Shown here piece by piece: positions 1 through 64,000 of a stretch of 64,000 nt of DNA. This stretch comes from Amycolatopsis echigonensis (GTDB lineage: Bacteria; Actinomycetota; Actinomycetes; Mycobacteriales; Pseudonocardiaceae): NCBI RefSeq assembly GCF_014174495.1, contig NZ_JACJHR010000020.1:1-64000 (forward strand), given 5' to 3'. Position numbers and translations under genes: made by a program. The notes below the pieces were generated by a model. It did not search any database. It was not told the DNA's origin and saw nothing but the letters and a program-made list of their open reading frames with translations. How positions within the stretch are numbered: position 1 is the first letter of the stretch; each line of letters starts with the position of its first letter.

Positions 1-1035
1 GAGAACTAGCTGGAACTGGGCGGGATAGCGGACGACGCCTTTGGCCCGGGCGATGCGGACTTCGCCTTCTTCTAGGACGGTGCGGAGCGAGTCGAGGCGT
101 TGGTTGCCGAATTCGCAGGCCTCGTCTAGGAAAAGGACGCCTCGGTGGGCTCGGCTGATGGCACCGGGAGCGGCCAGACCCGTGCCGCCGCCGATGAGGG
201 CTGGCGGGCTGATCGAGTGGTGCGGCGCGACGAATGGCGGGACCGTCACCAGGGGAGACGACTTCGACAGGGAGCCGTCTACGGAGTGGATGGCGGTTAC
301 CTCCAGGGATTCGTCCGGGGAGAGGTCCGGCAACAGACCGGGGAGACGTCTGGCGAGCATGCTTTTGCCGACGCCGGGCGGGCCGGTGAGCAGGAGATGG
401 TGGCCTCCTGCCGCGGCGACTTCCAGGGCCCAGCGGGCTTCCGGTTGACCTACTACGTCGGCTAGGTCGGGGACTGCCGCAGGCGCGACAGCTGTGGGAG
501 CGGCGGGAGGTTCCAGGTCGCCTTCGTCTTTCAGCCAGGCGATGAGTTCGGCCAGGCGCGTGACGCCGGAGACTTCCAGGCCGTCTACGAGGGCGGCCTC
601 AACTAAGGATTCAGTCGGTACTACGGCGCGTTCGTGACCGGCGGCTTTGGCGGCCAGCAGGCCGGGGAGGACACCGCGCACGGGGCGGATTCGGCCGTCC
701 AGCGCGAGTTCGCCTAGCAGGATGGTGTGCAGGAGTTTCCGGCCTGGGACGGCGCCGATGGCGGCTAGGACCGCGGCCGCGATGCCCAGGTCGTAGCCGG
801 AGCCCATTTTGGGCAGGTTGGCGGGCGACAGGGCTAGCGTGATTTTGCCGTCCGGCCAGGACTGGCCGGAATTGCGGACTGCGGAGCGGACTCGGTCTTT
901 CGCCTCGCGGAGGCCGGCGTCAGGCAGGCCGACCAGGGTCACTCGGCTGAGGCCGCCGCCTAGGTCAGCTTCGATTTCCACTACGCGGCCTTCGATGCCG
1001 AGCAACGCGACGGACCAGGTTTTGGCGTGCGGCAT
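1..1035 (-). CDS. comM: YifB/ComM-family Mg-chelatase-like AAA+ ATPase (3' end outside window)
   Basis: The first 345 codons of a YifB/ComM-type protein are visible; the C-terminus lies beyond base 1. The N-terminal part is the Lon-protease-like ChlI fold of the family, reading through LSPANLPKMGSGYDLGIAAA. A Walker A motif, GPPGVGKS, sits at about residues 218-225, and the AAA+ core continues with LFLDEACEF before the edge. ComM homologues are helicase-like ATPases that help branch migration during natural transformation; its role in actinomycetes is not settled. The ATG overlaps the yraN stop (TGATG), so the two are co-transcribed; dprA often follows in actinobacteria but is off the window. 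Confidence 0.9.
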   Translation of the reverse strand, partial: MPHAKTWSVALLGIEGRVVEIEADLGGGLSRVTLVGLPDAGLREAKDRVRSAVRNSGQSWPDGKITLALSPANLPKMGSGYDLGIAAAVLAAIGAVPGRKLLHTILLGELALDGRIRPVRGVLPGLLAAKAAGHERAVVPTESLVEAALVDGLEVSGVTRLAELIAWLKDEGDLEPPAAPTAVAPAAVPDLADVVGQPEARWALEVAAAGGHHLLLTGPPGVGKSMLARRLPGLLPDLSPDESLEVTAIHSVDGSLSKSSPLVTVPPFVAPHHSISPPALIGGGTGLAAPGAISRAHRGVLFLDEACEFGNQRLDSLRTVLEEGEVRIARAKGVVRYPAQFQLVL

Positions 1036-1415
1036 CAGAAAGCCCCCACCAGATGCCGCACGACGGGCTCTTCGCCGTTTGGCGCGTAGACGGTCACGAC
1101 GTCGTAGCGGATGCGGCACCAGCCGACTCGATGTTCCTTGAGCCAGCGCATGGCGGCTCGGTGGACGCGGTCGATCTTTTCCGGAGTGACCGACTCGGCC
1201 GGGGTGCCGTATTCGGTGCTGGAGCGGGTTTTGACCTCGCAGAAGATCACCCGGTCGCCTTCGGACAGGACCAGGTCGAGTTCACCCTCGCGGCAGTGCC
1301 AGTTCCGGCTGAGCAGGACCATGCCGGCGGCCTGCAGATGCCGGGCGGCGAGGTCCTCGCCCCAGCGGCCGAACGTCCGGCGCCAGTGCGTGCCGGGGTG
1401 CGGGCCGTCGTTCAT
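1035..1415 (-). CDS. yraN: YraN/UPF0102 family endonuclease-like protein
   Basis: This 126-residue protein has the family's usual length and the restriction-endonuclease-like core: GEWGEDLAA-like N-terminus (GRWGEDLAARHL), then GELDLV and FCEVKTRSS, which supply the acidic and lysine residues of a PD-(D/E)xK site. The biological substrate is not established. It lies directly upstream of comM with a one-base stop/start overlap, the usual actinobacterial order. The start is an ATG at 1415; a promoter must lie in the 1416-1608 gap. Confidence 0.9.
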   Translation of the reverse strand: MNDGPHPGTHWRRTFGRWGEDLAARHLQAAGMVLLSRNWHCREGELDLVLSEGDRVIFCEVKTRSSTEYGTPAESVTPEKIDRVHRAAMRWLKEHRVGWCRIRYDVVTVYAPNGEEPVVRHLVGAF

Positions 1416-1515
1416 GGTGGTCCCCCTCGAACAGCGTGAGCACCGCCGATCACGGTGCGTGTACTTTCACGATCGCAACGTGATCAGCGCCCGCGCCAGG
1501 GGGATTCCGCGCAGC

Positions 1516-1541
1516 TGTGGATAACCCGGGGGTTGTGGATC
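1516..1541. promoter_or_regulatory. DnaA-box-like pair in the yraN upstream region
   Basis: TGTGGATAA at 1516-1524 is the reverse complement of the consensus DnaA box TTATCCACA, and a weaker relative, TTGTGGATC, follows at 1533-1541. Both lie in the intergenic region upstream of yraN. Whether DnaA binds here is untested; a single exact 9-mer can arise by chance. Confidence 0.3.
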
Positions 1542-1608
1542 GCGGCTGGTCTCAAAGGACAGGAAGCGACGGAATTGTCGGTGCGGTGTGCGGGCCGGCC
1601 GGAGAACG

Positions 1609-1643
1609 ACGAAGGCCACCGGGCAGTGCCGGGTGGCCTTCGT
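1609..1643 (-). terminator. Hairpin terminator after the rplS-DUF2469 run
   Basis: An inverted repeat with arms ACGAAGGCCACC and GGTGGCCTTCGT and a short GC-rich loop lies 14 bases past the DUF2469 stop. There is no U-tract, as is common for actinobacterial hairpins. It probably separates the rnhB-DUF2469 transcript from yraN-comM. Confidence 0.7.
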
Positions 1644-1657
1644 GGCGAAAGAGCGGG

Positions 1658-1981
1658 TCAGCCCGAGAACGGACCGTCTTCCGGGAGCCGCAGATCGGGT
1701 TTGTCCAGTTCTTCGACGTTGACGTCCTTGAAGGTGATGACCCGGACGTGCTTGACGAACCGGGCGGGGCGGTACATGTCCCACACCCAGGCGTCCGACA
1801 TGCGCACCTCGAAGTACACCTCGCCACCGCCGTCGCGGACCTGCACGTCCACCGCGTTGGCCAGGTAGAACCGCCGCTCGGTCTCCACCACGTACGAGAA
1901 CTGGCCCACTATGTCGCGATACTCGCGGTACAGCGAGAGCTCCATCTCGGTCTCGTACTTCTCGAGATCCTCTGCGCTCAT
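1658..1981 (-). CDS. DUF2469 family protein
   Basis: A 107-residue acidic cytosolic protein that begins MSAEDLEKYETEMELSLYRE and matches the actinobacterial DUF2469 family, whose function is unknown. There are no membrane segments or obvious catalytic motifs. Its ATG overlaps the RNase HII stop by four bases (ATGA), so it is translationally coupled to rnhB, as in most actinobacteria. A hairpin terminator follows. Confidence 0.9.
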   Translation of the reverse strand: MSAEDLEKYETEMELSLYREYRDIVGQFSYVVETERRFYLANAVDVQVRDGGGEVYFEVRMSDAWVWDMYRPARFVKHVRVITFKDVNVEELDKPDLRLPEDGPFSG

Positions 1982-2820
1982 GAAATCCGCGCCCCTCCTC
2001 GCGTTCGTCCTGCTCCGGCGGCGGAGCGTTCATTCTTACCCACCGAGCGGTCCGGGGCACGGACCGGCCCGCCCGCATTTTCCAGGGCATTCTCCAGTGC
2101 AGCGTAGGTGAGCACGACCGGATGCGGGGCAGTGACTCCGTGTGCGAGGGCGATAGTGGCGACATTCGTGTAGGACCAGCGGTGCGCCGGGCTCGGGCCG
2201 TGCTCACTCAGCGCAGCCAAATGGTCCGCGGTGCTGTAGCCCTTGTGCACGTCGAACCCATAGGCCGGCAACTCTTCGTGCAGGCCGGCCATGATCCGGT
2301 CCCTCGTCACCTTCGCCAGGACGGACGCCGCCGCGATGCTCGCGACACTGCGGTCCCCCTTGATCACCGCGACGTTCGGCGCGGGAATGCCGGGAATCGG
2401 GAAACCGTCGGTGAGGACGTACCCGGGATGGGTGCGCAGACCGGCGACGGCGCGGCGCATGCCTTCCAGGTTCATCACCCGGATGCCGAGCAAGTCCACC
2501 TGCTCGGAGGGGATGACGATCACCGAGTAGTCGAGGGCGCGTTGCAGCACCCGGTCGTAAACCCGTTCCCGGGCCTTCGCGGTGAGCATCTTCGAATCGG
2601 TCAGCTCGGGCAGTCGCGCGCCGTCGCCGGGACGGAGCACGCACGAAGCCACCACGAGCGGACCCGCACAGGCTCCGGCACCGGCCTCGTCCACACCGGC
2701 GACCGGGCCGAGGCCGCGGCGTTCGAGTGCGCCTTGCAGACCCCAGAACAGCTCGCCGCGCACCACAGCGCGCGGCGGGCGGAGCGGTTCTGCCGGAATA
2801 CGGGGAGGAGGGAGAGTCAC
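1978..2820 (-). CDS. rnhB: Ribonuclease HII
   Basis: Type 2 RNase H, which incises at ribonucleotides in DNA and in RNA-DNA hybrids. The predicted protein is 280 residues from a GTG at 2820 (VTLPPPRIP); the exact start is uncertain. The catalytic acidic pair is in GVDEAGAGACAGPLVV (D44, E45), with TDSK and the IKGDRSVASIAAASVLAKVTRD-type segment downstream. One oddity is that the family's GRG signature after DEA reads GAG here, so the arginine that contacts the ribonucleotide junction is replaced by alanine. It sits between lepB and DUF2469 in the conserved rplS-lepB-rnhB order. Confidence 0.9.
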   Translation of the reverse strand: MTLPPPRIPAEPLRPPRAVVRGELFWGLQGALERRGLGPVAGVDEAGAGACAGPLVVASCVLRPGDGARLPELTDSKMLTAKARERVYDRVLQRALDYSVIVIPSEQVDLLGIRVMNLEGMRRAVAGLRTHPGYVLTDGFPIPGIPAPNVAVIKGDRSVASIAAASVLAKVTRDRIMAGLHEELPAYGFDVHKGYSTADHLAALSEHGPSPAHRWSYTNVATIALAHGVTAPHPVVLTYAALENALENAGGPVRAPDRSVGKNERSAAGAGRTRGGARIS

Positions 2821-2861
2821 CGAAACACCACCCGGGAGTCGCGGACGACGGAACGCACTGC

Positions 2862-3788
2862 TTACCGTGTCCGGCCGGCCGCCTTGCGGAGGCCAGCCTT
2901 CACGCGGCGTCCGACGAAGAGCGTGGGCACCGCGGTGGCGAAGCCGATGCCGAGCGGCAGCCCTTCCTGCCAGGCGGGCGCGCCGAGCGCGACCGGCTGG
3001 GCGTTCTGCTGCGGATTGTGGTCCGAGATCCCGCCCCAGCGGCTCGGCGGCAGCACGATGATGCGGGCCTTGCCGATGACGTGGTCCACGGGCACCGCAC
3101 CGTTGGGACCGCCGCCGCCCTGATACCGCGAATCGGCGGAGTTGTTGCGGTTGTCGCCCATCACCCAGACGGTGCCCTGCGGGACCTTCACCGGGGCGAA
3201 CGACTCCTGAACGGGGTGGTTCGGGTCTTCCCAGTGGATGTAGGGCTCGTCGAGGGATTTGCCGTCGACGATCACCCGGTTGCGGTTGTCGCAGCACTGG
3301 ACGGTCTGGCCGCCGGTGGCGATGACGCGTTTGACGAAGTCCCGCTCGTCCGGCGGCGCGAAGCCGACCAGCGAGCCGATGCCGCGCAGCGCTCGGACGA
3401 CGATGTTGCTCGACTCCTGCGGCGCGATCTCGTTCTCGGTCCACGCGGGCGGACCCTTGAACACGATCACATCCCCCGGGGAGGGGTCGGTGAAGTCGTA
3501 AGTGACGCGGTCGACCAGGATCCGGTCGCCGGTGCAGCCGGGGCAGCCGTGCAGCGTGGACTCCATGGATCCCGAAGGGATCATGTAGACCTTGGCGAGG
3601 AACGCCTGGATCAGGATCGTGAGCACCAGCGCGATCACGATCAGGATCGGCAGTTCCTTCCAGAACGACCGCTTTTTCGAGGACTTGCCTCGCCGGTGCG
3701 ACCCCCGACGCCCGCCGGACCGTTCCTGGTCCTCCTCCGGGCGTTCGGGGCCGTCCTCATCGGCGTTCCGCGACACAGGTTCGACCAC
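2862..3788 (-). CDS. lepB: Signal peptidase I
   Basis: Membrane-bound leader peptidase that removes Sec/Tat signal peptides outside the membrane. The 308-residue protein has a charged cytosolic N-terminus, a transmembrane helix at about 46-65, and the S26 catalytic dyad: Ser74 in MIPSGSMEST and Lys153 in DFVKRVIATGG. A conserved GDNRNNSADSR box follows, and a second hydrophobic stretch near the C-terminus (about 280-297) could be a second anchor, as in other actinobacterial LepB proteins. A Cys pair (GCPGC) lies just after the serine box. It follows rplS by about 30 bases. Confidence 0.95.
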   Translation of the reverse strand: MVEPVSRNADEDGPERPEEDQERSGGRRGSHRRGKSSKKRSFWKELPILIVIALVLTILIQAFLAKVYMIPSGSMESTLHGCPGCTGDRILVDRVTYDFTDPSPGDVIVFKGPPAWTENEIAPQESSNIVVRALRGIGSLVGFAPPDERDFVKRVIATGGQTVQCCDNRNRVIVDGKSLDEPYIHWEDPNHPVQESFAPVKVPQGTVWVMGDNRNNSADSRYQGGGGPNGAVPVDHVIGKARIIVLPPSRWGGISDHNPQQNAQPVALGAPAWQEGLPLGIGFATAVPTLFVGRRVKAGLRKAAGRTR

Positions 3789-3819
3789 GTCGCCAGGCTA
3801 CCGGTAGCCGACTCGTCAC

Positions 3820-4188
3820 TCAGGAGGCGGAGGTGGTCTCGCGGTTCTCGCGGCGCTCCTTGATCTTGGCCTTCTTGCCGCGCAGCTCGCGCAGGTAGTA
3901 CAGCTTCGCCCGGCGGACGTCGCCGCGCTTGAAGACCTCGACCTGCGACAGGTTCGGCGAGTGCACCGGGAAGGTGCGCTCGACGCCGACGCCGAACGAA
4001 ACCTTGCGCACGGTGAAGGTCTCCCGGATGCCGCCGCCCTGACGGCGGATCACGACGCCCTGGAAGACCTGGTTGCGCTCGCGGTTGCCCTCGATGACGC
4101 GGACGTGCACCTTGAGCGTGTCGCCGGGGCGGAAGTCCGGGATGTCGGAACGCAGTGACTGCGCGTCCAGCGCGTCCAGGGTGTTCAT
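3820..4188 (-). CDS. rplS: 50S ribosomal protein L19
   Basis: The 122-residue protein reads [20 protein letters not shown], then the L19 core ([30 protein letters not shown]) and a basic C-terminus with [14 protein letters not shown]19 sits at the 30S-50S interface. It heads the run rplS-lepB-rnhB-DUF2469 and is preceded by a roughly 200-base leader that separates it from trmD. Confidence 0.97.
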
Positions 4189-4234
4189 CGGTGGTCCGTC
4201 CTCGTATTCGTGTGGCTTACGTACAGCTTGAGCG

Positions 4235-4253
4235 CGCAGTGGAGTTCACTGCG
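4235..4253 (-). other. Small hairpin in the rplS leader
   Basis: A 7-bp perfect inverted repeat, CGCAGTG-gagtt-CACTGCG, lies about 50 bases upstream of the rplS start. It could belong to an mRNA leader structure, as ribosomal-protein genes are often autoregulated, but it does not resemble a leader family that I can name. Confidence 0.3.
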
Positions 4254-4385
4254 ACTAGCCCGGGGCTGATGGCATTCACGGTTGGCCTCGCGGTCCTTTA
4301 CTCCGGCCACTGGCCCTAGTAAAAACTCGCACGTCACGCCAACTGATTCATTATGGCAGAGGCCCCCGGAGACCTCGCACGGGGC

Positions 4386-5132
4386 CTATCCGGGCTGGTC
4401 GTCCAGCCCTTCGAGCACCTCGCGGTCCCGTTTGTCCAGGCTGCCCTCCGGCAGCTGGGCCAGCAGGTCCGGCCGCCGCCGCGCGGTGCGCTCGAGCGCC
4501 TGGTCGCGCCGCCAGCGGTCGATCAGCGCGTGGTTGCCCGAGCGCAGCACGTCCGGCACCGCCAGGTCGCGCCACACCTCCGGGCGGGTGTAGCTGGGGC
4601 CTTCGAGCAGGCCGTCGGAGAACGAGTCCTCGGCCGCCGACCGCGCGTTGCCGAGCACGCCCGGCAGCAGCCGGACCACGGCCTCGACGATCACCAGCAC
4701 CGCTGCCTCGCCGCCGACCAGCACGTAGTCGCCGATCGAGACCTCGTCGACCGGCATCCGGCGGGCGGCGTCGTCGACGACCCGCTGGTCGATGCCCTCG
4801 TAGCGGCCGCAGGCGAACACCAGGTGCTTTTCCTCCGCGTACGCGTGTGCCAACTCCTGGGTGAACGGCTTTCCCGCGGGGGTCGGGACCACGAGCCGGG
4901 TCTCCTCGCCGCACACGTCGTCCAGGGCCGGGCCCCAGATCTGCGGCTTCATGACCATGCCGGGACCGCCGCCGTACGGCGCGTCGTCGACCGCGCGGTG
5001 CACGTCGTGGGTCCAGTCGCGCAGGTCGTGCACACCGACCTCGATCAGGCCGCGGTCGATCGCCCGGCCCAGCAGCGCGGCGCGCAGCGGGTCGAGGTAC
5101 TCGGGGAAAATGGTGACGACGTCGATGCGCAA
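4386..5132 (-). CDS. trmD: tRNA (guanine37-N1)-methyltransferase
   Basis: SPOUT-class methyltransferase that makes m1G37 in tRNAs and so prevents +1 frameshifting. The predicted 248-residue product starts at a TTG (5132) giving [13 protein letters not shown]. The trefoil-knot motifs are present: [37 protein letters not shown], and the C-terminal domain ends in LDDQPG. It belongs to the rpsP-KH-rimM-trmD operon, but a gene for a secreted protein separates it from rimM here. Confidence 0.95.
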
Positions 5133-5136
5133 GCGG

Positions 5137-5844
5137 TTACCAGTTCCAGTACTCGGTGGCCTCGGCGTGCCACGGGCTCGGGACGTCCTGGTCGATCGCG
5201 AAGGCCATGCCGAGCCCCTTCGCGATCTTGATGCTGCGGTGCAGGGTCTCCCGCATCGGCGACCCGGCGGGCAGCCCGTTGTCGTCCGACCACGTCTCGG
5301 TCTGCGTAATGCAGGTTCGCGCACCGAAACGGGCGTTCGAGCACGGAGCGGGCGCGCCCCACGTCTGCAGGTGTTCGAAGTGGACGACCTTGCCCGAGCT
5401 CTGCCTGGTGATCGTGCCGCGCGCGACGAGCCGGTAGTCGGTGGACGGCACGGTCCAGCGCACGTAGTGCTGGCGGCCGCCGTCGGACGGGATCGCCGTG
5501 CATTGGGCCCCGTCGCATGCGGACTCTTCGGTGACCCGCTGCGAGTAGTAGGTGCCGTTGCCGTCCCAGCCGTCGAGCAGCACCCAGTCGCCCGAGCGGA
5601 CGAAGTGCTCAGCGGTCGCCGGCGGCCACGTGACCGGGTCACCCCAGGTGATCTGCGATTCGGTGGCCGACTGCGGCGACCACGCCCACTGGAACGCCTT
5701 CTCCCCCGGCGGGGCGTACTGGCCAGCGCTGCGCTGGAACATCAGCGAAAAATCGCCGTACACCGGCGAAGCGGCCTGCGCGGGCGGCGCGGCGAAAGCG
5801 GTGGCCAGAACAGCCGCGAAGCCGGCCTTCATCCAGAACTTCAC
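5137..5844 (-). CDS. Secreted protein of unknown function between rimM and trmD
   Basis: About 235 residues from a GTG at 5844 with a purine-rich GAGGGGG upstream; an internal ATG at 5832 is the alternative. The N-terminus is a signal peptide, [20 protein letters not shown], with a likely AXA cleavage. The mature part is rich in Trp and Tyr and has several Cys residues ([18 protein letters not shown]) that could form disulfides. I do not recognise the family. It is embedded in a translation operon, 10 bases after rimM and 4 bases before trmD, so it is presumably co-expressed with them. Confidence 0.8.
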
Positions 5845-5854
5845 GAGCTCCCCC

Positions 5855-6370
5855 TCACTCGGCGTCGAGGAGGCCCTCGGGCGGATCGAGCACGACCCGG
5901 CCCCCCGCGACGTCCACCACCGGGACGATGGCGCGGACGAACGGTACCAACACCGAGCGCCCGTCGTGATCGAGTTCGAGCAGTTCCCCGGCCGGCGAGT
6001 GGACCACCTCGACGACCTTGCCCACGACGGTCCCGTCGAGCAGTTCGGCGCGCAGGCCGGCCAGCTCGTGGTCGTAGAACTCGTCCGGGTCGCCGGTGGG
6101 CGGCAGCGCGTCGGTGTCCGCCAGCAGCAGGGCGCCGCGCAGGGTTTCCGCGACGTCGCGCGTGAGCACTTCCTCGAAACGCACCAGCAGCCGCCCGCTA
6201 TGTTCGCGGGCGGCTGCGATGGTGAGTTCTCTCGTGCTGCCGTCGCGCAGCTTCGTCGTGACGACCGCACCGATCGCGAACCGCTCCTGCGGCGAATCCG
6301 TGCGCACGTCGACCGCGAGCTCGCCGCGGATGCCGTGCGCCTTCGCGATACGGCCGACTACGACGTCCAT
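5855..6370 (-). CDS. rimM: 16S rRNA processing protein RimM
   Basis: The 171-residue protein carries the RimM N-terminal domain (VVVGRIAKAHGIRGELAVDV) and a PRC-barrel half (ELAGLRAELLDGTVVGKVVE). RimM assists maturation of the 30S head by binding S19 and the 16S rRNA 3' domain. It lies between the KH-domain gene and the secreted-protein gene in the rpsP operon. Confidence 0.95.
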   Translation of the reverse strand: MDVVVGRIAKAHGIRGELAVDVRTDSPQERFAIGAVVTTKLRDGSTRELTIAAAREHSGRLLVRFEEVLTRDVAETLRGALLLADTDALPPTGDPDEFYDHELAGLRAELLDGTVVGKVVEVVHSPAGELLELDHDGRSVLVPFVRAIVPVVDVAGGRVVLDPPEGLLDAE

Positions 6371-6395
6371 ACCTGACCGTTTCCGAGAATCCGGA

Positions 6396-6635
6396 TCAGC
6401 GATCGGTGTCGACGACGTCCACCCGGACGCCGCGGCCGCCGATGCCGCCCATCACGGTGCGCAGAGCGGTCGCGGTGCGCCCGCCCCGGCCGATCACCTT
6501 GCCGAGATCGTCGGGGTGGACGTGCACCTCGAGCGTGCGGCCACGACGCGTGGTCAGCAGCTCGACCCGGACCTCGTCCGGGTTGTCGACGATCCCGCGC
6601 ACCAGGTGCTCGAGGGAGTCGGCGAGGAAGCTCAC
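6396..6635 (-). CDS. KH-domain RNA-binding protein
   Basis: A 79-residue single KH domain (YlqC/KhpA type) with the RNA-contacting GXXG loop as GRGG at about residues 49-52. Its start overlaps the rpsP stop by four bases. KhpA-type proteins bind RNA widely and are linked to ribosome and cell-envelope processes; the gene is nearly always next to rpsP and rimM. Confidence 0.93.
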
Positions 6636-7075
6636 TCGGACTTCTCGCCCTCAGCAGCTTCGGCCTTCTCGGCCTCGGCCTTCTTCGGGGCCGACTTCTT
6701 CTTCGGCGTGACGGCCTCGGTGGAGGGCTCCTCGCCGGCCGCGGCCAGGGCCGCGTTGAACAGGTCCTGCTTGGACGGCTTCGGCTCGGCCACCTTCAGG
6801 GTGCCCTCGGCGCCCGGCAGGCCCTTGAACTTCTGCCAGTCGCCGGTGATCTCGAGGATGCGCTGGACCGGCTCGGTCGGCTGCGCGCCGACGCCCAGCC
6901 AGTACTGCGCCCGCTCGGTGTCGACCTCGATGAAGCTCGGCTCTTCCTTCGGGTGGTACTTGCCGATCGTCTCGATGGCCTTGCCGTCCCGGCGGGTGCG
7001 CGCGTCGGCGATGATGATGCGGTAGTACGGCGCACGGATCTTGCCGAGGCGCTGCAGCTTGATCTTGACGGCCAC
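6632..7075 (-). CDS. rpsP: 30S ribosomal protein S16
   Basis: The first 80 or so residues are the S16 core ([39 protein letters not shown]). The 147-residue product is longer than the E. coli protein because of an Ala/Lys/Glu-rich C-terminal tail, as usual in actinobacteria. It is first in the rpsP-KH-rimM-(secreted)-trmD operon; its promoter should lie in 7076-7262. Confidence 0.97.
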
Positions 7076-7262
7076 GGGTGTGGGTACTCCTCAGTGCTGT
7101 GTGGTGCAGGGCGCGCGCGGAGCCCGTGGGGACAGGCTCGCGGTGCCCGGAGGTCAGGAGCTTCCACACGGCGAGAGGGTCCGGCGGAAGCGGGCAAGCA
7201 AACATTCTGCCAGATGCGTCGTTGTGCCTGCGCAGGGGCTCCCGCGCAGGCCCCGCCGGGCC

Positions 7263-8054
7263 TCAGAACGACGCGAGGCCGAGCGCGCCGAGCAGGATCG
7301 CGACCGCGGGCAGGAAGTTGTTGACCGCGTGCGCGACGATGCTGCCGGCCAGCCGTCCGGTGGACAGCCGGGCCAGCCCGATCGGGATCGAGATCACCAG
7401 CAGCAGCGTGGTGCGCAGCGGTTCCAGGTGGCTGGCCGCGAAGACCGCGGTGGACAGCAGGAACGCGGCGATCCGGCCCCAGCGCTCGCTGCGCCATTGC
7501 AGCCGCTCGACCGCTCCCCAGAGCAGGCCGCGGTAGATGATCTCCTCGCAGATCGGCCCGAGCAGCCACAGGTAGCCGAACATCACCGCGGCGGCGGGCA
7601 CGGACATCTTGCGGTCGTCGACCAGCGCGCTGATCGCCGACGTCGCGTCCGCCGTGCCGACCAGCTGGGTCCACACGTAGGCGCTCAGCGAGGTGAGCAC
7701 GAGGCCGAGCATGCCGAATTTGAGGCCGGTCCAGACGTCCGCCCAGCGCCATTCGAGCCGCAGGTCGAGCTTCGGCCCGTTGCCGCGGACGACGGTGATC
7801 AGCACCGCGACGCCGGCGGCGATCATGGTGGGCAGCATCGTGCCGAGCAGCACCGTGCTGATCGGCAGCGGCCTGCCCGGAGCCGTCGGCCCGGACAGTG
7901 CGCCGATGAACGCGGCCGACGCCAGCAGCACCGCCTCGACCAGCAGGAACGCCCCGAATCCCCAGCGATGCGCCGGGAACGCGGTCGGTTCGGCCACGAA
8001 GTCCTCCGGGGAGAGCGCGCGAGAGAGGGGTTCACCGGGCTGTGATGTGGTCAC
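7263..8054 (-). CDS. CPBP family intramembrane metalloprotease
   Basis: A 263-residue multi-pass membrane protein with the three CPBP (CAAX protease and bacteriocin-processing) motifs in order: EEIIYRGLLW, FAASHL and HAVNNFLP, which hold the glutamates, histidines and asparagine of the intramembrane metal site. Substrates are unknown. A second CPBP gene lies about 100 bases upstream on the same strand, suggesting tandem duplication, although the two proteins are quite diverged. Confidence 0.88.
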   Translation of the reverse strand: MTTSQPGEPLSRALSPEDFVAEPTAFPAHRWGFGAFLLVEAVLLASAAFIGALSGPTAPGRPLPISTVLLGTMLPTMIAAGVAVLITVVRGNGPKLDLRLEWRWADVWTGLKFGMLGLVLTSLSAYVWTQLVGTADATSAISALVDDRKMSVPAAAVMFGYLWLLGPICEEIIYRGLLWGAVERLQWRSERWGRIAAFLLSTAVFAASHLEPLRTTLLLVISIPIGLARLSTGRLAGSIVAHAVNNFLPAVAILLGALGLASF

Positions 8055-8158
8055 GCCCGCCTCCCCGTGCTCGCTCTGCTCACCGGTCGAGCCTAGCGGC
8101 CGAAATGATTTCGCACAGTACTCGGCTGGTCACCGGCTTCCGCATCGCCCGCCTGCCC

Positions 8159-8881
8159 TCAGTGCCCGGTGAAGAGGAGGACGGCGGGCGGCAGGTTGTT
8201 GGCCGCGTGCGCGAGCACGCTCGCCGACGTCCGGCCCGAATACTGCCGCGCCAGCCCGAGGACCAGACCCTGGCCGAACAGCGCGATCGTGCGCGTGGTC
8301 TCGCCGTGCAGCAGCGCGAACATCAACGAGGTGAGGACGAGCACCACCCACGGCGGGATCTTGTAGTGCAGCAGGGCGTTCCACAGCACCCCGCGCAGAA
8401 GCAGTTCCTCGGTGAGCGGGACGGCGATCACCAGCACCAGTGCGGTCGTGACGAGCCAGAGCGTGCTGCCGCCGGACACGTCGGGCAGGTCGGTGAGCGG
8501 GCTGTCGGACACCTCGTCGCCGCCGAAGACGGCGATTTCGGCGGCGTTCAGCACGAAGCCGACGACGAGCGCGAGCAACCCGCAGGCGAGACCGATCCGG
8601 AGGTCGCGGCCCCGGACGCGGAGCCCGAAGTCGCGTTCGAGGCCGGAGCCGTACCGCAGCGAGGCGATCGCCGGGCCGAGGCCGAGCACCAGGTTCGGCA
8701 GGAAAGCCAGCAGCAGCAACGGTCCCGCGTACGCCTCGACCGGGTCGTCGTCGCCGACGTGCCGGTTGAACGCGGCCGAGGTGAGGAGGGTGACGAGGTA
8801 GTAGCCGGCTACGCCGAAGAAGAACGCGGCGAAGGCCCAATGGGCACCCAGAATTCGCTTTCCCCCACGGTCTTCGGCCAC
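8159..8881 (-). CDS. CPBP family intramembrane metalloprotease (second copy)
   Basis: The 240-residue integral membrane protein again shows the CPBP signature in order: EELLLRGVLW, FALLHGE and HAANNLPP, in a run of hydrophobic helices. It is the upstream member of a tandem CPBP pair. Neither gene overlaps its neighbours, so each could have its own promoter. The substrate cannot be deduced from the sequence. Confidence 0.87.
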   Translation of the reverse strand: MAEDRGGKRILGAHWAFAAFFFGVAGYYLVTLLTSAAFNRHVGDDDPVEAYAGPLLLLAFLPNLVLGLGPAIASLRYGSGLERDFGLRVRGRDLRIGLACGLLALVVGFVLNAAEIAVFGGDEVSDSPLTDLPDVSGGSTLWLVTTALVLVIAVPLTEELLLRGVLWNALLHYKIPPWVVLVLTSLMFALLHGETTRTIALFGQGLVLGLARQYSGRTSASVLAHAANNLPPAVLLFTGH

Positions 8882-8924
8882 GGGTTCACGCTATGTGCCT
8901 GTGCTGTGGCACATCGAGGCGGGG

Positions 8925-9998
8925 TCAGTGGAAGACGGTGCCGCCCAAGACGATGTGGGTCGGGTGGTGCAGGGCGGCGAGGTCGGCGCGCGGGTCGTCG
9001 GCGTAAACGATCAGGTCCGCCGGGGCACCGTGCTCGATGCCGGGGTGGCCCAGCCATTCGCGCGCTTCCCAGGACGCGCTCGCGAGAGCCTGCGTACGCG
9101 ACATGCCCGCACGATGAAGCGCTTCGACCTCGTCGGCGATACGGCCGTGCGCGACCATGCCGCCCGCGTCCGTGCCCGCGAAGACGCGTACGCCCGCTTC
9201 AACCGCCGAAGAGACCATGTCGGCGACACCGGTGTGCAGCGCGCGCATGTGGGCCGCGTACGTCGGGTACTTGCCTGCCTTGTCCGCGATGCCCGGGAAG
9301 TTCTCGATGTTGATGAGCGTCGGCACCAACGCGACGTCGCGGCGCGCGAGTTCGGCGAGCTGGTCTGGCGACAGCGCGGTGCCGTGTTCGAGACAGTCGA
9401 TGCCCGCGCCGATCAGGCCCGGCAACGCGGCTTCGCCGAACACGTGCGCGGTGACGCGTGCGCCGAGGTCGTGGGCGATGCGGATGGCTTCGGCCAGCAC
9501 GTCGTCCGGCCACAGCGGTGCGAGGTCGCCTTGGCCGCGGTCGATCCAGTCGCCGACGAGCTTGACCCAGCCGTCGCCGTCGCGGGCCTGTTCGGCGACC
9601 GCTTCGGGCAGCAGCGGCGGGTCGTCCAGTTCGATCGCGAAGCCGGGAATGTACCGCTTCGGCAGCGCCAGGTGGCGTCCGCAGCGGATGATCGTCGGCA
9701 GGTCGGCGCGCGATTGCAGCGGCCGGACGTCCAGGGGCAGGCCGCAGTCGCGGATCAGCAGGGTGCCCGCGTCGCGGTCGGTCGCCGCCTGGTCCGCCGC
9801 CTCCTCGACCGACAGTCCGCCGTGCGGGCCGAGGCCCGGGTGGCAGTGCGCGTCGACGAGTCCCGGGACCACGAATCCGCCGGTGGACAGCGTTTCCGCG
9901 CCGGGAATCGGCTCGAACGACAGCTTTCCGTCCTGAATCCAGAGGTCACGCGGTTCGCCGTCAGGCAGGACGGTGCCGTGCAGGTGCAGCGGGCTCAA
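8925..9998 (-). CDS. Amidohydrolase family protein (imidazolonepropionase-like)
   Basis: A 357-residue metal-dependent amidohydrolase. The metal-binding HxH motif is in VPGLVDAHCHPGLGPHG, later metal ligands are in VTAHVFGE and CLEHG, and the catalytic Asp is in VFAGTDAGG. The start is a TTG (9998) that overlaps the ffh stop, so it is translationally coupled to ffh. Imidazolonepropionase-like and prolidase-like amidohydrolases share these motifs; the substrate is not determinable. Confidence 0.85.
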   Translation of the reverse strand: MSPLHLHGTVLPDGEPRDLWIQDGKLSFEPIPGAETLSTGGFVVPGLVDAHCHPGLGPHGGLSVEEAADQAATDRDAGTLLIRDCGLPLDVRPLQSRADLPTIIRCGRHLALPKRYIPGFAIELDDPPLLPEAVAEQARDGDGWVKLVGDWIDRGQGDLAPLWPDDVLAEAIRIAHDLGARVTAHVFGEAALPGLIGAGIDCLEHGTALSPDQLAELARRDVALVPTLINIENFPGIADKAGKYPTYAAHMRALHTGVADMVSSAVEAGVRVFAGTDAGGMVAHGRIADEVEALHRAGMSRTQALASASWEAREWLGHPGIEHGAPADLIVYADDPRADLAALHHPTHIVLGGTVFH

Positions 9999-11539
9999 TT
10001 GCTCTTCGGGTCCTTCGGCAGCTTGAACTTGGACGGGTCGAAGCCGGGCACGTCGTTCATGCCGCCGAGCTGGGACAGGTCCGGCATCCCGCCGCCGCCC
10101 ATGCCGCCCGGGGGAAGCATCGGCATGCCACCGGGCATCCCGCCGCGCATCTTCGGCTGCGTGGGGCCGCGCCCCTTGCCCTTCTTCCCCTTCTTGCCCT
10201 TGCGGTTCTTGCTCCCGCCGCCTCCGCCGCCGAAGCCGAACCGGCCGGCCATCTGCGCCATCATCTTGCGCGCCTCGAAGAAGCGGTTGACCAGGTCGTT
10301 GACCTCGCGGACGGTGACGCCGGAGCCGTTCGCGATGCGCAGCCGGCGCGAGCCGTTGATGATCTTCGGGTCGGCGCGCTCGGCGGGGGTCATGCCGCGG
10401 ATGATCGCCTGGAGCCGGTCGAGCTGCTTGTCGTCGACCGCGGCGAGCTGGTCTTTCATCTGGCCCGCGCCGGGCAGCATGCCGAGCAGGTTGCCGATCG
10501 GGCCCATCTTGCGCACCGCGAGCATCTGCTCGAGGAAGTCCTCCAGCGTGAGCTGGCCGCTGGTGAGCTTTTGCGCGGCCTGTTCGGCCTGCTCCTGGTC
10601 GAAGTGCTGTTCGGCCTGCTCGATCAGGGTCAGCACGTCGCCCATGCCCAGGATGCGCGAGGCCATCCGGTCCGGGTGGAACGTGTCGAAGTCCTCGAGC
10701 TTTTCGCCGTTGGACGCGAAGAGGATCGGCTGGCCGGTGACCTCGCGGACGGACAGCGCGGCACCACCGCGGGCGTCGCCGTCGAGCTTCGTGAGCACCA
10801 CGCCGGTGAAGCCGACACCATCGCGGAACGCCTCGGCCGTGGTGACCGCGTCCTGACCGATCATGGCGTCGACCACGAACAGGACTTCGTCCGGCTGCAC
10901 GGCCTCGCGGATGTCCGCGGCCTGCTTCATCAGCTCTTCGTCGACACCCAGGCGGCCCGCGGTGTCGACGACCACGATGTCGTGCTGCGCGTGCTTGGCC
11001 TCTTCGATCGCGCGGCGGGCGACGTCGACCGGGTCGCCGACGCCGTTGCCCGGCTCCGGCGCGAACGTGGTGACGCCCGCCCGCTCGCCGACGACCTGCA
11101 GCTGGGTGACCGCGTTCGGCCGCTGGAGGTCACAGGCGACCAGCATCGGCGCGTGGCCCTGTTTCTTCAGCCACATCGCCAGCTTGCCGGCCAGCGTCGT
11201 CTTGCCAGCACCCTGGAGACCGGCGAGCATGATCACCGACGGCGGGTTCTTGGCCAGGTTCAGCCGCCGCGTCTCGCCGCCGAGGATGCCGACGAGCTCC
11301 TCGTTGACGATCTTGACGACCTGCTGCGCCGGGTTCAGCGCCTGGGAGACCTCGGCGCCCTTCGCCCGGTCCTTGATCTTCGCGATGAACGCCTTGACCA
11401 CCGGGAGCGCGACGTCCGCTTCCAGCAGCGCGATGCGGATCTCGCGCGCAGTGGCGTCGATGTCGGCGTCGGACAGCCGGCCCTTGCGCGAGAGCGACTG
11501 CAGGGCCGAGGTGAGCCGATCGGAGAGGGTGTCGAACAC
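9995..11539 (-). CDS. ffh: Signal recognition particle protein
   Basis: SRP54 homologue of 514 residues from a GTG at 11539. The NG domain has GLQGAGKTTLAGKLA, VDTAGRLG and TKLDGDARGGAA; the methionine-rich M domain follows (LEQMLAVRKMGPIGNLLGM). The C-terminus is a Gly/Lys/Met-rich tail typical of actinobacteria. It binds signal sequences of nascent chains and docks with FtsY, which is also encoded in this window (44798-46165). An amidohydrolase gene overlaps its stop. Confidence 0.97.
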   Translation of the reverse strand: MFDTLSDRLTSALQSLSRKGRLSDADIDATAREIRIALLEADVALPVVKAFIAKIKDRAKGAEVSQALNPAQQVVKIVNEELVGILGGETRRLNLAKNPPSVIMLAGLQGAGKTTLAGKLAMWLKKQGHAPMLVACDLQRPNAVTQLQVVGERAGVTTFAPEPGNGVGDPVDVARRAIEEAKHAQHDIVVVDTAGRLGVDEELMKQAADIREAVQPDEVLFVVDAMIGQDAVTTAEAFRDGVGFTGVVLTKLDGDARGGAALSVREVTGQPILFASNGEKLEDFDTFHPDRMASRILGMGDVLTLIEQAEQHFDQEQAEQAAQKLTSGQLTLEDFLEQMLAVRKMGPIGNLLGMLPGAGQMKDQLAAVDDKQLDRLQAIIRGMTPAERADPKIINGSRRLRIANGSGVTVREVNDLVNRFFEARKMMAQMAGRFGFGGGGGGSKNRKGKKGKKGKGRGPTQPKMRGGMPGGMPMLPPGGMGGGGMPDLSQLGGMNDVPGFDPSKFKLPKDPKSN

Positions 11540-11748
11540 GGGGGTGCACGCTCCAGCTGGGTCGAAAGTTCGCGTGCCGGGCGGTGCTCGGCACCCCCGG
11601 CATCTTCCGAGGGTAGCCGCCCCGGCCACCCGGCCTTCACGGGTACGGGAAGGGTACTACGCACCCGCGTATTAATTGGCCGAGCGACAACAGGTCAACT
11701 GCGCGAAAATCGTTCGACCGGCTTCGCGGATTAAGTAAACATAGGCGT

Positions 11749-13542
11749 ATGACATCAGCAACTGCCCGGCGTCCGACGCTCGCCGAACCGGCAGGAGACG
11801 AGGACGAACAGGTCCCGTTCAGCCGCATCGCTGGCCTGTTCCGGCCGCACCGGGGTGCGCTGGCCGGGCTGTGCGCGCTGCTGGTCGTGCAGGCCGGGCT
11901 GGGCGTGACCTCGCCGTTCCTGCTGCGGGAGATGCTGGACGACGCGCTGCCGCACCGCGACGCCCTGCTGGTGAGCCTGCTCGCCGCCGGAATGATCGCC
12001 GCCGCGCTCGGGTCCGGAGCGCTGAGCGTGCGGACGACCGGGCTGTCCAACACCATCGGCCAGCGGGTGATGAACGAACTGCGGGTGGCGGTGTACAGCC
12101 ATCTGCAGCGCATGTCGCTCGGCTTCTACACCCGGACCAAGACCGGCGAGGTGCTGTCGCGGGTGTTCAACGACATCGGCGGTGTGGACAACGTCGTGAC
12201 CGGGACCGCCGCGTCGATCGTGCAGAACGGCACCACGGCGCTGGCGATCGCGGTGGCGATCCTGGTCATGAACTGGCAGCTGGCGCTGTTGTCGCTGGTC
12301 GTCGTGCCGTTGTTCCTGCTGTTCACCCTGCGGCTCGGCGGCAAGCAGCGGAAGCTCGCCCGCGGCCGGACCCGGCGGATGGCGAGGCTGACCACGATCG
12401 TCGAGGAATCGCTGTCGGTCACCGGCGTGCTGCTGGCCAAGACGATGGGCAACGCGACGCTGATGCGCGACCGGTTCGCCGAGGAGTCGCGCGAGGTCGC
12501 GGCGCTGGAGCGCAGTGCCGCGCTGGCCGGGCGGTGGCAGCGGGCGGCGCGGACGATGAGCCTCACGATCATCCCGGCGCTGGTCTATTGGGCAGCCGGG
12601 CTGGAGCTCGCCGGTGGTGCGGCCCCGATTTCGCTGGGCACCGTCGTCGCGTTCACCAGCATGTTGAACCGGCTGCTCACGCCGGCGACGGCGATGCAAA
12701 CGGTGGGCCAGAACGTCGCGTCGGCGAAGGCGTTGTTCGGGCGGATCTTCGAGGTGCTCGATCTGCCGGTGGAGATCGACGACCGGCCGGGCGCGCGGAC
12801 GCTGCGGCCCAGCGGCGGGGCGGTTTCGATGCGCGGGGTGTCGTTCCGCTACGACGACGATGGCCCGTGGACATTGCGCGATATCGACCTCGACGTGCCC
12901 GCGGGGACCACGACAGCGCTGGTCGGGTCGACGGGTTCGGGGAAGACGACGCTCGCCTACCTGGTCGCTCGGTTGTATGAGGTGACCGAGGGAAAGGTAT
13001 GCGTGGACGGGACGGACGTCCGGGATGTCACGCTCGCGTCGCTGGCTGCCGGGGTGGGATTGGTGTCGCAGGAGACGTATCTCTTCCACGCGTCAGTGCG
13101 GGAGAACCTGCGTTTCGCGAAGCCGGACGCCACCGACGAGGAGCTGGAGAACGCCGCGAAGGCCGCGCACATCCACGACACGCTGGCCGCGCTGCCGGAC
13201 GGGTACGACACCGTGGTCGGCGAGCGTGGATATCGGTTCTCCGGCGGGGAGAAGCAGCGGATGGCGATCGCGCGGATCCTGCTGCGCAATCCGCCGGTGC
13301 TGATCCTGGACGAGGCGACGAGTTCGCTGGACAACCGCACCGAACGGGCGGTGCAGGCGGAACTGGACCGGCTCGCGGCGGGCCGCACGACGATCGCGAT
13401 CGCGCATCGGCTGTCCACTGTGGAGCATGCGGACCAGATCGCGGTGCTGGACGCCGGGCGGATCGTCGAACGGGGCACGCACGCGGAACTGCTGGCGCTG
13501 GACGGGCGGTATGCCGCGTTGGTCCGAGGAGAGGCCGCCTAA
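11749..13542 (+). CDS. ABC exporter, fused membrane and ATPase domains
   Basis: A 597-residue half-transporter: six transmembrane helices in residues of about 40-330, then an ATPase with Walker A GSTGSGKTT (about 393-401), signature FSGGEKQRMAIARIL (about 496) and Walker B VLILDEATS (about 516). It probably works as a homodimer exporting a drug or lipid-like compound. A MarR gene follows 9 bases downstream, which suggests a regulated efflux unit. It is transcribed away from ffh; no Shine-Dalgarno is obvious before the ATG. Confidence 0.9.
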   Translation: MTSATARRPTLAEPAGDEDEQVPFSRIAGLFRPHRGALAGLCALLVVQAGLGVTSPFLLREMLDDALPHRDALLVSLLAAGMIAAALGSGALSVRTTGLSNTIGQRVMNELRVAVYSHLQRMSLGFYTRTKTGEVLSRVFNDIGGVDNVVTGTAASIVQNGTTALAIAVAILVMNWQLALLSLVVVPLFLLFTLRLGGKQRKLARGRTRRMARLTTIVEESLSVTGVLLAKTMGNATLMRDRFAEESREVAALERSAALAGRWQRAARTMSLTIIPALVYWAAGLELAGGAAPISLGTVVAFTSMLNRLLTPATAMQTVGQNVASAKALFGRIFEVLDLPVEIDDRPGARTLRPSGGAVSMRGVSFRYDDDGPWTLRDIDLDVPAGTTTALVGSTGSGKTTLAYLVARLYEVTEGKVCVDGTDVRDVTLASLAAGVGLVSQETYLFHASVRENLRFAKPDATDEELENAAKAAHIHDTLAALPDGYDTVVGERGYRFSGGEKQRMAIARILLRNPPVLILDEATSSLDNRTERAVQAELDRLAAGRTTIAIAHRLSTVEHADQIAVLDAGRIVERGTHAELLALDGRYAALVRGEAA

Positions 13543-13551
13543 TCTGGCCTC

Positions 13552-13992
13552 ATGCAGACCGAACCCGCCGACGAGCTGGCGATGCTGGCCCGGGCGGTGC
13601 GCGAGGGCGTCGGCCGGCTGAACTGGCGGATGCGCTCCGAGGCGGACACGCCCGCCCCGGGACCGGCGGTGCTGGCGGTGCTGTCGCGGCTGTACCGGGG
13701 CGGCACGCATACGCCGAGCGAACTGGCCGAGGCGGAACGGATGCACCCGCAGTCGCTGACGCGGATCCTGGCCTCGCTGGCCGAACGCGGCTGGATCACG
13801 CGCACTCCCGATCCGGCGGACGGGCGGCGGTCGCTGATCGACATCACTCCCGCCGGCCTGCGGGAACTGCGCAACTATTCGATCGCGCGGGAGGCCTGGC
13901 TGGCCGCTGCTCTCGAACGGACGCTCAGCCCGACCGAGCGGGAGCTGCTCCGGCTCGCGGCGGGGCTGCTGACGCGGATCGCGGATTCCTGA
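13552..13992 (+). CDS. MarR family transcriptional regulator
   Basis: The 146-residue winged-helix protein has the MarR DNA-binding core: HTPSELAEAERMHPQSLTRI followed by the wing DPADGRRSLIDITPAG. It lies in an operon with the upstream ABC exporter and is the likely ligand-responsive regulator of that exporter. An inverted repeat 50 bases past the stop may end the transcript. Confidence 0.9.
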   Translation: MQTEPADELAMLARAVREGVGRLNWRMRSEADTPAPGPAVLAVLSRLYRGGTHTPSELAEAERMHPQSLTRILASLAERGWITRTPDPADGRRSLIDITPAGLRELRNYSIAREAWLAAALERTLSPTERELLRLAAGLLTRIADS

Positions 13993-14042
13993 AGCCTGGG
14001 AGTCCCGGGGCGGCCGCTCCCCACGGCCGTCCCCGGAACTCT

Positions 14043-14077
14043 GGCGGAAGAGCTCACCTCCCCGGGAGCCTTCCGCC
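14043..14077 (+). terminator. Possible hairpin terminator after marR
   Basis: GGCGGAAG (14043-14050) and CTTCCGCC (14070-14077) form an 8-bp perfect stem around a 19-base loop, 50 bases past the MarR stop. There is no U-tract. The rest of 13993-14190 shows no convincing gene. Confidence 0.4.
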
Positions 14078-14177
14078 GCAGGCACGCGGAGCGGTTCCCC
14101 CTCGACCACCCGGCGTTGGGGAGAAGTCTGCCGTCCGGGACCGGGCGCGCGGCAGCGTGAAGTCCCTCAATCGGCAC

Positions 14178-14193
14178 TGAGTAGAACTACTCA
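14178..14193. repeat. Short palindrome over the 3' end of a small unknown gene
   Basis: TGAGTAG-AA-CTACTCA has 7-bp perfect arms and overlaps the stop codon of the minus-strand gene ending at 14191. It may be a small hairpin or a protein-binding site; nothing decides between the two. Confidence 0.35.
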
Positions 14194-14577
14194 AACGCGG
14201 GTGTCGGGCCCCGCGGAGTCGCTCGTGAACTCGAAGAGCGGTTCCGAATCGGCGAGTTCCTCGGCCGAGCAGCTCACCGCGCAGGCCGCGGCCTGGAGGA
14301 CTTCGGTGAGAACCTCGACCTCCGACGGCGAGACAGCGGCGAGCGCGGGATTGCGGACGTCCATGCGGCCGGCGAGACCGGCCAGTGCGTGAGACAGCGC
14401 GTGCTGGCCCGCGACCAGCTGGGTGACCACCTCGGACAGCTCGCCGAGGGTGGCGGCCGATCCGTCGCCGCGGAGCAGGGCGGAGAGTTCTTCGGCGCAG
14501 GTGCGCAGGTGCCCGGCCACGACTGTCGGGGGCAGCGAAAGCTCGGGCAGGTTCTCGTGACCTCGCACCGCGTTCAC
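14191..14577 (-). CDS. Hypothetical protein
   Basis: A predicted 128-residue soluble protein, mainly alpha-helical, with no recognised domain. The start chosen is a GTG at 14577 with AGGGGCGAG upstream; a second GTG at 14568 is possible. The sequence (for example TLGELSEVVTQLVAGQHALS) is compatible with a helical bundle. It lies downstream of glnD but is separated from it by two strong hairpins, so it is probably transcribed on its own. Confidence 0.6.
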   Translation of the reverse strand: MNAVRGHENLPELSLPPTVVAGHLRTCAEELSALLRGDGSAATLGELSEVVTQLVAGQHALSHALAGLAGRMDVRNPALAAVSPSEVEVLTEVLQAAACAVSCSAEELADSEPLFEFTSDSAGPDTRV

Positions 14578-14742
14578 CTCGCCCCTTGCTCGGACCTGCC
14601 ATCCTGCCATCGGAACGGGGGTTGTCGCTTCCGACACCCCGAATGGGTGAGCCCGGATGGCGCAATTGCAGGTGGTGTGCCCTGCGCGGCTGCGCCGCGA
14701 GAAGACGGTTGCGAGGGGCACCCCGAAGCTGGATTGTGCTGA

Positions 14743-14800
14743 CGGTCTGGGGGTGCTTGTCAAGGCGGGAAAGATGCCTTGACAAACACCCCCCAGACCG
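14743..14800. terminator. Long imperfect inverted repeat downstream of glnD
   Basis: The left arm begins CGGTCTGGGGG and ends TTGTCAAGGC; the right arm is its complement, GCCTTGACAA to CCCCCCAGACCG, with one substitution and one inserted base. The loop is about 9 bases. It is a second strong hairpin after glnD and could act as a terminator or a protein-binding element. Confidence 0.5.
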
Positions 14801-14889
14801 CAGGGAGGCTTCGTATCGGGGTGCGGGGGAGGGTCTGGGTGCCTCGATCGTCGGGTGCGCGGGTGCGGTCGGGTGGGCGGGTGGGCGGT

Positions 14890-14940
14890 CCGTGAAGGGC
14901 TCCTTGAGGGAATTAGATTCCCTCAAGGAGCCCTTCACGG
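14890..14940. repeat. Dispersed 51-bp palindrome, copy A (terminator-like)
   Basis: Two 24-bp perfectly complementary arms, starting CCGTGAAGGGCTCCTTGAGG, flank a TAG loop. It ends 5 bases from the glnD stop. Near-identical copies occur at 26170-26220 and 55435-55485. Compared with those, this copy has G for A in the left arm and the matching C for T in the right arm, so pairing is kept. It is probably a bidirectional terminator of a REP-like family. Confidence 0.85.
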
Positions 14941-14944
14941 ACGG

Positions 14945-17254
14945 TCAGGAGACTGCGGCTAGGACGGCCTCGGTGATCACGGTTCGCCACTGTGGGGTGA
15001 CGTGGCCGGAGCGGGGTGACAGGGCGAAGGAGTCGACGACGGCGCCGCCTAGGGTCGCGGCTTTTGCCCAGTGGACGTCGGCCTCGGCGCGGCGCAGGGC
15101 GCTTGCCACGCGGAACAGCAGGCCGATCCGGTCGGCGGCGCGCAGTTCCAGCACGACGGCGTCCGGGCCGCTCGTTTCGTCGTCGAACCATCGCACGACC
15201 GGCTTGACCACGGCTGGCGACGAGGTGGCGTAGTCCCGTTCCTTCGCGGCCAGCCGTTGGGTGAGCGGCATCGTTCCGGCGACCGCGCGGGCGAACTGTT
15301 CCCGCAGCAGCGCGGGATCCGGGAGCGAGCCGAACTTCGGCGACGCGGTGAACACGCCTGCCCGGCCTCGGCCGGAGTGTTCGCGCAGAACCGCGGAGTG
15401 GACCTCCAGGGAGTTCAGTGCCAGCACCCCGGCCGCGGGGGCGAGCAGTTCGCGGTCCGCGGGCACGGCCAGCAGGACCGTGACGACCTTGCCCTGTGCG
15501 GAGATCCGGATCTGCCCGGCGCCGGTCCGGGCGGCCTCGGCGACCAGTTCGCGCTGGTCGTCGTCCAGCGGCTCGGGCGGCGTGAAACCCTTGCCGTGCA
15601 CCGCTTCCTCGCAGCCGCTGACGAGTTCGGCCAGCAGCCGGTCCTTCCAGTCGGTCCAGACGCCGGGTCCGGTGGCCAGCGAGTCGGCGCGGGTCAGGGC
15701 GTGCAGGAGTTCCAGCAGGACGACGTCGCGGTCCAGGGTTTTCACCACCCGCGAGATGGTCGCGGGGTCGCCGATGTCGCGTCTGGTCGCGGTGTGCGGG
15801 AGCAGCAGGTGGTGGCGGACCATGGCGGAAACCGTCGCGACGTCCTCGGGCGGCAGGCCCAGCCGTTGCGCTACCGAGGCGGAAATCTTCGCACCCAGTT
15901 CGGAGTGGTCGGCCTCGCGGCCCTTGCCGATGTCGTGCAGCAGCGCGCCGATCAGCAGCAGGTCGGGCCGCGACACGGTGGTGGTCAGCTTCGCTGCTTC
16001 GACACACGCCTGAACGAGGTGCCGGTCGACAGTCCACTGGTGCACGGGCGACCGCGGCGGCAGGTCGCGCACGGACCCCCATTCCGGGAACAGCCGGGCC
16101 CACAGGCCGGTGCGGTCCAACGCCTCGACCGCGTCGACCAGCCCTTCCCCCGCGCCCAGCAGTTCGACGAGGGCGTTGCGGGCGTCGTCCGGCCACGGCT
16201 CGCGCAGCTCGGGCGCGGACTCGGCGAGCGTGCGCAAAGTACCTGGTGAGATGGGCTTTTGTGTCCGAGCCGACGCGGCTGCCGCGCGAAGCAGGAGCGC
16301 CGGGTCTCGTGCCGGGAGCGCGTCTCGGGCCAGCGCGACTTCGTCGCCGTGCAACACGACGCCCTCAGCCAACGGACGGCGCACGGGACGTCGACCGAAA
16401 AGCGGGCGTGGTTGTTCCACAGTGGACCGAAGGGCGACATCGACGGCGTACGCGATGGTCCGGCCCGCACCGGAAAGCTTGCGCGCCAAGGCGAATCTGT
16501 CGCCCAGCTCCAGTTCGTGCGCGACGACGTCGGCGTCCGGAGCGCTGAGGATGTCCCGTTCTCGACGGGATTCGCGGCGCAGTTCCGTGCGAACGTCGAG
16601 CAGGAGTTGCTTGGCTGCCAGCAGTTCTTCGCCCGGTCGCGCGGTGAGCTGTCCGGCCGCGAGGGCTTCCAGCACGCCGAAGTCGCGGAGGCCGCCGCGG
16701 CCGTGTTTGAGGTCCGGCTCGGCGGATTGGGCGATCTCGCCGCTGCGCCGCCATCGGGTGTGGACGGATTCGGCCAGCTCCGGCAAACGTTTGCGGGCCG
16801 TCCGCCGCCACTGGTCGCGGGCGGCGGAAGCGAGGCGTTCGGTGAGAGCCGGGTCGCCGGCCAGGTGCCGGGCGTCGAGGAGACCGAGCGCGGTCCGCAG
16901 GTCCTCCGCCGCGACTTTCAGCGCCTCGCCGGGGGTGCGGACCGAATGGTCGAGGCCGACCCGCGCGTCCCACAGCGGGTACCACAGCGCGTCGGCGATC
17001 TCCCCGATCTGACTGTTTCCGTTGTGCAGCAGCACTAAATCGAGATCGGAGTACGGCACCAGCTCGCGCCGTCCCAACCCCCCTACGGCGACCAGCGCGA
17101 CACCTGGGTCCGCGGTGTCGACGCCGGCCGCCGTCGCTCCTTTCCCGAGCCAGAACTCGTACAGATCGACCAGGGACGTCCGCAGGGCGGGCGCTCCGTG
17201 CCGTCCTTCGAGCAGCAGCGCAGTGGCTCGGGCGAGTTCTCCCCCGTCGGTCAT
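14945..17254 (-). CDS. glnD: PII uridylyl/adenylyl-transferase GlnD
   Basis: A 769-residue bifunctional nucleotidyltransferase and nucleotidyl-removing enzyme acting on the PII protein. The nucleotidyltransferase site is GGLGRRELVPYSDLDLVLL (DLD at 70-72); the HD phosphohydrolase motif LLHDIGKG is near 439; C-terminal ACT domains read VLELRAADRIGLLFRVASAL. In actinomycetes GlnD adenylylates PII at Tyr51, and that tyrosine is present in the adjacent GlnB. It follows glnB in the amtB-glnB-glnD operon and ends at a strong palindrome. Confidence 0.95.
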   Translation of the reverse strand: MTDGGELARATALLLEGRHGAPALRTSLVDLYEFWLGKGATAAGVDTADPGVALVAVGGLGRRELVPYSDLDLVLLHNGNSQIGEIADALWYPLWDARVGLDHSVRTPGEALKVAAEDLRTALGLLDARHLAGDPALTERLASAARDQWRRTARKRLPELAESVHTRWRRSGEIAQSAEPDLKHGRGGLRDFGVLEALAAGQLTARPGEELLAAKQLLLDVRTELRRESRRERDILSAPDADVVAHELELGDRFALARKLSGAGRTIAYAVDVALRSTVEQPRPLFGRRPVRRPLAEGVVLHGDEVALARDALPARDPALLLRAAAASARTQKPISPGTLRTLAESAPELREPWPDDARNALVELLGAGEGLVDAVEALDRTGLWARLFPEWGSVRDLPPRSPVHQWTVDRHLVQACVEAAKLTTTVSRPDLLLIGALLHDIGKGREADHSELGAKISASVAQRLGLPPEDVATVSAMVRHHLLLPHTATRRDIGDPATISRVVKTLDRDVVLLELLHALTRADSLATGPGVWTDWKDRLLAELVSGCEEAVHGKGFTPPEPLDDDQRELVAEAARTGAGQIRISAQGKVVTVLLAVPADRELLAPAAGVLALNSLEVHSAVLREHSGRGRAGVFTASPKFGSLPDPALLREQFARAVAGTMPLTQRLAAKERDYATSSPAVVKPVVRWFDDETSGPDAVVLELRAADRIGLLFRVASALRRAEADVHWAKAATLGGAVVDSFALSPRSGHVTPQWRTVITEAVLAAVS

Positions 17255-17257
17255 CGG

Positions 17258-19081
<1,824 letters not shown>

Positions 19082-19135
19082 CAGAGACCCAGGGCGAAAT
19101 GTCCGGTCAGGCAACCTCATGGTCGAATAGCGCCC

Positions 19136-19957
19136 ATGTCTTTGCCTGATCGGGTGATCGAAGCGCTGCGCTGTTCGGTGTGCGCCGAGCCGGTCTCGCT
19201 GACCGGCCGGACGCTGCGCTGCGAGCGGCGGCATGCGTTCGATCTGGCCCGGCAGGGTTACGTCAACCTGCTGCACGCGCGCATCCCGGCGGGAACGGCC
19301 GACACCGCGCCGATGGTGGACGCGCGGGCGGCGTTCTTGTCTTCCGGTGCGTACGCGCCGCTCGCCGAGGCGGTCGCCGCGGCTGGTTCTGCTCCTGGAT
19401 TGATCATCGACGCCGGAGCCGGGCCTGGCTATTACCTCTCGCGAGTGCTGGACGAAGCGCCGGACGCGGTCGGGCTGGCGCTGGACGTGTCGGCGATCGC
19501 GTTGCGACGGGCCGCGCGGGCGCATGCCCGGCTGGGTGCGGCGGTGTGGAACCTGTGGGAGCCGTGGCCGGTGGCCGACGAGGTGGCTTCGGTGGTTTTG
19601 GACGTGTTCTCGCCGCGGAACGCCGCGGAGTTCCATCGGGTGCTCGCGCCGGGCGGGAAGCTGGTGGTGGCGTCGCCTTTGCCCGGGCATCTCGCGGAAC
19701 TGGGCGATCTGGTGCTCGCGGTGGACTCGCGGAAGGAAGAACGGCTCGAGGACGCCCTGGGCGGGCTGTTCGTGCGGGAGTCCGCGGCGGAGGTGGTCCG
19801 GACTCAGCCGTTCAGTGCCGCGCAGGTGCGGGACGTGGTCGCGATGGGCCCCGCGGGATTCCACCTGGACCGGGATGGGCGGCGGGAGAGGCTCGAGGCC
19901 GCGGCGGGGAGGGACGTGACGCTGGCGGTTTCGGTGAGCACTTGGCGGAAACGGTGA
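19136..19957 (+). CDS. RlmA-type 23S rRNA (guanine-N1) methyltransferase
   Basis: A 273-residue protein with an N-terminal zinc-binding domain (CSVCAEP, then LRCERRHAFDLARQGYVNLL: C13, C16, C29, H33) and a class I SAM domain with motif I IIDAGAGPGYYLSRVL. RlmA enzymes methylate G745 or G748 of 23S rRNA; the second class gives resistance to tylosin-like macrolides. The sequence alone does not say which base is used. The ATG is at 19136; its stop overlaps the next gene's GTG. Confidence 0.85.
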   Translation: MSLPDRVIEALRCSVCAEPVSLTGRTLRCERRHAFDLARQGYVNLLHARIPAGTADTAPMVDARAAFLSSGAYAPLAEAVAAAGSAPGLIIDAGAGPGYYLSRVLDEAPDAVGLALDVSAIALRRAARAHARLGAAVWNLWEPWPVADEVASVVLDVFSPRNAAEFHRVLAPGGKLVVASPLPGHLAELGDLVLAVDSRKEERLEDALGGLFVRESAAEVVRTQPFSAAQVRDVVAMGPAGFHLDRDGRRERLEAAAGRDVTLAVSVSTWRKR

Positions 19958-20478
19958 GGGCCAGGCCGGACACCCGAGTACGAACGGCCCAACTGAGCGA
20001 CGTCGAGGCGATCTGCCGCTTCGGCGAAAGGCACATCCCGCCGCACTACACCCCGCTGATCGGCGAAGCGGCGGCCCAGCGCCAAGTCCGCCAGTGGTGG
20101 AACGAATCGCACGTCTCCGCGGCGGTGGCGGACGGGCGAGTTGTCGTCGCCGAAACCGGCGGACGCATCGTCGGCGTCGGGCAGCGCGGACCGGATCACG
20201 TCGTCTACAAGCTTTACCTGCACCCGGACCACCGCGGCCACGGGCTGGGCCCACAGCTGCTCGACGCCCTCGCCAGCCAGCTGCCGGAAGACGTCGGCCA
20301 GCTGCGCATCGAGCATTTCGCCGCCAACGAGCGGGCCGCGGCGTTCTACGAACGGGAAGGCTTCGCGGTCGAGCGGATCGAACCGGACCCCGCCGGGGAT
20401 CCGGCGCTCGCGGTGGTCTGGCGAGCCCGCCCGATCACTCTCCGGGAGGAATGGCCGCCGCCCCGGGCGCTGGGTTAG
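19954..20478 (+). CDS. GNAT family N-acetyltransferase
   Basis: A 174-residue acetyl-CoA-dependent acetyltransferase from a GTG at 19954 that overlaps the previous stop (GTGA). The acetyl-CoA pyrophosphate loop is HPDHRGHGLGPQLLDAL, and the C-terminal ANERAAAFYEREGF is the usual GNAT motif B. The acceptor is unknown. It is coupled to the RlmA-type gene. Confidence 0.88.
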   Translation: MRARPDTRVRTAQLSDVEAICRFGERHIPPHYTPLIGEAAAQRQVRQWWNESHVSAAVADGRVVVAETGGRIVGVGQRGPDHVVYKLYLHPDHRGHGLGPQLLDALASQLPEDVGQLRIEHFAANERAAAFYEREGFAVERIEPDPAGDPALAVVWRARPITLREEWPPPRALG

Positions 20479-20489
20479 CGTGGCGCTCG

Positions 20490-21776
20490 ATGAGCGAACG
20501 TACCTGGGGCTTCCGCACCCGCGCCCTGCACGCCGGCGGCACTCCCGACCCCGCGACCGGGGCTCGTGCGGTGCCGATCTACCAGACGACCAGCTTCGTG
20601 TTCGAGGACGCGGCCGACGCGGCCAACCTGTTCGCGCTGCAGAAGTACGGGAACGTCTACAGCCGGATCGGCAACCCGACCGTCGCGGCGTTCGAGGAGC
20701 GCGTCGCGAGTCTCGAGGGGGCCATCGGCGGGGTCGCGACGGCCAGCGGGCAGGCGGCGGAGTTCCTGACGTTCTCGGCGCTCGCGGAGGCCGGCGACCA
20801 CATCGTGTCGGCTGCCGGACTGTACGGCGGGACGGTCACGCAGCTCACCGGAACGCTCGCGCGGTTCGGTGTCGAGACGACGTTCGTGCACGGCGACACC
20901 GAGGACTACGCCAAAGCGGTGACCGACCGCACGAAGCTGATCTACACCGAGGTGATCGGCAACCCGAGCGGTGCGATCGCGGACCTCGCCGGGCTGGCCG
21001 ATCTCGCGCGTTCGCACGACATTCCTCTCGTGGTCGACGCGACGCTCGCCACGCCGTACCTCTGCCGCCCGATCGAGCACGGCGCGGACATCGTCCTGCA
21101 TTCGGCCACGAAGTTCCTCGGCGGACACGGCACGACGCTCGGCGGGGTCGTCGTCGAGGCAGGAACTTTCAACTGGGGCAACGGAAAGTTCCCCCGGATG
21201 ACCGAGACCGTCGACAGCTACGGCGGGCTCAAGTACTGGGAGAACTTCGGCGAGTACGCGTTCTGCACGCGGCTGCGCGCGGAGCAGTTGCGCGACATCG
21301 GCGCGGTGCTGTCGCCGCATTCGGCGTTTTTGCTGCTGCAGGGCGTGGAAACGCTGCCGCAGCGGATGGACGCACATGTCGTCAACGCGCGGGCGATCGC
21401 GGAGTACCTGAACGCCGACCCGCGGGTCGCATGGGTGTCTTACGCCGGGTTGCCGGATCACCCGCATCACGAGCGCGCCGCGCGGTATCTGCCGCAGGGG
21501 CCGGGCGCGGTGTTTTCGTTCGGGGTGAAGGGCGGACGCGCGGCGGGCGAGAAATTCGTGGAGTCGGTGGAACTGTTGTCGCACTTGGCAAACGTCGGCG
21601 ACGCGCGGACGTTGGTGATCCATCCGGCTTCGACGACGCACGCGCAACTGTCCGAGGATCAGCTCGCCGCGGCGGGCGTCGGCCCGGACCTGATCCGGCT
21701 GTCGGTCGGGCTGGAGGACGTCGAGGATCTGCTGTGGGATCTCGACCAGGCTCTCGACAAGGCGGTGAACGCGTGA
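20490..21776 (+). CDS. O-acetylhomoserine aminocarboxypropyltransferase (sulfhydrylase)
   Basis: A 428-residue PLP enzyme of the Cys/Met metabolism family, MetY-like. The cofactor lysine is K208 in HSATKFLGGHGTTLGG; YGNVYSRIGNPT and RIGNPTVAAFEERVASLEG are N-terminal family motifs. It makes homocysteine from O-acetylhomoserine and sulfide in methionine synthesis. The downstream CoA-binding gene overlaps its stop (GTGA), a pairing seen in other actinobacteria. Confidence 0.92.
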   Translation: MSERTWGFRTRALHAGGTPDPATGARAVPIYQTTSFVFEDAADAANLFALQKYGNVYSRIGNPTVAAFEERVASLEGAIGGVATASGQAAEFLTFSALAEAGDHIVSAAGLYGGTVTQLTGTLARFGVETTFVHGDTEDYAKAVTDRTKLIYTEVIGNPSGAIADLAGLADLARSHDIPLVVDATLATPYLCRPIEHGADIVLHSATKFLGGHGTTLGGVVVEAGTFNWGNGKFPRMTETVDSYGGLKYWENFGEYAFCTRLRAEQLRDIGAVLSPHSAFLLLQGVETLPQRMDAHVVNARAIAEYLNADPRVAWVSYAGLPDHPHHERAARYLPQGPGAVFSFGVKGGRAAGEKFVESVELLSHLANVGDARTLVIHPASTTHAQLSEDQLAAAGVGPDLIRLSVGLEDVEDLLWDLDQALDKAVNA

Positions 21777-22249
21777 GTTACGACGTCGGAGCGGTCGAAC
21801 GGCGGCGTCTTCTCGGGCGCACGAAGTCGGTGACGGTCGTGGGCGCGTCGGCGAATCCGGCGCGGCCGAGCTACTTCGTGGCGACGTATCTGCTGTCTTC
21901 GACGCGGTACGAGGTCAACTTCGTGAACCCGCGGCTCGACACGTTGCTGGGGCGGCCGGTGTATCCGTCGCTCGCGGACGTGCCGGGCGAGCTGGATCTG
22001 GTGAGCGTGTTCCGCAAGCACGATGACCTCCCCGGGGTAGCCGAGGAGGTCATCGAGGCAGGGGCGCGGACTCTGTGGCTCCAGCTCGGCCTGTGGCACG
22101 AACCGGTGGCGGACCGCGTCCGCGAAGCGGGGTTGGACGTGGTGATGAACCGCTGTGTGAAAATCGAACACGCGCGTTTCGCGGGCGGTTTGCATCTCGC
22201 CGGATTCAACACCGGGGTGATCAGCTCCCGGCGGCAAACGGCACCGTAA
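21773..22249 (+). CDS. CoA-binding (YccU-like) protein
   Basis: A 158-residue single Rossmann-type CoA-binding domain; VTVVGASANPARPSYFVATY is the nucleotide-binding beginning, followed by the family's VNPRLDTLLGRPVYPSLADV. Members resemble the N-terminal domain of succinyl-CoA synthetase alpha; their role is unclear. Starts at GTG 21773, coupled to the MetY-like gene. Confidence 0.9.
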   Translation: MSYDVGAVERRRLLGRTKSVTVVGASANPARPSYFVATYLLSSTRYEVNFVNPRLDTLLGRPVYPSLADVPGELDLVSVFRKHDDLPGVAEEVIEAGARTLWLQLGLWHEPVADRVREAGLDVVMNRCVKIEHARFAGGLHLAGFNTGVISSRRQTAP

Positions 22250-22338
22250 ACCAGGTGCTGACCTCAGGACGGTCGGCGGGCAGCTCCACGCTTTCCTTAC
22301 CGCCGAAGGGTTTCCCGTCGAATACCACGAGAGCGTCG

Positions 22339-23160
22339 TCAGCAGACAGTCGCCACCAGGAACTCCTCCCCCGACGTCTGCAACCCATCCGAGCGGCCCG
22401 ACAGATACCGCTTGGTCAAATCGGCCGCGCTGACATGCTGGACATCCTGAAAGCCGCACTCCCGCGCGAACTCCAGCATCTCGTCCGGCGCGAAGAAGCT
22501 CACGAACGGCGTCCCGGCCGCCTTCGCTCCCTTCATCGCCGCCGCCCGCGCCTCGCGGTCGGGATCGTCCAGGTACTCCTCCGACATCTGGAACGTCATC
22601 GCCACCACGGTGCCCGGTGCGAAACCGGCGAGCGCACGCAACGTCGCGGCGTTGGCCTCGCGGGTCAGGTACATGCTGACGCCCGTGGACGCCACCACCG
22701 CGGGCTTCGCCATCTCGAAACCGTTGGCAGCCAAGCGTTCCGGCCACTGTTCGCCGGATTCGAAGTCGACCGGCACGAAGCGGTACGGCGCGGGCAGCCC
22801 GAGTTCGGCGAGCCGAGCCCGCTTCCATTCCTGCGTGCCCGGCTGGTCGATCTCGAACACCCGCACACCGAGGTCCGGCTCCCGCTGCGCGAACGTGTCC
22901 AGTCCGGCGCCGAGGAGAACGTACTGCGCGACCCCGCGTTCGCGCACCAGATCCTCGACGAACCGGCTGCGCAGCACGATTCCCGCCCGGAACCGCCGGG
23001 TGAAGCCCAGGTCCATGTCCGGCCGGGACCGCCAGTCCGGACCGGGATCCGCCAGCTGGAGACCGATCTCGTCGACCAGCGCGTGCGGCGGCGGATCCGC
23101 GAGCAGGTGCAGCGCGCGCCACAGCGCTACGCGCACCGCGGTGTGGTCCGGCTCGCTCAC
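22339..23160 (-). CDS. SAM-dependent methyltransferase, LCMT/TIGR00027 type
   Basis: A 273-residue class I methyltransferase. The SAM site is YVLLGAGLDTFAQREP and the acidic loop is VRVFEIDQPGTQEWKRARL; it ends SGEEFLVATVC. This is the leucine-carboxyl-methyltransferase-like actinobacterial family, with mostly unknown substrates. It is third in the operon RHH-VOC-methyltransferase; its GTG overlaps the VOC stop. Confidence 0.88.
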   Translation of the reverse strand: MSEPDHTAVRVALWRALHLLADPPPHALVDEIGLQLADPGPDWRSRPDMDLGFTRRFRAGIVLRSRFVEDLVRERGVAQYVLLGAGLDTFAQREPDLGVRVFEIDQPGTQEWKRARLAELGLPAPYRFVPVDFESGEQWPERLAANGFEMAKPAVVASTGVSMYLTREANAATLRALAGFAPGTVVAMTFQMSEEYLDDPDREARAAAMKGAKAAGTPFVSFFAPDEMLEFARECGFQDVQHVSAADLTKRYLSGRSDGLQTSGEEFLVATVC

Positions 23161-23483
23161 TTCGGCGCCCGCAGAATCCAGGCCCGGCCGTCCGGATCCC
23201 GCACGGTCATCTCGCGCGTGCCGTAGTGGGTGTCCTCGAACGGCGTGACGACGTCGAGTTCCGCGTCGACCGACTCGTCCGGGACCGCCACCACCACGCT
23301 CGTCCGCGGCTCCTGGCTTTCGGGAACCTCGGCGACGAACACGGGCACGCCGTCGCCGTTCGACAGCTGCCCGGAGTTGTGGTCAGTCTCGAAATCGAGG
23401 CTGAAACCCACACGCTGCAGGAACTTCGCGGTCTTGCCCCAGTTGTGCGTCTCCAGGAAGAGCGTCGTGATGCCCTCGCTCAT
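23157..23483 (-). CDS. VOC (glyoxalase/bleomycin-resistance fold) protein
   Basis: A 108-residue VOC-fold protein that begins with a beta strand and ends REMTVRDPDGRAWILRAPK, the typical VOC terminus. VOC members include glyoxalases, dioxygenases and antibiotic-binding proteins; nothing here assigns a substrate. One base separates it from the RHH regulator and it overlaps the methyltransferase, so the three genes form an operon. Confidence 0.88.
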   Translation of the reverse strand: MSEGITTLFLETHNWGKTAKFLQRVGFSLDFETDHNSGQLSNGDGVPVFVAEVPESQEPRTSVVVAVPDESVDAELDVVTPFEDTHYGTREMTVRDPDGRAWILRAPK

Positions 23484-23484
23484 G

Positions 23485-23649
23485 TCAGCCGTCCTCTCGT
23501 TGGTCCGGCGGGGAGCCGAGATAAGCCCGCAAGGCCTCGGTGACCAGTGCGGACAGTGACTGCTCGGTCTCGATCGCCCGGTACTTCACCTGCTTGATCA
23601 GCTCGACCGGCAGGTAGACGTTGAATTGCTTGACCTCTTCACCGGCCAT
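23485..23649 (-). CDS. Ribbon-helix-helix (CopG-like) regulator
   Basis: A 54-residue protein reading [20 protein letters not shown] at the N-terminus. The beta strand QFNVYLP followed by two helices is the ribbon-helix-helix DNA-binding fold. It is first in an operon with the VOC and methyltransferase genes. The ATG comes one base after a perfect 20-bp palindrome that contains a TANNNT -10 box placed six bases before the ATG, so the mRNA is probably leaderless and the protein probably represses itself by binding this site. Confidence 0.82.
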
Positions 23650-23650
23650 T

Positions 23651-23670
23651 CTAGGATGCTAGCATCCTAG
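23651..23670 (-). promoter_or_regulatory. Perfect 20-bp palindrome: operator overlapping a leaderless promoter
   Basis: CTAGGATGCTAGCATCCTAG is a perfect palindrome. On the minus strand it holds TAGCAT, matching the actinobacterial TANNNT -10 box, six bases before the RHH ATG. RHH proteins bind such palindromes as dimers of dimers, so autoregulation is likely. Confidence 0.8.
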
Positions 23671-23718
23671 CCAACGGCGGACAAGGGCCGCCGACCGCCG
23701 TCATGAGAAGGTGGAGGC

Positions 23719-23895
23719 ATGGCGAAACCCTCCGGGCTGCAGATCAGGAACATCATCGCCGCCGTCCTGATGGCTGCCGCGTTCGTGTTCAACCTGGTCA
23801 CCGGCGGCCCGTGGTGGGTCACCGCGATCGTCGGCGTCGCGGCTCTGCTGTCGTCCTTCTCCGCCTACCTGAACCGGCCGAGCGCCCGCGGCTGA
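23719..23895 (+). CDS. Small two-helix membrane protein
   Basis: A 58-residue protein starting MAKPSGLQIRNIIAAVLMAA after the ribosome-binding site GGTGGAGG. Two hydrophobic helices (about 11-28 and 33-49) with few charged residues suggest a hairpin in the membrane. I do not recognise a family. A hairpin terminator follows closely, so it is probably monocistronic. Confidence 0.75.
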   Translation: MAKPSGLQIRNIIAAVLMAAAFVFNLVTGGPWWVTAIVGVAALLSSFSAYLNRPSARG

Positions 23896-23897
23896 CC

Positions 23898-23919
23898 GTC
23901 CGGGCAGCCCCGCCCGGAC
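23898..23919 (+). terminator. Hairpin terminator after the small membrane gene
   Basis: GTCCGGGC-agcccc-GCCCGGAC is an 8-bp perfect stem two bases past the stop codon of the 58-residue membrane protein, with no U-tract. The remaining bases up to 24031 carry the promoter and the AAGGAG site of the next gene. Confidence 0.65.
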
Positions 23920-24031
23920 GCTCGGGCAGGAAGCCGCCCCGTTCAGCCTTCGTCCGCACGGACGTCGCCTCCGGTTCAGCCGCCGCTGCTCTACTCGGCG
24001 CGGCCCGATCGCGGCAGGCGAAGGAGTGTTG

Positions 24032-24364
24032 GTGGCAGGGAACGGCTTCACCGTCCACCCGGACGAGTTGCACACATTCAGCGAGTACCTCGACAAGACC
24101 ACCGTGCCGACGGTGCACGACTCCGCGAAAGCGGTGGACGACGCCAACGGCGGGGACATCGACGCGTTCGGCGTCGTGCTCGCGCAGGTGCTCGCCATTC
24201 CCGCGCGGATCGCGCTGAAGGCCGTCTCCGACAATCTGCACGGCGTCGCGAACGACGTGACCCAGAGCGCGGACAAGACGCGCCAGGCCAGCGAGCAGTA
24301 CAGCAAGGGCGACCAGGACCTCGCGAAGGCGTTCGACAAGTTCAAGCCGGAGCAGGTCAAATGA
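24032..24364 (+). CDS. EspC-like type VII secretion target
   Basis: A 110-residue acidic helical protein; AAGGAG five bases upstream favours the GTG at 24032 over 24026. It resembles the EspC family (FTVHPDELHTFSEYLDK). A YxxxD secretion signal is present near the C-terminus (Y90 to D94 in EQYSKGDQD), as required for type VII export. It overlaps the next gene by four bases, so the two are made together and may be exported as a pair. No ESX core genes are in the window. Confidence 0.78.
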   Translation: MAGNGFTVHPDELHTFSEYLDKTTVPTVHDSAKAVDDANGGDIDAFGVVLAQVLAIPARIALKAVSDNLHGVANDVTQSADKTRQASEQYSKGDQDLAKAFDKFKPEQVK

Positions 24365-26157
24365 GCGTCGTCGAGCCCATCACCGACTCGAACAGCACCA
24401 CCGGCGCGGGCGTCGCGGACAGCTGGCACAGCGTCGTCTCGTCGATCCAGGAGATCCAGCACCTGCACGGCGCGGACGCGGCCGCGGTGGGCGTCGAGAT
24501 CGGCGTGTCGATCGTCGGCGCGATCGCGGACACCGCGGCGTTCGTCGTCGACCCGTTCGGCAAGCTGATCGCGGCCGGGCTCGGCTGGCTGATCGAGCAC
24601 ATCTCGTTCCTCAAAGAGGGCCTCGACAAACTCGCCGGCGACCCCGCGGCGATCAAGAAGATGGCCGAGGAACTGCACAAGACCGCCCAGAATCTGCGCA
24701 ACGCGGCGAAGGACCTCGACGCCACGCTGCAGAAGACGGTCGTCAGCTGGGAGGGCGAGGGCGCCGAGGCGTTCAAGAAGAACATCAGCGACCGGCGCGG
24801 CCAGATCGACAGCGCCGGGCAGGCGGTCGATGTCGCGGGCTATGTCGTCGAGACGACGATGGCTCTGGTCACCGTGGTGCGCTCGCTGATCCGCGACATG
24901 ATCACGACGTTTCTCGGCGACGTCATCGCGACCATGCTGATCGCGCTCGCGATGGCGGCGTTCACGTTCGGCGCGTCCATCGTCGTCGGGGTGGGCAACG
25001 TGATCCGGTCGGGGATCTCGCTGGCGCTGACGATGGCGTCCAAGATCGCCCGGCTGGTCGGCCTCGGCGGGCGGACCGCGAGCCGGCTGGCCCAACTGGC
25101 GGAGAAGGTCAAGCCCGGTCGCGGCAGCGGCGGCAGCACACACAGCGGGAACGACCACGAGATGACCGACCTTCCGCACGGCACCGGCGGGGACCACGGC
25201 GGCGGGGGCGGCGGTCAGGGCGGAGAGGGCAGTCACGGCCGAACCAACACTCCGCACGACGACACTCCCGGTGGGAACGACCACCACGAAGACACTCCCG
25301 GCGGGACCAGCCAGCACGAGGACCCGCCCGGCAACACCACGAACCACGAAGACACCCCGGGCGGCAACGACCACCACGAAGACACCCCGGGCGGAAACAA
25401 CCACCACGAAGACGCGCCGCGCGGGAACAATCAGCCGCACGAGGACGACCCGTTCGACACCTGGCTGGCCGCGGACCAGCACTTCAACCCGCCGCCCGAC
25501 CGCCCGCACGACTCCCCGGGTGGCAACACGCACCACGAGGACGCCCCGGGCGGCGGCAACCACGAGAACTCACCGGGCAACAACAACACCGGCCACGACA
25601 ACACGCCCGGGAACAACTCGCACGAGGACGCGCCCGGGAACAACAACCACGAGGACCCGCCGGGCAACACCACGAATCACGAAGACGCACCCGGCGGGAA
25701 CCCCAACCACGAGGACAACCCGGGCGGCACCAACCATCACGAGGACGACCAGGGCGGCGGAAACCACGAGAACGGCGGTGGCGGCGGGAACGAGCCGCAG
25801 TCCCCGTTCAAGCCGTACGACTTCGACTGGATGAAGAAGCACGAAGGCTGGCTGGCGAACGTCTGCGACATCCCCGCCATCCAGAAGTACACCGGCGGGA
25901 AGAACGTCTGGAAGGACATCGTCAAGGGCCCGGACGAGTACTTCAAGACGCACCCGAGGCTGTACCCGTTCCTCAAGGGCTTGGCCGACGCCAAGAGCAG
26001 CAAGAACTTCGCCGGCTGGATCGGCAAGGACGCGATCAACTTCGACAAGTCGATCACCGACATCCAGATGCAGGCCGAGGAAGCCTGGAACGCCTCGGAC
26101 GAGGAGTGGCGCAAGGAGCATCCGGACCCGGCCGCCGAAGGAAGCACCGCGGAGTAA
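24361..26157 (+). CDS. WXG-domain protein with a His/Asp/Glu-rich repeat array
   Basis: A 598-residue protein. The first 160 residues are helical with a WEG turn (VVSWEGEGAEAFKKN), as in WXG100/LXG-type type VII substrates. Hydrophobic helices follow at about 165-225. Residues of about 296-476 form about 14 degenerate ten-residue units of the type NHHEDTPGG, split by a non-repeat insert around 360-385. A C-terminal domain of about 110 residues (from SPFKPYDFDWMKKHEGWLAN) is charged and aromatic, with no recognised family. There is no signal peptide. It is coupled to the EspC-like gene and no immunity-like gene follows, so a toxin role is not supported. Confidence 0.8.
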   Translation: MSVVEPITDSNSTTGAGVADSWHSVVSSIQEIQHLHGADAAAVGVEIGVSIVGAIADTAAFVVDPFGKLIAAGLGWLIEHISFLKEGLDKLAGDPAAIKKMAEELHKTAQNLRNAAKDLDATLQKTVVSWEGEGAEAFKKNISDRRGQIDSAGQAVDVAGYVVETTMALVTVVRSLIRDMITTFLGDVIATMLIALAMAAFTFGASIVVGVGNVIRSGISLALTMASKIARLVGLGGRTASRLAQLAEKVKPGRGSGGSTHSGNDHEMTDLPHGTGGDHGGGGGGQGGEGSHGRTNTPHDDTPGGNDHHEDTPGGTSQHEDPPGNTTNHEDTPGGNDHHEDTPGGNNHHEDAPRGNNQPHEDDPFDTWLAADQHFNPPPDRPHDSPGGNTHHEDAPGGGNHENSPGNNNTGHDNTPGNNSHEDAPGNNNHEDPPGNTTNHEDAPGGNPNHEDNPGGTNHHEDDQGGGNHENGGGGGNEPQSPFKPYDFDWMKKHEGWLANVCDIPAIQKYTGGKNVWKDIVKGPDEYFKTHPRLYPFLKGLADAKSSKNFAGWIGKDAINFDKSITDIQMQAEEAWNASDEEWRKEHPDPAAEGSTAE

Positions 26158-26169
26158 CGGTGCCAGAAG

Positions 26170-26220
26170 CCGTGAAGGGCTCCTTGAAGGAAACAGATTC
26201 CTTCAAGGAGCCCTTCACGG
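26170..26220. repeat. Dispersed 51-bp palindrome, copy B (terminator-like)
   Basis: 23-bp perfect arms beginning CCGTGAAGGGCTCCTTGAAG flank ACAGA. It lies between the convergent genes ending at 26157 (+) and 26230 (-), where a bidirectional terminator is expected. See copies A (14890) and C (55435). Confidence 0.85.
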
Positions 26221-26229
26221 ACAAAGAAC

Positions 26230-27249
26230 TCAGTCAGACGTCTCCGCGAAGCGCGCCGTCAGGGCTTCCCGGCCGCGTTTGCTCAGTTCGCCGAAGAGCC
26301 GCAGCCGGGCGAGTCCGCCGTCGGGGTAGATGTCCAGCCGGATCTCCGTCACCTCGGGGCCGTCGTCCGCCAGGGCGAAGCGGTGCCGGGTGTCGGGCTG
26401 CAACCTGGTGCGCGGCAGCAGTTCCACCCATTCGCCCTCGTCGAGGCGGCCGCTCACCGACGCCCACCCGGGTGCGTTTCCCTTGAGGTTGCTGGTGTCC
26501 AGCTCCACGAACCGGATCACGCCCGCGCCCGCCAGCGACACCGTCGCCCAGTCGTTGCCGTCGTCGCGCCGACGGGCGGTTTCCCAGCCTTCCGCCTGGT
26601 GCGCGGCGAGGCCCGGCGACAGCATGTTGTTCGGCGACGAATAGAACATGTCGCTGCATCCGGTGACGACCGCGCCGTTCTCCAGCGCTGCCAAGTCCAG
26701 CGAGCGGGGGTCGAGCAGGGCTGGGTCAGGCACTGGCGAACCGTGCACCCGCAGCCGTGCGACGCCGCCGTCGGGGTGCTGGGTGAGGCGCACGTGGGTG
26801 TAGCGACGCGGGGACGTCACCTTGTAGAAGTTCTCCGAGTCGCCGACCGCCGGTTCGTGGTCGACCAGGACGTCCCAGTCGGCCTCCTGCAGTTCGGCCG
26901 CGCTCGGGTAGCCGGGGACGGACGTCGCCGCGACCGACACGAACGGCGGGTAGTTGCCCTTGAAGAACGCCGTGTCCACCACCACGCCGGACACCACGCC
27001 GCCGAGGCCGAGGCGGACGAGGGCGTGGTCGTCGCCGGGTTCGCGGTGCCGCCGGGTCTCCCAGCCGTCGTACACCTGGCCCTTCGGGCCGAACGTTTCG
27101 GCGCGGTGCGCCGGCCGCCACGGATTGACCAGGTTTTCCTTTTCGGCGAACAGTTCGTCGCTCGCCCACATCACGGTGCCCCCGAACAGGCGCGAGGCCA
27201 GATCGGGCTGGGCAGTCCACTCCGGACGGTCGGACACGTGCTCCTCCAT
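26230..27249 (-). CDS. alc: Allantoicase
   Basis: A 339-residue enzyme with the two repeated jelly-roll domains of allantoicase: DLASRLFGGTVMWASDELFA, then GWETRRHREPGDDHALVRLG, and a parallel second half with ENGAVVTGCSDMFYSSPNN and GWETARRRDDGNDWATVSLA. It converts allantoate to ureidoglycolate and urea. It lies 4 bases downstream of allB in the same operon and ends at palindrome copy B. Confidence 0.95.
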   Translation of the reverse strand: MEEHVSDRPEWTAQPDLASRLFGGTVMWASDELFAEKENLVNPWRPAHRAETFGPKGQVYDGWETRRHREPGDDHALVRLGLGGVVSGVVVDTAFFKGNYPPFVSVAATSVPGYPSAAELQEADWDVLVDHEPAVGDSENFYKVTSPRRYTHVRLTQHPDGGVARLRVHGSPVPDPALLDPRSLDLAALENGAVVTGCSDMFYSSPNNMLSPGLAAHQAEGWETARRRDDGNDWATVSLAGAGVIRFVELDTSNLKGNAPGWASVSGRLDEGEWVELLPRTRLQPDTRHRFALADDGPEVTEIRLDIYPDGGLARLRLFGELSKRGREALTARFAETSD

Positions 27250-27253
27250 CTTG

Positions 27254-28582
27254 TCAGCAATTGCCCCGGGTCAGCAGAGTCCCCCTCGGTTCGCCGCCGG
27301 TCACCGGCTCGCCGCGCAGCCACGTGCCGCGCACGACGCCGGCCAGCGGACGCTGGTCGTACGCGCTCACCGGGTTGCGGTGCGCGAGCTTCGCGACGTC
27401 CACGACGAAGGCTTCGTCCGGCGCGAAGACGCAGAAATCGGCGTCATAGCCCGCTTCCAGTTTGCCCTTGCGCGTCATCCCCACCTGCGCCGCCGGGCCC
27501 TCAGCCATCCACCGCACCACGTCGGTCAGGCCGAAGCCGCGCTGACGCGCCTGCGTCCAGATCGCGGGCAGACCGAGCTGCAGGCTGGAAATACCGCCCC
27601 ACGCGAGGCCGAAATCGCCGGTGTCGAAGCGTTTCAGCTCCGGCGTGCACGGCGAATGGTCGCTCACGATCGTTTCGATCACGCCGTCCGCCAAGCCCTG
27701 CCACAGCAATTCCCGGTTCGCCGCCTCGCGGATTGGCGGGCAGCATTTGAATTGCGTTGCCCCGTCCCGGATTTCCTCCGCGATGAACGACAGGTAGTGC
27801 GGGCAGGTTTCCACCGACAGTGCGACACCTTCGCGGCGGGCGCTGGAAATCAGCGGCAAAGCATCCGAAGAGGACAGGTGCAGGATGTGCGCGCGGGCGC
27901 CGGTGCGCCGGGCCGCTTCGATCACGTGCGTGATGGCCAGGTTTTCCGCGCCGCGCGGGCGGGAGCCGAGGAAGTCGTGGTACTTCTCGCCGTGCGGGTC
28001 GGGAGCCGCGTCGATCGCCTCGGAATCCTCGGCGTGCACGATCATCTGCGCGTCGAACGACTTCAGCTCGCGCATCGCGGATTCCAGGCCGGCCGCGTCC
28101 AGCGGCGGAAACTCGTCGACGCCGGAGTGCAGCAGGAAGCATTTGAAGCCGAAGACGCCCTCGTCGTGCAGACCGCGCAGATCGCCTTCGTTGCCCGGAA
28201 TCGCGCCGCCCCAGAACCCGACGTCGACGTGCACCCGGCCGCTCGCCGCCTTGCGTTTGACCTCCAGCGCGGCGACGTCGACCGTCGGCGGCAGGCTGTT
28301 GAGCGGCATGTCCACGATCGTCGTGACGCCGCCGGCGGCGGCCGCGCGCGTGGCGGTCTCGAAGCCCTCCCATTCGGCCCGGCCGGGGTCGTTGACGTGC
28401 ACGTGCGTGTCCACGAGACCGGGCAGCAGCACCTCGTCCTCAGCCAGCTCGACGACCCGCGAGCCCGGCATCTCGACGACACCGGGTTCCACCGCGACAA
28501 TCCGGCCGTCCCGCACGCCGATCGTCGCCGGCCCGAGACCGGCGGGGGTCACCGCACGCGCGGCCCGCACCACGAGGTCCAT
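27254..28582 (-). CDS. allB: Allantoinase
   Basis: A 442-residue cyclic amidohydrolase that opens allantoin to allantoate. Metal ligands: H60 and H62 in VDTHVHVNDPG, the carboxylated K147 in GFKCFLLHSG, His in MIVHAEDSEA and ILHLSSSDA, and Asp in VSDHSPCTPE. A GGAGGAGG site precedes the ATG. The promoter and a likely operator are upstream (see 28611-28661). It forms an operon with alc and is divergent from the thiamine-binding-like/HTH regulator and the uraD operon. Confidence 0.95.
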   Translation of the reverse strand: MDLVVRAARAVTPAGLGPATIGVRDGRIVAVEPGVVEMPGSRVVELAEDEVLLPGLVDTHVHVNDPGRAEWEGFETATRAAAAGGVTTIVDMPLNSLPPTVDVAALEVKRKAASGRVHVDVGFWGGAIPGNEGDLRGLHDEGVFGFKCFLLHSGVDEFPPLDAAGLESAMRELKSFDAQMIVHAEDSEAIDAAPDPHGEKYHDFLGSRPRGAENLAITHVIEAARRTGARAHILHLSSSDALPLISSARREGVALSVETCPHYLSFIAEEIRDGATQFKCCPPIREAANRELLWQGLADGVIETIVSDHSPCTPELKRFDTGDFGLAWGGISSLQLGLPAIWTQARQRGFGLTDVVRWMAEGPAAQVGMTRKGKLEAGYDADFCVFAPDEAFVVDVAKLAHRNPVSAYDQRPLAGVVRGTWLRGEPVTGGEPRGTLLTRGNC

Positions 28583-28610
28583 CGACGGCCTCCTCCACTT
28601 CCACTTTACG

Positions 28611-28623
28611 GAAAGAGTCTTTC
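28611..28623. promoter_or_regulatory. Operator-like palindrome downstream of the allB promoter
   Basis: GAAAGA-G-TCTTTC is a 13-bp perfect palindrome with a one-base centre. On the allB strand it begins about 8 bases after the -10 box (28637-28632), at or just past the expected transcription start, which suits a repressor site. The regulator encoded divergently at 28691 is the obvious candidate to bind it. Confidence 0.5.
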
Positions 28624-28631
28624 GCTCACCG

Positions 28632-28661
28632 AGATTAGACGCGTGCTTCCCGGCTCGTCAA
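28632..28661 (-). promoter_or_regulatory. allB promoter
   Basis: On the minus strand TTGACG (28661-28656), an 18-base spacer and TAATCT (28637-28632) give a good sigma-70-type promoter in front of allB-alc. Confidence 0.65.
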
Positions 28662-28678
28662 CGCCGTCCCTACCACGT

Positions 28679-28690
28679 TACGGTCACCGG
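28679..28690 (+). promoter_or_regulatory. -10 box for a leaderless regulator transcript
   Basis: TACGGT (28679-28684) lies six bases before the GTG at 28691, the geometry of a leaderless actinobacterial mRNA. No Shine-Dalgarno is visible before that GTG, which supports this reading. Confidence 0.5.
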
Positions 28691-29167
28691 GTGGAGTTGG
28701 AAGCCGAGTTCACCAGCGAGCCGTTCCGCGGCGAGGGCGCACCGCCGGAGCACGCCGTGCGCGCCCGCGACGCCGCCGACGCGGCCGGGCTCGACACCGA
28801 CTTCGGCCCGCTCGGCACCCTGGCCCGCGGGACCGCCGACGAGCTGTTCGCCGCGTTGCCGTCGATCGCCCGCGCCGCCCTCGAAGGCGGGGCCACCCGG
28901 GTGACGCTGCAACTGCGCCGGACCGACGATTCCGACACCGTTCCCCCGATCGAACTCAACAGCGCCCTGGCGCGATTGATCGCCGACGTGGAACGCGAGC
29001 TCGGCTCGAAACTGCGCGATCTCGATCGGCCGGAAAAGCAGCGCGCGGTGCGCCTGCTGCGCGAGCGAGGGGCGTTCAACCTGCGGAAATCGGTTTCGGC
29101 CGTCGCCGAGGAACTGGGCGTCACGCGGTTCACGGTCTACAACTACCTCAACCGGGAAACCGACTGA
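28691..29167 (+). CDS. Regulator with thiamine-binding-like (DUF77) domain and HTH
   Basis: A 158-residue protein from a GTG at 28691. Residues 1-80 align by eye with DUF77/thiamine-binding proteins of the MTH1187 type: AADAAGLDTDFGPLGTLARG and GGATRVTLQLRR match that fold's hallmark positions. Residues of about 100-157 are an HTH like that of YheO/DauR proteins: RPEKQRAVRLLRERGAFNLR and EELGVTRFTVYNYLNRE. A small-molecule-sensing ACT-like domain is thus joined to a DNA-binding domain. Its place between allB-alc and uraD-uraH-pucL argues that it controls purine degradation; the ligand is unknown. Confidence 0.75.
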   Translation: MELEAEFTSEPFRGEGAPPEHAVRARDAADAAGLDTDFGPLGTLARGTADELFAALPSIARAALEGGATRVTLQLRRTDDSDTVPPIELNSALARLIADVERELGSKLRDLDRPEKQRAVRLLRERGAFNLRKSVSAVAEELGVTRFTVYNYLNRETD

Positions 29168-29187
29168 AAGAGACACGGGGTCGCGAT

Positions 29188-29227
29188 TCAACAAAGTGTT
29201 GACGCACGCTCGGCCCGGCCGTACGGT
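29188..29227 (+). promoter_or_regulatory. uraD operon promoter with palindrome over the -35 box
   Basis: TTGACG (29199-29204), a 17-base spacer and TACGGT (29222-29227) form a strong promoter. TCAACA-aag-TGTTGA (29188-29202), a palindrome with 6-bp perfect arms, overlaps the -35 box, as expected for a repressor site. Confidence 0.65.
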
Positions 29228-29260
29228 CAGCGGAACACCACCTCCCCGGAGGAGATTCCG

Positions 29261-29746
29261 TTGCCGCTCGCACTCGCCGAGTTCAACTCCGCATCCGCCG
29301 CCGAACTCCGGCCGACGCTCACCGCCTGCCTGGCCGTGCCGCGCTGGGTCGACACCGTGCTCGCAGGCCGCCCGTACGCCGATTTCGCCGCGCTGAGCAA
29401 GCAAGCCGACAGCGCGACTCCGTTGCGCCGCAACGAGATCCGCGAAGCGATCGCCGCGCACCCGAGAATCGGGGAACGCCCGACCAGCAAGGGCAGCGAC
29501 GCGGACTGGTCCCGCTCAGAACAGTCCGGCGTGGACAACGCGGACGAATTCGCCGCCGCCAACGCCGAATACGAAGCCCGCTTCGGCCACGTGTTCCTCG
29601 TGTGCGCGAGCGGGCGCAGCGGCGAGGAACTGCTCGCGAACCTGCGGTCCCGGCTCGGCAACGACCCGGAGACCGAACTCGACGTCGCCGGCGCGGAGCT
29701 GGCCAAGATCGCACAACTGCGCCTGGCGAAAGCGGTAATCCCATGA
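29261..29746 (+). CDS. uraD: OHCU decarboxylase
   Basis: A 161-residue enzyme that decarboxylates 2-oxo-4-hydroxy-4-carboxy-5-ureidoimidazoline to S-allantoin, the last step of uricolysis. The catalytic His is in AAHPRIGERP (H67). It starts at a TTG seven bases after GGAGGA. It leads the operon uraD-uraH-pucL-permease. Confidence 0.93.
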   Translation: MPLALAEFNSASAAELRPTLTACLAVPRWVDTVLAGRPYADFAALSKQADSATPLRRNEIREAIAAHPRIGERPTSKGSDADWSRSEQSGVDNADEFAAANAEYEARFGHVFLVCASGRSGEELLANLRSRLGNDPETELDVAGAELAKIAQLRLAKAVIP

Positions 29747-29828
29747 GCGCAGCTTGCGAGCGAATCACGGCTGTTCATGCCGTCGCCTCCCAGGCAACCA
29801 GCGTGAAACTCGACAAGGAGGCGACAGC

Positions 29829-30146
29829 ATGAGCCTTGTGACGACCCACGTCCTCGACACCGCGAGCGGGAAGCCCGCCGCCGGAATCGCCGTGCGCTTC
29901 GAGCGCCAGGACGGCTCGCTTATCGCCGACGGCACGACCGACGACGACGGCCGCATCCGCGACCTCGGCCCGGACACGCTCGAGCCCGGGGTCTACCGGC
30001 TGATCTTCGACACCGGGAGCTACCTCGGCCCGGAGGCGTTCTTCCCCGACGTCACCATCGCCTTCCGGATCGTCGACGGCACGTCGCACCACCACGTGCC
30101 GGTGCTGCTGAGCCCGTTCGCCTATTCCACCTATCGCGGGAGCTGA
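29829..30146 (+). CDS. uraH: 5-hydroxyisourate hydrolase
   Basis: A 105-residue transthyretin-related enzyme that hydrolyses 5-hydroxyisourate to OHCU. It has the N-terminal HVLDTASGKPAAGI motif with the catalytic His and the diagnostic C-terminal YRGS tetrapeptide. A GGAGG site precedes the ATG at 29829. It lies between uraD and pucL. Confidence 0.96.
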   Translation: MSLVTTHVLDTASGKPAAGIAVRFERQDGSLIADGTTDDDGRIRDLGPDTLEPGVYRLIFDTGSYLGPEAFFPDVTIAFRIVDGTSHHHVPVLLSPFAYSTYRGS

Positions 30147-30147
30147 C

Positions 30148-31038
30148 ATGGGAATCTCGTTGGGCCCCAACCAGTACGGCAAGGCCGAGGTCCGCCTCGT
30201 CACCGTCCGGCGCACCGGCGGCGTGCACCACCTGCGCGACCTCACGGTGTCCTCGGCGCTGCGCGGCGACCTGTCGGCCACGCACCTCACCGGCGACAAC
30301 TCCGCCGTGCTGGCCACCGACACGCAGAAGAACACGGTGTACGCGTTCGCCAAGCAGCAGGACGTCGGCGAGATCGAGGACTTCGCCCTCCGGCTCGGCC
30401 AGCACTTCGTCGGCACCCAGGAAAAGATCACCGGTGCGCGGATCACCATCGAAGAGCAGGAATGGGACCGCATCACCGTCGACGGCGCGCCGCACGACCA
30501 TTCGTTCAGCCGCTCCGGCGGCGAACGCCGCACCACGACCGTCACCGTGCACGCCGACCGCGCCTGGGTGGTGTCCGGAGTGGACGGCCTGACCGTGCTC
30601 AAGTCCACCGGGTCCGAATTCCACGGCTACCCGAAGGACGAATACACCACGCTCGTCGAAACCGACGACCGCATTCTCGCCACCGCCGTGACCGCGCGCT
30701 GGCGCTACGAGGGATTCACCGGGATCGACTGGGCCAAGAGCCATCGGGAGATCCGGCGGACGCTCCTGGAGACGTTCGCCACCAAGCACAGTCTTTCGCT
30801 GCAGCAAACCCTGTACGCGATGGGCGAAGCCGTGCTTCAGGCACGGCCGGAAGTAGCCGAGATCCGGTTCTCCCTGCCCAACAAGCACCATTTCCTCGTC
30901 GATCTAAGCCCCTTCGGCCTCGAGAACCACAACGAGGTGTTCTACGCCGCCGACCGACCGTACGGCCTCATCGAAGGCACGGTGGTCCGCGACGAAGCCG
31001 AAGAGCCCGGCCCGGCCTGGACCGACGCCGTGCTCTAG
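30148..31038 (+). CDS. pucL: Urate oxidase (uricase)
   Basis: A 296-residue cofactor-free uricase that oxidises urate to 5-hydroxyisourate. Conserved sites are YGKAEVRLVTV, the LATDTQKNTVYAFAKQ segment with the active-site Thr, and FSLPNKHHFLVDLSPFGL. It follows uraH by one base and precedes the permease, completing the urate-to-allantoin set. Confidence 0.97.
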   Translation: MGISLGPNQYGKAEVRLVTVRRTGGVHHLRDLTVSSALRGDLSATHLTGDNSAVLATDTQKNTVYAFAKQQDVGEIEDFALRLGQHFVGTQEKITGARITIEEQEWDRITVDGAPHDHSFSRSGGERRTTTVTVHADRAWVVSGVDGLTVLKSTGSEFHGYPKDEYTTLVETDDRILATAVTARWRYEGFTGIDWAKSHREIRRTLLETFATKHSLSLQQTLYAMGEAVLQARPEVAEIRFSLPNKHHFLVDLSPFGLENHNEVFYAADRPYGLIEGTVVRDEAEEPGPAWTDAVL

Positions 31039-31063
31039 CCCCGAGTCCCCTCCGGGAGAGCGC

Positions 31064-32410
31064 ATGTCAGTAACACCGGAACGACCTTCTCGGCACCCCG
31101 TGGACGCGGCGCCTCCGCTGCCGCAGTTGATCCTCGGAGGAATCCAGCACGTAGCGGCCATGTACGCCGGAGTGGTGGCCCCACCGCTCGTCATCGGCGC
31201 GGCCGTCGGCCTCTCCCCCGGCCAGCTCGCACTGTTGATCAGTGCGGCGCTGTTCACCGCGGGACTGGCCACCCTGGTGCAAACCCTCGGCTTCTGGCGC
31301 TTCGGCGCGAGACTGCCGCTGGTCAACGGCGTCACTTTCGCCGCCGTAGCACCAATCCTGTCCATCGCGGCGCAGCATCGCGACAGCAACGCGTTGGGCG
31401 TCGTTTACGGCGCCACGCTCGCCGGCGGCGTGTTCGTAGTGTTCGCCGCGCCGTTTTTCTCCAAGCTGACGCGGTTTTTCCCGCCGGTGGTGACGGGGAC
31501 GGTCATCACGCTCATCGGGATCTCGCTGCTGCCGGTCGCCGTGCAGTGGATCGCCGCGCAGCACAAATCGGCCAAGCCGACCGGACTCGTGCTGGCCGGG
31601 ATCACGCTGGTCGCGGTGCTCGTCTTCACCCGGTTCCTGACCGGGTTCTGGAGCCGGATCGCGTTGCTCCTCGGCTTGGTCGCCGGCACCGCCGTGGCGT
31701 GGCCGATGGGCCAAGTCGACACGTCGACGCTGCGGCAGGCCCCGGTGTTCGGCATCGTGACGCCGTTCCACTTCGGCACGCCGACGTTCGACATCGCGGC
31801 GATCGTCTCGATGCTCATCGTGATGCTCGTGGTGATGGCGGAAAGCACCGCCGACCTGCTGGCACTCGGCGAAATCGTGGACCGGCCGACCACCAGCCGC
31901 GTACTGGCCGACGGCCTGCGCGCGGACGGGCTGTCCACCGCGGTCGGCACGATCTTCGGCGGGTTCGCCTGCACGGCGTTCGCGCAGAACATCGGCCTCG
32001 TGTCGCTCACCCGCATGGTGAGCCGGTACGTGGTCGCGGCCAGCGGCGTCGTGCTCGTGCTGCTGGGCGTGTTCCCGGTGACCGGCGGGATCGTCGCGCT
32101 GGTGCCGCAGCCGGTGCTCGGCGGGGCCGGGCTGGTGCTGTTCGGCAGCGTCGCGGTGAGCGGCGTCCGGACGCTCGCGAAGGCGTCGTTCGAGCATCCG
32201 GTGAACGTCGCGATCGTCGCCGCGTCGCTCGGCGTCGGGCTGATCCCGATCGCCATGCCGGACTTCTACTCCGGCTTCCCGGCGGCGCTGCAGGTCGTGC
32301 TCAACTCCGGGATCAGCGCGGGCTGCGTGACCGCGGTGGTGCTCAACCTGGTGCTCCGGCCGCGCTTGATAGAACGCTCTACCGTGAAGGAGCTATCCTC
32401 GGTGTCGTGA
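31064..32410 (+). CDS. NCS2 family purine (urate/xanthine) permease
   Basis: A 448-residue membrane protein of the nucleobase-ascorbate transporter family, with about 14 hydrophobic segments. The family signature is AQNIGLVSLTRMVSRYV, and AESTADLLALGE holds the substrate-binding Glu. Placement next to uricase indicates uric acid or xanthine as substrate. The last codons overlap the TetR start and contain a TetR-type palindrome. Confidence 0.93.
   Translation: MSVTPERPSRHPVDAAPPLPQLILGGIQHVAAMYAGVVAPPLVIGAAVGLSPGQLALLISAALFTAGLATLVQTLGFWRFGARLPLVNGVTFAAVAPILSIAAQHRDSNALGVVYGATLAGGVFVVFAAPFFSKLTRFFPPVVTGTVITLIGISLLPVAVQWIAAQHKSAKPTGLVLAGITLVAVLVFTRFLTGFWSRIALLLGLVAGTAVAWPMGQVDTSTLRQAPVFGIVTPFHFGTPTFDIAAIVSMLIVMLVVMAESTADLLALGEIVDRPTTSRVLADGLRADGLSTAVGTIFGGFACTAFAQNIGLVSLTRMVSRYVVAASGVVLVLLGVFPVTGGIVALVPQPVLGGAGLVLFGSVAVSGVRTLAKASFEHPVNVAIVAASLGVGLIPIAMPDFYSGFPAALQVVLNSGISAGCVTAVVLNLVLRPRLIERSTVKELSSVS
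32370..32399 (+). promoter_or_regulatory. TetR-type operator and internal -10 box
   Basis: TAGAACGCTCTA (32370-32381) is a near-perfect palindrome like those bound by LmrA/YxaF-type TetR regulators. TATCCT (32394-32399) lies seven bases before the tetR GTG, so a leaderless tetR transcript may start inside the permease gene and be autoregulated. Confidence 0.45.
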
Positions 32411-33015
32411 CTGGCACCAAGGACCGCATCCTCGCCGCCGGGGCGGAACTGTTCCGCCACGGCGGCTACGCGGGCACCGGCATGAAGCAGATCGTGGAGA
32501 AGGCCGGCGCGCCCTTCGGGTCGGTGTACCACTTCTTCCCCGGCGGCAAGGAACAGCTGGGCGAAGAAGTGGTACGCACCTCGGGGATGGAGTACGCGCG
32601 GCTGTTCGAAGTCTTCATCACGCCCGCGCCGGACCTGATCACCGGCCTCGAAACGTTCTTCGGGGCCGCGGTCACCACGCTGCTCGAAACGGACTACGTC
32701 GAGGGCTGCCCGATCGCGACCGTCGCGCTCGAAGTGGCGACCACGAACGAACCCCTGCGCAAGGCCACCGCGGACGTGTTCGAGGCGTGGACCAAGGCGG
32801 GCACCAAGGGGTTCTCCGCCTTCGGGCTTCCCGAGGAGCACGCCCGCACGCTCACGCTCGCCCTGGTGACGAGCCTGGAGGGCGCGTTCGTGCTGTGCCG
32901 CTCCATGCGGACGACCGAACCGATGGCGGTCGCGGGCGCGGCGGTGGTCGACGTAGCGCGGCGGCTGCTGACCGAACTGGGAGACGACGGGAAACGACGT
33001 CCCGCGGACGGCTAA
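32407..33015 (+). CDS. TetR family regulator (LmrA/YxaF-like)
   Basis: A 202-residue protein whose N-terminal HTH reads KDRILAAGAELFRHGGYAG and KAGAPFGSVYHFFPGGKEQL. The C-terminal half, with an EGCPIATVALEVA segment, is of the YxaF type. Its GTG overlaps the permease stop by four bases, but a possible internal promoter and operator suggest separate control. The ligand is unknown. Confidence 0.9.
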   Translation: MTGTKDRILAAGAELFRHGGYAGTGMKQIVEKAGAPFGSVYHFFPGGKEQLGEEVVRTSGMEYARLFEVFITPAPDLITGLETFFGAAVTTLLETDYVEGCPIATVALEVATTNEPLRKATADVFEAWTKAGTKGFSAFGLPEEHARTLTLALVTSLEGAFVLCRSMRTTEPMAVAGAAVVDVARRLLTELGDDGKRRPADG

Positions 33016-33051
33016 GCTGGAAGCAACATCCGGGTCCGCGGGAGGTTGCCG

Positions 33052-33408
33052 GTGTTCGGTCTCAGCATCGACCACATCGTGATTTTGCTGCTCGCCGGGT
33101 TGTTCATCCTCGGCCCGGAACGGCTGCCCGAGGCGGCGCAGTGGGTCGCGCAGACCTTGAAACGGGTACGCGGGTTCGCCGCGGGCACGAAGGCACAGCT
33201 CGAGGCGGAGCTCGGCCCGGAGTACCAGGAGCTGCGGAAACCGTTGCAAGAACTGCAGTCGCTGCGGCTCGGCAACCCGCGCGCGGCCGTGACGAGGTAT
33301 CTGCTCGACGACACGCCCCCGGCCGCGACGCCGCCGCCGGCACCAGCACCGGCACCGGTTCCGTTGCGGGCGAACGAGCGGCCCCCGGTCGACCCGGACG
33401 CCACCTGA
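33052..33408 (+). CDS. tatB: TatB-like twin-arginine translocase subunit
   Basis: A 118-residue protein with an N-terminal transmembrane helix (FGLSIDHIVILLLAGLFILG), the PERLPEA hinge and an amphipathic helix, as in TatB. A Pro/Ala-rich tail follows. GGAGG ends six bases before the GTG at 33052, so this start is preferred to the TTG at 33046. It stands alone without tatA or tatC. Confidence 0.85.
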   Translation: MFGLSIDHIVILLLAGLFILGPERLPEAAQWVAQTLKRVRGFAAGTKAQLEAELGPEYQELRKPLQELQSLRLGNPRAAVTRYLLDDTPPAATPPPAPAPAPVPLRANERPPVDPDAT

Positions 33409-34095
33409 TCACTCGGCCGCGCGCCACGCCCATCCGGCGAGCACCAGCAGTTCGACCAGTTCCAGCACCGCCATCAGCCGTTCCACGAGCCCGGTCGCGA
33501 CGGTCGGCAGATGCTGCCCGAACGCGACATTAGCCGCGAACGGAATGAGAAACGGCAGAAAGAACGGCACCGCCGCCACCGCCAGAATGCGCGACCAGCG
33601 CGCATAACCCCGCCATCGCGGCGTATTCCGATGCGCCCAGCCGAGCAGCCATCCAGCTAACGGCAAACTCACACAACTGATCCCGGTCGCGCCGAGATGC
33701 ACTTTGCCGATCAGCGTCACCGCATTTCCCTGCGGGTCCTTCGTGAACAACGCCACAGTGGCGAGCCCGGTGCACCAGGCGGCCATCGCGACGACCGTCA
33801 GCGCTCCGTACAGGACCTCCCGGCGGCGCAGGACCACGGCCACCACGACCGACCCCGCCGACGTCAGCAGCATCGCCGCCGCCCACATCCACCAGCCGGG
33901 AGTCCAGGCGTAGTCGCTGAGCATCGCGCTGACCGGGTCGATCGGGCCCCAGTAGCGGTCGACGTGCAGCACCACGAGGAAAGCCGTCGCGACCAGCACC
34001 GCGACCACCGCCGCGCCGAGCGCTCGTTTCGTTCCTTTCGCCGACGGGGCTGGCGCCAGCACCGGGACCGGTGCCGGGGTCAGTTCTGTCGCCAC
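33409..34095 (-). CDS. DUF998 family membrane protein
   Basis: A predicted 228-residue protein with six hydrophobic helices and VDRYWGPIDPVSAMLSDYAW in the first periplasmic loop, characteristic of DUF998 (PF06197). Function is unknown. The start chosen is the GTG at 34095, behind GGAGA; an ATG at 34134 would extend it by 13 residues but has no ribosome-binding site. It converges on the tatB-like gene, whose stop is immediately adjacent. Confidence 0.85.
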   Translation of the reverse strand: MATELTPAPVPVLAPAPSAKGTKRALGAAVVAVLVATAFLVVLHVDRYWGPIDPVSAMLSDYAWTPGWWMWAAAMLLTSAGSVVVAVVLRRREVLYGALTVVAMAAWCTGLATVALFTKDPQGNAVTLIGKVHLGATGISCVSLPLAGWLLGWAHRNTPRWRGYARWSRILAVAAVPFFLPFLIPFAANVAFGQHLPTVATGLVERLMAVLELVELLVLAGWAWRAAE

Positions 34096-34201
34096 TCTGG
34101 ATTCTCCGCTCGCCCGCTGGTTTCCCGAAAGCATATCCCGGCCGTGGGCCCGTCGCTTTAGGACAGTCTGGCCGAATTGCCGGGCATTCTCAGCGTCCTG
34201 C

Positions 34202-34243
34202 CAGAAATCAGTGGCTACCCTCGCGGCCGTTCACTGATTTCTG
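34202..34243. repeat. 12-bp perfect inverted repeat in the leader of the rodA-like gene
   Basis: CAGAAATCAGTG (34202-34213) and CACTGATTTCTG (34232-34243) are perfectly complementary across an 18-base loop that contains TACCCT, a TANNNT -10 box. It ends 14 bases before the rodA-like ATG, so it is either an operator pair around a promoter or an mRNA hairpin. Confidence 0.6.
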
Positions 34244-34257
34244 ACGACGGGAAATCC

Positions 34258-35652
34258 ATGCCTGCCGGGCGCGGTACGGAATTGCGGCTGCTTCTGTTCG
34301 CGGTGGGGATCGTCTGGTGTGCGTTCCTGCTCGTGGACGCGAACGCCTTGGCGCGGATCGACTCCGCGGTAGTCGGCTACGGCGCCTCGTTCACCGCGGT
34401 GGTGGCGGCAGCACACCTCGCGGTCCGGCGCTGGGCCCCGCACGCCGACCCGCTGATCCTGCCCTGCACCGCGCTGCTGAACGGGCTGGGCCTGGTGGTG
34501 ATCCACCGGATCGACCTCGGGCTCGCCGAACAGGCGGGGCAGCGGGGCAAGGTGTACTCGGCCGTCGCCGGACAGCAGGTCCTGTGGACGGTCGTGGCGC
34601 TGGTGTTGTTCCTCGCGGTGCTCGGGTTCGTGCGCGATCACCGGGTGCTGACCCGGTACGGCTACCTCGCCGGACTGGCCGGGATTGTCGCGGTTCTGCT
34701 GCCCGCGCTGCTGCCCGCGTCGCTCTCGGAGGTGAACGGCGCGAAGGTGTGGATCAAGATCGGCCCGATGTCGATCCAGCCGGGCGAGTTCGCGAAGCTG
34801 CTGCTGATCGTGTTCACGGCGACCACGCTGGTGGCGAAACGGGAGCTGTTCCGGGTCGCCGGGCGGAAGGTGCTCGGCATCGAACTGCCGCGGGCACGCG
34901 ACCTCGGGCCGATCATCATCGCCGCGCTCGGCTGCGTCGCGGTGCTGGCGTTCGAGAAGGAACTCGGCGCCTCGCTGCTGTTCTTCGGGATCGTCCTGGT
35001 GATGATCTACCTCGCGACCGAGCGGGCGATCTGGATCTACGCCGGGCTGACGGTGTTCGTCGGCGGCTGCGTGCTGGCCTACTTCCTGTTCAACCACGTG
35101 CGGCAGCGCGTCGCGAACTGGCTCGACCCGCTCGCGACCTACGACCAGGCAGGCGGCGGATACCAGATCGCCCAGGGCCTGTTCGGCCTCGGCACCGGCG
35201 GCATGGGCGGAACCGGCCTCGGCGCGGGCCGGCCGGACATCGTGCCCGAGTCGAACACCGACTTCATCACCGCCAGCATCGGCGAGGAACTGGGCTTCCT
35301 CGGACTGGCCGCGGTGCTGATGCTGTACCTGCTGATCGCCCTGCGCGGAATGCGGCACGCGCTCGCCGTCCGGGACAGCTTCGGCAAACTCCTCGGCGGC
35401 GGGCTGGCGTTCACCGTGGTGATGCAGATTTTCGTGGTCGTGGGCGGGGTGACGAAGCTGATTCCGGAAACCGGGATCACCGCACCGTTCCTCTCGAAGG
35501 GCGGCTCGTCGCTGCTCGCGAACTACATCCTGGTCGCACTGCTGCTGCGTATTTCGGACGCCGCGCGCCAGCCGAGCGCGACAGAACCGGTGCAGGCGGC
35601 ACGGGCGCCGTTGGCTGATGCGGGAACGGTGCTGGTCAAACGGCCTCGCTGA
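34258..35652 (+). CDS. FtsW/RodA/SpoVE family peptidoglycan polymerase (extra paralogue)
   Basis: A 464-residue SEDS protein with about 11-12 hydrophobic helices. The conserved catalytic region is present in WIKIGPMSIQPGEFAKLLLI, and FGLGTGGMGGTGLGAGRPDI and ITAPFLSKGGSSLLANYI are family signatures. SEDS proteins are glycan polymerases that pair with class B PBPs. No pbp gene is adjacent, so this appears to be an orphan copy separate from the usual ftsW and rodA loci. Its last 31 codons are duplicated 190 bases downstream. Confidence 0.9.
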   Translation: MPAGRGTELRLLLFAVGIVWCAFLLVDANALARIDSAVVGYGASFTAVVAAAHLAVRRWAPHADPLILPCTALLNGLGLVVIHRIDLGLAEQAGQRGKVYSAVAGQQVLWTVVALVLFLAVLGFVRDHRVLTRYGYLAGLAGIVAVLLPALLPASLSEVNGAKVWIKIGPMSIQPGEFAKLLLIVFTATTLVAKRELFRVAGRKVLGIELPRARDLGPIIIAALGCVAVLAFEKELGASLLFFGIVLVMIYLATERAIWIYAGLTVFVGGCVLAYFLFNHVRQRVANWLDPLATYDQAGGGYQIAQGLFGLGTGGMGGTGLGAGRPDIVPESNTDFITASIGEELGFLGLAAVLMLYLLIALRGMRHALAVRDSFGKLLGGGLAFTVVMQIFVVVGGVTKLIPETGITAPFLSKGGSSLLANYILVALLLRISDAARQPSATEPVQAARAPLADAGTVLVKRPR

Positions 35653-35844
35653 GCCGTCAGCCGTCCCGAACACACGGCAAGCCATCGACCCGGAGCCGCG
35701 GAGGCGAGCAACGGGTCTTCCCGCGAGCACTCGCACCCGACCTCCGGACGCGGCACGCCAGCCAAGTGCGACAGAACCGGTGCAGGCAGCGCGGGCGCCG
35801 TTGGCCGACGCGGGAACGGTGCTGGTCAAACGGCCTCGATGAGC
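35555..35844 (+). pseudogene. Duplicated 3' end of the rodA-like gene
   Basis: Bases 35745-35844 repeat 35555-35654 at an offset of exactly 190. Read in the frame of the gene, both copies encode DAARQPSATEPVQAARAPLA plus DAGTVLVKRPR and a stop. The nine differences are all in third positions and all synonymous. The second copy has no full gene in front of it, so it is the relic of another allele or paralogue that evolved as coding sequence. Confidence 0.85.
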
Positions 35845-35929
35845 TAGATGACGGAATAGGGACGACTTGAGGACGGCGCATGTCAGCGTGTCTCCCGTCC
35901 AGTCATCTACTGCGAAAGGACTGACATGC
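35845..35929 (+). promoter_or_regulatory. Leader of the secreted lectin-like gene with interleaved complementary segments
   Basis: TAGATGAC (35845-35852) pairs with GTCATCTA (35902-35909), and GCATGTCAG (35878-35886) pairs with CTGACATGC (35921-35929). The order a-b-a'-b' is a pseudoknot topology, and the last segment includes the ATG at 35926. The AAAGGA site sits between a' and b'. This could control translation; it may also be two unrelated operator repeats. Confidence 0.4.
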
Positions 35930-36393
35930 CATCGAGGGGAATGCTGCTGCGGATCGCCGGAGCGGGCGCGGGTGCCGCGATGCTCACTGCCGCCCTGTCC
36001 GGCACCGCCTACGCGGGGGAGCAATCCGTCGCCGCCGGCGCGAACTTCAAGATCCATCGCGCGGGAACGAGCTCCTGCTTGGACAGCAACACGGGAGGGG
36101 ATGTCTACACGCTCACGTGCAACGGCGGGCGAAACCAGGTATGGACCAACTACGCCCCGGGCAAGTTCCGGAACCTGGCGACCAACGCCTGCCTCGCCGC
36201 GAGCAGAACGGCCGTTTTCACCACGACCTGCTCGTCCAACACCACTGACTGGACGACTTCGTCCACGACGAACAAGTACGTCAAGAACGTTCAGACCGGG
36301 CTCTGCCTGAACAACAGCGGCGGCAGCCCCGAAGCGGTCGGGGTGCGGATCTGCCACGCGCCGACCGCGCTGTGGACCATGGAACGGGTCTGA
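35926..36393 (+). CDS. Secreted ricin-type beta-trefoil-like protein
   Basis: A 155-residue protein with a signal peptide (MLLRIAGAGAGAAMLTAALS, cleaved near AYAG). The mature domain has three similar segments with paired Cys and Trp: SCLDSNTGG to NQVWTNY, ACLAASRTA to TTDWTTS, LCLNNSGGS to TALWTMERV. This is the QxW-type beta-trefoil pattern of ricin-B lectins, so sugar binding is likely; the ligand is unknown. The ribosome-binding site is AAAGGA five bases before the ATG. Confidence 0.8.
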   Translation: MPSRGMLLRIAGAGAGAAMLTAALSGTAYAGEQSVAAGANFKIHRAGTSSCLDSNTGGDVYTLTCNGGRNQVWTNYAPGKFRNLATNACLAASRTAVFTTTCSSNTTDWTTSSTTNKYVKNVQTGLCLNNSGGSPEAVGVRICHAPTALWTMERV

Positions 36394-36402
36394 CCCTTGA
36401 AG

Positions 36403-36434
36403 CCGGTGGGCCGTTCGCGAGAGCGGCCCACCGG
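36403..36434. terminator. Bidirectional hairpin terminator
   Basis: CCGGTGGGCCG and CGGCCCACCGG form an 11-bp perfect stem between the convergent lectin-like and deaminase genes. Confidence 0.8.
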
Positions 36435-36435
36435 G

Positions 36436-37776
36436 CTACCCGTCTTCCCGCAGCCGGGCGCTCGCCTTCGCCAGCTCGCTCGCGATCGCCGACTCGTCCG
36501 CCGTCCTCAGCTGGCCTGTCTCCACCACGGTCTTCCCGCCCACGAACAGCCTCCGCAGCGGCGGCGGCGCGGCCAAGACCAACGCCGCGACCGGGTCGTC
36601 GATGCCCGCGTAGTTCAGCCCGTTCAGATCCCATACCGCCAGATCCGCGAGCTTTCCCACCTCCACCGAGCCCATGTCCTGCTCGCGGCCGAGACACCGC
36701 GCGCCGCCCATCGTGCCGAGCCACAACGCTTCCCGCGTCGTCAACCCGGTCGGCCCGCCGCGTTGCCGGGCCTGCAGCAATGCCTGGTGCAGCTCCTCCG
36801 CCAAGCCGCCGGATTCGCTTGAAGCCGCGCCGTCGACGCCCAAGCCGACCGGAGCACCGGCGTCGAGCAAGTCCCGCACCGGGGCGATTCCGCTGCCCAG
36901 ACGGCCGTTCGACGTCGGGCAATGCGCGGAACCCGTCGCCGTCGCGCCGAAACGGCGGATCGCCTCCGGCGCGAGGTGCACGGTGTGCGCCAGCCAGACG
37001 TCCGACGCCAGCCAGCCCAGTTTGTCCGCGTACTCCGCGGGCGTGAGGCCGGTTTCGGCGAGGCATTGCTTTTCCTCGTCCTGGGTTTCGGCCAGGTGAG
37101 TGTGCAGCCGGACGCCCTTGCGCCGGGCCAATTCCGCCGACTCGGCCATCAGCCGCTCGGTGACGGTGAACGGCGAGCACGGGCCCGCCGCGATCCGCAG
37201 GTGCGCGTCCGGCGAGGCGTCGTGGTAGCGGTCGATCGCGGCTTCGGTGCCGAGCAGAGCGTCCTCGGCGGTCTCGACCAGGCTGTCCGGCGGCAGCCCG
37301 CCGTCCGACTCGCCGCGGTCCATCGAGCCTCGCACCAGGTGCAGCCGCAGCCCGATCCGTTCCCGCGCGGCGACGAGCGCGGCCACCTGGTCGCCGCCGT
37401 CGCGCGGGAAGACGTAGTGGTGGTCGGCGACCGTGGTGCAGCCGCTCAGGGCGAGCCGCGCCATTCCGGCGGCACCGGCGGCGTGCGTGATCTCCTCGGT
37501 CAGCTTGGCCCACACCGGATACAGCGCGACCAGCCACTCGAAGAGGGTGTGGTCGGCGGCGAGGCCGCGCGTGGCCCATTGGTAGAGGTGGTGGTGCGTG
37601 TTCACGAGGCCGGGCGTGACGAGGCAGCCAGTGGCATCGACGCGTTCGTCCACCTCGCCGGTGAAGGCGCCGTCGCCGACGGCTGCGATGCGGTCGTCCT
37701 CGAGGACGACGTGTCCGTTGCGGTACTCGGGACCGCTGACCGTCGCGATCGCGGCGTTCTCGACGACTGTCCTCAT
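36436..37776 (-). CDS. 8-oxoguanine deaminase-like amidohydrolase
   Basis: A 446-residue amidohydrolase from the ATG at 37776 (GGAGG lies 11 bases upstream; in-frame TTG and GTG starts lie just before it). Metal and catalytic sites are LVTPGLVNTHHHLYQWATRG, LHTHLAETQDEE, LAHTVHLAPEA and GLGVDGAASSES. These match the 8-oxoguanine/guanine/cytosine deaminase group of the AtzA/TrzN type. It would feed urate into the uricase pathway encoded nearby. A substrate test is needed to separate 8-oxoguanine from related triazines. Confidence 0.82.
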   Translation of the reverse strand: MRTVVENAAIATVSGPEYRNGHVVLEDDRIAAVGDGAFTGEVDERVDATGCLVTPGLVNTHHHLYQWATRGLAADHTLFEWLVALYPVWAKLTEEITHAAGAAGMARLALSGCTTVADHHYVFPRDGGDQVAALVAARERIGLRLHLVRGSMDRGESDGGLPPDSLVETAEDALLGTEAAIDRYHDASPDAHLRIAAGPCSPFTVTERLMAESAELARRKGVRLHTHLAETQDEEKQCLAETGLTPAEYADKLGWLASDVWLAHTVHLAPEAIRRFGATATGSAHCPTSNGRLGSGIAPVRDLLDAGAPVGLGVDGAASSESGGLAEELHQALLQARQRGGPTGLTTREALWLGTMGGARCLGREQDMGSVEVGKLADLAVWDLNGLNYAGIDDPVAALVLAAPPPLRRLFVGGKTVVETGQLRTADESAIASELAKASARLREDG

Positions 37777-37801
37777 GCGACAACTCACCTCCGGGAGATC
37801 T

Positions 37802-37839
37802 CGTGAGTGGCTACCCCGAACCCGGGGCAGCCACTCACG
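37802..37839 (-). terminator. Hairpin terminator after htpG
   Basis: CGTGAGTGGCT and AGCCACTCACG pair perfectly over 11 bp around a GC-rich loop, 8 bases past the htpG stop. Confidence 0.75.
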
Positions 37840-37846
37840 AAACCCG

Positions 37847-39736
37847 TCACAACGCCTTGGCCGCGCGATCCGCCACCAGGTTCAGGAACCGGCTGGGGTC
37901 GCTCAGCTCGCCGCCCTCGGCGAGCAAAGCCATGCCGTGCAACAGCTCCGCCGTCTCGGCCAGCGAGGCGTCCTCCGGGTGCTCGGCGAACGCCTTGCGC
38001 AGGCCGGTCACCAGCGCGTGGTCCGGGTTCAGCTCCAGCACCCGCTTCACCGGCGGCAGTTCCTGCCCCATGGCGCGGTACATCTTCTCCAGCGTCGGCG
38101 TCAGATCGCCCGCGTCGCCGACGATGCACGACGGCGACGTCGTCAGCCGCGACGACAGCCGGACCTCCTTGACGGTGTCGGACAGCGTCGCCGACATCCA
38201 CTTCAGCAGGTCCTCGTACTCGGCCTTCTTCTCCTCGGACGTCTCGTCGCCGAGGTCGACCTCGCCCTTCGCGACCGACTGGAACGTCTTGCCGTCGAAG
38301 CCGCTCACCGCGTCGGCCCACATCTCGTCGACCGGGTCGGTGAGGATCAGCACCTCGTATCCCTTGGCGCGGAACGCTTCCAGGTGCGGCGAGTTCTCGA
38401 TCGTGGTGCGCGAATCGCCGGTCAGGTAGTAGATGTGCTCCTGGCCCTCCTTCATCCGCGACACGTAGTCGCGCAGCGAAGTGGGCTTCTCCGCGTGGTG
38501 CGTCGAGGCGAACGACGAGATCTCCAGGATCTGCTCCCGGTTCTCCGGGTCGTCGATCAGGCCTTCCTTCACCGCGCGGCCGAACTCGGACCAGAACGTC
38601 GCGTACTTCTCCGGCTCCTCGGTCATCATCGTCTTGACCGTCGAGAGGATCTTCTTCTCCAGCCGCCGCCGGATCGCGCGGATCTGCCGGTCCTGCTGCA
38701 GGATCTCGCGCGACACGTTCAGCGACAGGTCCTGCGCGTCGACGACCCCCTTCACGAAGCGCAGGTAGTTCGGCATCAGCGCTTCGCAGTCGTCCATGAT
38801 GAACACGCGCTTGACGTAAAGCTGCACGCCGCGCTTCGCGTCCCGCATGAACAGGTCCATCGGCGCGCGCGAAGGCAGGAACAGCAGCGCCTGGTACTCG
38901 AAGGTGCCCTCGGCCTGCATCCGGACCGTCTCGAGCGGGTCGGTCCAGTCGTGGCTGATGTGCTTGTAGAACTCGTGGTACTCCTCGTCGGAGACCTCGT
39001 CCTTCGAACGCGCCCAGAGCGCCTTCATCGAGTTGACCGTCTCGAGACCGGCACTGCCCTCTTCGCCCTCGCCGGTCTTGGCCATCTGCACCGGCCAGGT
39101 GATGAAGTCGGAGTAGCGCTTGACGATCTCGCGCACCTTCCACGGCGACGTGTAGTCGTAGAGGTGGTCCTCGTCGTCGGCGGGCTTGAGGTGCAGCGTC
39201 ACCGAGGTGCCCTGCGGGGCGTCGGAGAGGGACTCGATCGTGTAGGTGCCCTCGCCGGTGGATTCCCAGCGGACGCCCTCGTCGGTGCCCGCGCGCCGGG
39301 TCACCAGGGTGACCTTGTCGGCGACCATGAAGCTGGAGTAGAAGCCGACGCCGAACTGCCCGATCAGGTCCTGGCCCGCGGATTCCTTCGACTCCTTCAG
39401 CTTGCGCAGGAAGTCGGCGGTGCCGGATTTCGCGATGGTGCCGATCAGGTTGACGACGTCGTCCCGGCTCATCCCGATGCCGTTGTCGCGCACGGTGAGG
39501 GTGCGCGCGTCGGAATCGAGGAGGATCTCGATGTGCAGGTTGTCGGTATCCGCCTGCAGATCCTTGTCGCGGTACGTCTCGAGCCGGAGCTTGTCCAGCG
39601 CGTCGGAGGCGTTGGAGACCAGCTCGCGCAGGAAGATGTCCTTGTTCGAGTAGATCGAGTGGATCATCAGCTGCAGCAACTGGCGCGCCTCGGACTGGAA
39701 CTCCAGCGTTTCGACCGTCCCGGTTCCCTCAGCCAT
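37847..39736 (-). CDS. htpG: HSP90-family chaperone HtpG
   Basis: A 629-residue HSP90 homologue of usual length. The GHKL ATP site contains [27 protein letters not shown] and [14 protein letters not shown], followed by middle and C-terminal domains ([14 protein letters not shown]). It is a cytosolic ATP-dependent folding chaperone. It is monocistronic, with a terminator on either side. A plausible -10 box, TAGACT, lies about 50 bases upstream of the start, and no HspR or CIRCE site was seen. Confidence 0.96.
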
Positions 39737-39953
39737 GGCTTTCGTGTTTCCTTTCGCCCCTGAAAAGACCGTCGTGAAGTCTACCCAGCAGGGACGACAG
39801 AACGTGCGGAGACCGCGAAGTCCGAGTGCGGCCAGCGGTGCCAGCCGGAGCGGGTATCGAGCCGAGGCTGAGCATTTCGCCGCCGGTGGCCCCGGTTCGG
39901 CTTCTTTTGCCCCGCTGGCCCCGTATTTCGCCGAGGATGTCGTACTGCGCCAG

Positions 39954-39993
39954 GCCGCGAGTGCCTGCGCCGGTCAGCGCAGGCACTCGCGGC
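39954..39993 (-). terminator. Strong hairpin terminator after the aceB-aldolase operon
   Basis: GCCGCGAGTGCCTGCGC and its perfect complement form a 17-bp stem with a CGGTCA loop, 5 bases past the aldolase-like stop. The remainder of 39737-39953 is htpG upstream sequence without a further gene. Confidence 0.85.
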
Positions 39994-39998
39994 GTGGT

Positions 39999-41195
39999 TC
40001 AGGCTTGGCGCCGCGCGTACGCGTCGAGCCGCGCCACCTCGAAGGGCAGCTCGGACTCCGCCAGCGCACCGCAGTGGAACCCGCCGAGCAGATACCGCGC
40101 CAGCGCTTCCGCGGTGGCGGGTTCGTCCAGCACTCCCCCGGACGTGTTCGACGCGTAGTCCTGCAACCGCTTGGCCGCCGCCGGGGCGCCCTCGCGGTAG
40201 AAGGCGTACGTCGCCGCGTACCGGGTCGGCAGCTGGTGCGGATGCAGGTCCCAGCCCTGGTAGAAGCCGTTCTCCAGCGACCGCCGCACCAGGCGCAGGT
40301 GTTCCGCCCAGGCGCCCGGCAGGTCGTCGCCCACCGGAAGCCGGTTGGTCGAACCGTCGGACAGCCGCACGCCCGTTCCGGCAGCCGCGACCTGCATCAG
40401 CTGCTTCGCGAAGTCGGCGGCGGGGTGCGCCATGCTCTGGTACGCCGCGCTGATGCCGAGACCCGCGCTGTAGTCGTAGGTCCCGTAATGCAGCCCGGAG
40501 CACCGGCCGTCCGCGGCCTGGATGATCCGCGCGACCGAGACCGTGCCGTCGGTCGAGAGGATCGACTGCGCGGTCTCGATCTGCACCTCGAACCGCAGCG
40601 CGCGGTCCTCCAGTCCGTACGCGGTTTCCAGTCGCCCCAACACTTCCGCGGCGACCTCGACCTGTTCGACCGCGGTGACCTTCGGCAGCGTCACCACGAA
40701 TCCGTCCGGCAGCGATCCTTCGGACAGCAGGCCCGACAGGAACAGATCGAGCGTCCGGATGCCCCGTCGCCGGGTCGCGGCTTCGAAGCTCTTGAACCGG
40801 ATCCCGACAAACGGGGTGCCGCCGGTGGTCGCGAGCGTCCGCCCGGCGCTCTCCGCGGCCGCGTCCTCCGCTCCGTCGCCGGGATGGCCGTAGCCGTCCT
40901 CGAAGTCGATGCGGAGGTCCTCGATCGGCTCGGTGAGGAGCTTCTCGCGGACCCGCTCGGCCACCGCCGGGTCGAGGTTCAGCAGGTCGCCGTGCTCGAC
41001 GAAGACCCGCATCGCCTGCTTGCCCCAGTCGGCGACCAAGCGCGTGCGGTACTGCGACGCCGGCACGTACACCGTGTGCACCGGACGACGGCCCGGAGAC
41101 TCGCCGGGGTACTTCGCCGCCACGCGCGCGTCGGCCTCGGCCAACCGCGCGTCGGCGGCGCTGTAGACGTCCTCGGCGAGTCGTCCGCCGCCCAT
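39999..41195 (-). CDS. HpcH/HpaI aldolase/citrate-lyase-like protein (DUF6986)
   Basis: A 398-residue protein of the HpcH/HpaI/CitE superfamily; EDLRIDFEDGYG, RFEVQIETAQSIL and GLHYGTYDYSAGLGI carry the metal-binding acidic residues expected of that barrel. The reaction is unknown. Its ATG overlaps the malate synthase stop by one base (TAATG), so the two are co-translated, which suggests a role near glyoxylate or malate metabolism. Confidence 0.83.
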   Translation of the reverse strand: MGGGRLAEDVYSAADARLAEADARVAAKYPGESPGRRPVHTVYVPASQYRTRLVADWGKQAMRVFVEHGDLLNLDPAVAERVREKLLTEPIEDLRIDFEDGYGHPGDGAEDAAAESAGRTLATTGGTPFVGIRFKSFEAATRRRGIRTLDLFLSGLLSEGSLPDGFVVTLPKVTAVEQVEVAAEVLGRLETAYGLEDRALRFEVQIETAQSILSTDGTVSVARIIQAADGRCSGLHYGTYDYSAGLGISAAYQSMAHPAADFAKQLMQVAAAGTGVRLSDGSTNRLPVGDDLPGAWAEHLRLVRRSLENGFYQGWDLHPHQLPTRYAATYAFYREGAPAAAKRLQDYASNTSGGVLDEPATAEALARYLLGGFHCGALAESELPFEVARLDAYARRQA

Positions 41196-42769
41196 TACTG
41201 GATGTGCTCGTAAGCCGGCAGGGTCAGGAAGTCCGGGAAGTCGTCGGCCAGCGCGACCTGCTCGAACAGCTCGACCGCGGGCTTCAGGAGATCGTCCGGA
41301 ACCTCCGCCGCGAGCTCGCCGCGGACGTCGGCGACGACGCCGCGCACCAGCTCCGCGGTGACCTTCTCGCCGTTGTCCAGCTGCGTGCCGTTCTTGACCC
41401 ACTGCCACACCTGCGACCGCGAAATCTCGGCCGTGGCGGCGTCTTCCATCAGGTTGTGGATCGCCGCCGCGCCGTTGCCGCCCAGCCACGAGGCCAGGTA
41501 GCGGATGCCGACGTCGACCGCCGCGCGCAGGCCGGCCGCGGTGGCGCTGCCCGGCGTCGAGGCGACGTCCAGCAGCTGGTCGGCGGTGACGCTCACGTCG
41601 TCGCGGGTGCGCTCGAGCTGGTTCGGCTTGTCACCGAGGACCTTGTCGAACTCTTCCTTGCAGAGTGCGACCATGCCCGGGTGCGCGACCCACGAACCGT
41701 CGAAGCCGTCGCCGGCCTCCCGCGACTTGTCGGCGTGCACCTTCTCGAAGGCGCCCTTGTTGACTTCCGGGTCCTTGCTCGGGATGAACGCGGCCATGCC
41801 GCCGATCGCGAACGCGCCGCGCTTGTGGCAGGTGCGCACGAGCAGTTCGGTGTAGGCGCGCATGAACGGCGCGGTCATGGTGACCGAGTTGCGGTCCGGC
41901 AGCACGAACTTCTCGCCCGCGTCACGGAAGTACTTGATGACGCTGAACAGGTAGTCCCAGCGGCCCGCGTTGAGGCCGGAGGCGTGCTCGCGCAGTTCGT
42001 AGAGGATCTCTTCCATCTCGAACGCGGCCGGGATGGTCTCGATCAGCACGGTGGCGCGGACGGTGCCGTGCGGGATGCCGAGCGCCTTCTCCGCGTGCGT
42101 GAACACGTCGTTCCACAGCCGCGCTTCGAGGTGGCTTTCCATCTTCGGCAGGTAGAAGTACGGGCCCTTGCCGCGGTTGAGCAGCTCCTGGGCGTTGTGG
42201 AAGAAGAACAGGCCGAAGTCGACCAGCGCGCCGACGCCCTTGCGCCCGCCGAAGGTCAGGTTCCGCTCGTCGAGGTGCCAGCCGCGCGGGCGGACCACGA
42301 TCGTCGCGTGCTCGACGTCGGGCTTCAGCTCGTAGTGCTTGCCGTTCTGGTCGAGCGTGATCGTGCCGCGGATCGCGTCGGACAGGTTGACCTGGCCGCC
42401 CACGACGTTCGCCCAGTGCGGCGTGTTGGCGTCCTCGAAGTCGGCGAGCCACACCTTGGCGCCGGAGTTGAGGGCGTTGATGGTCATCTTGCGGTCGGTC
42501 GGGCCGGTGATCTCCACGCGGCGGTCGCGCAGTGCCGCCGGAGCCTCGGCGACCCGCCAGTCGCCCTCGCGGATCTCCTTCGTCTCCGGGAGGAAATCGA
42601 GCCGGCCGGTGGTGCGGGCCTCCTCGCGCCGCTTGCCGCGCGCGACGAGCAGTTCGTCGCGCCGCGCGGCGTACTCGTCGTGCAAGCCCGCTACGAAAGC
42701 GAGGGCTTCCGGCGTCAGAATCTCGTCCCCACGCTCGACGGACCCGCCGAGTACCTGGACCTCAGACAT
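41195..42769 (-). CDS. aceB: Malate synthase A
   Basis: A 524-residue enzyme that condenses glyoxylate with acetyl-CoA to malate. Conserved pieces are VWLADFEDANTPHW, TVRATVLIETIPAAFEMEEI, GLNAGRWDYLFSVIK and DGSWVAHPGMV, with the length of the A isoform. Glyoxylate is expected from ureidoglycolate produced by allB-alc upstream in the window. An IclR regulator is divergently transcribed from a shared 108-base promoter region. Confidence 0.96.
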   Translation of the reverse strand: MSEVQVLGGSVERGDEILTPEALAFVAGLHDEYAARRDELLVARGKRREEARTTGRLDFLPETKEIREGDWRVAEAPAALRDRRVEITGPTDRKMTINALNSGAKVWLADFEDANTPHWANVVGGQVNLSDAIRGTITLDQNGKHYELKPDVEHATIVVRPRGWHLDERNLTFGGRKGVGALVDFGLFFFHNAQELLNRGKGPYFYLPKMESHLEARLWNDVFTHAEKALGIPHGTVRATVLIETIPAAFEMEEILYELREHASGLNAGRWDYLFSVIKYFRDAGEKFVLPDRNSVTMTAPFMRAYTELLVRTCHKRGAFAIGGMAAFIPSKDPEVNKGAFEKVHADKSREAGDGFDGSWVAHPGMVALCKEEFDKVLGDKPNQLERTRDDVSVTADQLLDVASTPGSATAAGLRAAVDVGIRYLASWLGGNGAAAIHNLMEDAATAEISRSQVWQWVKNGTQLDNGEKVTAELVRGVVADVRGELAAEVPDDLLKPAVELFEQVALADDFPDFLTLPAYEHIQ

Positions 42770-42824
42770 GCGCAACACCCCGAGTAGTGCTTTGGATAAC
42801 GTCCCTACGGTTTTTACCTGACGG

Positions 42825-42848
42825 ACTATAGTTTCTGCATAGCGGAAC
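42825..42848. promoter_or_regulatory. Shared aceB/iclR promoter with IclR-type operator
   Basis: GACTATAGTTT includes ACTATAGT, a palindrome that gives a TATAGT -10 box on both strands. GTTTC-n8-GGAAC (42831-42848) beside it has the spaced inverted half-sites used by IclR proteins. The IclR regulator is therefore likely to control both aceB and itself. Confidence 0.5.
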
Positions 42849-42877
42849 ATCAATCGGGTCTGTGAGGAGGACCACTG

Positions 42878-43642
42878 GTGGCGGCTGAGAAGAGCGGACG
42901 AGACGGCGGCGTCCAGTCCCTGCAGCGCGCGTTCGAGCTGCTGGAGCACCTGGCGGACACCGGCGGCGAGGCCAGCCTGTCGGAGCTGGCGACCCTGTCC
43001 GGGCTGCCGATGCCGACGATCCACCGGCTGATCCGCACGCTGGTGTCGCTGGGCTACGTCCGGCAGAACACCAACCGGCACTACGCGCTGGGCGCCCGGC
43101 TGATCCGGCTCGGCGAGAACGCCAGCATGCAGTTCGGCGCGTGGGCGCGGCCGCTGCTGGTGGAGCTGGTCGAGGAGGTCGGCGAAACGGCGAACCTGGC
43201 GGTGCTGGAACGCGACGAGGTGGTGTACGTCGCGCAGGTGCCGTCGAAGCACTCGATGCGGATGTTCACCGAGGTGGGGCGGCGCCTGCTGCCGCACGGC
43301 ACCGGCGTGGGCAAGGCGATGCTGGCGGAACTGCCCGCCGACGAGGTCTCGGCGCTGCTGGAACGCACCGGCATGCCGGCGTACACCGAGCACACCTTCA
43401 CCGACCCGGACGCGCTGGCGCTGGAGCTGAAAAAGATCGCCGGACAGGGTTACGCGCTGGACGAGGCGGAGCAGGAACTCGGGGTGCGCTGCATCGCCGT
43501 CGCGATCCCCGGCGCACCGGTGCCCGCCGCGGTGTCGGTGTCCGGTCCGTCCGGCCGGCTGACGGCGGACGCGGTCAGCCACATCGCGCCGGTGGTGCAG
43601 AAGGTGGCGGACCGGCTTTCACAGCAGCTGCCGGTTACCTGA
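42878..43642 (+). CDS. IclR family transcriptional regulator
   Basis: A 254-residue IclR protein. The winged HTH is in ASLSELATLSGLPMPTIHRL and YVRQNTNRHYALGARLI; the GAF-like effector domain includes RRLLPHGTGVGKAMLAELP and GIAVAIPGAPVPAAVSV-type strands. It is divergent from malate synthase and starts at a GTG after TGAGGAGG. By position it may be an AllR/GclR-like sensor of glyoxylate or allantoin. Confidence 0.92.
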   Translation: MAAEKSGRDGGVQSLQRAFELLEHLADTGGEASLSELATLSGLPMPTIHRLIRTLVSLGYVRQNTNRHYALGARLIRLGENASMQFGAWARPLLVELVEEVGETANLAVLERDEVVYVAQVPSKHSMRMFTEVGRRLLPHGTGVGKAMLAELPADEVSALLERTGMPAYTEHTFTDPDALALELKKIAGQGYALDEAEQELGVRCIAVAIPGAPVPAAVSVSGPSGRLTADAVSHIAPVVQKVADRLSQQLPVT

Positions 43643-44138
43643 GTTCGTTGGGCTGGCCCTTGAGTTCGCCTTTGAGGAGGTCCATCAGCAGGCCGTCGTG
43701 CCAGGTGCCGTCGAGCCCCTGCTCGTAGTCGCGCAGGATGCCGACACGGCGGAACCCGAGCTTTTCGTACACGTGGATCGCGCGGACGTTGGCCGCCGCC
43801 GGATCGATGGTGATCCGGTGGTGCCCCTGGTCGAACAGGCGCTGGGCAAGGATCCGGATCGCCTCCGCGCCGAGCCCGAGCCCGTAGTAGTCCGGGTGGA
43901 CGGCGAGGTCGATCCCCGCGTGCCGGTAGCGGCGAGTGAGTTCCTCCCAGCTTTGGATGACGCCGACGGTGTGGCCTTCGTACTCGATGGCGTAGGTCTG
44001 GTCTTCCCCTTCGGCGAGGAGGCCGTCGGTTTCCTCGTCGGGATCGCCCCACCACTGCGCGACCTCCGGAGCGGACAGGATCTCGTGCACTCGCGCCCGA
44101 TCGGCTTCGGTGAGAGTCCGGAGGATTACGCGGTTCAC
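43635..44138 (-). CDS. GNAT family N-acetyltransferase
   Basis: A 167-residue acetyltransferase of the RimJ/aminoglycoside 6'-type group; VHPDYYGLGLGAEAIRILAQ is the acetyl-CoA loop and VRAIHVYEKLGFRRVG the C-terminal motif. The acceptor is unknown. Its GTG overlaps the lipoprotein stop by four bases, and its 3' end overlaps the iclR 3' end by eight bases. Confidence 0.87.
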   Translation of the reverse strand: MNRVILRTLTEADRARVHEILSAPEVAQWWGDPDEETDGLLAEGEDQTYAIEYEGHTVGVIQSWEELTRRYRHAGIDLAVHPDYYGLGLGAEAIRILAQRLFDQGHHRITIDPAAANVRAIHVYEKLGFRRVGILRDYEQGLDGTWHDGLLMDLLKGELKGQPNELR

Positions 44139-44455
44139 TGCATCGGCTTCTCGTCGACCTTCACGTCGTAAGTGGCCTTAGACCCGTTGACCCCGGAAAG
44201 AGTCACGGTGAGGCCGTATTTCTCACCGCCGCCGGTCAGGAAACAGCGAGCGGTCTGCCCGTTCTCCGCCTTGATCGGCCCGGGGCATGTGACCGAATCC
44301 GGCCGTCGCCCGTTGTTCGACTGCTCGAGGACGGTGGAGATGTTCTTCTCGAGATCAGCCTTGGAGATCTCGTTGCCAGCCGACACCGAGACGCTGCAAG
44401 CCGTGAGCACCAGCCCGCAGAGGACGGGCAGGCCAAGACGAATCGAACGATGCAC
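44135..44455 (-). CDS. DUF4333 lipoprotein
   Basis: A 106-residue protein with a lipoprotein signal peptide and lipobox LTAC, followed by a DUF4333 domain (EISKADLEKNISTVLEQSN, VTCPGPIKAENGQTARCFL with two Cys likely bonded). Function is unknown; related domains occur in ESX-linked and surface proteins. Starts at a GTG at 44455 behind AGGAGA. Confidence 0.85.
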   Translation of the reverse strand: MHRSIRLGLPVLCGLVLTACSVSVSAGNEISKADLEKNISTVLEQSNNGRRPDSVTCPGPIKAENGQTARCFLTGGGEKYGLTVTLSGVNGSKATYDVKVDEKPMQ

Positions 44456-44497
44456 AGCAGGTCTCCTACCTGGTCCAGACGGATGGGGGAATACGGT

Positions 44498-44700
44498 CTA
44501 GCAAATCGCAGCGCGCGTCGAGCGCAGCCAGCTCGAGCGGTCTCGGGGCTGCTGCCCGGACTCCGGATCGCCGACCTTGATGCCACCTTGGCCGATCCCG
44601 GCCCTTGCCACAGCAGACCCGCGGATCTGCCGAGCACATCCCCGATCGACTTCGCCGTCCGGAGCAGTTCTTCCGGGACCGCGCCGAAACCGCCCGCCAT
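44498..44700 (-). pseudogene. Fragment of a WXG100/ESX-associated protein
   Basis: After AGGGG, an ATG (44700) opens MAGGFGAVPEELLRTAKSIG and then reaches LLWQGPG, which is like the W-x-G turn of ESX-1-associated small proteins. Reading then turns Arg/Ser-rich and runs into the downstream lipoprotein gene in another frame, whereas a plausible continuation (GIGQGGIKVGDPE, stop at 44498) is in a different frame. A frameshift after the WxG motif is the simplest explanation. Confidence 0.4.
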
Positions 44701-44797
44701 GCCCACCCCTCGTAGTCGTAGCTGCGCCGCTACCTACCGTGGCAGGCCACACTACAAGGAATGTCCGGTTTGGCCGCTATCCACCCGTCTGGGGGAA

Positions 44798-46165
44798 TCA
44801 GCCCAGCAAAGCGTCCACGAACGCGCCCGGCTCGAACGGGGCCAGGTCGTCCGGCCCTTCGCCCAGCCCCACGAGCTTCACCGGCACTCCCAGCTCCTTC
44901 TGGACCTGGAACACGATCCCGCCCTTGGCGGTGCCGTCGAGTTTCGTCAGGACGATGCCCGTCACGTCGATGACCTCGGCGAACACCCGGGCCTGCGCGA
45001 GTCCGTTCTGTCCGGTCGTGGCGTCCAGCACGAGCAGCACCTCGTCCACCCGCGCCTGCTTTTCCACGACTCGCTTCACCTTGCCGAGTTCGTCCATCAG
45101 GCCGGTCTTCGTGTGCAGGCGGCCCGCGGTGTCGACCAGGACCGTGTCCACGCCTTCGCTGATGCCCTGCTTGACCGCGTCGAACGCGACCGCCGCCGGG
45201 TCCGCGCCTTCCTTGCCTCGCACGACTGACGCGCCCACTCGCTCGCCCCAGGTCTGCAGCTGGTCCGCGGCTGCGGCGCGGAAGGTGTCGGCCGCGCCGA
45301 GGACGACGGTTCCGCCCTGCGCGACGAGGACTCGCGCCAGTTTGCCGGTCGTCGTGGTCTTGCCGGTGCCGTTCACGCCCGCCACGAGCACGACCGCGGG
45401 CTGCTTCTTGCCGTCCACCTCGTGCGGCAGGGCTCGAACCGAGCGTTCGGCGTCCGTGGACAGCGACGCGGTCAGCACCTCGTGCAGCAGTTCGCGCGCT
45501 TCCGCCGACGTGCGCACCGCGCGCCGGTTCAGTTCGTCGCGCAGGCGGTCCACGATCTGGGTCGTCGTGGCGGCGCCGAGGTCCGCCATGAGCAGCGTGT
45601 CTTCGACGTCCTGCCAGGAATCCTCGTCCAGGTCACCGCCGCCGAGCAGGCCAAGGAGGCTCTGCCCGAACACCGAGCGGGACTTCGACAGCCGGCCGCG
45701 CAGCCGCTCAAGACGGCCAGCGGGGGACTCGATCTCCTCGATCGGCTCCACGGTCCCCGGCACGACTGCCTCCGGGGCCGCTTCTTCGACCGGCTCGGGG
45801 AGCTTGACGTCGCGCACCGTGCGCTGGTCGGAGTCGCGCGGGACCGCGGCGTCGTCGCCGACCGCGGGCTGGCCGTCGACTTCCGGCCGGTCCTCGACGG
45901 GATGTTCGACCACCGGCTCCGGCGCGGGCTCAGCAGCAGGCGAAGGTTCCGGCGAAGGCTCCGGCGGGGCCTCCGCGGTCTTCCCTCCGGGAGCCAGCGA
46001 GATACCGCCGCTCGCGGCGTACCCGCCGCCCTTCGGCTTCTCCTCGACCTCGCGCTGTTCGGCGATGCTGATTCGCCGCTTGCGCGCGATGAGCAGCCCG
46101 GACACCAGAACGGCGACCAGGACGACGACGGCGACGACAACGATCCAGAACCAGGTGCTCGACAC
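44798..46165 (-). CDS. ftsY: Signal recognition particle receptor FtsY
   Basis: A 455-residue SRP receptor. Unlike E. coli FtsY, it has an N-terminal transmembrane helix (about residues 4-25), then a long acidic Pro/Glu-rich linker, then the NG GTPase: GVNGTGKTTTTGKLA near 262, DTAGRLHTK and TKLDGTAKGG. This anchored form is typical of actinobacteria. It partners with Ffh encoded at 9995-11539. Confidence 0.96.
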   Translation of the reverse strand: MSSTWFWIVVVAVVVLVAVLVSGLLIARKRRISIAEQREVEEKPKGGGYAASGGISLAPGGKTAEAPPEPSPEPSPAAEPAPEPVVEHPVEDRPEVDGQPAVGDDAAVPRDSDQRTVRDVKLPEPVEEAAPEAVVPGTVEPIEEIESPAGRLERLRGRLSKSRSVFGQSLLGLLGGGDLDEDSWQDVEDTLLMADLGAATTTQIVDRLRDELNRRAVRTSAEARELLHEVLTASLSTDAERSVRALPHEVDGKKQPAVVLVAGVNGTGKTTTTGKLARVLVAQGGTVVLGAADTFRAAAADQLQTWGERVGASVVRGKEGADPAAVAFDAVKQGISEGVDTVLVDTAGRLHTKTGLMDELGKVKRVVEKQARVDEVLLVLDATTGQNGLAQARVFAEVIDVTGIVLTKLDGTAKGGIVFQVQKELGVPVKLVGLGEGPDDLAPFEPGAFVDALLG

Positions 46166-46287
46166 GCCACCATCCTGTCATCCGCGTACCCGGGCCACGG
46201 GACACCCCACCTCGAAGCCAACGAGTAACGCGAACGGTTCCGATTCGGCCAAGACTCCACGACGCGTCTTGCGCCACCCCTTCCGTG

Positions 46288-46300
46288 TTGACTAGACCAC
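46288..46300 (+). promoter_or_regulatory. DasR-type (dre-like) site before anmK
   Basis: TTGACTAGACCAC matches the GntR/HutC dre consensus TGGTCTAGACCA plus C at 11 of 13 positions and is 5 bases before the anmK ATG. DasR is the GlcNAc-responsive repressor of aminosugar genes in actinomycetes, which fits a cell-wall recycling kinase. Confidence 0.55.
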
Positions 46301-46305
46301 ATCGG

Positions 46306-47529
46306 ATGACCACCCCCGCCGGCCACTGTTTCCGCGTCCTCGGGCTGCTGTCGGGCACGTCCGTGGACGGGATCGACGTCGCGGTCGCCGAAATCCGCGT
46401 CGAGGACAACACCGAAGGGACCGTCGTCCTCACCCCGCTCGGCGAACTCGACGTGCCCTACCCCGCCGGCCTCCGCGCGGATCTCCTCGACGCCCTCCCG
46501 CCGCGGCCGAGCAGCGCACGGCAGCTGACCGTCCTCGACACCCGGGTCGGCCAGGCGTTCGCCGACGCGGCCGCGCGCGGGATCGCCGCGTACGGGCCGG
46601 TGGACGTGATCGCCTCGCTCGGCCAGACCGTCTACCACTGGGTCGAAAACGGCGTCGCGCTCGGCACGCTCCAGCTCGGGCAGCCGGCGTGGATCGCGGA
46701 GCGCACCGGAGTGCCGGTGATCGCCGACCTCCGCATCCGCGACATCACCGCGGGCGGCCAGGGCGCCCCGCTGGCGAGCACGCTCGACGCGATGTGGCTG
46801 CGCGGCCTCGCCGAGCAGACCGGACGTCCGGTGGCCGCGCTCAACCTCGGCGGCATCGCCAACATCACCGTGGTCACGCACTCCGACGAGGTGCTCGCGT
46901 ACGACACCGGCCCGGCCAACGCGCTGCTCGATCTCGCCGCCGCCCGCGTCAGCGACGGCGAGCTGTCCGCCGACGTCGACGGACGGCTCGCGCTCGCCGG
47001 TTCAGTCCGCGACGACCTGCTCGACCGGCTGCTCGCCGATCCCTATTTCGCCGCCGCTCCCCCGAAATCCACGGGCAAAGAGCACTTCCACGGCGGATAC
47101 CTGGACGCGGCCTTGTCCGGACTGCCGCCGTTGTCGCCGGAGGACCTGCTGGCCACGCTCACCGAACTGACCGCCGCGACGGTCGCCGCGGAATGCCGGC
47201 GGCACCGCGTCGCGACCGTCGTCGTGTCCGGCGGCGGCGTCGCGAACCCCGCCACGATGGCCGCGTTGGCCCGGCATCTTCCCGGCGGCGCGCTCCGCAC
47301 CAGCGACGACCTCGGCCTCCCCGGCTCCGGCAAAGAGGCCTATCTGACCGCGCTGCTCGGCTGGCTGAGCTGGTGCGGCGTCCCGGCGACGCTGCCGTCG
47401 GCCACCGGAGCGAGCGGTCCCCGCCTGCTCGGCGCGCTGACGCCGGGTGCGGCGCCCTTGAATCTCCCCGCCCCGCTGGGGGGCGCCGCGACCCGGCTCC
47501 GGGTCGCGCAATCCGGGCAACCACGGTAG
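46306..47529 (+). CDS. anmK: Anhydro-N-acetylmuramic acid kinase
   Basis: A 407-residue kinase that opens and phosphorylates 1,6-anhydroMurNAc to MurNAc-6-phosphate in peptidoglycan recycling. The N-terminal LGLLSGTSVDGIDVAVAEI and ALNLGGIANITVV are family signatures. The ATG at 46306 is used because upstream in-frame GTG and TTG codons lack a ribosome-binding site. A sodium/solute symporter gene follows after 9 bases. Confidence 0.93.
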   Translation: MTTPAGHCFRVLGLLSGTSVDGIDVAVAEIRVEDNTEGTVVLTPLGELDVPYPAGLRADLLDALPPRPSSARQLTVLDTRVGQAFADAAARGIAAYGPVDVIASLGQTVYHWVENGVALGTLQLGQPAWIAERTGVPVIADLRIRDITAGGQGAPLASTLDAMWLRGLAEQTGRPVAALNLGGIANITVVTHSDEVLAYDTGPANALLDLAAARVSDGELSADVDGRLALAGSVRDDLLDRLLADPYFAAAPPKSTGKEHFHGGYLDAALSGLPPLSPEDLLATLTELTAATVAAECRRHRVATVVVSGGGVANPATMAALARHLPGGALRTSDDLGLPGSGKEAYLTALLGWLSWCGVPATLPSATGASGPRLLGALTPGAAPLNLPAPLGGAATRLRVAQSGQPR

Positions 47530-47538
47530 GAGAACCCC

Positions 47539-49104
47539 ATGAATCCAGTCGATCTGGTGATCGTCATCGTGTACCTCGCGGCGATGCCGGTCATCGGCGT
47601 GCTGGTCGGACGCAGACAGAAGTCCGCGAACGACTACTTCGTCGGCGAGCGCAGCATGCCGTGGTGGGCGGTGACGCTCTCGGTGGTGGCCACCGAGACG
47701 TCCACGCTCACCGTGATCTCCACGCCCGGGCTCGTGTTCGGCAGCGCCTTCCTGTTCCTGGAGGTCGCGTTCGGCTACATCGTCGGCCGGGTGATCGCCG
47801 CGTTCGTGCTGCTGCCGCGCTATTTCCGCGGCAATTACGTGAGCGCGTACGAATTCCTCGGCCGCCGCTTCGGCCGCGGGCTGCAAGGTACCGCGTCGGT
47901 CACCTTCGTGGTGACGCGGCTGCTCGCCGAGGGGCTGCGGCTGTTCGCCGGGGCGATCCCGATCAAGGCGATCCTCGGCCACTACGGCATCCACACCGAG
48001 TACTGGCACATCGTCGTGCTGCTGACCGCGCTCACCGTGGTCTACGCGTTCGTCGGCGGCATCAAGTCGGTGATCTGGGTGGACGTCATCCAGTGGTCGC
48101 TCTACATCCTCGGCGCGATCGGCGCGGTGATCTTCCTGTCCACGAAGCTGCCGTCCGGCTGGACGCAGATCGCTTCGAGCCAGGGCCGGTTCCAGCTCAC
48201 CGACTTCACGGCGAACCTGCTCACCAACCCGTACGCGTTCCTCTGCGCCGTGGTCGGCGGCGCGTTCCTGTCGATGGCTTCGCACGGCGCGGACCAGCTG
48301 ATCGTCGGCCGGCTGCTGTCCTGCCGGAATCTGCGGGACGGCCAGCGCGCGCTGATCGGCTCGTCCATCGTCGTGTTCATTCAGTTCGCGCTGTTCCTGC
48401 TCGTCGGCGCGATGCTGTGGGTCTACGCCGGCGGCAAGACCGGCGCGACAGCCACCGCGGTCGCGGCCGGGAAGATGTCCGGCGACGACGTGTTCTCCAA
48501 TTTCATCGTCAACGACCTCCCGGTCGGGCTGGCCGGGCTGCTGATCGCCGGCATCCTCGCTTCGACCATGGGCGCGCTCGCCTCGGCGCTCAACGCGCTG
48601 TCCACCTCCACCATCGCCGACCTCTACCAGCGGTTCACGCACAAGTCGATCGAGGACGCCAAGCTGCTCCGGCATGGTCGCATGTGGACACTCATCTGGG
48701 CGGCGGTGTTCGCGGTGTTCGCGTCGATGTTCACCAACTCGAAGGACCCGGTGATCCAGCAGGGCCTCGGGATCGTCGGCTACACCTACGGTGCCTTGCT
48801 CGGCTCGTTCTTCCTCGGCCTGCTCGTGCGCAAGGCCCGCCAGTCCGACGCGGTGATCGCGTTCGCCTGTTCGGTGGTCGGGATGGCGTTCCTGATCCTC
48901 TTCGTGAAATTCGACAAGGCGACGACCGACGTGCACATCCGGTTCGGCGCGGCGACGAAGACACTCGTGCCGCTGGCGACGTACTGGTACACCTTCGCCG
49001 GCGTACTGATCACGCTGATCGTGGGCGGCCTGCTGTCGCTGCGCCGGCGCGGCGTCGACCCGAACGTCGAGCAGGTCGAGGAACCCGCGGAAACCACCGC
49101 GTAG
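47539..49104 (+). CDS. Sodium/solute symporter (SSS family)
   Basis: A 521-residue protein with about 13 transmembrane helices, beginning NPVDLVIVIVYLAAMPVIGV and containing the SSS stretch SVVATETSTLTVISTPGLVF. A TAGGAG site precedes the ATG. It lies in an operon with anmK, so its substrate is probably a cell-wall amino sugar such as anhydroMurNAc or MurNAc; this is inferred from context only. A long palindrome ends the transcript. Confidence 0.87.
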   Translation: MNPVDLVIVIVYLAAMPVIGVLVGRRQKSANDYFVGERSMPWWAVTLSVVATETSTLTVISTPGLVFGSAFLFLEVAFGYIVGRVIAAFVLLPRYFRGNYVSAYEFLGRRFGRGLQGTASVTFVVTRLLAEGLRLFAGAIPIKAILGHYGIHTEYWHIVVLLTALTVVYAFVGGIKSVIWVDVIQWSLYILGAIGAVIFLSTKLPSGWTQIASSQGRFQLTDFTANLLTNPYAFLCAVVGGAFLSMASHGADQLIVGRLLSCRNLRDGQRALIGSSIVVFIQFALFLLVGAMLWVYAGGKTGATATAVAAGKMSGDDVFSNFIVNDLPVGLAGLLIAGILASTMGALASALNALSTSTIADLYQRFTHKSIEDAKLLRHGRMWTLIWAAVFAVFASMFTNSKDPVIQQGLGIVGYTYGALLGSFFLGLLVRKARQSDAVIAFACSVVGMAFLILFVKFDKATTDVHIRFGAATKTLVPLATYWYTFAGVLITLIVGGLLSLRRRGVDPNVEQVEEPAETTA

Positions 49105-49116
49105 CAAGGTCTTTTC

Positions 49117-49148
49117 TCTCGCCGGGTTCCCGCGGGAACCCGGCGAGA
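49117..49148. terminator. Perfect 32-bp palindromic terminator
   Basis: TCTCGCCGGGTTCCCG is followed immediately by its exact reverse complement. It sits between the convergent symporter and lipoprotein genes and probably terminates both. Confidence 0.8.
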
Positions 49149-49155
49149 ACGCGGG

Positions 49156-49656
49156 TTACGGCTGCGTGTAGAAGACCCGTCCGTCCTTGTCGCAGCCGAC
49201 CCGGCCGCTGCCCTGCGCGCCGGTGTCGGCCATGCACCGCCAGCCGCTCACCATCAGCACGTGCGCGGTGCCCTCGGCCTTCTTCGGCGCGTCCTGGAAA
49301 TACTCGGTGATCACGTCGATCGCCTCGGTGCAGCCAGGACGGCCCGCCTTGGTTTCGGTCGCGACCACGCCGACCTTGCCGTTGGGCGCGTCGACCGGGC
49401 CGCAGTCGACCGGCGGGCCAGCCGTCGCGCCGGTGTCCGCGCCGCTGCCCTGGGATGTGCTCGGGCCGGGTGTCTTGCTCGCTGGCGCCGACTCAGTGCC
49501 GTACGCCGGGCTCTCCGGCGCGGAGGTGACGGTCGGCGCGGCCAACGCCGCCGACTGGGCTGCCGGGTCGCTGCTACCGCCGCCGCAGGCCGCGGCGAGA
49601 CCGCCGAAAGCGAGCATCGACGCCGTGACAACGGCTTTGGTCACCATCGTGCGCAT
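49156..49656 (-). CDS. Lipoprotein, copy 2 of a tandem pair
   Basis: A 166-residue lipoprotein with lipobox LAAAC, a disordered Ser/Pro/Thr linker, and a C-terminal domain with VDCGPVDAPNGKVGVVA, CTEAIDVITEYFQDAP, KAEGTAHVLMVSGWRC. The same domain with conserved Cys positions occurs in the neighbouring gene at 49816-50355, so the two arose by duplication. No function is recognised. Confidence 0.82.
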   Translation of the reverse strand: MRTMVTKAVVTASMLAFGGLAAACGGGSSDPAAQSAALAAPTVTSAPESPAYGTESAPASKTPGPSTSQGSGADTGATAGPPVDCGPVDAPNGKVGVVATETKAGRPGCTEAIDVITEYFQDAPKKAEGTAHVLMVSGWRCMADTGAQGSGRVGCDKDGRVFYTQP

Positions 49657-49754
49657 GAAGGCTTTCCTCCCCGGGGTTGCGGCCGCCGATCAGCGGAAAT
49701 CACCCTAGGCGGCCCGCGCCGGGTCGGCAGCGTGGCGGAGGAAACCCGGCGAGC

Positions 49755-49781
49755 GGCCTGGTTTCCCGAGAGGAAGCCGGG
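49755..49781. terminator. Possible hairpin after lipoprotein copy 1
   Basis: GCCTGGTTTCC and GGAAGCCGGGC pair over 11 positions, two of them G-U on the plus strand, so as a minus-strand transcript the stem has two mismatches. It lies 35 bases past the stop at 49816. Confidence 0.35.
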
Positions 49782-49815
49782 CCGTCACCGCACGGGAGTG
49801 GCAGAAGGACCGCGC

Positions 49816-50355
49816 TCACACCGCCTTGCCGTGGAACGAAAGCCCCTTGCTGCCGCAGAAGATCTGCTTGGTGCCGCCGTTTCCGCCGTCGTATCCGCAG
49901 TTCCAGCCGTCGACGTCGAGGAAATGCCCGGTGCCCTCGGCTTTGGTCGGCGCCTGGGCCAGGTAGTCGGACATCACGTTGATCGCCTCGGTGCACCCGA
50001 CGGTGCCGGCCGGCATCGCCTCGGTCACCACGTCGACCTTGCCGTCGGGGCCGTCGATCGGTCCGCAGTCGGCTCCGTTGCCGAGTTTGCCCTTGCCCGG
50101 CAACCGGTCGCTGGGCTGTTGCTGGGCCGACGTCGGGTGTGGCTTGGGCTTGCTCGGGTGCGTCGGAGCCTGCGCCGGGGTGGGCGTCGCGGAAGAACTC
50201 GGCGCGGCCACCGACGACGCGGTCGGCGCGGCCGAGAGCGAACTCTGCACTGCCGCGGCCTGCCCGGCCTGGGAGCCGTCGTTGCACGCGGCGACCGCGA
50301 GCGCCACGCCGAGCATCGAACCGGAAATCAGGGTGCGGGCCACCATGCTGCGCAT
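49816..50355 (-). CDS. Lipoprotein, copy 1 of a tandem pair
   Basis: A 179-residue lipoprotein: MRSMVARTLISGSMLGVALA then lipobox AVAAC, a Pro/Ser/Thr-rich spacer, and a C-terminal domain (ADCGPIDGPDGKVDVVTE, CTEAINVMSDYLAQAP, KAEGTGHFLDVDGWNC) homologous to the next gene. Three to four conserved Cys residues suggest disulfides. It lies 124 bases downstream of smc, beyond a hairpin. Confidence 0.82.
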   Translation of the reverse strand: MRSMVARTLISGSMLGVALAVAACNDGSQAGQAAAVQSSLSAAPTASSVAAPSSSATPTPAQAPTHPSKPKPHPTSAQQQPSDRLPGKGKLGNGADCGPIDGPDGKVDVVTEAMPAGTVGCTEAINVMSDYLAQAPTKAEGTGHFLDVDGWNCGYDGGNGGTKQIFCGSKGLSFHGKAV

Positions 50356-50438
50356 TGTCGAATCCCCTCCAGGATGTGTTTCTCGTGAACACCCCTGAAG
50401 ACGCGCGGGCTCCGCGGCAGTTGGCCGATCGGACGAGG

Positions 50439-50456
50439 CCTGCCCGTTCGGGCAGG
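50439..50456 (-). terminator. Hairpin terminator after smc
   Basis: CCTGCCCG-TT-CGGGCAGG, an 8-bp stem capped by a GUUC-like turn, lies 24 bases past the smc stop. Confidence 0.65.
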
Positions 50457-50479
50457 ATCTCCGGAACGGCGCAACCCGC

Positions 50480-53400
50480 TCAGGAAGCCGGTACCGGTTC
50501 CTCTTCCGCGGTGCGCAGCCGCTGGGAGATCACCTTGGTGATGCCGTCGCCCTGCATGCTCACGCCGTACAGCGCGTCGGCGATCTCCATCGTCGGCTTC
50601 TGGTGCGTGATGATGATCAGCTGCGACGAATCGCGCAGCTGCTCCAGCAGGCCGATCAGCCGGCGCATGTTGGTGTCGTCCAGCGCCGCCTCGACCTCGT
50701 CCATCACGTAGAAGGGCGAAGGGCGGGCGCGGAAGATCGCCACCAGCATGCCGACCGCCACCAGCGACTTCTCGCCGCCGGACAGCAGCGACAGCCGCTT
50801 GACCTTCTTGCCCGGCGGGCGCGCCTCGACGTCCACGCCGGTGGCGAGCAGGTCGTTCGGCTCGGTGAGCACCATCCGGCCCTCGCCGCCGGGGAACAGC
50901 ACGCTGAACACGGTCTCGAACTCGCGCGCCACGTCGGCGTAGGCCGAGGCGAAGACCTCGAGGATCTTCTCGTCGACCTGCTTGATGACGGCCTCGAGGT
51001 CCTTGCGGGTGTCCTTGAGGTCTTCCAGCTGGGTGGAGAGGAACTTGTACCGCTCCTCCAGCGCCGCGAATTCCTCCAGCGCCAGCGGGTTCACCTTGCC
51101 CAGGAGGGCCAGGTCCTTCTCCGCGCGCTTGGCGCGGCGGGCCTGGGTTTCGCGGTCGTACGGCATCGGCGGCGGCGGGGTGACGTCCTCGCCGCGCTCC
51201 TTGGCCGCCTCGTACTCGGCCATCTCGCCCGCGCTCGGCGGCACCGGCACGTTCGGGCCATACTCCTCGACCAGGTCCGTCAGCCCGATGCCGAAGTCCT
51301 CGGCGATCTTGGCTTCCAGCGTTTCCAGCCGCAGCTTCTGCTCGGCGCGCAGCACCTCGTCGCGGTGCACGGCGTCGGTCAGCTTCTCCAGCTCGCCGGA
51401 CAGCTCGCGCACCTTCGCGCGCACCGCGGTGAGCGCGGTTTCGCGGGATTGGCGCTGCGCCTGGGCTTCGTCGCGCTCGGCGGCGGCGCGCTGCACGGAC
51501 ACCTCGATCCGCTCCAGCGCGAACTCGCCGGCGTTGACGACCGCGTTCGCGATTTCCGCGCCACGCTCCCGCGCTTCCCGCGCCTTGGCCGCGCGCTCGC
51601 GCGCCTGCTGCTCGGCGTATGCCGCACGGCGCAACGATTCCGCTCGTCCGGCGATGCTGCGCGCGCGTTCCTCGGCGGTGCGCTGCGCGAGCCGCGCTTC
51701 GACTTCTTCCTGCCGTACCACGGCAAGCTGCTCGGCGGCCTCGTCGCGCTCGGCGGTGTCCGGGTCGTCCTCGACCGGCTGTTCGGCGACCGCGGCGAGG
51801 CGTTCTTCCAGCTCCGCCAACTGTTCCAGCGCCTGCTCGCGGCTCTGCTCGACCTTCGCGCGCTGCTGGGTCAGCCGTTCGACCTCGGCCTGCGCGGAGC
51901 GCGCCGCCTGCTCCAACCGGTTGAGCCGCTCGGACGAACGCGCCTTGCGCACCTTGGCTTCGCCGAGCGCGTCCTTGGCCTGCCCGACCTCTTCGCGCCG
52001 GGCCTGCTGCTCGGCACGGGCGCCTTCCAGCTCGGCGGAGTACTGCTCCAGCGCGCGTTCGGCCGCACGCAAGCGTTCCTGCGCCTCGTCGACCGCCGCC
52101 TGGACCTCGATCACGCTCTCGCGGGCAGCGGAACCGCCGGCGATCCAGTCGGCTCCGAAAACATCGCCCTCGGCGGTGACCGCGCGCACCTCCGGATGCT
52201 GGGCCACGAGCTGACGCGCGGCGTCCAGGTCCGGCACCAGCGCGAGCCGGTCCAGCGCCTTCTCGACCGCGGGCCGCAGCTGCTCCGGCGCGCTGACGAC
52301 CTCGCGGGCCCAGCGCGCGCCCTCGGGCAGCGCCGGCCACGAGCTGGTGTCCACAGTGGACCTGGCACCGGCCGGCACGATCCCGGCGCGGCCGGAATCG
52401 GTCTCCTTCAAGTACTTCAGCGCGGACAGCGCGTTCTCGCCGCCGGACACCGCGACCGCGTCGGCCACCGGCCCGAGCGCGGCGGCCAGCGCGACCTCGT
52501 GCCCCGGCTGCACGGTGAGCAACGCGGCGACCGAACCGAGCAGGCCCGGCAATTCCGCGGACGCGCCGAGCAGCGCGCCCGCGCCGTCCTTGCGCTTGAG
52601 GCCCATCGACAGCGCCTCAACCCGGGCCCGCTCCGACGCGATCTCCCGCTCGGAACCGCGCTCGGCCTTCACCAGCTCCTCGACGCGGGCCTTGGCGGCG
52701 TTGTTCGCCTCGACCGCACGGTCGTGGCGCTGCTGCAGCTCAGCGTCGTCGGAGTCTTCCGTGCCGCCGGCGGCTTTGGCTTCTTCCAGCTCCTCGACCG
52801 CGATTTCCGCGCGCTCGGCCGCTTCCTGCAGCCCGACGGTGAGCCGGTCGACTTCTTCCGCGGTCGCGCCGTTCTTGCTGCGCAACGCTTCGACCTGGCC
52901 GGTCAGCTTCGCCATGCCTTCCCGACGGTCGGCGATCGCCCGGACCGCGGCCCAGTGCGCGCGCTCCGCGGCCTGCACCCGCTGTTCGAGATCTTCCCGG
53001 CGCAGCACGGTTTCCGCGAGAAGTTCGCGGGCCTCCATGACGGCTTCGGTCAGTTCCTGCTCGCGCTCCGCGGCCTGTTCGGCCTCGGCGAGCAGTTCCT
53101 CCGGGTCGCGGCCGCCGGTGGGCGCGGAAACGTCCGAAGAAAGGTGCCGCTGCCGTTCCACGGCCAGCCGCACGGTGCCGCGCAGCCGTTCGGTGAGCGC
53201 GGACAGCTTGTACCAAGTCTCCTGCGCGGTCTGCAGCCGCGGCGCGTCCTCGGCGAGCGAGGCCTCCAGCTCGGCCTCTTCGGCGGACACGATTTCCAGC
53301 GCCTGCTCGACCTCGGCGCGGCGCTGGCGAGCGGTGCGCTCGTCCGCCTCGTCGCGGGCGATGGACTCGCGCTGGGTGACCAGGTCGTCGGCCAGCAGCC

Positions 53401-54082
53401 GGAGCCGGGCGTCGCGCAGGTCGGACTGCACCGACTGGGCCTTGCGGGCGATCTCGGCCTGTTTGCCCAGCGGTTTGAGCTGCCGGCGCAGTTCCGTGGT
53501 GAGGTCGGTGAGCCGGTCGAGGTTGCCCTGCATGTTGTTGAGCTTGCGCAGGGTCTGCTCTTTGCGCTTGCGGTGCTTGAGGACGCCCGCGGCCTCCTCG
53601 ATGAACGCGCGCCGCTCCTCGGGCTTCGACTCCAGGATCGCCGACAGCTGCCCCTGCCCGACGATGACGTGCATCTCCCGGCCGATGCCGGAGTCCGACA
53701 GCAGTTCCTGGACGTCCATCAGCCGGCAGCGGTCGCCGTTGATCTCGTACTCGCTCGCGCCGTCGCGGAACATCCGGCGGGTGATGGACACCTCGGCGTA
53801 CTCGATCGGCAGCGCGCCGTCGGCGTTGTCGATGGTGAGCGTGACCTCGGCGCGGCCGAGCGGGGCGCGGCCCGCGGTGCCGGCGAAGATGACGTCTTCC
53901 ATCTTGCCGCCGCGCAGGTCCTTCGCGCCCTGGGTGCCCATGACCCAGCGCAGCGCGTCGAGGACGTTCGACTTTCCGGAGCCGTTCGGGCCGACCACGC
54001 AGGTGATGCCGGGTTCGAAGCGCAGCGTGGTCGCCGAGGCGAAGGACTTGAAGCCCTTGAGCGTCAGGCTTTTCAGGTGCAC
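50480..54082 (-). CDS. smc: Chromosome segregation protein SMC
   Basis: A 1200-residue condensin ATPase from a GTG at 54082 (VHLKSLTLKGFKSFA, the family's usual N-terminus). Walker A is GPNGSGKSN at 31-39, coiled coils flank a hinge in the middle third (around 500-660), and the C-terminus has LSLLSGGEKSLVAVGML and FYVMDEVEAALDD. It organises and segregates the chromosome. The acylphosphatase gene upstream and ftsY downstream are the usual actinobacterial neighbours. Confidence 0.96.
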   Translation of the reverse strand: MHLKSLTLKGFKSFASATTLRFEPGITCVVGPNGSGKSNVLDALRWVMGTQGAKDLRGGKMEDVIFAGTAGRAPLGRAEVTLTIDNADGALPIEYAEVSITRRMFRDGASEYEINGDRCRLMDVQELLSDSGIGREMHVIVGQGQLSAILESKPEERRAFIEEAAGVLKHRKRKEQTLRKLNNMQGNLDRLTDLTTELRRQLKPLGKQAEIARKAQSVQSDLRDARLRLLADDLVTQRESIARDEADERTARQRRAEVEQALEIVSAEEAELEASLAEDAPRLQTAQETWYKLSALTERLRGTVRLAVERQRHLSSDVSAPTGGRDPEELLAEAEQAAEREQELTEAVMEARELLAETVLRREDLEQRVQAAERAHWAAVRAIADRREGMAKLTGQVEALRSKNGATAEEVDRLTVGLQEAAERAEIAVEELEEAKAAGGTEDSDDAELQQRHDRAVEANNAAKARVEELVKAERGSEREIASERARVEALSMGLKRKDGAGALLGASAELPGLLGSVAALLTVQPGHEVALAAALGPVADAVAVSGGENALSALKYLKETDSGRAGIVPAGARSTVDTSSWPALPEGARWAREVVSAPEQLRPAVEKALDRLALVPDLDAARQLVAQHPEVRAVTAEGDVFGADWIAGGSAARESVIEVQAAVDEAQERLRAAERALEQYSAELEGARAEQQARREEVGQAKDALGEAKVRKARSSERLNRLEQAARSAQAEVERLTQQRAKVEQSREQALEQLAELEERLAAVAEQPVEDDPDTAERDEAAEQLAVVRQEEVEARLAQRTAEERARSIAGRAESLRRAAYAEQQARERAAKAREARERGAEIANAVVNAGEFALERIEVSVQRAAAERDEAQAQRQSRETALTAVRAKVRELSGELEKLTDAVHRDEVLRAEQKLRLETLEAKIAEDFGIGLTDLVEEYGPNVPVPPSAGEMAEYEAAKERGEDVTPPPPMPYDRETQARRAKRAEKDLALLGKVNPLALEEFAALEERYKFLSTQLEDLKDTRKDLEAVIKQVDEKILEVFASAYADVAREFETVFSVLFPGGEGRMVLTEPNDLLATGVDVEARPPGKKVKRLSLLSGGEKSLVAVGMLVAIFRARPSPFYVMDEVEAALDDTNMRRLIGLLEQLRDSSQLIIITHQKPTMEIADALYGVSMQGDGITKVISQRLRTAEEEPVPAS

Positions 54083-54261
54083 GTGCTGCCGACCCCTCTT
54101 GGCCACGGGTACTGGATGGCTACCGGTTCCCCCGGTTCGGGACAGGCTACCCGGGGGTTCCGGAGCACCGTGGGAGGCCGGGCCGCCCGGGCGCGCCTAG
54201 CACAGGATCGGCCGCCCCGGCAACCCCAGACACCCCATCAGCCGCAGCCGCCACACCGGCC

Positions 54262-54558
54262 TCAGCGTTCGGCGAATCCGTCCAGCCCGCCCTTGGCGGC
54301 GCTCCAGCGTTCAACGACCTGATCCACTCGTCCGGGTGAGGTTCCGGAGCGCAGCGCGGCCAGCAACTGCGCACAGTGGTCACGGCTACCCTCCGCGACG
54401 ACTTCAACACGGCCGTCCGGGAGATTCCTGGCGAATCCGGTCAAGCCGAGTTCCAGTGCCCGGCTCCGGGTCCACCAGCGAAAACCGACTCCTTGCACCT
54501 GCCCGTGCACCCAGGCGGCCAGCCGGACGGGCGATTCCTGCTCGTTCACCGGTCCCAT
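54262..54558 (-). CDS. acyP: Acylphosphatase
   Basis: A 98-residue acylphosphatase with the active-site arginine loop in [15 protein letters not shown] and the conserved Asn in [17 protein letters not shown]. It hydrolyses acyl phosphates. It precedes smc, as in many actinobacteria. A GTG 9 bases inside the gene is an alternative start. Confidence 0.92.
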
Positions 54559-54717
54559 CCTGCCGCACGCGCCCGGCTGCGGACCGTGACGGCCCTGTCC
54601 CTCGGTCGCGGGTAGGGGTGCTGAGCAGTGATAATCTCCGGCCTGGCATCCGGGGTCCGGAGCCCGCTTCCCCGTGCCGCCCCTCGACTTGAGCGTTGAC
54701 CCTTCTAAGGAGCCTGC

Positions 54718-55431
54718 ATGTCCCGTCCCGACGGGCCTGAACCAAGCTCAGCGTCGCCCGAGAACGCGATCGCGGTGAGCGCTGCCCCCACCGCTCCGCC
54801 GAAGGGCGCGAGCGGGAGGCTGAGCCGCTCCGGCTACGCGATCCTGGGCGTCAGCGGCCTCGTGGTCGCCACGGCCTTCGCCGCGGTCGCCGAACTGGCC
54901 GGCCCCGGCTCGGTCACCGACACCGCGACGAACACCACGAGCGGCGGCGGCCCGGGCGGGCTGCAGGGCAGCTCGCAGGTCGTCGTGCCGGGCAACGCCG
55001 TCCCCGGCGGCCCGATGACGGTCCCCGGTTCGCCGACGCCCGGCCAGACCGCCCCGCCGACCCCGACCACGGTGGTCGCCGTCGGCCCGGACGGAAAGCC
55101 GACGACGAGCGTCATCACTCCCCCGCCGAACGCGGGCCAGCCCGCCGGTCAGCCGGGAGGTCAGCCCGGCGGCGGACAGCCGGTGCCAGGCGGCACCACG
55201 TCGCAACGCAGCGACCCGCCGCCGCCCACCAAGTCTTCTGGCGGAACCACTACGCCGCCCTCGACCCCGGTGACCACCCCGCCGGAAACCTCGACTCCGA
55301 CGAACCCGCCATCGTCGGACAGTTCGGCGCCGAAGCCCCCGACGGGCAGCAGCTCGACCGGCGGCCAGCCGTCGTCCACGTCGAGCGCGTCCACTTCGGA
55401 CACCAACCCGACGAGCTCCACCAGCCGCTGA
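54718..55431 (+). CDS. Membrane-anchored Pro/Thr/Ser-rich protein
   Basis: A 237-residue protein: a cytosolic N-terminus of about 38 residues, one transmembrane helix ([20 protein letters not shown], about 40-60) and a low-complexity extracytoplasmic part rich in Gly, Pro, Thr and Ser with no recognised domain. It may be a cell-wall spacer or a glycosylated surface protein. A strong AAGGAG precedes the ATG. It ends at palindrome copy C. Confidence 0.75.
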
Positions 55432-55434
55432 AGT

Positions 55435-55485
55435 CCGTGAAGGGCTCCTTGAAGGAATCTGATTCCTTCAAGGAGCCCTTCACGG
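55435..55485. repeat. Dispersed 51-bp palindrome, copy C (terminator-like)
   Basis: 24-bp perfect arms beginning CCGTGAAGGGCTCCTTGAAG flank CTG. It separates the convergent genes ending at 55431 and 55503. See copies A (14890) and B (26170). Confidence 0.85.
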
Positions 55486-55502
55486 CGTTCCGGCCAGGGG
55501 TG

Positions 55503-56201
55503 TCAGGCTTCGAAGCGGTAGCCCATGCCGGGTTCAGTGAGAAGGTGGCGCGGCCGCGAAGGTTCCGGCTCCAGCTTCCGCCGCAACTGTGCCAAATACA
55601 CGCGCAGGTAATGGGATTCCGTCTCGTACGACGGCCCCCACACCTCGTGCAGCAGCTGCTTCTGCGCCACCAACCGGCCGCGATTGCGCACCAGCAGTTC
55701 GAGCACGCCCCATTCGGTCTTCGTCAGGTGCACCTCGCGGCCCTCGCGCAGGACCTTCTTCGCCGCCAGGTCGATCGTGAACGAGCCGGTGTCCACTACG
55801 GCTTCCGCGCCGTCCGCGCCTGCCACCGACGAACGCCGCACCGCAGCACGCAAGCGGGCGAGCAGTTCGTCCATTCCGAAGGGTTTGGTGACGTAGTCGT
55901 CGGCGCCCGCGTCGAGCGCTTGCACCTTGTCCGCCGAATCGCCCCGCGCGGACAGGACGATGATCGGCACCGTGGTCCAGCCGCGCAGGCCCGCGATCAC
56001 TTCGGTGCCGTCGAGGTCGGGCAGGCCGAGGTCGAGCACCACCACGTCGGGTTTCGTCTCGGCGACCGCTTTCAGAGCGGCGGTGCCGTCGTGTGCGGTG
56101 ATCACCTTGTATCCGCGCGCGTTGAGGTTGATCCGCAGCGCCCGCACGATCTGCGGTTCGTCGTCGACGACCAGCACCGTCGCCGTTTGGTCGGCAGTCA
56201 T
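55503..56201 (-). CDS. kdpE: Potassium-responsive response regulator KdpE
   Basis: A 232-residue OmpR-type regulator. The receiver has DDEPQIVRALRINLNARGYK and the phosphoacceptor Asp in VVVLDLGLPDLDG; the C-terminal winged helix ends with SHYLRVYLAQLRRKLEPEPS. It overlaps the kdpD stop by four bases and is the last gene of the kdp run. It should activate the kdp operon under potassium limitation. Confidence 0.95.
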   Translation of the reverse strand: MTADQTATVLVVDDEPQIVRALRINLNARGYKVITAHDGTAALKAVAETKPDVVVLDLGLPDLDGTEVIAGLRGWTTVPIIVLSARGDSADKVQALDAGADDYVTKPFGMDELLARLRAAVRRSSVAGADGAEAVVDTGSFTIDLAAKKVLREGREVHLTKTEWGVLELLVRNRGRLVAQKQLLHEVWGPSYETESHYLRVYLAQLRRKLEPEPSRPRHLLTEPGMGYRFEA

Positions 56202-58756
56202 CGCGCCGCGCCCTCCTCCGCCGATTCAGCTTCCACGAGTTCCCGGCCGGTACAGGCCGGCAGGGAGATCACCACGGTCAAGCCTCCACCAGGAGTGTCC
56301 TCGGCGCGAACCGTACCGCCCATCGCCTCGGTGAACCCCTTCGCGACGGACAAGCCGAGCCCGACGCCCGGCGTCGAGTCCCGATCGCCGCCCAGCCGCT
56401 GGAACGGCGCGAACGCGGACTCCGCGGCGCCCTTCCGCAGCCCCTTGCCGTGGTCGACGATCCGCAGCTCCACGAATTCCGAATGCGCGCTCGCCCGCGC
56501 CGAAACGTCCCCGCCGCCATGCCGGAGAGCGTTGTCCAGCACGTTCGCGATCACCCGTTCCAGCAAGCCGGGATCCGCCAGCACAGAAGGCAATCGCGGG
56601 TCCACGGACACCTGCACCTCCTGCGAGTTGTCCACAGTGGACAGGGCATGCGCGACCACCTCGTCGTAGCCGACCGGCCGCAGATGCGGGGTGACCGCAC
56701 CGGTCGCCAGGCGCGACGAGTCGAGGAGGTTGTCGATCAGCCCGGCGAGCCGGTCCGCCGAAAGCTCGACCGCTTCCATCAGTTCCTCAGTGTCCTCATC
56801 GGACAGAGACAGGTCCGGCGCGCGGAGGCTGCCGATCGCGGCCTTGATGGACGTGAGCGGCGTCCGCAGGTCATGTCCGACCGCGGACAGCAGCGTCGTC
56901 CGCAGCTCGGTCGCCTCGGCCTTGCGTTCGGCGGCCGCCGCGGCCGCTGCCATCCGCTGCTGGCGCAAGGCGAGCAACGCTTGTCCCGCAACGGCTTCCA
57001 ACACACGACGGTCCGCAGCGGGCAACGCACGTCCGCGCAGCGTCAGATGCACGTCCGCGGTCACCGCGATGTCCACATCGGCCTCATCCGGATCCGCGCA
57101 CGGCTCGCCGCCGGACAGCGCGACCTTGTCCCATTTGCCGTTGCGTTTCTCCAGCAGCGTCACGGAAGTGAGGCCGAAATTCTCCCGCACCTTCTCCAGC
57201 AACCGCTCAATCGGATTCGGGTTGGTCAGCACCGTGCGCGCGTACGACGCCAGCAGCGACGCCTCCGTCCGGGCCCGCGCCGCCGCCACGCCGCGTCGAG
57301 CAGCGGAAGCGACGACCAGCGCCACCATCACCGCCACCACGATCATCGCGATCAGCGTCACGACATTCTGCGGGCTGTGCACATCCAGCGTGTACAGCGG
57401 CGGCGTGAAGAAGAAGTTCAACAGCCCCGCGCCGAAGATCGCGGCCAGCAAAGCCGGGCCCAGCCCGCCCACCAACGCGACGACGACGGTGGCCAGCACG
57501 TAGAGGATCACGTCGGTGGAGAACTCGACCGCGTCGCGCAGCAGCACCCCGAGACCGGTCGCGGCGACCGGCAGCAGGATGCTCAGCACCCAGCCCATCA
57601 CGAGCCGCGACGGAGCCAAGGGGTTCGTGCCCAGCCGCGCCCGCAGCCGTCCGCCGGCGTAGGAGTGCGTGACCATGTGCACGTCGATCGGCCCGGACTG
57701 CTGCACCACGGTCGCGCCGATGCCCTGGTCGAAAAGCCGCGCGATCCGGGAGCGCCGCGAAGTGCCGACCACCAGCTGAGTCGCGTTGACCCCGCGCGCG
57801 AAGTCGAGCAACGCTGTCGGCACGTCGTCGCCGACCACGGCGTGGAAGGTCGCGCCGACCTCCTCGGCCAGCGTGCGGCAGCGGGCCATCGCGGTCGGCC
57901 CGAGACCGGCCAGGCCGTCGCCGCGCAGGATGTGCACGACCTGCAGTTCCGCGCCCGCCCGGGTGGCGATCCGGCTGGCGCGCCGGATCAGCGTCTCGCT
58001 TTCCGGCCCGCCGGTGATCGACACGACCACCCGTTCGCGCGTCTCCCACGTATCGGTGATCTTCTGCTCGGCGCGATAACGCTGCAGCGCGACGTCGACC
58101 TGGTCGGCCACCCACAGCAGCGCCAGTTCGCGCAGCGCGGTGAGGTTGCCGGGCCGGAAGTAGTTGCCCAGCGCGGCGTCGATGCGCTCGGCCGGGTAGA
58201 CGTTGCCGTGCGCGAGCCGCCGCCGCAGCGCCTCCGGCGTGATGTCCACCAGTTCCAGCTGCTCCGCGCGGCGCACGACCTCGTCCGGCACGGTTTCCTG
58301 CTGGGTGACGCCGGTGATCCGCTCGACCACGTCGTTGAGGCTCTGCAGGTGCTGAACGTTGACCGTGGACAGCACGTCGATGCCCGCGTCGAGCAGTTCG
58401 TCGATGTCCTGCCAGCGTTTCTCGTGCCGTCCGCCGGGCACGTTCGTGTGCGCCAGCTCGTCCACGACGACGACCTCCGGCGCGCGGGCGAGCACCGCGT
58501 CGAGGTCCATCTCGGCGAACTCGTGCCCGCGATGGCTGACCGTGCGCCGCGGCACGACCTCCAGCCCGTCCAGCAGGTCCGCGGTCTTCTTGCGGCCGTG
58601 CGTTTCGACCAGGCCGACGACCACGTCGGTGCCGCGGTCGAGCCGACGGCGTGCTTCGCCGAGCATGGCGAAGGTTTTGCCGACCCCCGGAGCCGCACCG
58701 AGGTAGATCCGCAGTTCGCCTCGGCGCGGCTTCGGGGAGGTGTCAGAGGTGCTCAC
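56198..58756 (-). CDS. kdpD: Sensor histidine kinase KdpD
   Basis: An 852-residue sensor from a GTG at 58756. Domains in order: KdpD N-terminal with GAAPGVGKTFAM (20-27) and VVGLVETHGRKKT; a universal-stress-like domain; four transmembrane helices; a GAF-like region; the phosphoacceptor His in AVGHDLRTPLTSIKAAIGSL (about 628); and an ATPase domain with NVLDNALRHG. It lies 4 bases downstream of kdpC. Confidence 0.95.
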   Translation of the reverse strand: MSTSDTSPKPRRGELRIYLGAAPGVGKTFAMLGEARRRLDRGTDVVVGLVETHGRKKTADLLDGLEVVPRRTVSHRGHEFAEMDLDAVLARAPEVVVVDELAHTNVPGGRHEKRWQDIDELLDAGIDVLSTVNVQHLQSLNDVVERITGVTQQETVPDEVVRRAEQLELVDITPEALRRRLAHGNVYPAERIDAALGNYFRPGNLTALRELALLWVADQVDVALQRYRAEQKITDTWETRERVVVSITGGPESETLIRRASRIATRAGAELQVVHILRGDGLAGLGPTAMARCRTLAEEVGATFHAVVGDDVPTALLDFARGVNATQLVVGTSRRSRIARLFDQGIGATVVQQSGPIDVHMVTHSYAGGRLRARLGTNPLAPSRLVMGWVLSILLPVAATGLGVLLRDAVEFSTDVILYVLATVVVALVGGLGPALLAAIFGAGLLNFFFTPPLYTLDVHSPQNVVTLIAMIVVAVMVALVVASAARRGVAAARARTEASLLASYARTVLTNPNPIERLLEKVRENFGLTSVTLLEKRNGKWDKVALSGGEPCADPDEADVDIAVTADVHLTLRGRALPAADRRVLEAVAGQALLALRQQRMAAAAAAAERKAEATELRTTLLSAVGHDLRTPLTSIKAAIGSLRAPDLSLSDEDTEELMEAVELSADRLAGLIDNLLDSSRLATGAVTPHLRPVGYDEVVAHALSTVDNSQEVQVSVDPRLPSVLADPGLLERVIANVLDNALRHGGGDVSARASAHSEFVELRIVDHGKGLRKGAAESAFAPFQRLGGDRDSTPGVGLGLSVAKGFTEAMGGTVRAEDTPGGGLTVVISLPACTGRELVEAESAEEGAAR

Positions 58757-58760
58757 CGTG

Positions 58761-59372
58761 TCAGTGTGCTCCAGGAGCGGCCGAATGCACGGCAAGGTTG
58801 AGCCGGAGCACATTCACGCCCGGCACACCGATCCCGCTGCCGGTCGTGTTGTCCACGACCAGCTGCCGTACCTTCTCCTCGCTCAATCCGGTGTTGCGCG
58901 CCACGCGAAGCACTTGCAGCTCGGCGTAGGAGACGCTGATCGCGGGGTCGAGGCCCGAGCCCGACGCGGTCACCGCGTCCGCGGGCACCTCCGCCGGGGT
59001 GACGCCCTCGCGCTGGGCGATCAGCTGTCGCCGCTGCGCGATGGCCTTGGTGAGATCCTCGTTGTACGGGCCCTTGTTGGACGGCCCCGACGTCGACGGG
59101 TCACCCGGCCCGAGGAGGTCCTTGGAACCGGCGGAGGGCCGGTTGTGGAACCACGGGTCGTGGGCGGCGTCGGCGGGCACCGGGTCGATCCCGATCAGCG
59201 ACGAGCCGACGGCTTGGCCGTTGACCGTCACCACCGAGCCCTCGGCGTTCCCCTGAAGGCCGGGGACCCGGGACACCGCCCACACGCCCAGCGGGTAGCC
59301 GATGCCGAGCAGCACGGTCATCGCGATGAGCAGGCGCAAGCCCGCCCAGGTCTGCTTGAGCAAGACGTTCAT
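58761..59372 (-). CDS. kdpC: Potassium-transporting ATPase subunit C
   Basis: A 203-residue single-span subunit; the N-terminal helix (LRLLIAMTVLLGIGYPLGVW) anchors it, and the C-terminal part has the KdpC signature VTASGSGLDPAISVSYAELQ. The ATG at 59372 lies one base after the kdpB stop; a TTG at 59381 is the alternative. Confidence 0.95.
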   Translation of the reverse strand: MNVLLKQTWAGLRLLIAMTVLLGIGYPLGVWAVSRVPGLQGNAEGSVVTVNGQAVGSSLIGIDPVPADAAHDPWFHNRPSAGSKDLLGPGDPSTSGPSNKGPYNEDLTKAIAQRRQLIAQREGVTPAEVPADAVTASGSGLDPAISVSYAELQVLRVARNTGLSEEKVRQLVVDNTTGSGIGVPGVNVLRLNLAVHSAAPGAH

Positions 59373-59373
59373 G

Positions 59374-61467
59374 TCAGCCAATCCCTGGAATGTGGCGCAC
59401 GATCAGGTCGATCACCCAGATCCCGAGGAACGGGCTGACGATCCCGCCGAGGCCGTAGACGAGCAGGTTGCGGCGCAGCAGCGCGGAGGCCGACGAAGGC
59501 CGGTACCGCACGCCGCGCAGGGCGAGCGGGATCAGCGCGACGATGATCAGCGCGTTGAAGATGACCGCGGAGAGGATCGCCGACTTCGGCGTCGCCAGGT
59601 GCATGATGTTGAGCGCGCCGAGCTGGGCGAAAATGCTGGTGAACATCGCCGGCAGGATGGCGAAGTACTTCGCGAGGTCGTTCGCCACGCTGAACGTGGT
59701 GAGCGCGCCGCGGGTGATCAGCAGCTGTTTGCCGATCCCGACGATCTCGATCAGCTTCGTCGGGTTCGAGTCGAGGTCGACCATGTTGCCGGCCTCTTTC
59801 GCCGCCATGGTCCCGGTGTTCATCGCCACGCCGACGTCGGACTGCGCGAGCGCGGGCGCGTCGTTCGTGCCGTCGCCGGTCATCGCGACGAGCCGCCCGC
59901 CCTCCTGCTCCTTCTTGATGAGCGCCATCTTGTCCTCGGGCATGGCCTCGGCGAGATAGTCGTCGACGCCCGCATCCTGCGCGATGGCCTTCGCGGTGAG
60001 CGGGTTGTCGCCGGTGATCATCACCGTTTTGATGCCCATCGAGCGCAGTTCCTCGAAGCGCTCCTTCATGCCCGGCTTCACCACGTCCGACAGCCGGATC
60101 ACGCCGCGCACGAAGGCCGTCCCGCCCGCCGATTCCGCGACCACCAGCGGGGTTCCGCCCTGCTGGCTGATCTCGTCCACGACGCGTTCGGTCTCGTCCG
60201 GCACGTCGCCGCCGCGCTCGCGGACCCATTCGCGCACCGCCGAGGCCGCGCCCTTGCGGACCTCGCGCCCGCCGACGTCGATCCCGCTCATCCGGGTCTG
60301 CGCGGTGAACGGCACGAACTCGGCGAGCTTCTCGGTGTCGTCCGCCGCGGCCGGAAGCCCGTGCCGCTCGGCGATCAGCTCGACGATGCTGCGGCCTTCC
60401 GGCGTTCCGTCGGCGAGGCTGGACAGCCGGGCCGCGCGCGCCAGATCATCCACAGTGGACTGGCCGACCGGGATCAGTTCGGTCGCGCGCCGGTTGCCGA
60501 AGGTGATCGTTCCGGTCTTGTCGAGCAACAGCGTCGACACGTCGCCCGCGGCTTCGACCGCCCGGCCGGAGGTGGCGAGGACGTTGCGCTGCACCAACCG
60601 GTCCATTCCGGCGATGCCGATCGCGCTCAGCAGCGCTCCGATCGTCGTCGGGATCAGGCAGACCAGCAGTGCGGTCAGCACGATCACCGACTGCTCGCTG
60701 CCGGAGTAGGCCGCCATCGGCTGCAGAGCCACGACGGCGAGCAGGAAGATGATGGTCAGCGTCGACAGCAGGATGGTCAGCGCGATCTCGTTCGGCGTCT
60801 TCTGCCGGGAAGCGCCTTCCACCAACGCGATCATCCGGTCCACAAAGGACTCGCCCGGCTTGGTGCTGATCCGGACCACGATCCGGTCGCTCAGCACCGT
60901 GGTGCCGCCGGTGACCGCGCTGCGGTCGCCGCCGGACTCCCGGATCACCGGGGCCGATTCGCCGGTGATGGCCGATTCGTCGACCGTGGCGATGCCTTCG
61001 ACGACGTCGCCGTCACCGGGGATCACCTGCCCGGCCTCGACCACCACGCGGTCGCCTACGCGCAGGTCCACGCCGGGCACCCGCTCCTCGGAACCGTCCT
61101 CGGTGAGCCGCCGCGCGACGGTCTCCTTTTTGGTCCGCCGCAACGATTCCGCCTGCGCCTTGCCGCGTCCTTCGGCGACGGCTTCGGCCAGGTTCGCGAA
61201 CACGACGGTGAACCACAGCCACACCGCGATGAGGATCGAGAACACGCTCGGATCGGTGATCGCGAAGACGGTGGTCAGGACCGAACCGGCCCACACCACG
61301 AACATCACCGGGTTTTTGAGCTGGTGACGCGGGTTCAGTTTGCGCAGCGCGTCCGGCAGCGACGACCAGAGCTGCTTCGGGCTGAAGACACCGGCTCCGA
61401 CGCGTCCAGCATTCTCGACATGGTGCTGCGTCTCCTCTTCCGGAGTCCGCTCCTGAGTGATGGTCAT
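59374..61467 (-). CDS. kdpB: Potassium-transporting P-type ATPase subunit B
   Basis: A 697-residue P-type ATPase. The phosphorylated Asp316 is in [26 protein letters not shown] and [20 protein letters not shown] are also present. It hydrolyses ATP to drive K+ uptake through KdpA. Its ATG overlaps the kdpA stop by four bases. Confidence 0.97.
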
Positions 61468-63125
61468 GCCAACGCCTCCGCGATGGGACCCAGCGCGAGC
61501 GCCGGGATGAACGTGAGAGCCGCGACGAGGACGACCGTGCCGGTCAGCAACGTCCCGAACAGCGGTCCGGTGGTGGGCAGCGTGCCCGCGGTTTCGGGGA
61601 CTTTCTTCTGCGACGCGAGCGAACCCGCCAGGCAGAGCACCGCGACGATCGGCACGAACCGGCCGACCAGCATGGCCACCGAAAGCGACGCCTGGAACCA
61701 GTCGCTGGTCGCGGTGAGACCGCCGAACGCGCTGCCGTTGTTGTTGCCCGCGGACGTGTAGCCGTAAAGGACTTCGGACAGCCCGTGCGGGCCCGCGTTG
61801 CCGAGCGCGTCCCGGGTGCCCGGCAGCAGCAGGGCGATGCCGGAACCGAGCAACACCACCGTGGGCATGGCCAGCATCGAAATCGCCGCGCAGGTGACCT
61901 CGCGCTTGCCGAGCTTCTTGCCCAGGTACTCCGGCGTCCGGCCGACCATGAGCCCGGCCAGGAACATCGCGATCACGGCCATGACGAGAATCCCGTACAG
62001 CCCGGTGCCGACGCCGCCCGGCGAAACCTCGCCGAAGAGCATGTTCAGCAGCGTGCCTCCGCCGCCCAGTCCGGACAGGCTGTCGTGCGCGCCGTTGACC
62101 GCGCCGGTCGACGTGCCGGTGGTGGTGTCGGCGAACAACGACGTGCCGCCGATCCCGAACCGCTGTTCCTTGCCTTCGAGATTCGCTCCCGCGGCGAGTG
62201 CCGCCGGGCTGTTCGTGCGCGCCTCGGACGTCCAGATCACCGCGAGCATCGCCGCCCACAGACCGGTCATCACCGACAGCAGGACGTAGCCCTGCTTGCG
62301 GTTGCCTACCAGCTGCCCGAAGGCGCGGGTCAGGCAGACCGGGATGACGAGGATCAGGAACATTTCGACGACATTGGTCCAGACATTCGGATTCTCGAAC
62401 GGGTGCGCGGAGTTAGCGTTGAAGATGCCGCCTCCGTTCGTGCCAAGTTCCTTGATCGCTTCCTGGCCAGCAGCCGGCGCGAGCGCGATCGTGCTGTGCG
62501 AGCCGTCCGGGTTCGTCACCGCGACGCCGGACCGCAGGCTCTGCACCACGCCGAGCGCCACGAGGACGAGCGCGAACACGAACGCCATCGGCAGCAGCAC
62601 GCGGATCGTGCCGCGGGTCAGGTCGACCCAGAAGTTGCCGAGCCGGTCGGTGCGCGAGCGGACGAACCCGCGCGTCACCGCGATCGCCACGGCGAGCCCG
62701 ACGCCCGCGGACAGGAAGTTCTGCACGGTGAGCCCGGCCATCTGGACGAAGTGGCCCATCGTCGTCTCGGGCGTGTAGGACTGCCAGTTCGTGTTGGTCA
62801 CGAAGGAAACCGCGGTGTTGAACGCGACGGCGGGCGACACCGGCCCGCGGCCGAAGTTCCACGGCAGGATCGACTGCAAGCGCTGCAGCAGGTACAGCAG
62901 GAGCACCGAGACGAACGAGAAGCCGAGCACCCCGGAGGCGTAGGTCTTCCAGTGCTGTTCGGTGTCCGGGTCGACGCGGACGATCTTGTACAGGGCCTTC
63001 TCGACCCGCAGGTGCTTCTCGGTGGAGAAGACGCGGGCGAGGTAGTCGCCGAGGGGTCGGTAGACCACCGCGAGGGCGACCAGGAGCACGCCGGCTTGCG
63101 CGAAGCCGGCCGCGACGTCACTCAT
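61464..63125 (-). CDS. kdpA: Potassium-transporting ATPase subunit A
   Basis: A 553-residue K+-translocating subunit of the superfamily of K+ transporters; selectivity-filter-like segments [16 protein letters not shown] and [18 protein letters not shown] are visible, with about ten hydrophobic helices. It starts one base downstream of kdpF. Confidence 0.97.
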
Positions 63126-63126
63126 C

Positions 63127-63210
63127 TCAGAATTTCTCCGGCCTCACGAGGGCGACGAACAGGTAGCCGAGGAGGCCAAGCGCCAGCAGCCCGCCGACGA
63201 TGTTGGCCAC
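63127..63210 (-). CDS. kdpF: KdpF small subunit
   Basis: A 27-residue single-helix peptide from a GTG: IVGGLLALGLLGYLFVALV and a PEKF C-terminus, which is the KdpF signature. It stabilises the KdpABC complex. The kdpA ATG follows after one base. Confidence 0.9.
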   Translation of the reverse strand: MANIVGGLLALGLLGYLFVALVRPEKF

Positions 63211-63224
63211 GGTGCCCGCGCCGC

Positions 63225-63308
63225 TCACAGCTTCTCCAGCCCGCGCAGGACACCGGCAAGCACCGCGAAAACGCCGATGAGCAACAGGGCGTACAGCAAA
63301 TCTGCCAC
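63225..63308 (-). CDS. KdpF-like 27-residue membrane peptide
   Basis: A 27-residue single-helix peptide from a GTG at 63308, reading VADLLYALLLIGVFAVLAGV and ending RGLEKL. It is the same length as KdpF and 14 bases upstream of it, with GAGAGG as ribosome-binding site. Similar peptides occur before kdpF in other actinobacteria as I recall; its role in the complex is not known. Confidence 0.72.
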   Translation of the reverse strand: MADLLYALLLIGVFAVLAGVLRGLEKL

Positions 63309-63326
63309 GAGGCACCTCTCAGGAAG

Positions 63327-63347
63327 GGTCACCCGGCACGGGTGACC
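63327..63347 (-). other. Hairpin in the kdp mRNA leader
   Basis: GGTCACCC-ggcac-GGGTGACC is an 8-bp perfect inverted repeat about 20 bases upstream of the first kdp peptide start. It may be a leader hairpin or a regulator site. Confidence 0.45.
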
Positions 63348-63608
63348 GTCGGTCGAGAGCCACTGTGCGGTGGGCGCGACGGTGCGCATCCCGCGTCTGA
63401 CGGGTCCTTGACGCGGCGACCTGGGGGCGTTTACGCGATCTTGACGGCCGGTGACCCGGGCCACGACGTCAAGCGCCATCCGGGTTAGCGAGGGCGCATG
63501 ACTGTCCGTAGTTGGTGGGTGACTTGCGGCACAGCAAGTAGTGGATCAAGGACAGAGAGTGCAATTCGGGCAGACATGAATTCGAGTTCGTGTTACACCT
63601 GGGTTACC

Positions 63609-63620
63609 GATACTTGTATC
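63609..63620 (+). promoter_or_regulatory. Short palindrome upstream of asnB
   Basis: GATAC-tt-GTATC, 31 bases upstream of the asnB ATG, overlaps a possible promoter (TTACAC, 18-base spacer, TATCAG) and may be an operator. Confidence 0.35.
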
Positions 63621-63650
63621 AGCTAACTAACTGGCTCAGGGAGGTCTCGT

Positions 63651-64000
63651 ATGTGCGGAATCGCGGGCTGGGTGTCCTACGACACCGATCTCACGCAGCA
63701 GCAGGAGATCGCGGACGCGATGACCGAGACCATGGCCTGCCGGGGACCCGACGACCGCGGAACCTGGGTCCGCCGCTCGGTCGCGCTGGGCCATCGCAGG
63801 CTCGCCATCATCGATCTGCCGGGCGGACGCCAGCCGATGAGCGTGAAGACGCCGAACGGCGAAGTCGCGATGGTCTACAGCGGCGAGACGTACAACTTCG
63901 CCGAACTTCGTGAAGAACTCACCAAACTGGGCCACCGCTGGGAGACCGACAGCGACACCGAGGTCGTGCTGCACGGCTACCTGCAGTGGGGCACGGAGGT
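63651..64000 (+). CDS. asnB: Asparagine synthetase, glutamine-hydrolysing (3' end outside window)
   Basis: The first 116 codons of an Ntn-type glutamine amidotransferase: MCGIAGWVSYD with the catalytic Cys2, MACRGPDDRG and RLAIIDLPGGRQPM, as in AsnB. It transfers amide nitrogen to aspartate or a related substrate. GGGAGG precedes the ATG. Since the synthetase domain is missing, a specialised AsnB-like amidotransferase is not excluded. Confidence 0.88.
   Translation, partial: MCGIAGWVSYDTDLTQQQEIADAMTETMACRGPDDRGTWVRRSVALGHRRLAIIDLPGGRQPMSVKTPNGEVAMVYSGETYNFAELREELTKLGHRWETDSDTEVVLHGYLQWGTE

Follow-up and report, generated by a model that had tools for sequence, protein, structure and literature searches.

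The window analysed here, a stretch of 64,000 nt from the genome of the soil bacterium Amycolatopsis echigonensis, contains a rodA-like cell-wall gene whose 3' end is followed, after a spacer, by a second and very similar copy of that end, and the question raised by this locus is where the second copy came from. A repeat search recovered the pair of 100-nt repeats at an offset of 190 that had been described in the original prediction, with 91% identity between the copies (Table 1). The claim that the copies differ only at third codon positions also held: all nine differences (at 35562, 35565, 35574, 35577, 35598, 35601, 35616, 35619, and 35649) occupy that position in the rodA frame and all are synonymous. 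Seven of the nine are transitions, and copy 1 (from 35557) and copy 2 encode an identical 31 residues followed by a stop. Outside the 100-nt repeat, 7 of 30 bases match on the left and 7 of 30 on the right, and the homology of the repeat therefore ends sharply. The rodA-like gene is listed with an assumed ATG start; a TTG at 34177 is likewise open.

Table 1. Features at and around the duplicated rodA tail, with coordinates in the 64,000-nt window.
Feature	Position	Strand	Basis
rodA-like gene, the genome's second RodA/FtsW/SpoVE-family gene	34258..35652	+	PF01098, E 9.2e-78; open reading frame
Copy 1: end of the intact rodA-like gene plus GC past the stop	35555..35654	+	Repeat search, codon comparison
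Spacer between the copies, 90 nt	35655..35744		Full-length match in none of the other genus genomes (80 searched)
Probable ami 3'-end remnant, ASAR codons, 4-nt gap	35705..35734	-	Control windows; alignment with A. dendrobii (G016)
Junction zone, about 9-10 nt explained by neither side	35735..35744		Sequence reading; flank comparison
Copy 2: orthologous rodA 3' end without a gene body	35745..35844	+	Repeat search, codon and ortholog comparison
Hairpin region from copy 2 to the lectin gene	35843..35915	+	MFE -30.9, z -2.81; counterpart in G071 -33.8, z -2.35
Small ricin-B-type lectin gene	35926..36393	+	PF00652, E 3.9e-13; ortholog intact in G071, 90% aa
Strong terminator-like hairpin between lectin and amidohydrolase genes	36405..36432		Fold of 36405-36440: MFE -27.7, z -4.83
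Amidohydrolase-family gene (ami), convergent to rodA	36436..37788	-	PF01979, E 1e-56; rodA neighbour in this genome and eight relatives

Six other families of direct repeats within 5 kb are listed for the whole window, two of them belonging to a repetitive protein-coding array and the other four having copies with 67-87% likeness. A repeat array with a 30-nt period lies at 25212-25787 and would be rich in Asp, Gly, His, and Asn if translated. A survey of rarity covered 854,400 bases (454,400 from this genome and 400,000 from a relative, G071, in pieces that were not a random choice) and retained pairs of at least 60 nt with an identity cut-off of 78%. Among the nine pairs found, the rodA-tail repeat was the sole one with every difference in a single codon phase. 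The same filter missed a 76% identical scar of an ami tail in G071, and older scars are therefore undercounted in this survey.

One origin to be weighed is a duplication made in place in this genome and altered by later drift, the 90-nt spacer being filler. A. orientalis DSM 43388 seems to carry a scar of this sort at this very junction, so that a similar layout can arise without a donor, and the nearest sequence to either copy is the other. Duplication in place fits poorly with the DNA that follows the copies, as a plain tandem would give the same sequence after both and the two flanks are unlike, and it fits poorly with the nine of nine synonymous differences. The chance that a random change in the rodA tail is synonymous is 0.29-0.32; the chance that all nine are so is 1e-5 to 4e-5 if all of them fell in an unconstrained copy, and the chance of an all-synonymous outcome is 0.0006-0.0011 if six changes fell in copy 2 and 0.007-0.011 if four did. 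Orthologous rodA tails provide a comparison, with 8-20 nucleotide differences and 0-7 amino acid changes in 21 species pairs (drawn from seven relatives, G009 being excluded for its difference in length). The tails of G071 and A. dendrobii, with eight differences and no amino acid change, are a precedent among orthologs, while 20 of the 21 pairs have some amino acid change, and nine differences with none is lowish for orthologs as well. Judged from these codon comparisons, drift in a duplicate without function is a disfavoured source of the differences, and copy 2 resembles a tail that was still coding when it diverged; its silent differences would already have been there at the joining because they evolved in coding sequence. 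We consider duplication in place highly unlikely.

The place of copy 2 becomes clearer in the relatives in which the rodA-like gene adjoins ami. This arrangement was found in nine genomes, namely this one and eight relatives, among them A. dendrobii (G016), A. orientalis DSM 43388 (G035), A. rubida (G045), A. circi (G012), and A. nivea (G032). Elsewhere, rodA and ami were not seen as neighbours among the matches listed, the two lying on separate contigs or far apart; where inspected, the rodA matches of those other genomes were to the other RodA-type gene, which limits the result to the pair not being seen. Seven of the eight relatives have a single rodA end, and A. orientalis has an additional short one. 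In G071 and A. dendrobii the rodA end leads into the same DNA that follows copy 2 in the window, namely a leader hairpin, the lectin gene, and the convergent ami. Copy 2 therefore occupies the ordinary place of the rodA end in a lectin-bearing locus. The hairpin after copy 2, which may be a terminator or a leader, has the outer arms TAGATGAC and GTCATCTA, and G071 has a similar hairpin. The lectin gene is intact in this genome and in G071, broken in A. dendrobii, present as a remnant in A. rubida, and absent from this site in the other five. By eye its product has a signal-like N-terminus and looks secreted. Lectin-like proteins with 43-55% identity occur in four further genomes of the genus.

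Comparison of the loci also bears on the possibility that the copies are an att-site pair left by an integrative element that inserted at the gene's 3' terminus with a replacement tail and was later lost. In favour of this, integrative elements that insert into gene tails carry replacement tails with silent changes. Against such a remnant, only 90 nt separate the copies, these are partly ami-like, and they hold neither a recombinase gene nor an element body; none of four neighbouring proteins scanned is a recombinase, and the lectin-bearing G071 and A. dendrobii have a single rodA end. An integrative element is in our view very improbable.

The original prediction had read the second copy as the tail of an ortholog or a paralogue brought in by recombination. 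The ortholog half of that reading stands, with coding-type divergence and an orthologous flank, and the paralogue half does not. The other RodA-type gene of the genome, on C112, has a different tail (DAARRPATRPKPQQ...), one similar to those of four more distant members of the genus (the four compared out of five), and we therefore reject it as the donor of copy 2. An outside donor is not singled out either, since each copy is nearer to the other (nine differences) than to any of the seven tabulated relatives (10-17 differences). Neither of the two alternatives expected of related genomes was borne out. The allele of copy 2 had no match when an exact pattern was compared with the named genomes, from which records very near to the window's own genome are perhaps omitted, and no side-by-side pair of intact rodA-like genes appeared among the matches listed for 80 genomes of the genus.

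The left side of the seam lies in the 90-nt spacer. Outside its own locus, its matches in the 80 genomes of the genus were short and at chance level, and local alignment with the whole loci of nine relatives gave no match above the best of 30 shuffles. Read on the minus strand, the last part of the spacer encodes ASAR, like the end of ami, with an adjoining 4-nt gap in the alignment with A. dendrobii. Compared with the ami tails of nine genomes, the spacer reached a best score of 29, which was equalled in 5 of 2705 control windows, and a summed score that 13 of 2705 reached, which puts the match at a p of only about 0.002-0.005; the corresponding counts for the forward strand by itself were 3 and 12 of 1352. 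Of 300 letter shuffles per genome, none reached the spacer-ami score for A. dendrobii and 5 did so for the ami of the window itself, against 19 to 281 for the remaining seven. The spacer probably ends in a remnant of an ami tail, a reading that its position supports and does not prove. If this is right, copy 1 and the spacer would together represent a lectin-free version of the locus, composed of rodA, about 50 nt, and an ami tail.

Taken together, these results lead us to propose, with a probability of roughly three in four, that the site is a recombination junction at which two orthologous versions of the rodA-ami region, from closely related Amycolatopsis lineages, meet at a non-homologous seam. 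In the first version, rodA ending in copy 1 would be followed by a short gap and then by the ami tail, the presence of this tail in the spacer being a modestly supported part of the model. The segment from the second version would begin 100 nt ahead of its rodA stop and extend through the lectin gene and ami, and the two would have been joined end to end. One end of the exchange would have been homologous, within rodA upstream or ami downstream, leaving the outer genes intact on both sides, and the other would have been joined without homology at about 35735-35745. Such an event would combine homology with illegitimate joining in one step, perhaps by Ku-dependent end joining; the genome has two Ku-family matches, which make end joining available and no more. 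With close relatives at almost equal distances and with conflicting flank trees, which place this genome beside G009 for rodA and beside G048 and A. orientalis on the right side, neither identity profiles nor trees give a clean shift at the junction, and the flanks do not show which of the two sides was acquired.

The same product could also arise in two steps and without a hybrid event, if a circular or long donor had entered by a single crossover to give a tandem rodA-ami arrangement, from which a deletion then removed the DNA between the first ami tail and the second rodA tail. The remnant of a deleted tandem gene, offered as an alternative in the original prediction, would be of this type. 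Circularization followed by a single crossover is named as a fate of linear DNA in a study of E. coli (PMC3240628). This route needs two events, and the tandem intermediate is absent among the matches listed for the 80 genus genomes, so that we regard it as unlikely, though with a real chance of being correct.

The recombination junction proposed here has a close counterpart in homology-facilitated illegitimate recombination (HFIR), which is defined in a study of E. coli, with a rate of 3x10^-10 per recipient cell in conjugation (PMC3240628), and has been proposed for displaced gene pieces in the T6SS arrays of Vibrio cholerae (PMC5361080). As far as the available text of these accounts goes, one end of the exchange is homologous and the other is not, and the older orthologous piece remains beside the new segment, as at our locus; unlike our locus, with its 100-nt tail of a RodA-family gene, those accounts deal with effector-immunity modules or laboratory transfers. 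Two orthologous versions in series, with intact outer genes and a seam that lacks homology, are the product to be expected of an event of the HFIR type. One junction here is without homology, judged from the flank matches given above, with its left side only probably an ami tail; for the homologous junction, rodA and ami are both intact, and no shift in identity or tree was located. Another comparison is offered by the minimal mobile elements (MMEs) of Neisseria, which by definition, in the text available, are incorporated solely by homologous recombination (PMC3898611). As in an MME, the site lies between two conserved genes and its content, in this case the lectin gene, varies between relatives, the comparison in our case being between species and not strains. 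Unlike an MME as described there, the present site has one junction that looks non-homologous and a single type of cassette, and the duplicated tail and the sharp seam do not agree with incorporation by homologous recombination only. Our search of the literature found no report that treats convergent genes, tandem duplication, and recombination together in Amycolatopsis.

Duplicated tails were found at the junction in three of the nine genomes: the window's own, A. orientalis DSM 43388, and G071. In A. orientalis the end of rodA and a gap precede roughly 120 nt of ami tail; some 30 nt of rodA tail, a second gap, and the full ami come next, an arrangement like that of the window. Its duplication (L037, 1642-2058) spans 208 columns and is 88% identical, with 14 mismatches and three gap openings. 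Unlike in the window, the DNA after both copies matches and the changes occur at all codon positions: the 122-nt ami part has eight differences, one, four, and three of them at the first, second, and third positions, and four codons are changed in amino acid. On this pattern, the A. orientalis scar looks like a plain tandem duplication made in place, with later drift. In G071 an extra ami tail lies between the lectin gene and ami (L033, 2661-2810), corresponds to ami residues 425-449, and forms a 72-nt repeat. Over 66 nt it differs from the adjoining ami at 17 positions, compared with 11 for G048, 12 each for A. circi and A. rubida, 13 for the window, and 16-21 for A. dendrobii, A. nivea, A. 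orientalis, and G009, with differences at all codon positions (6, 3, and 8). This tail is nearer to the ami of four other genomes than to the one beside it, and so it probably came from another lineage and was not copied in place, unless it has drifted much since.

These scars also bear on whether the window's repeat is an artefact of assembly, in which two alleles from a mixed culture or a contaminant were joined. In favour of such an error, the genome is a draft of 302 contigs with a contamination estimate of 2.42. Against this, no long identical stretch common to the joined parts is visible at the seam, the site is internal to a 126-kb contig, and scars at the same junction are present in two other assemblies, one of which (G071) is a single contig. 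We therefore give an assembly error very little credence.

Self-comparison of 40 loci from 30 genomes placed repeats at the rodA end or the ami tail only in the window's genome, A. orientalis, and G071, the loci of the other 21 genomes mostly covering the other RodA-type gene and not the rodA-ami junction; it also returned a 45-nt pair within the rodA region of G009. The length of the gap, taken between the stop codons of rodA and of the full ami, differs in all nine genomes with the junction: it is 4, 131, 143, 234, and 325 nt in five of them, 261 in A. orientalis, -71 in G048, 664 in G071, and 783 in the window, the last two values being derived from coordinates; counted only as far as the extra tail, the G071 gap is 593 nt. 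In G048 (L035) the rodA-like gene is without its usual stop and reads about 18 codons further across the convergent end of ami. A near-perfect palindrome with arms of 20 nt lies between rodA and ami in G009 (L039, 1743-1783). From the comparison of loci, the rodA-ami junction seems to have been scarred more than once. A wider scenario, in which the junction recurrently breaks and rejoins, the three tail scars had separate origins, the lectin cassette moved in and out by way of DNA from relatives, and the non-homologous seam was perhaps made by Ku, is put forward tentatively; we think it possible and lean somewhat against it.

In conclusion, the duplicated rodA tail is most likely the trace of a DNA exchange of a kind already known, which left the gene tails of two close lineages side by side. 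The silent differences indicate that divergence of the two tails took place in coding DNA, prior to their joining, and the scar itself thus reports capture from a close relative. Natural traces of joining that is homologous at one end only have mostly been inferred from gene order. The host bacterium does not appear in the available text of the two HFIR accounts (PMC5361080, PMC3240628). While the scar leaves knowledge of the gene and of the process unchanged, it provides a small marker for counting such events in actinomycete genomes.
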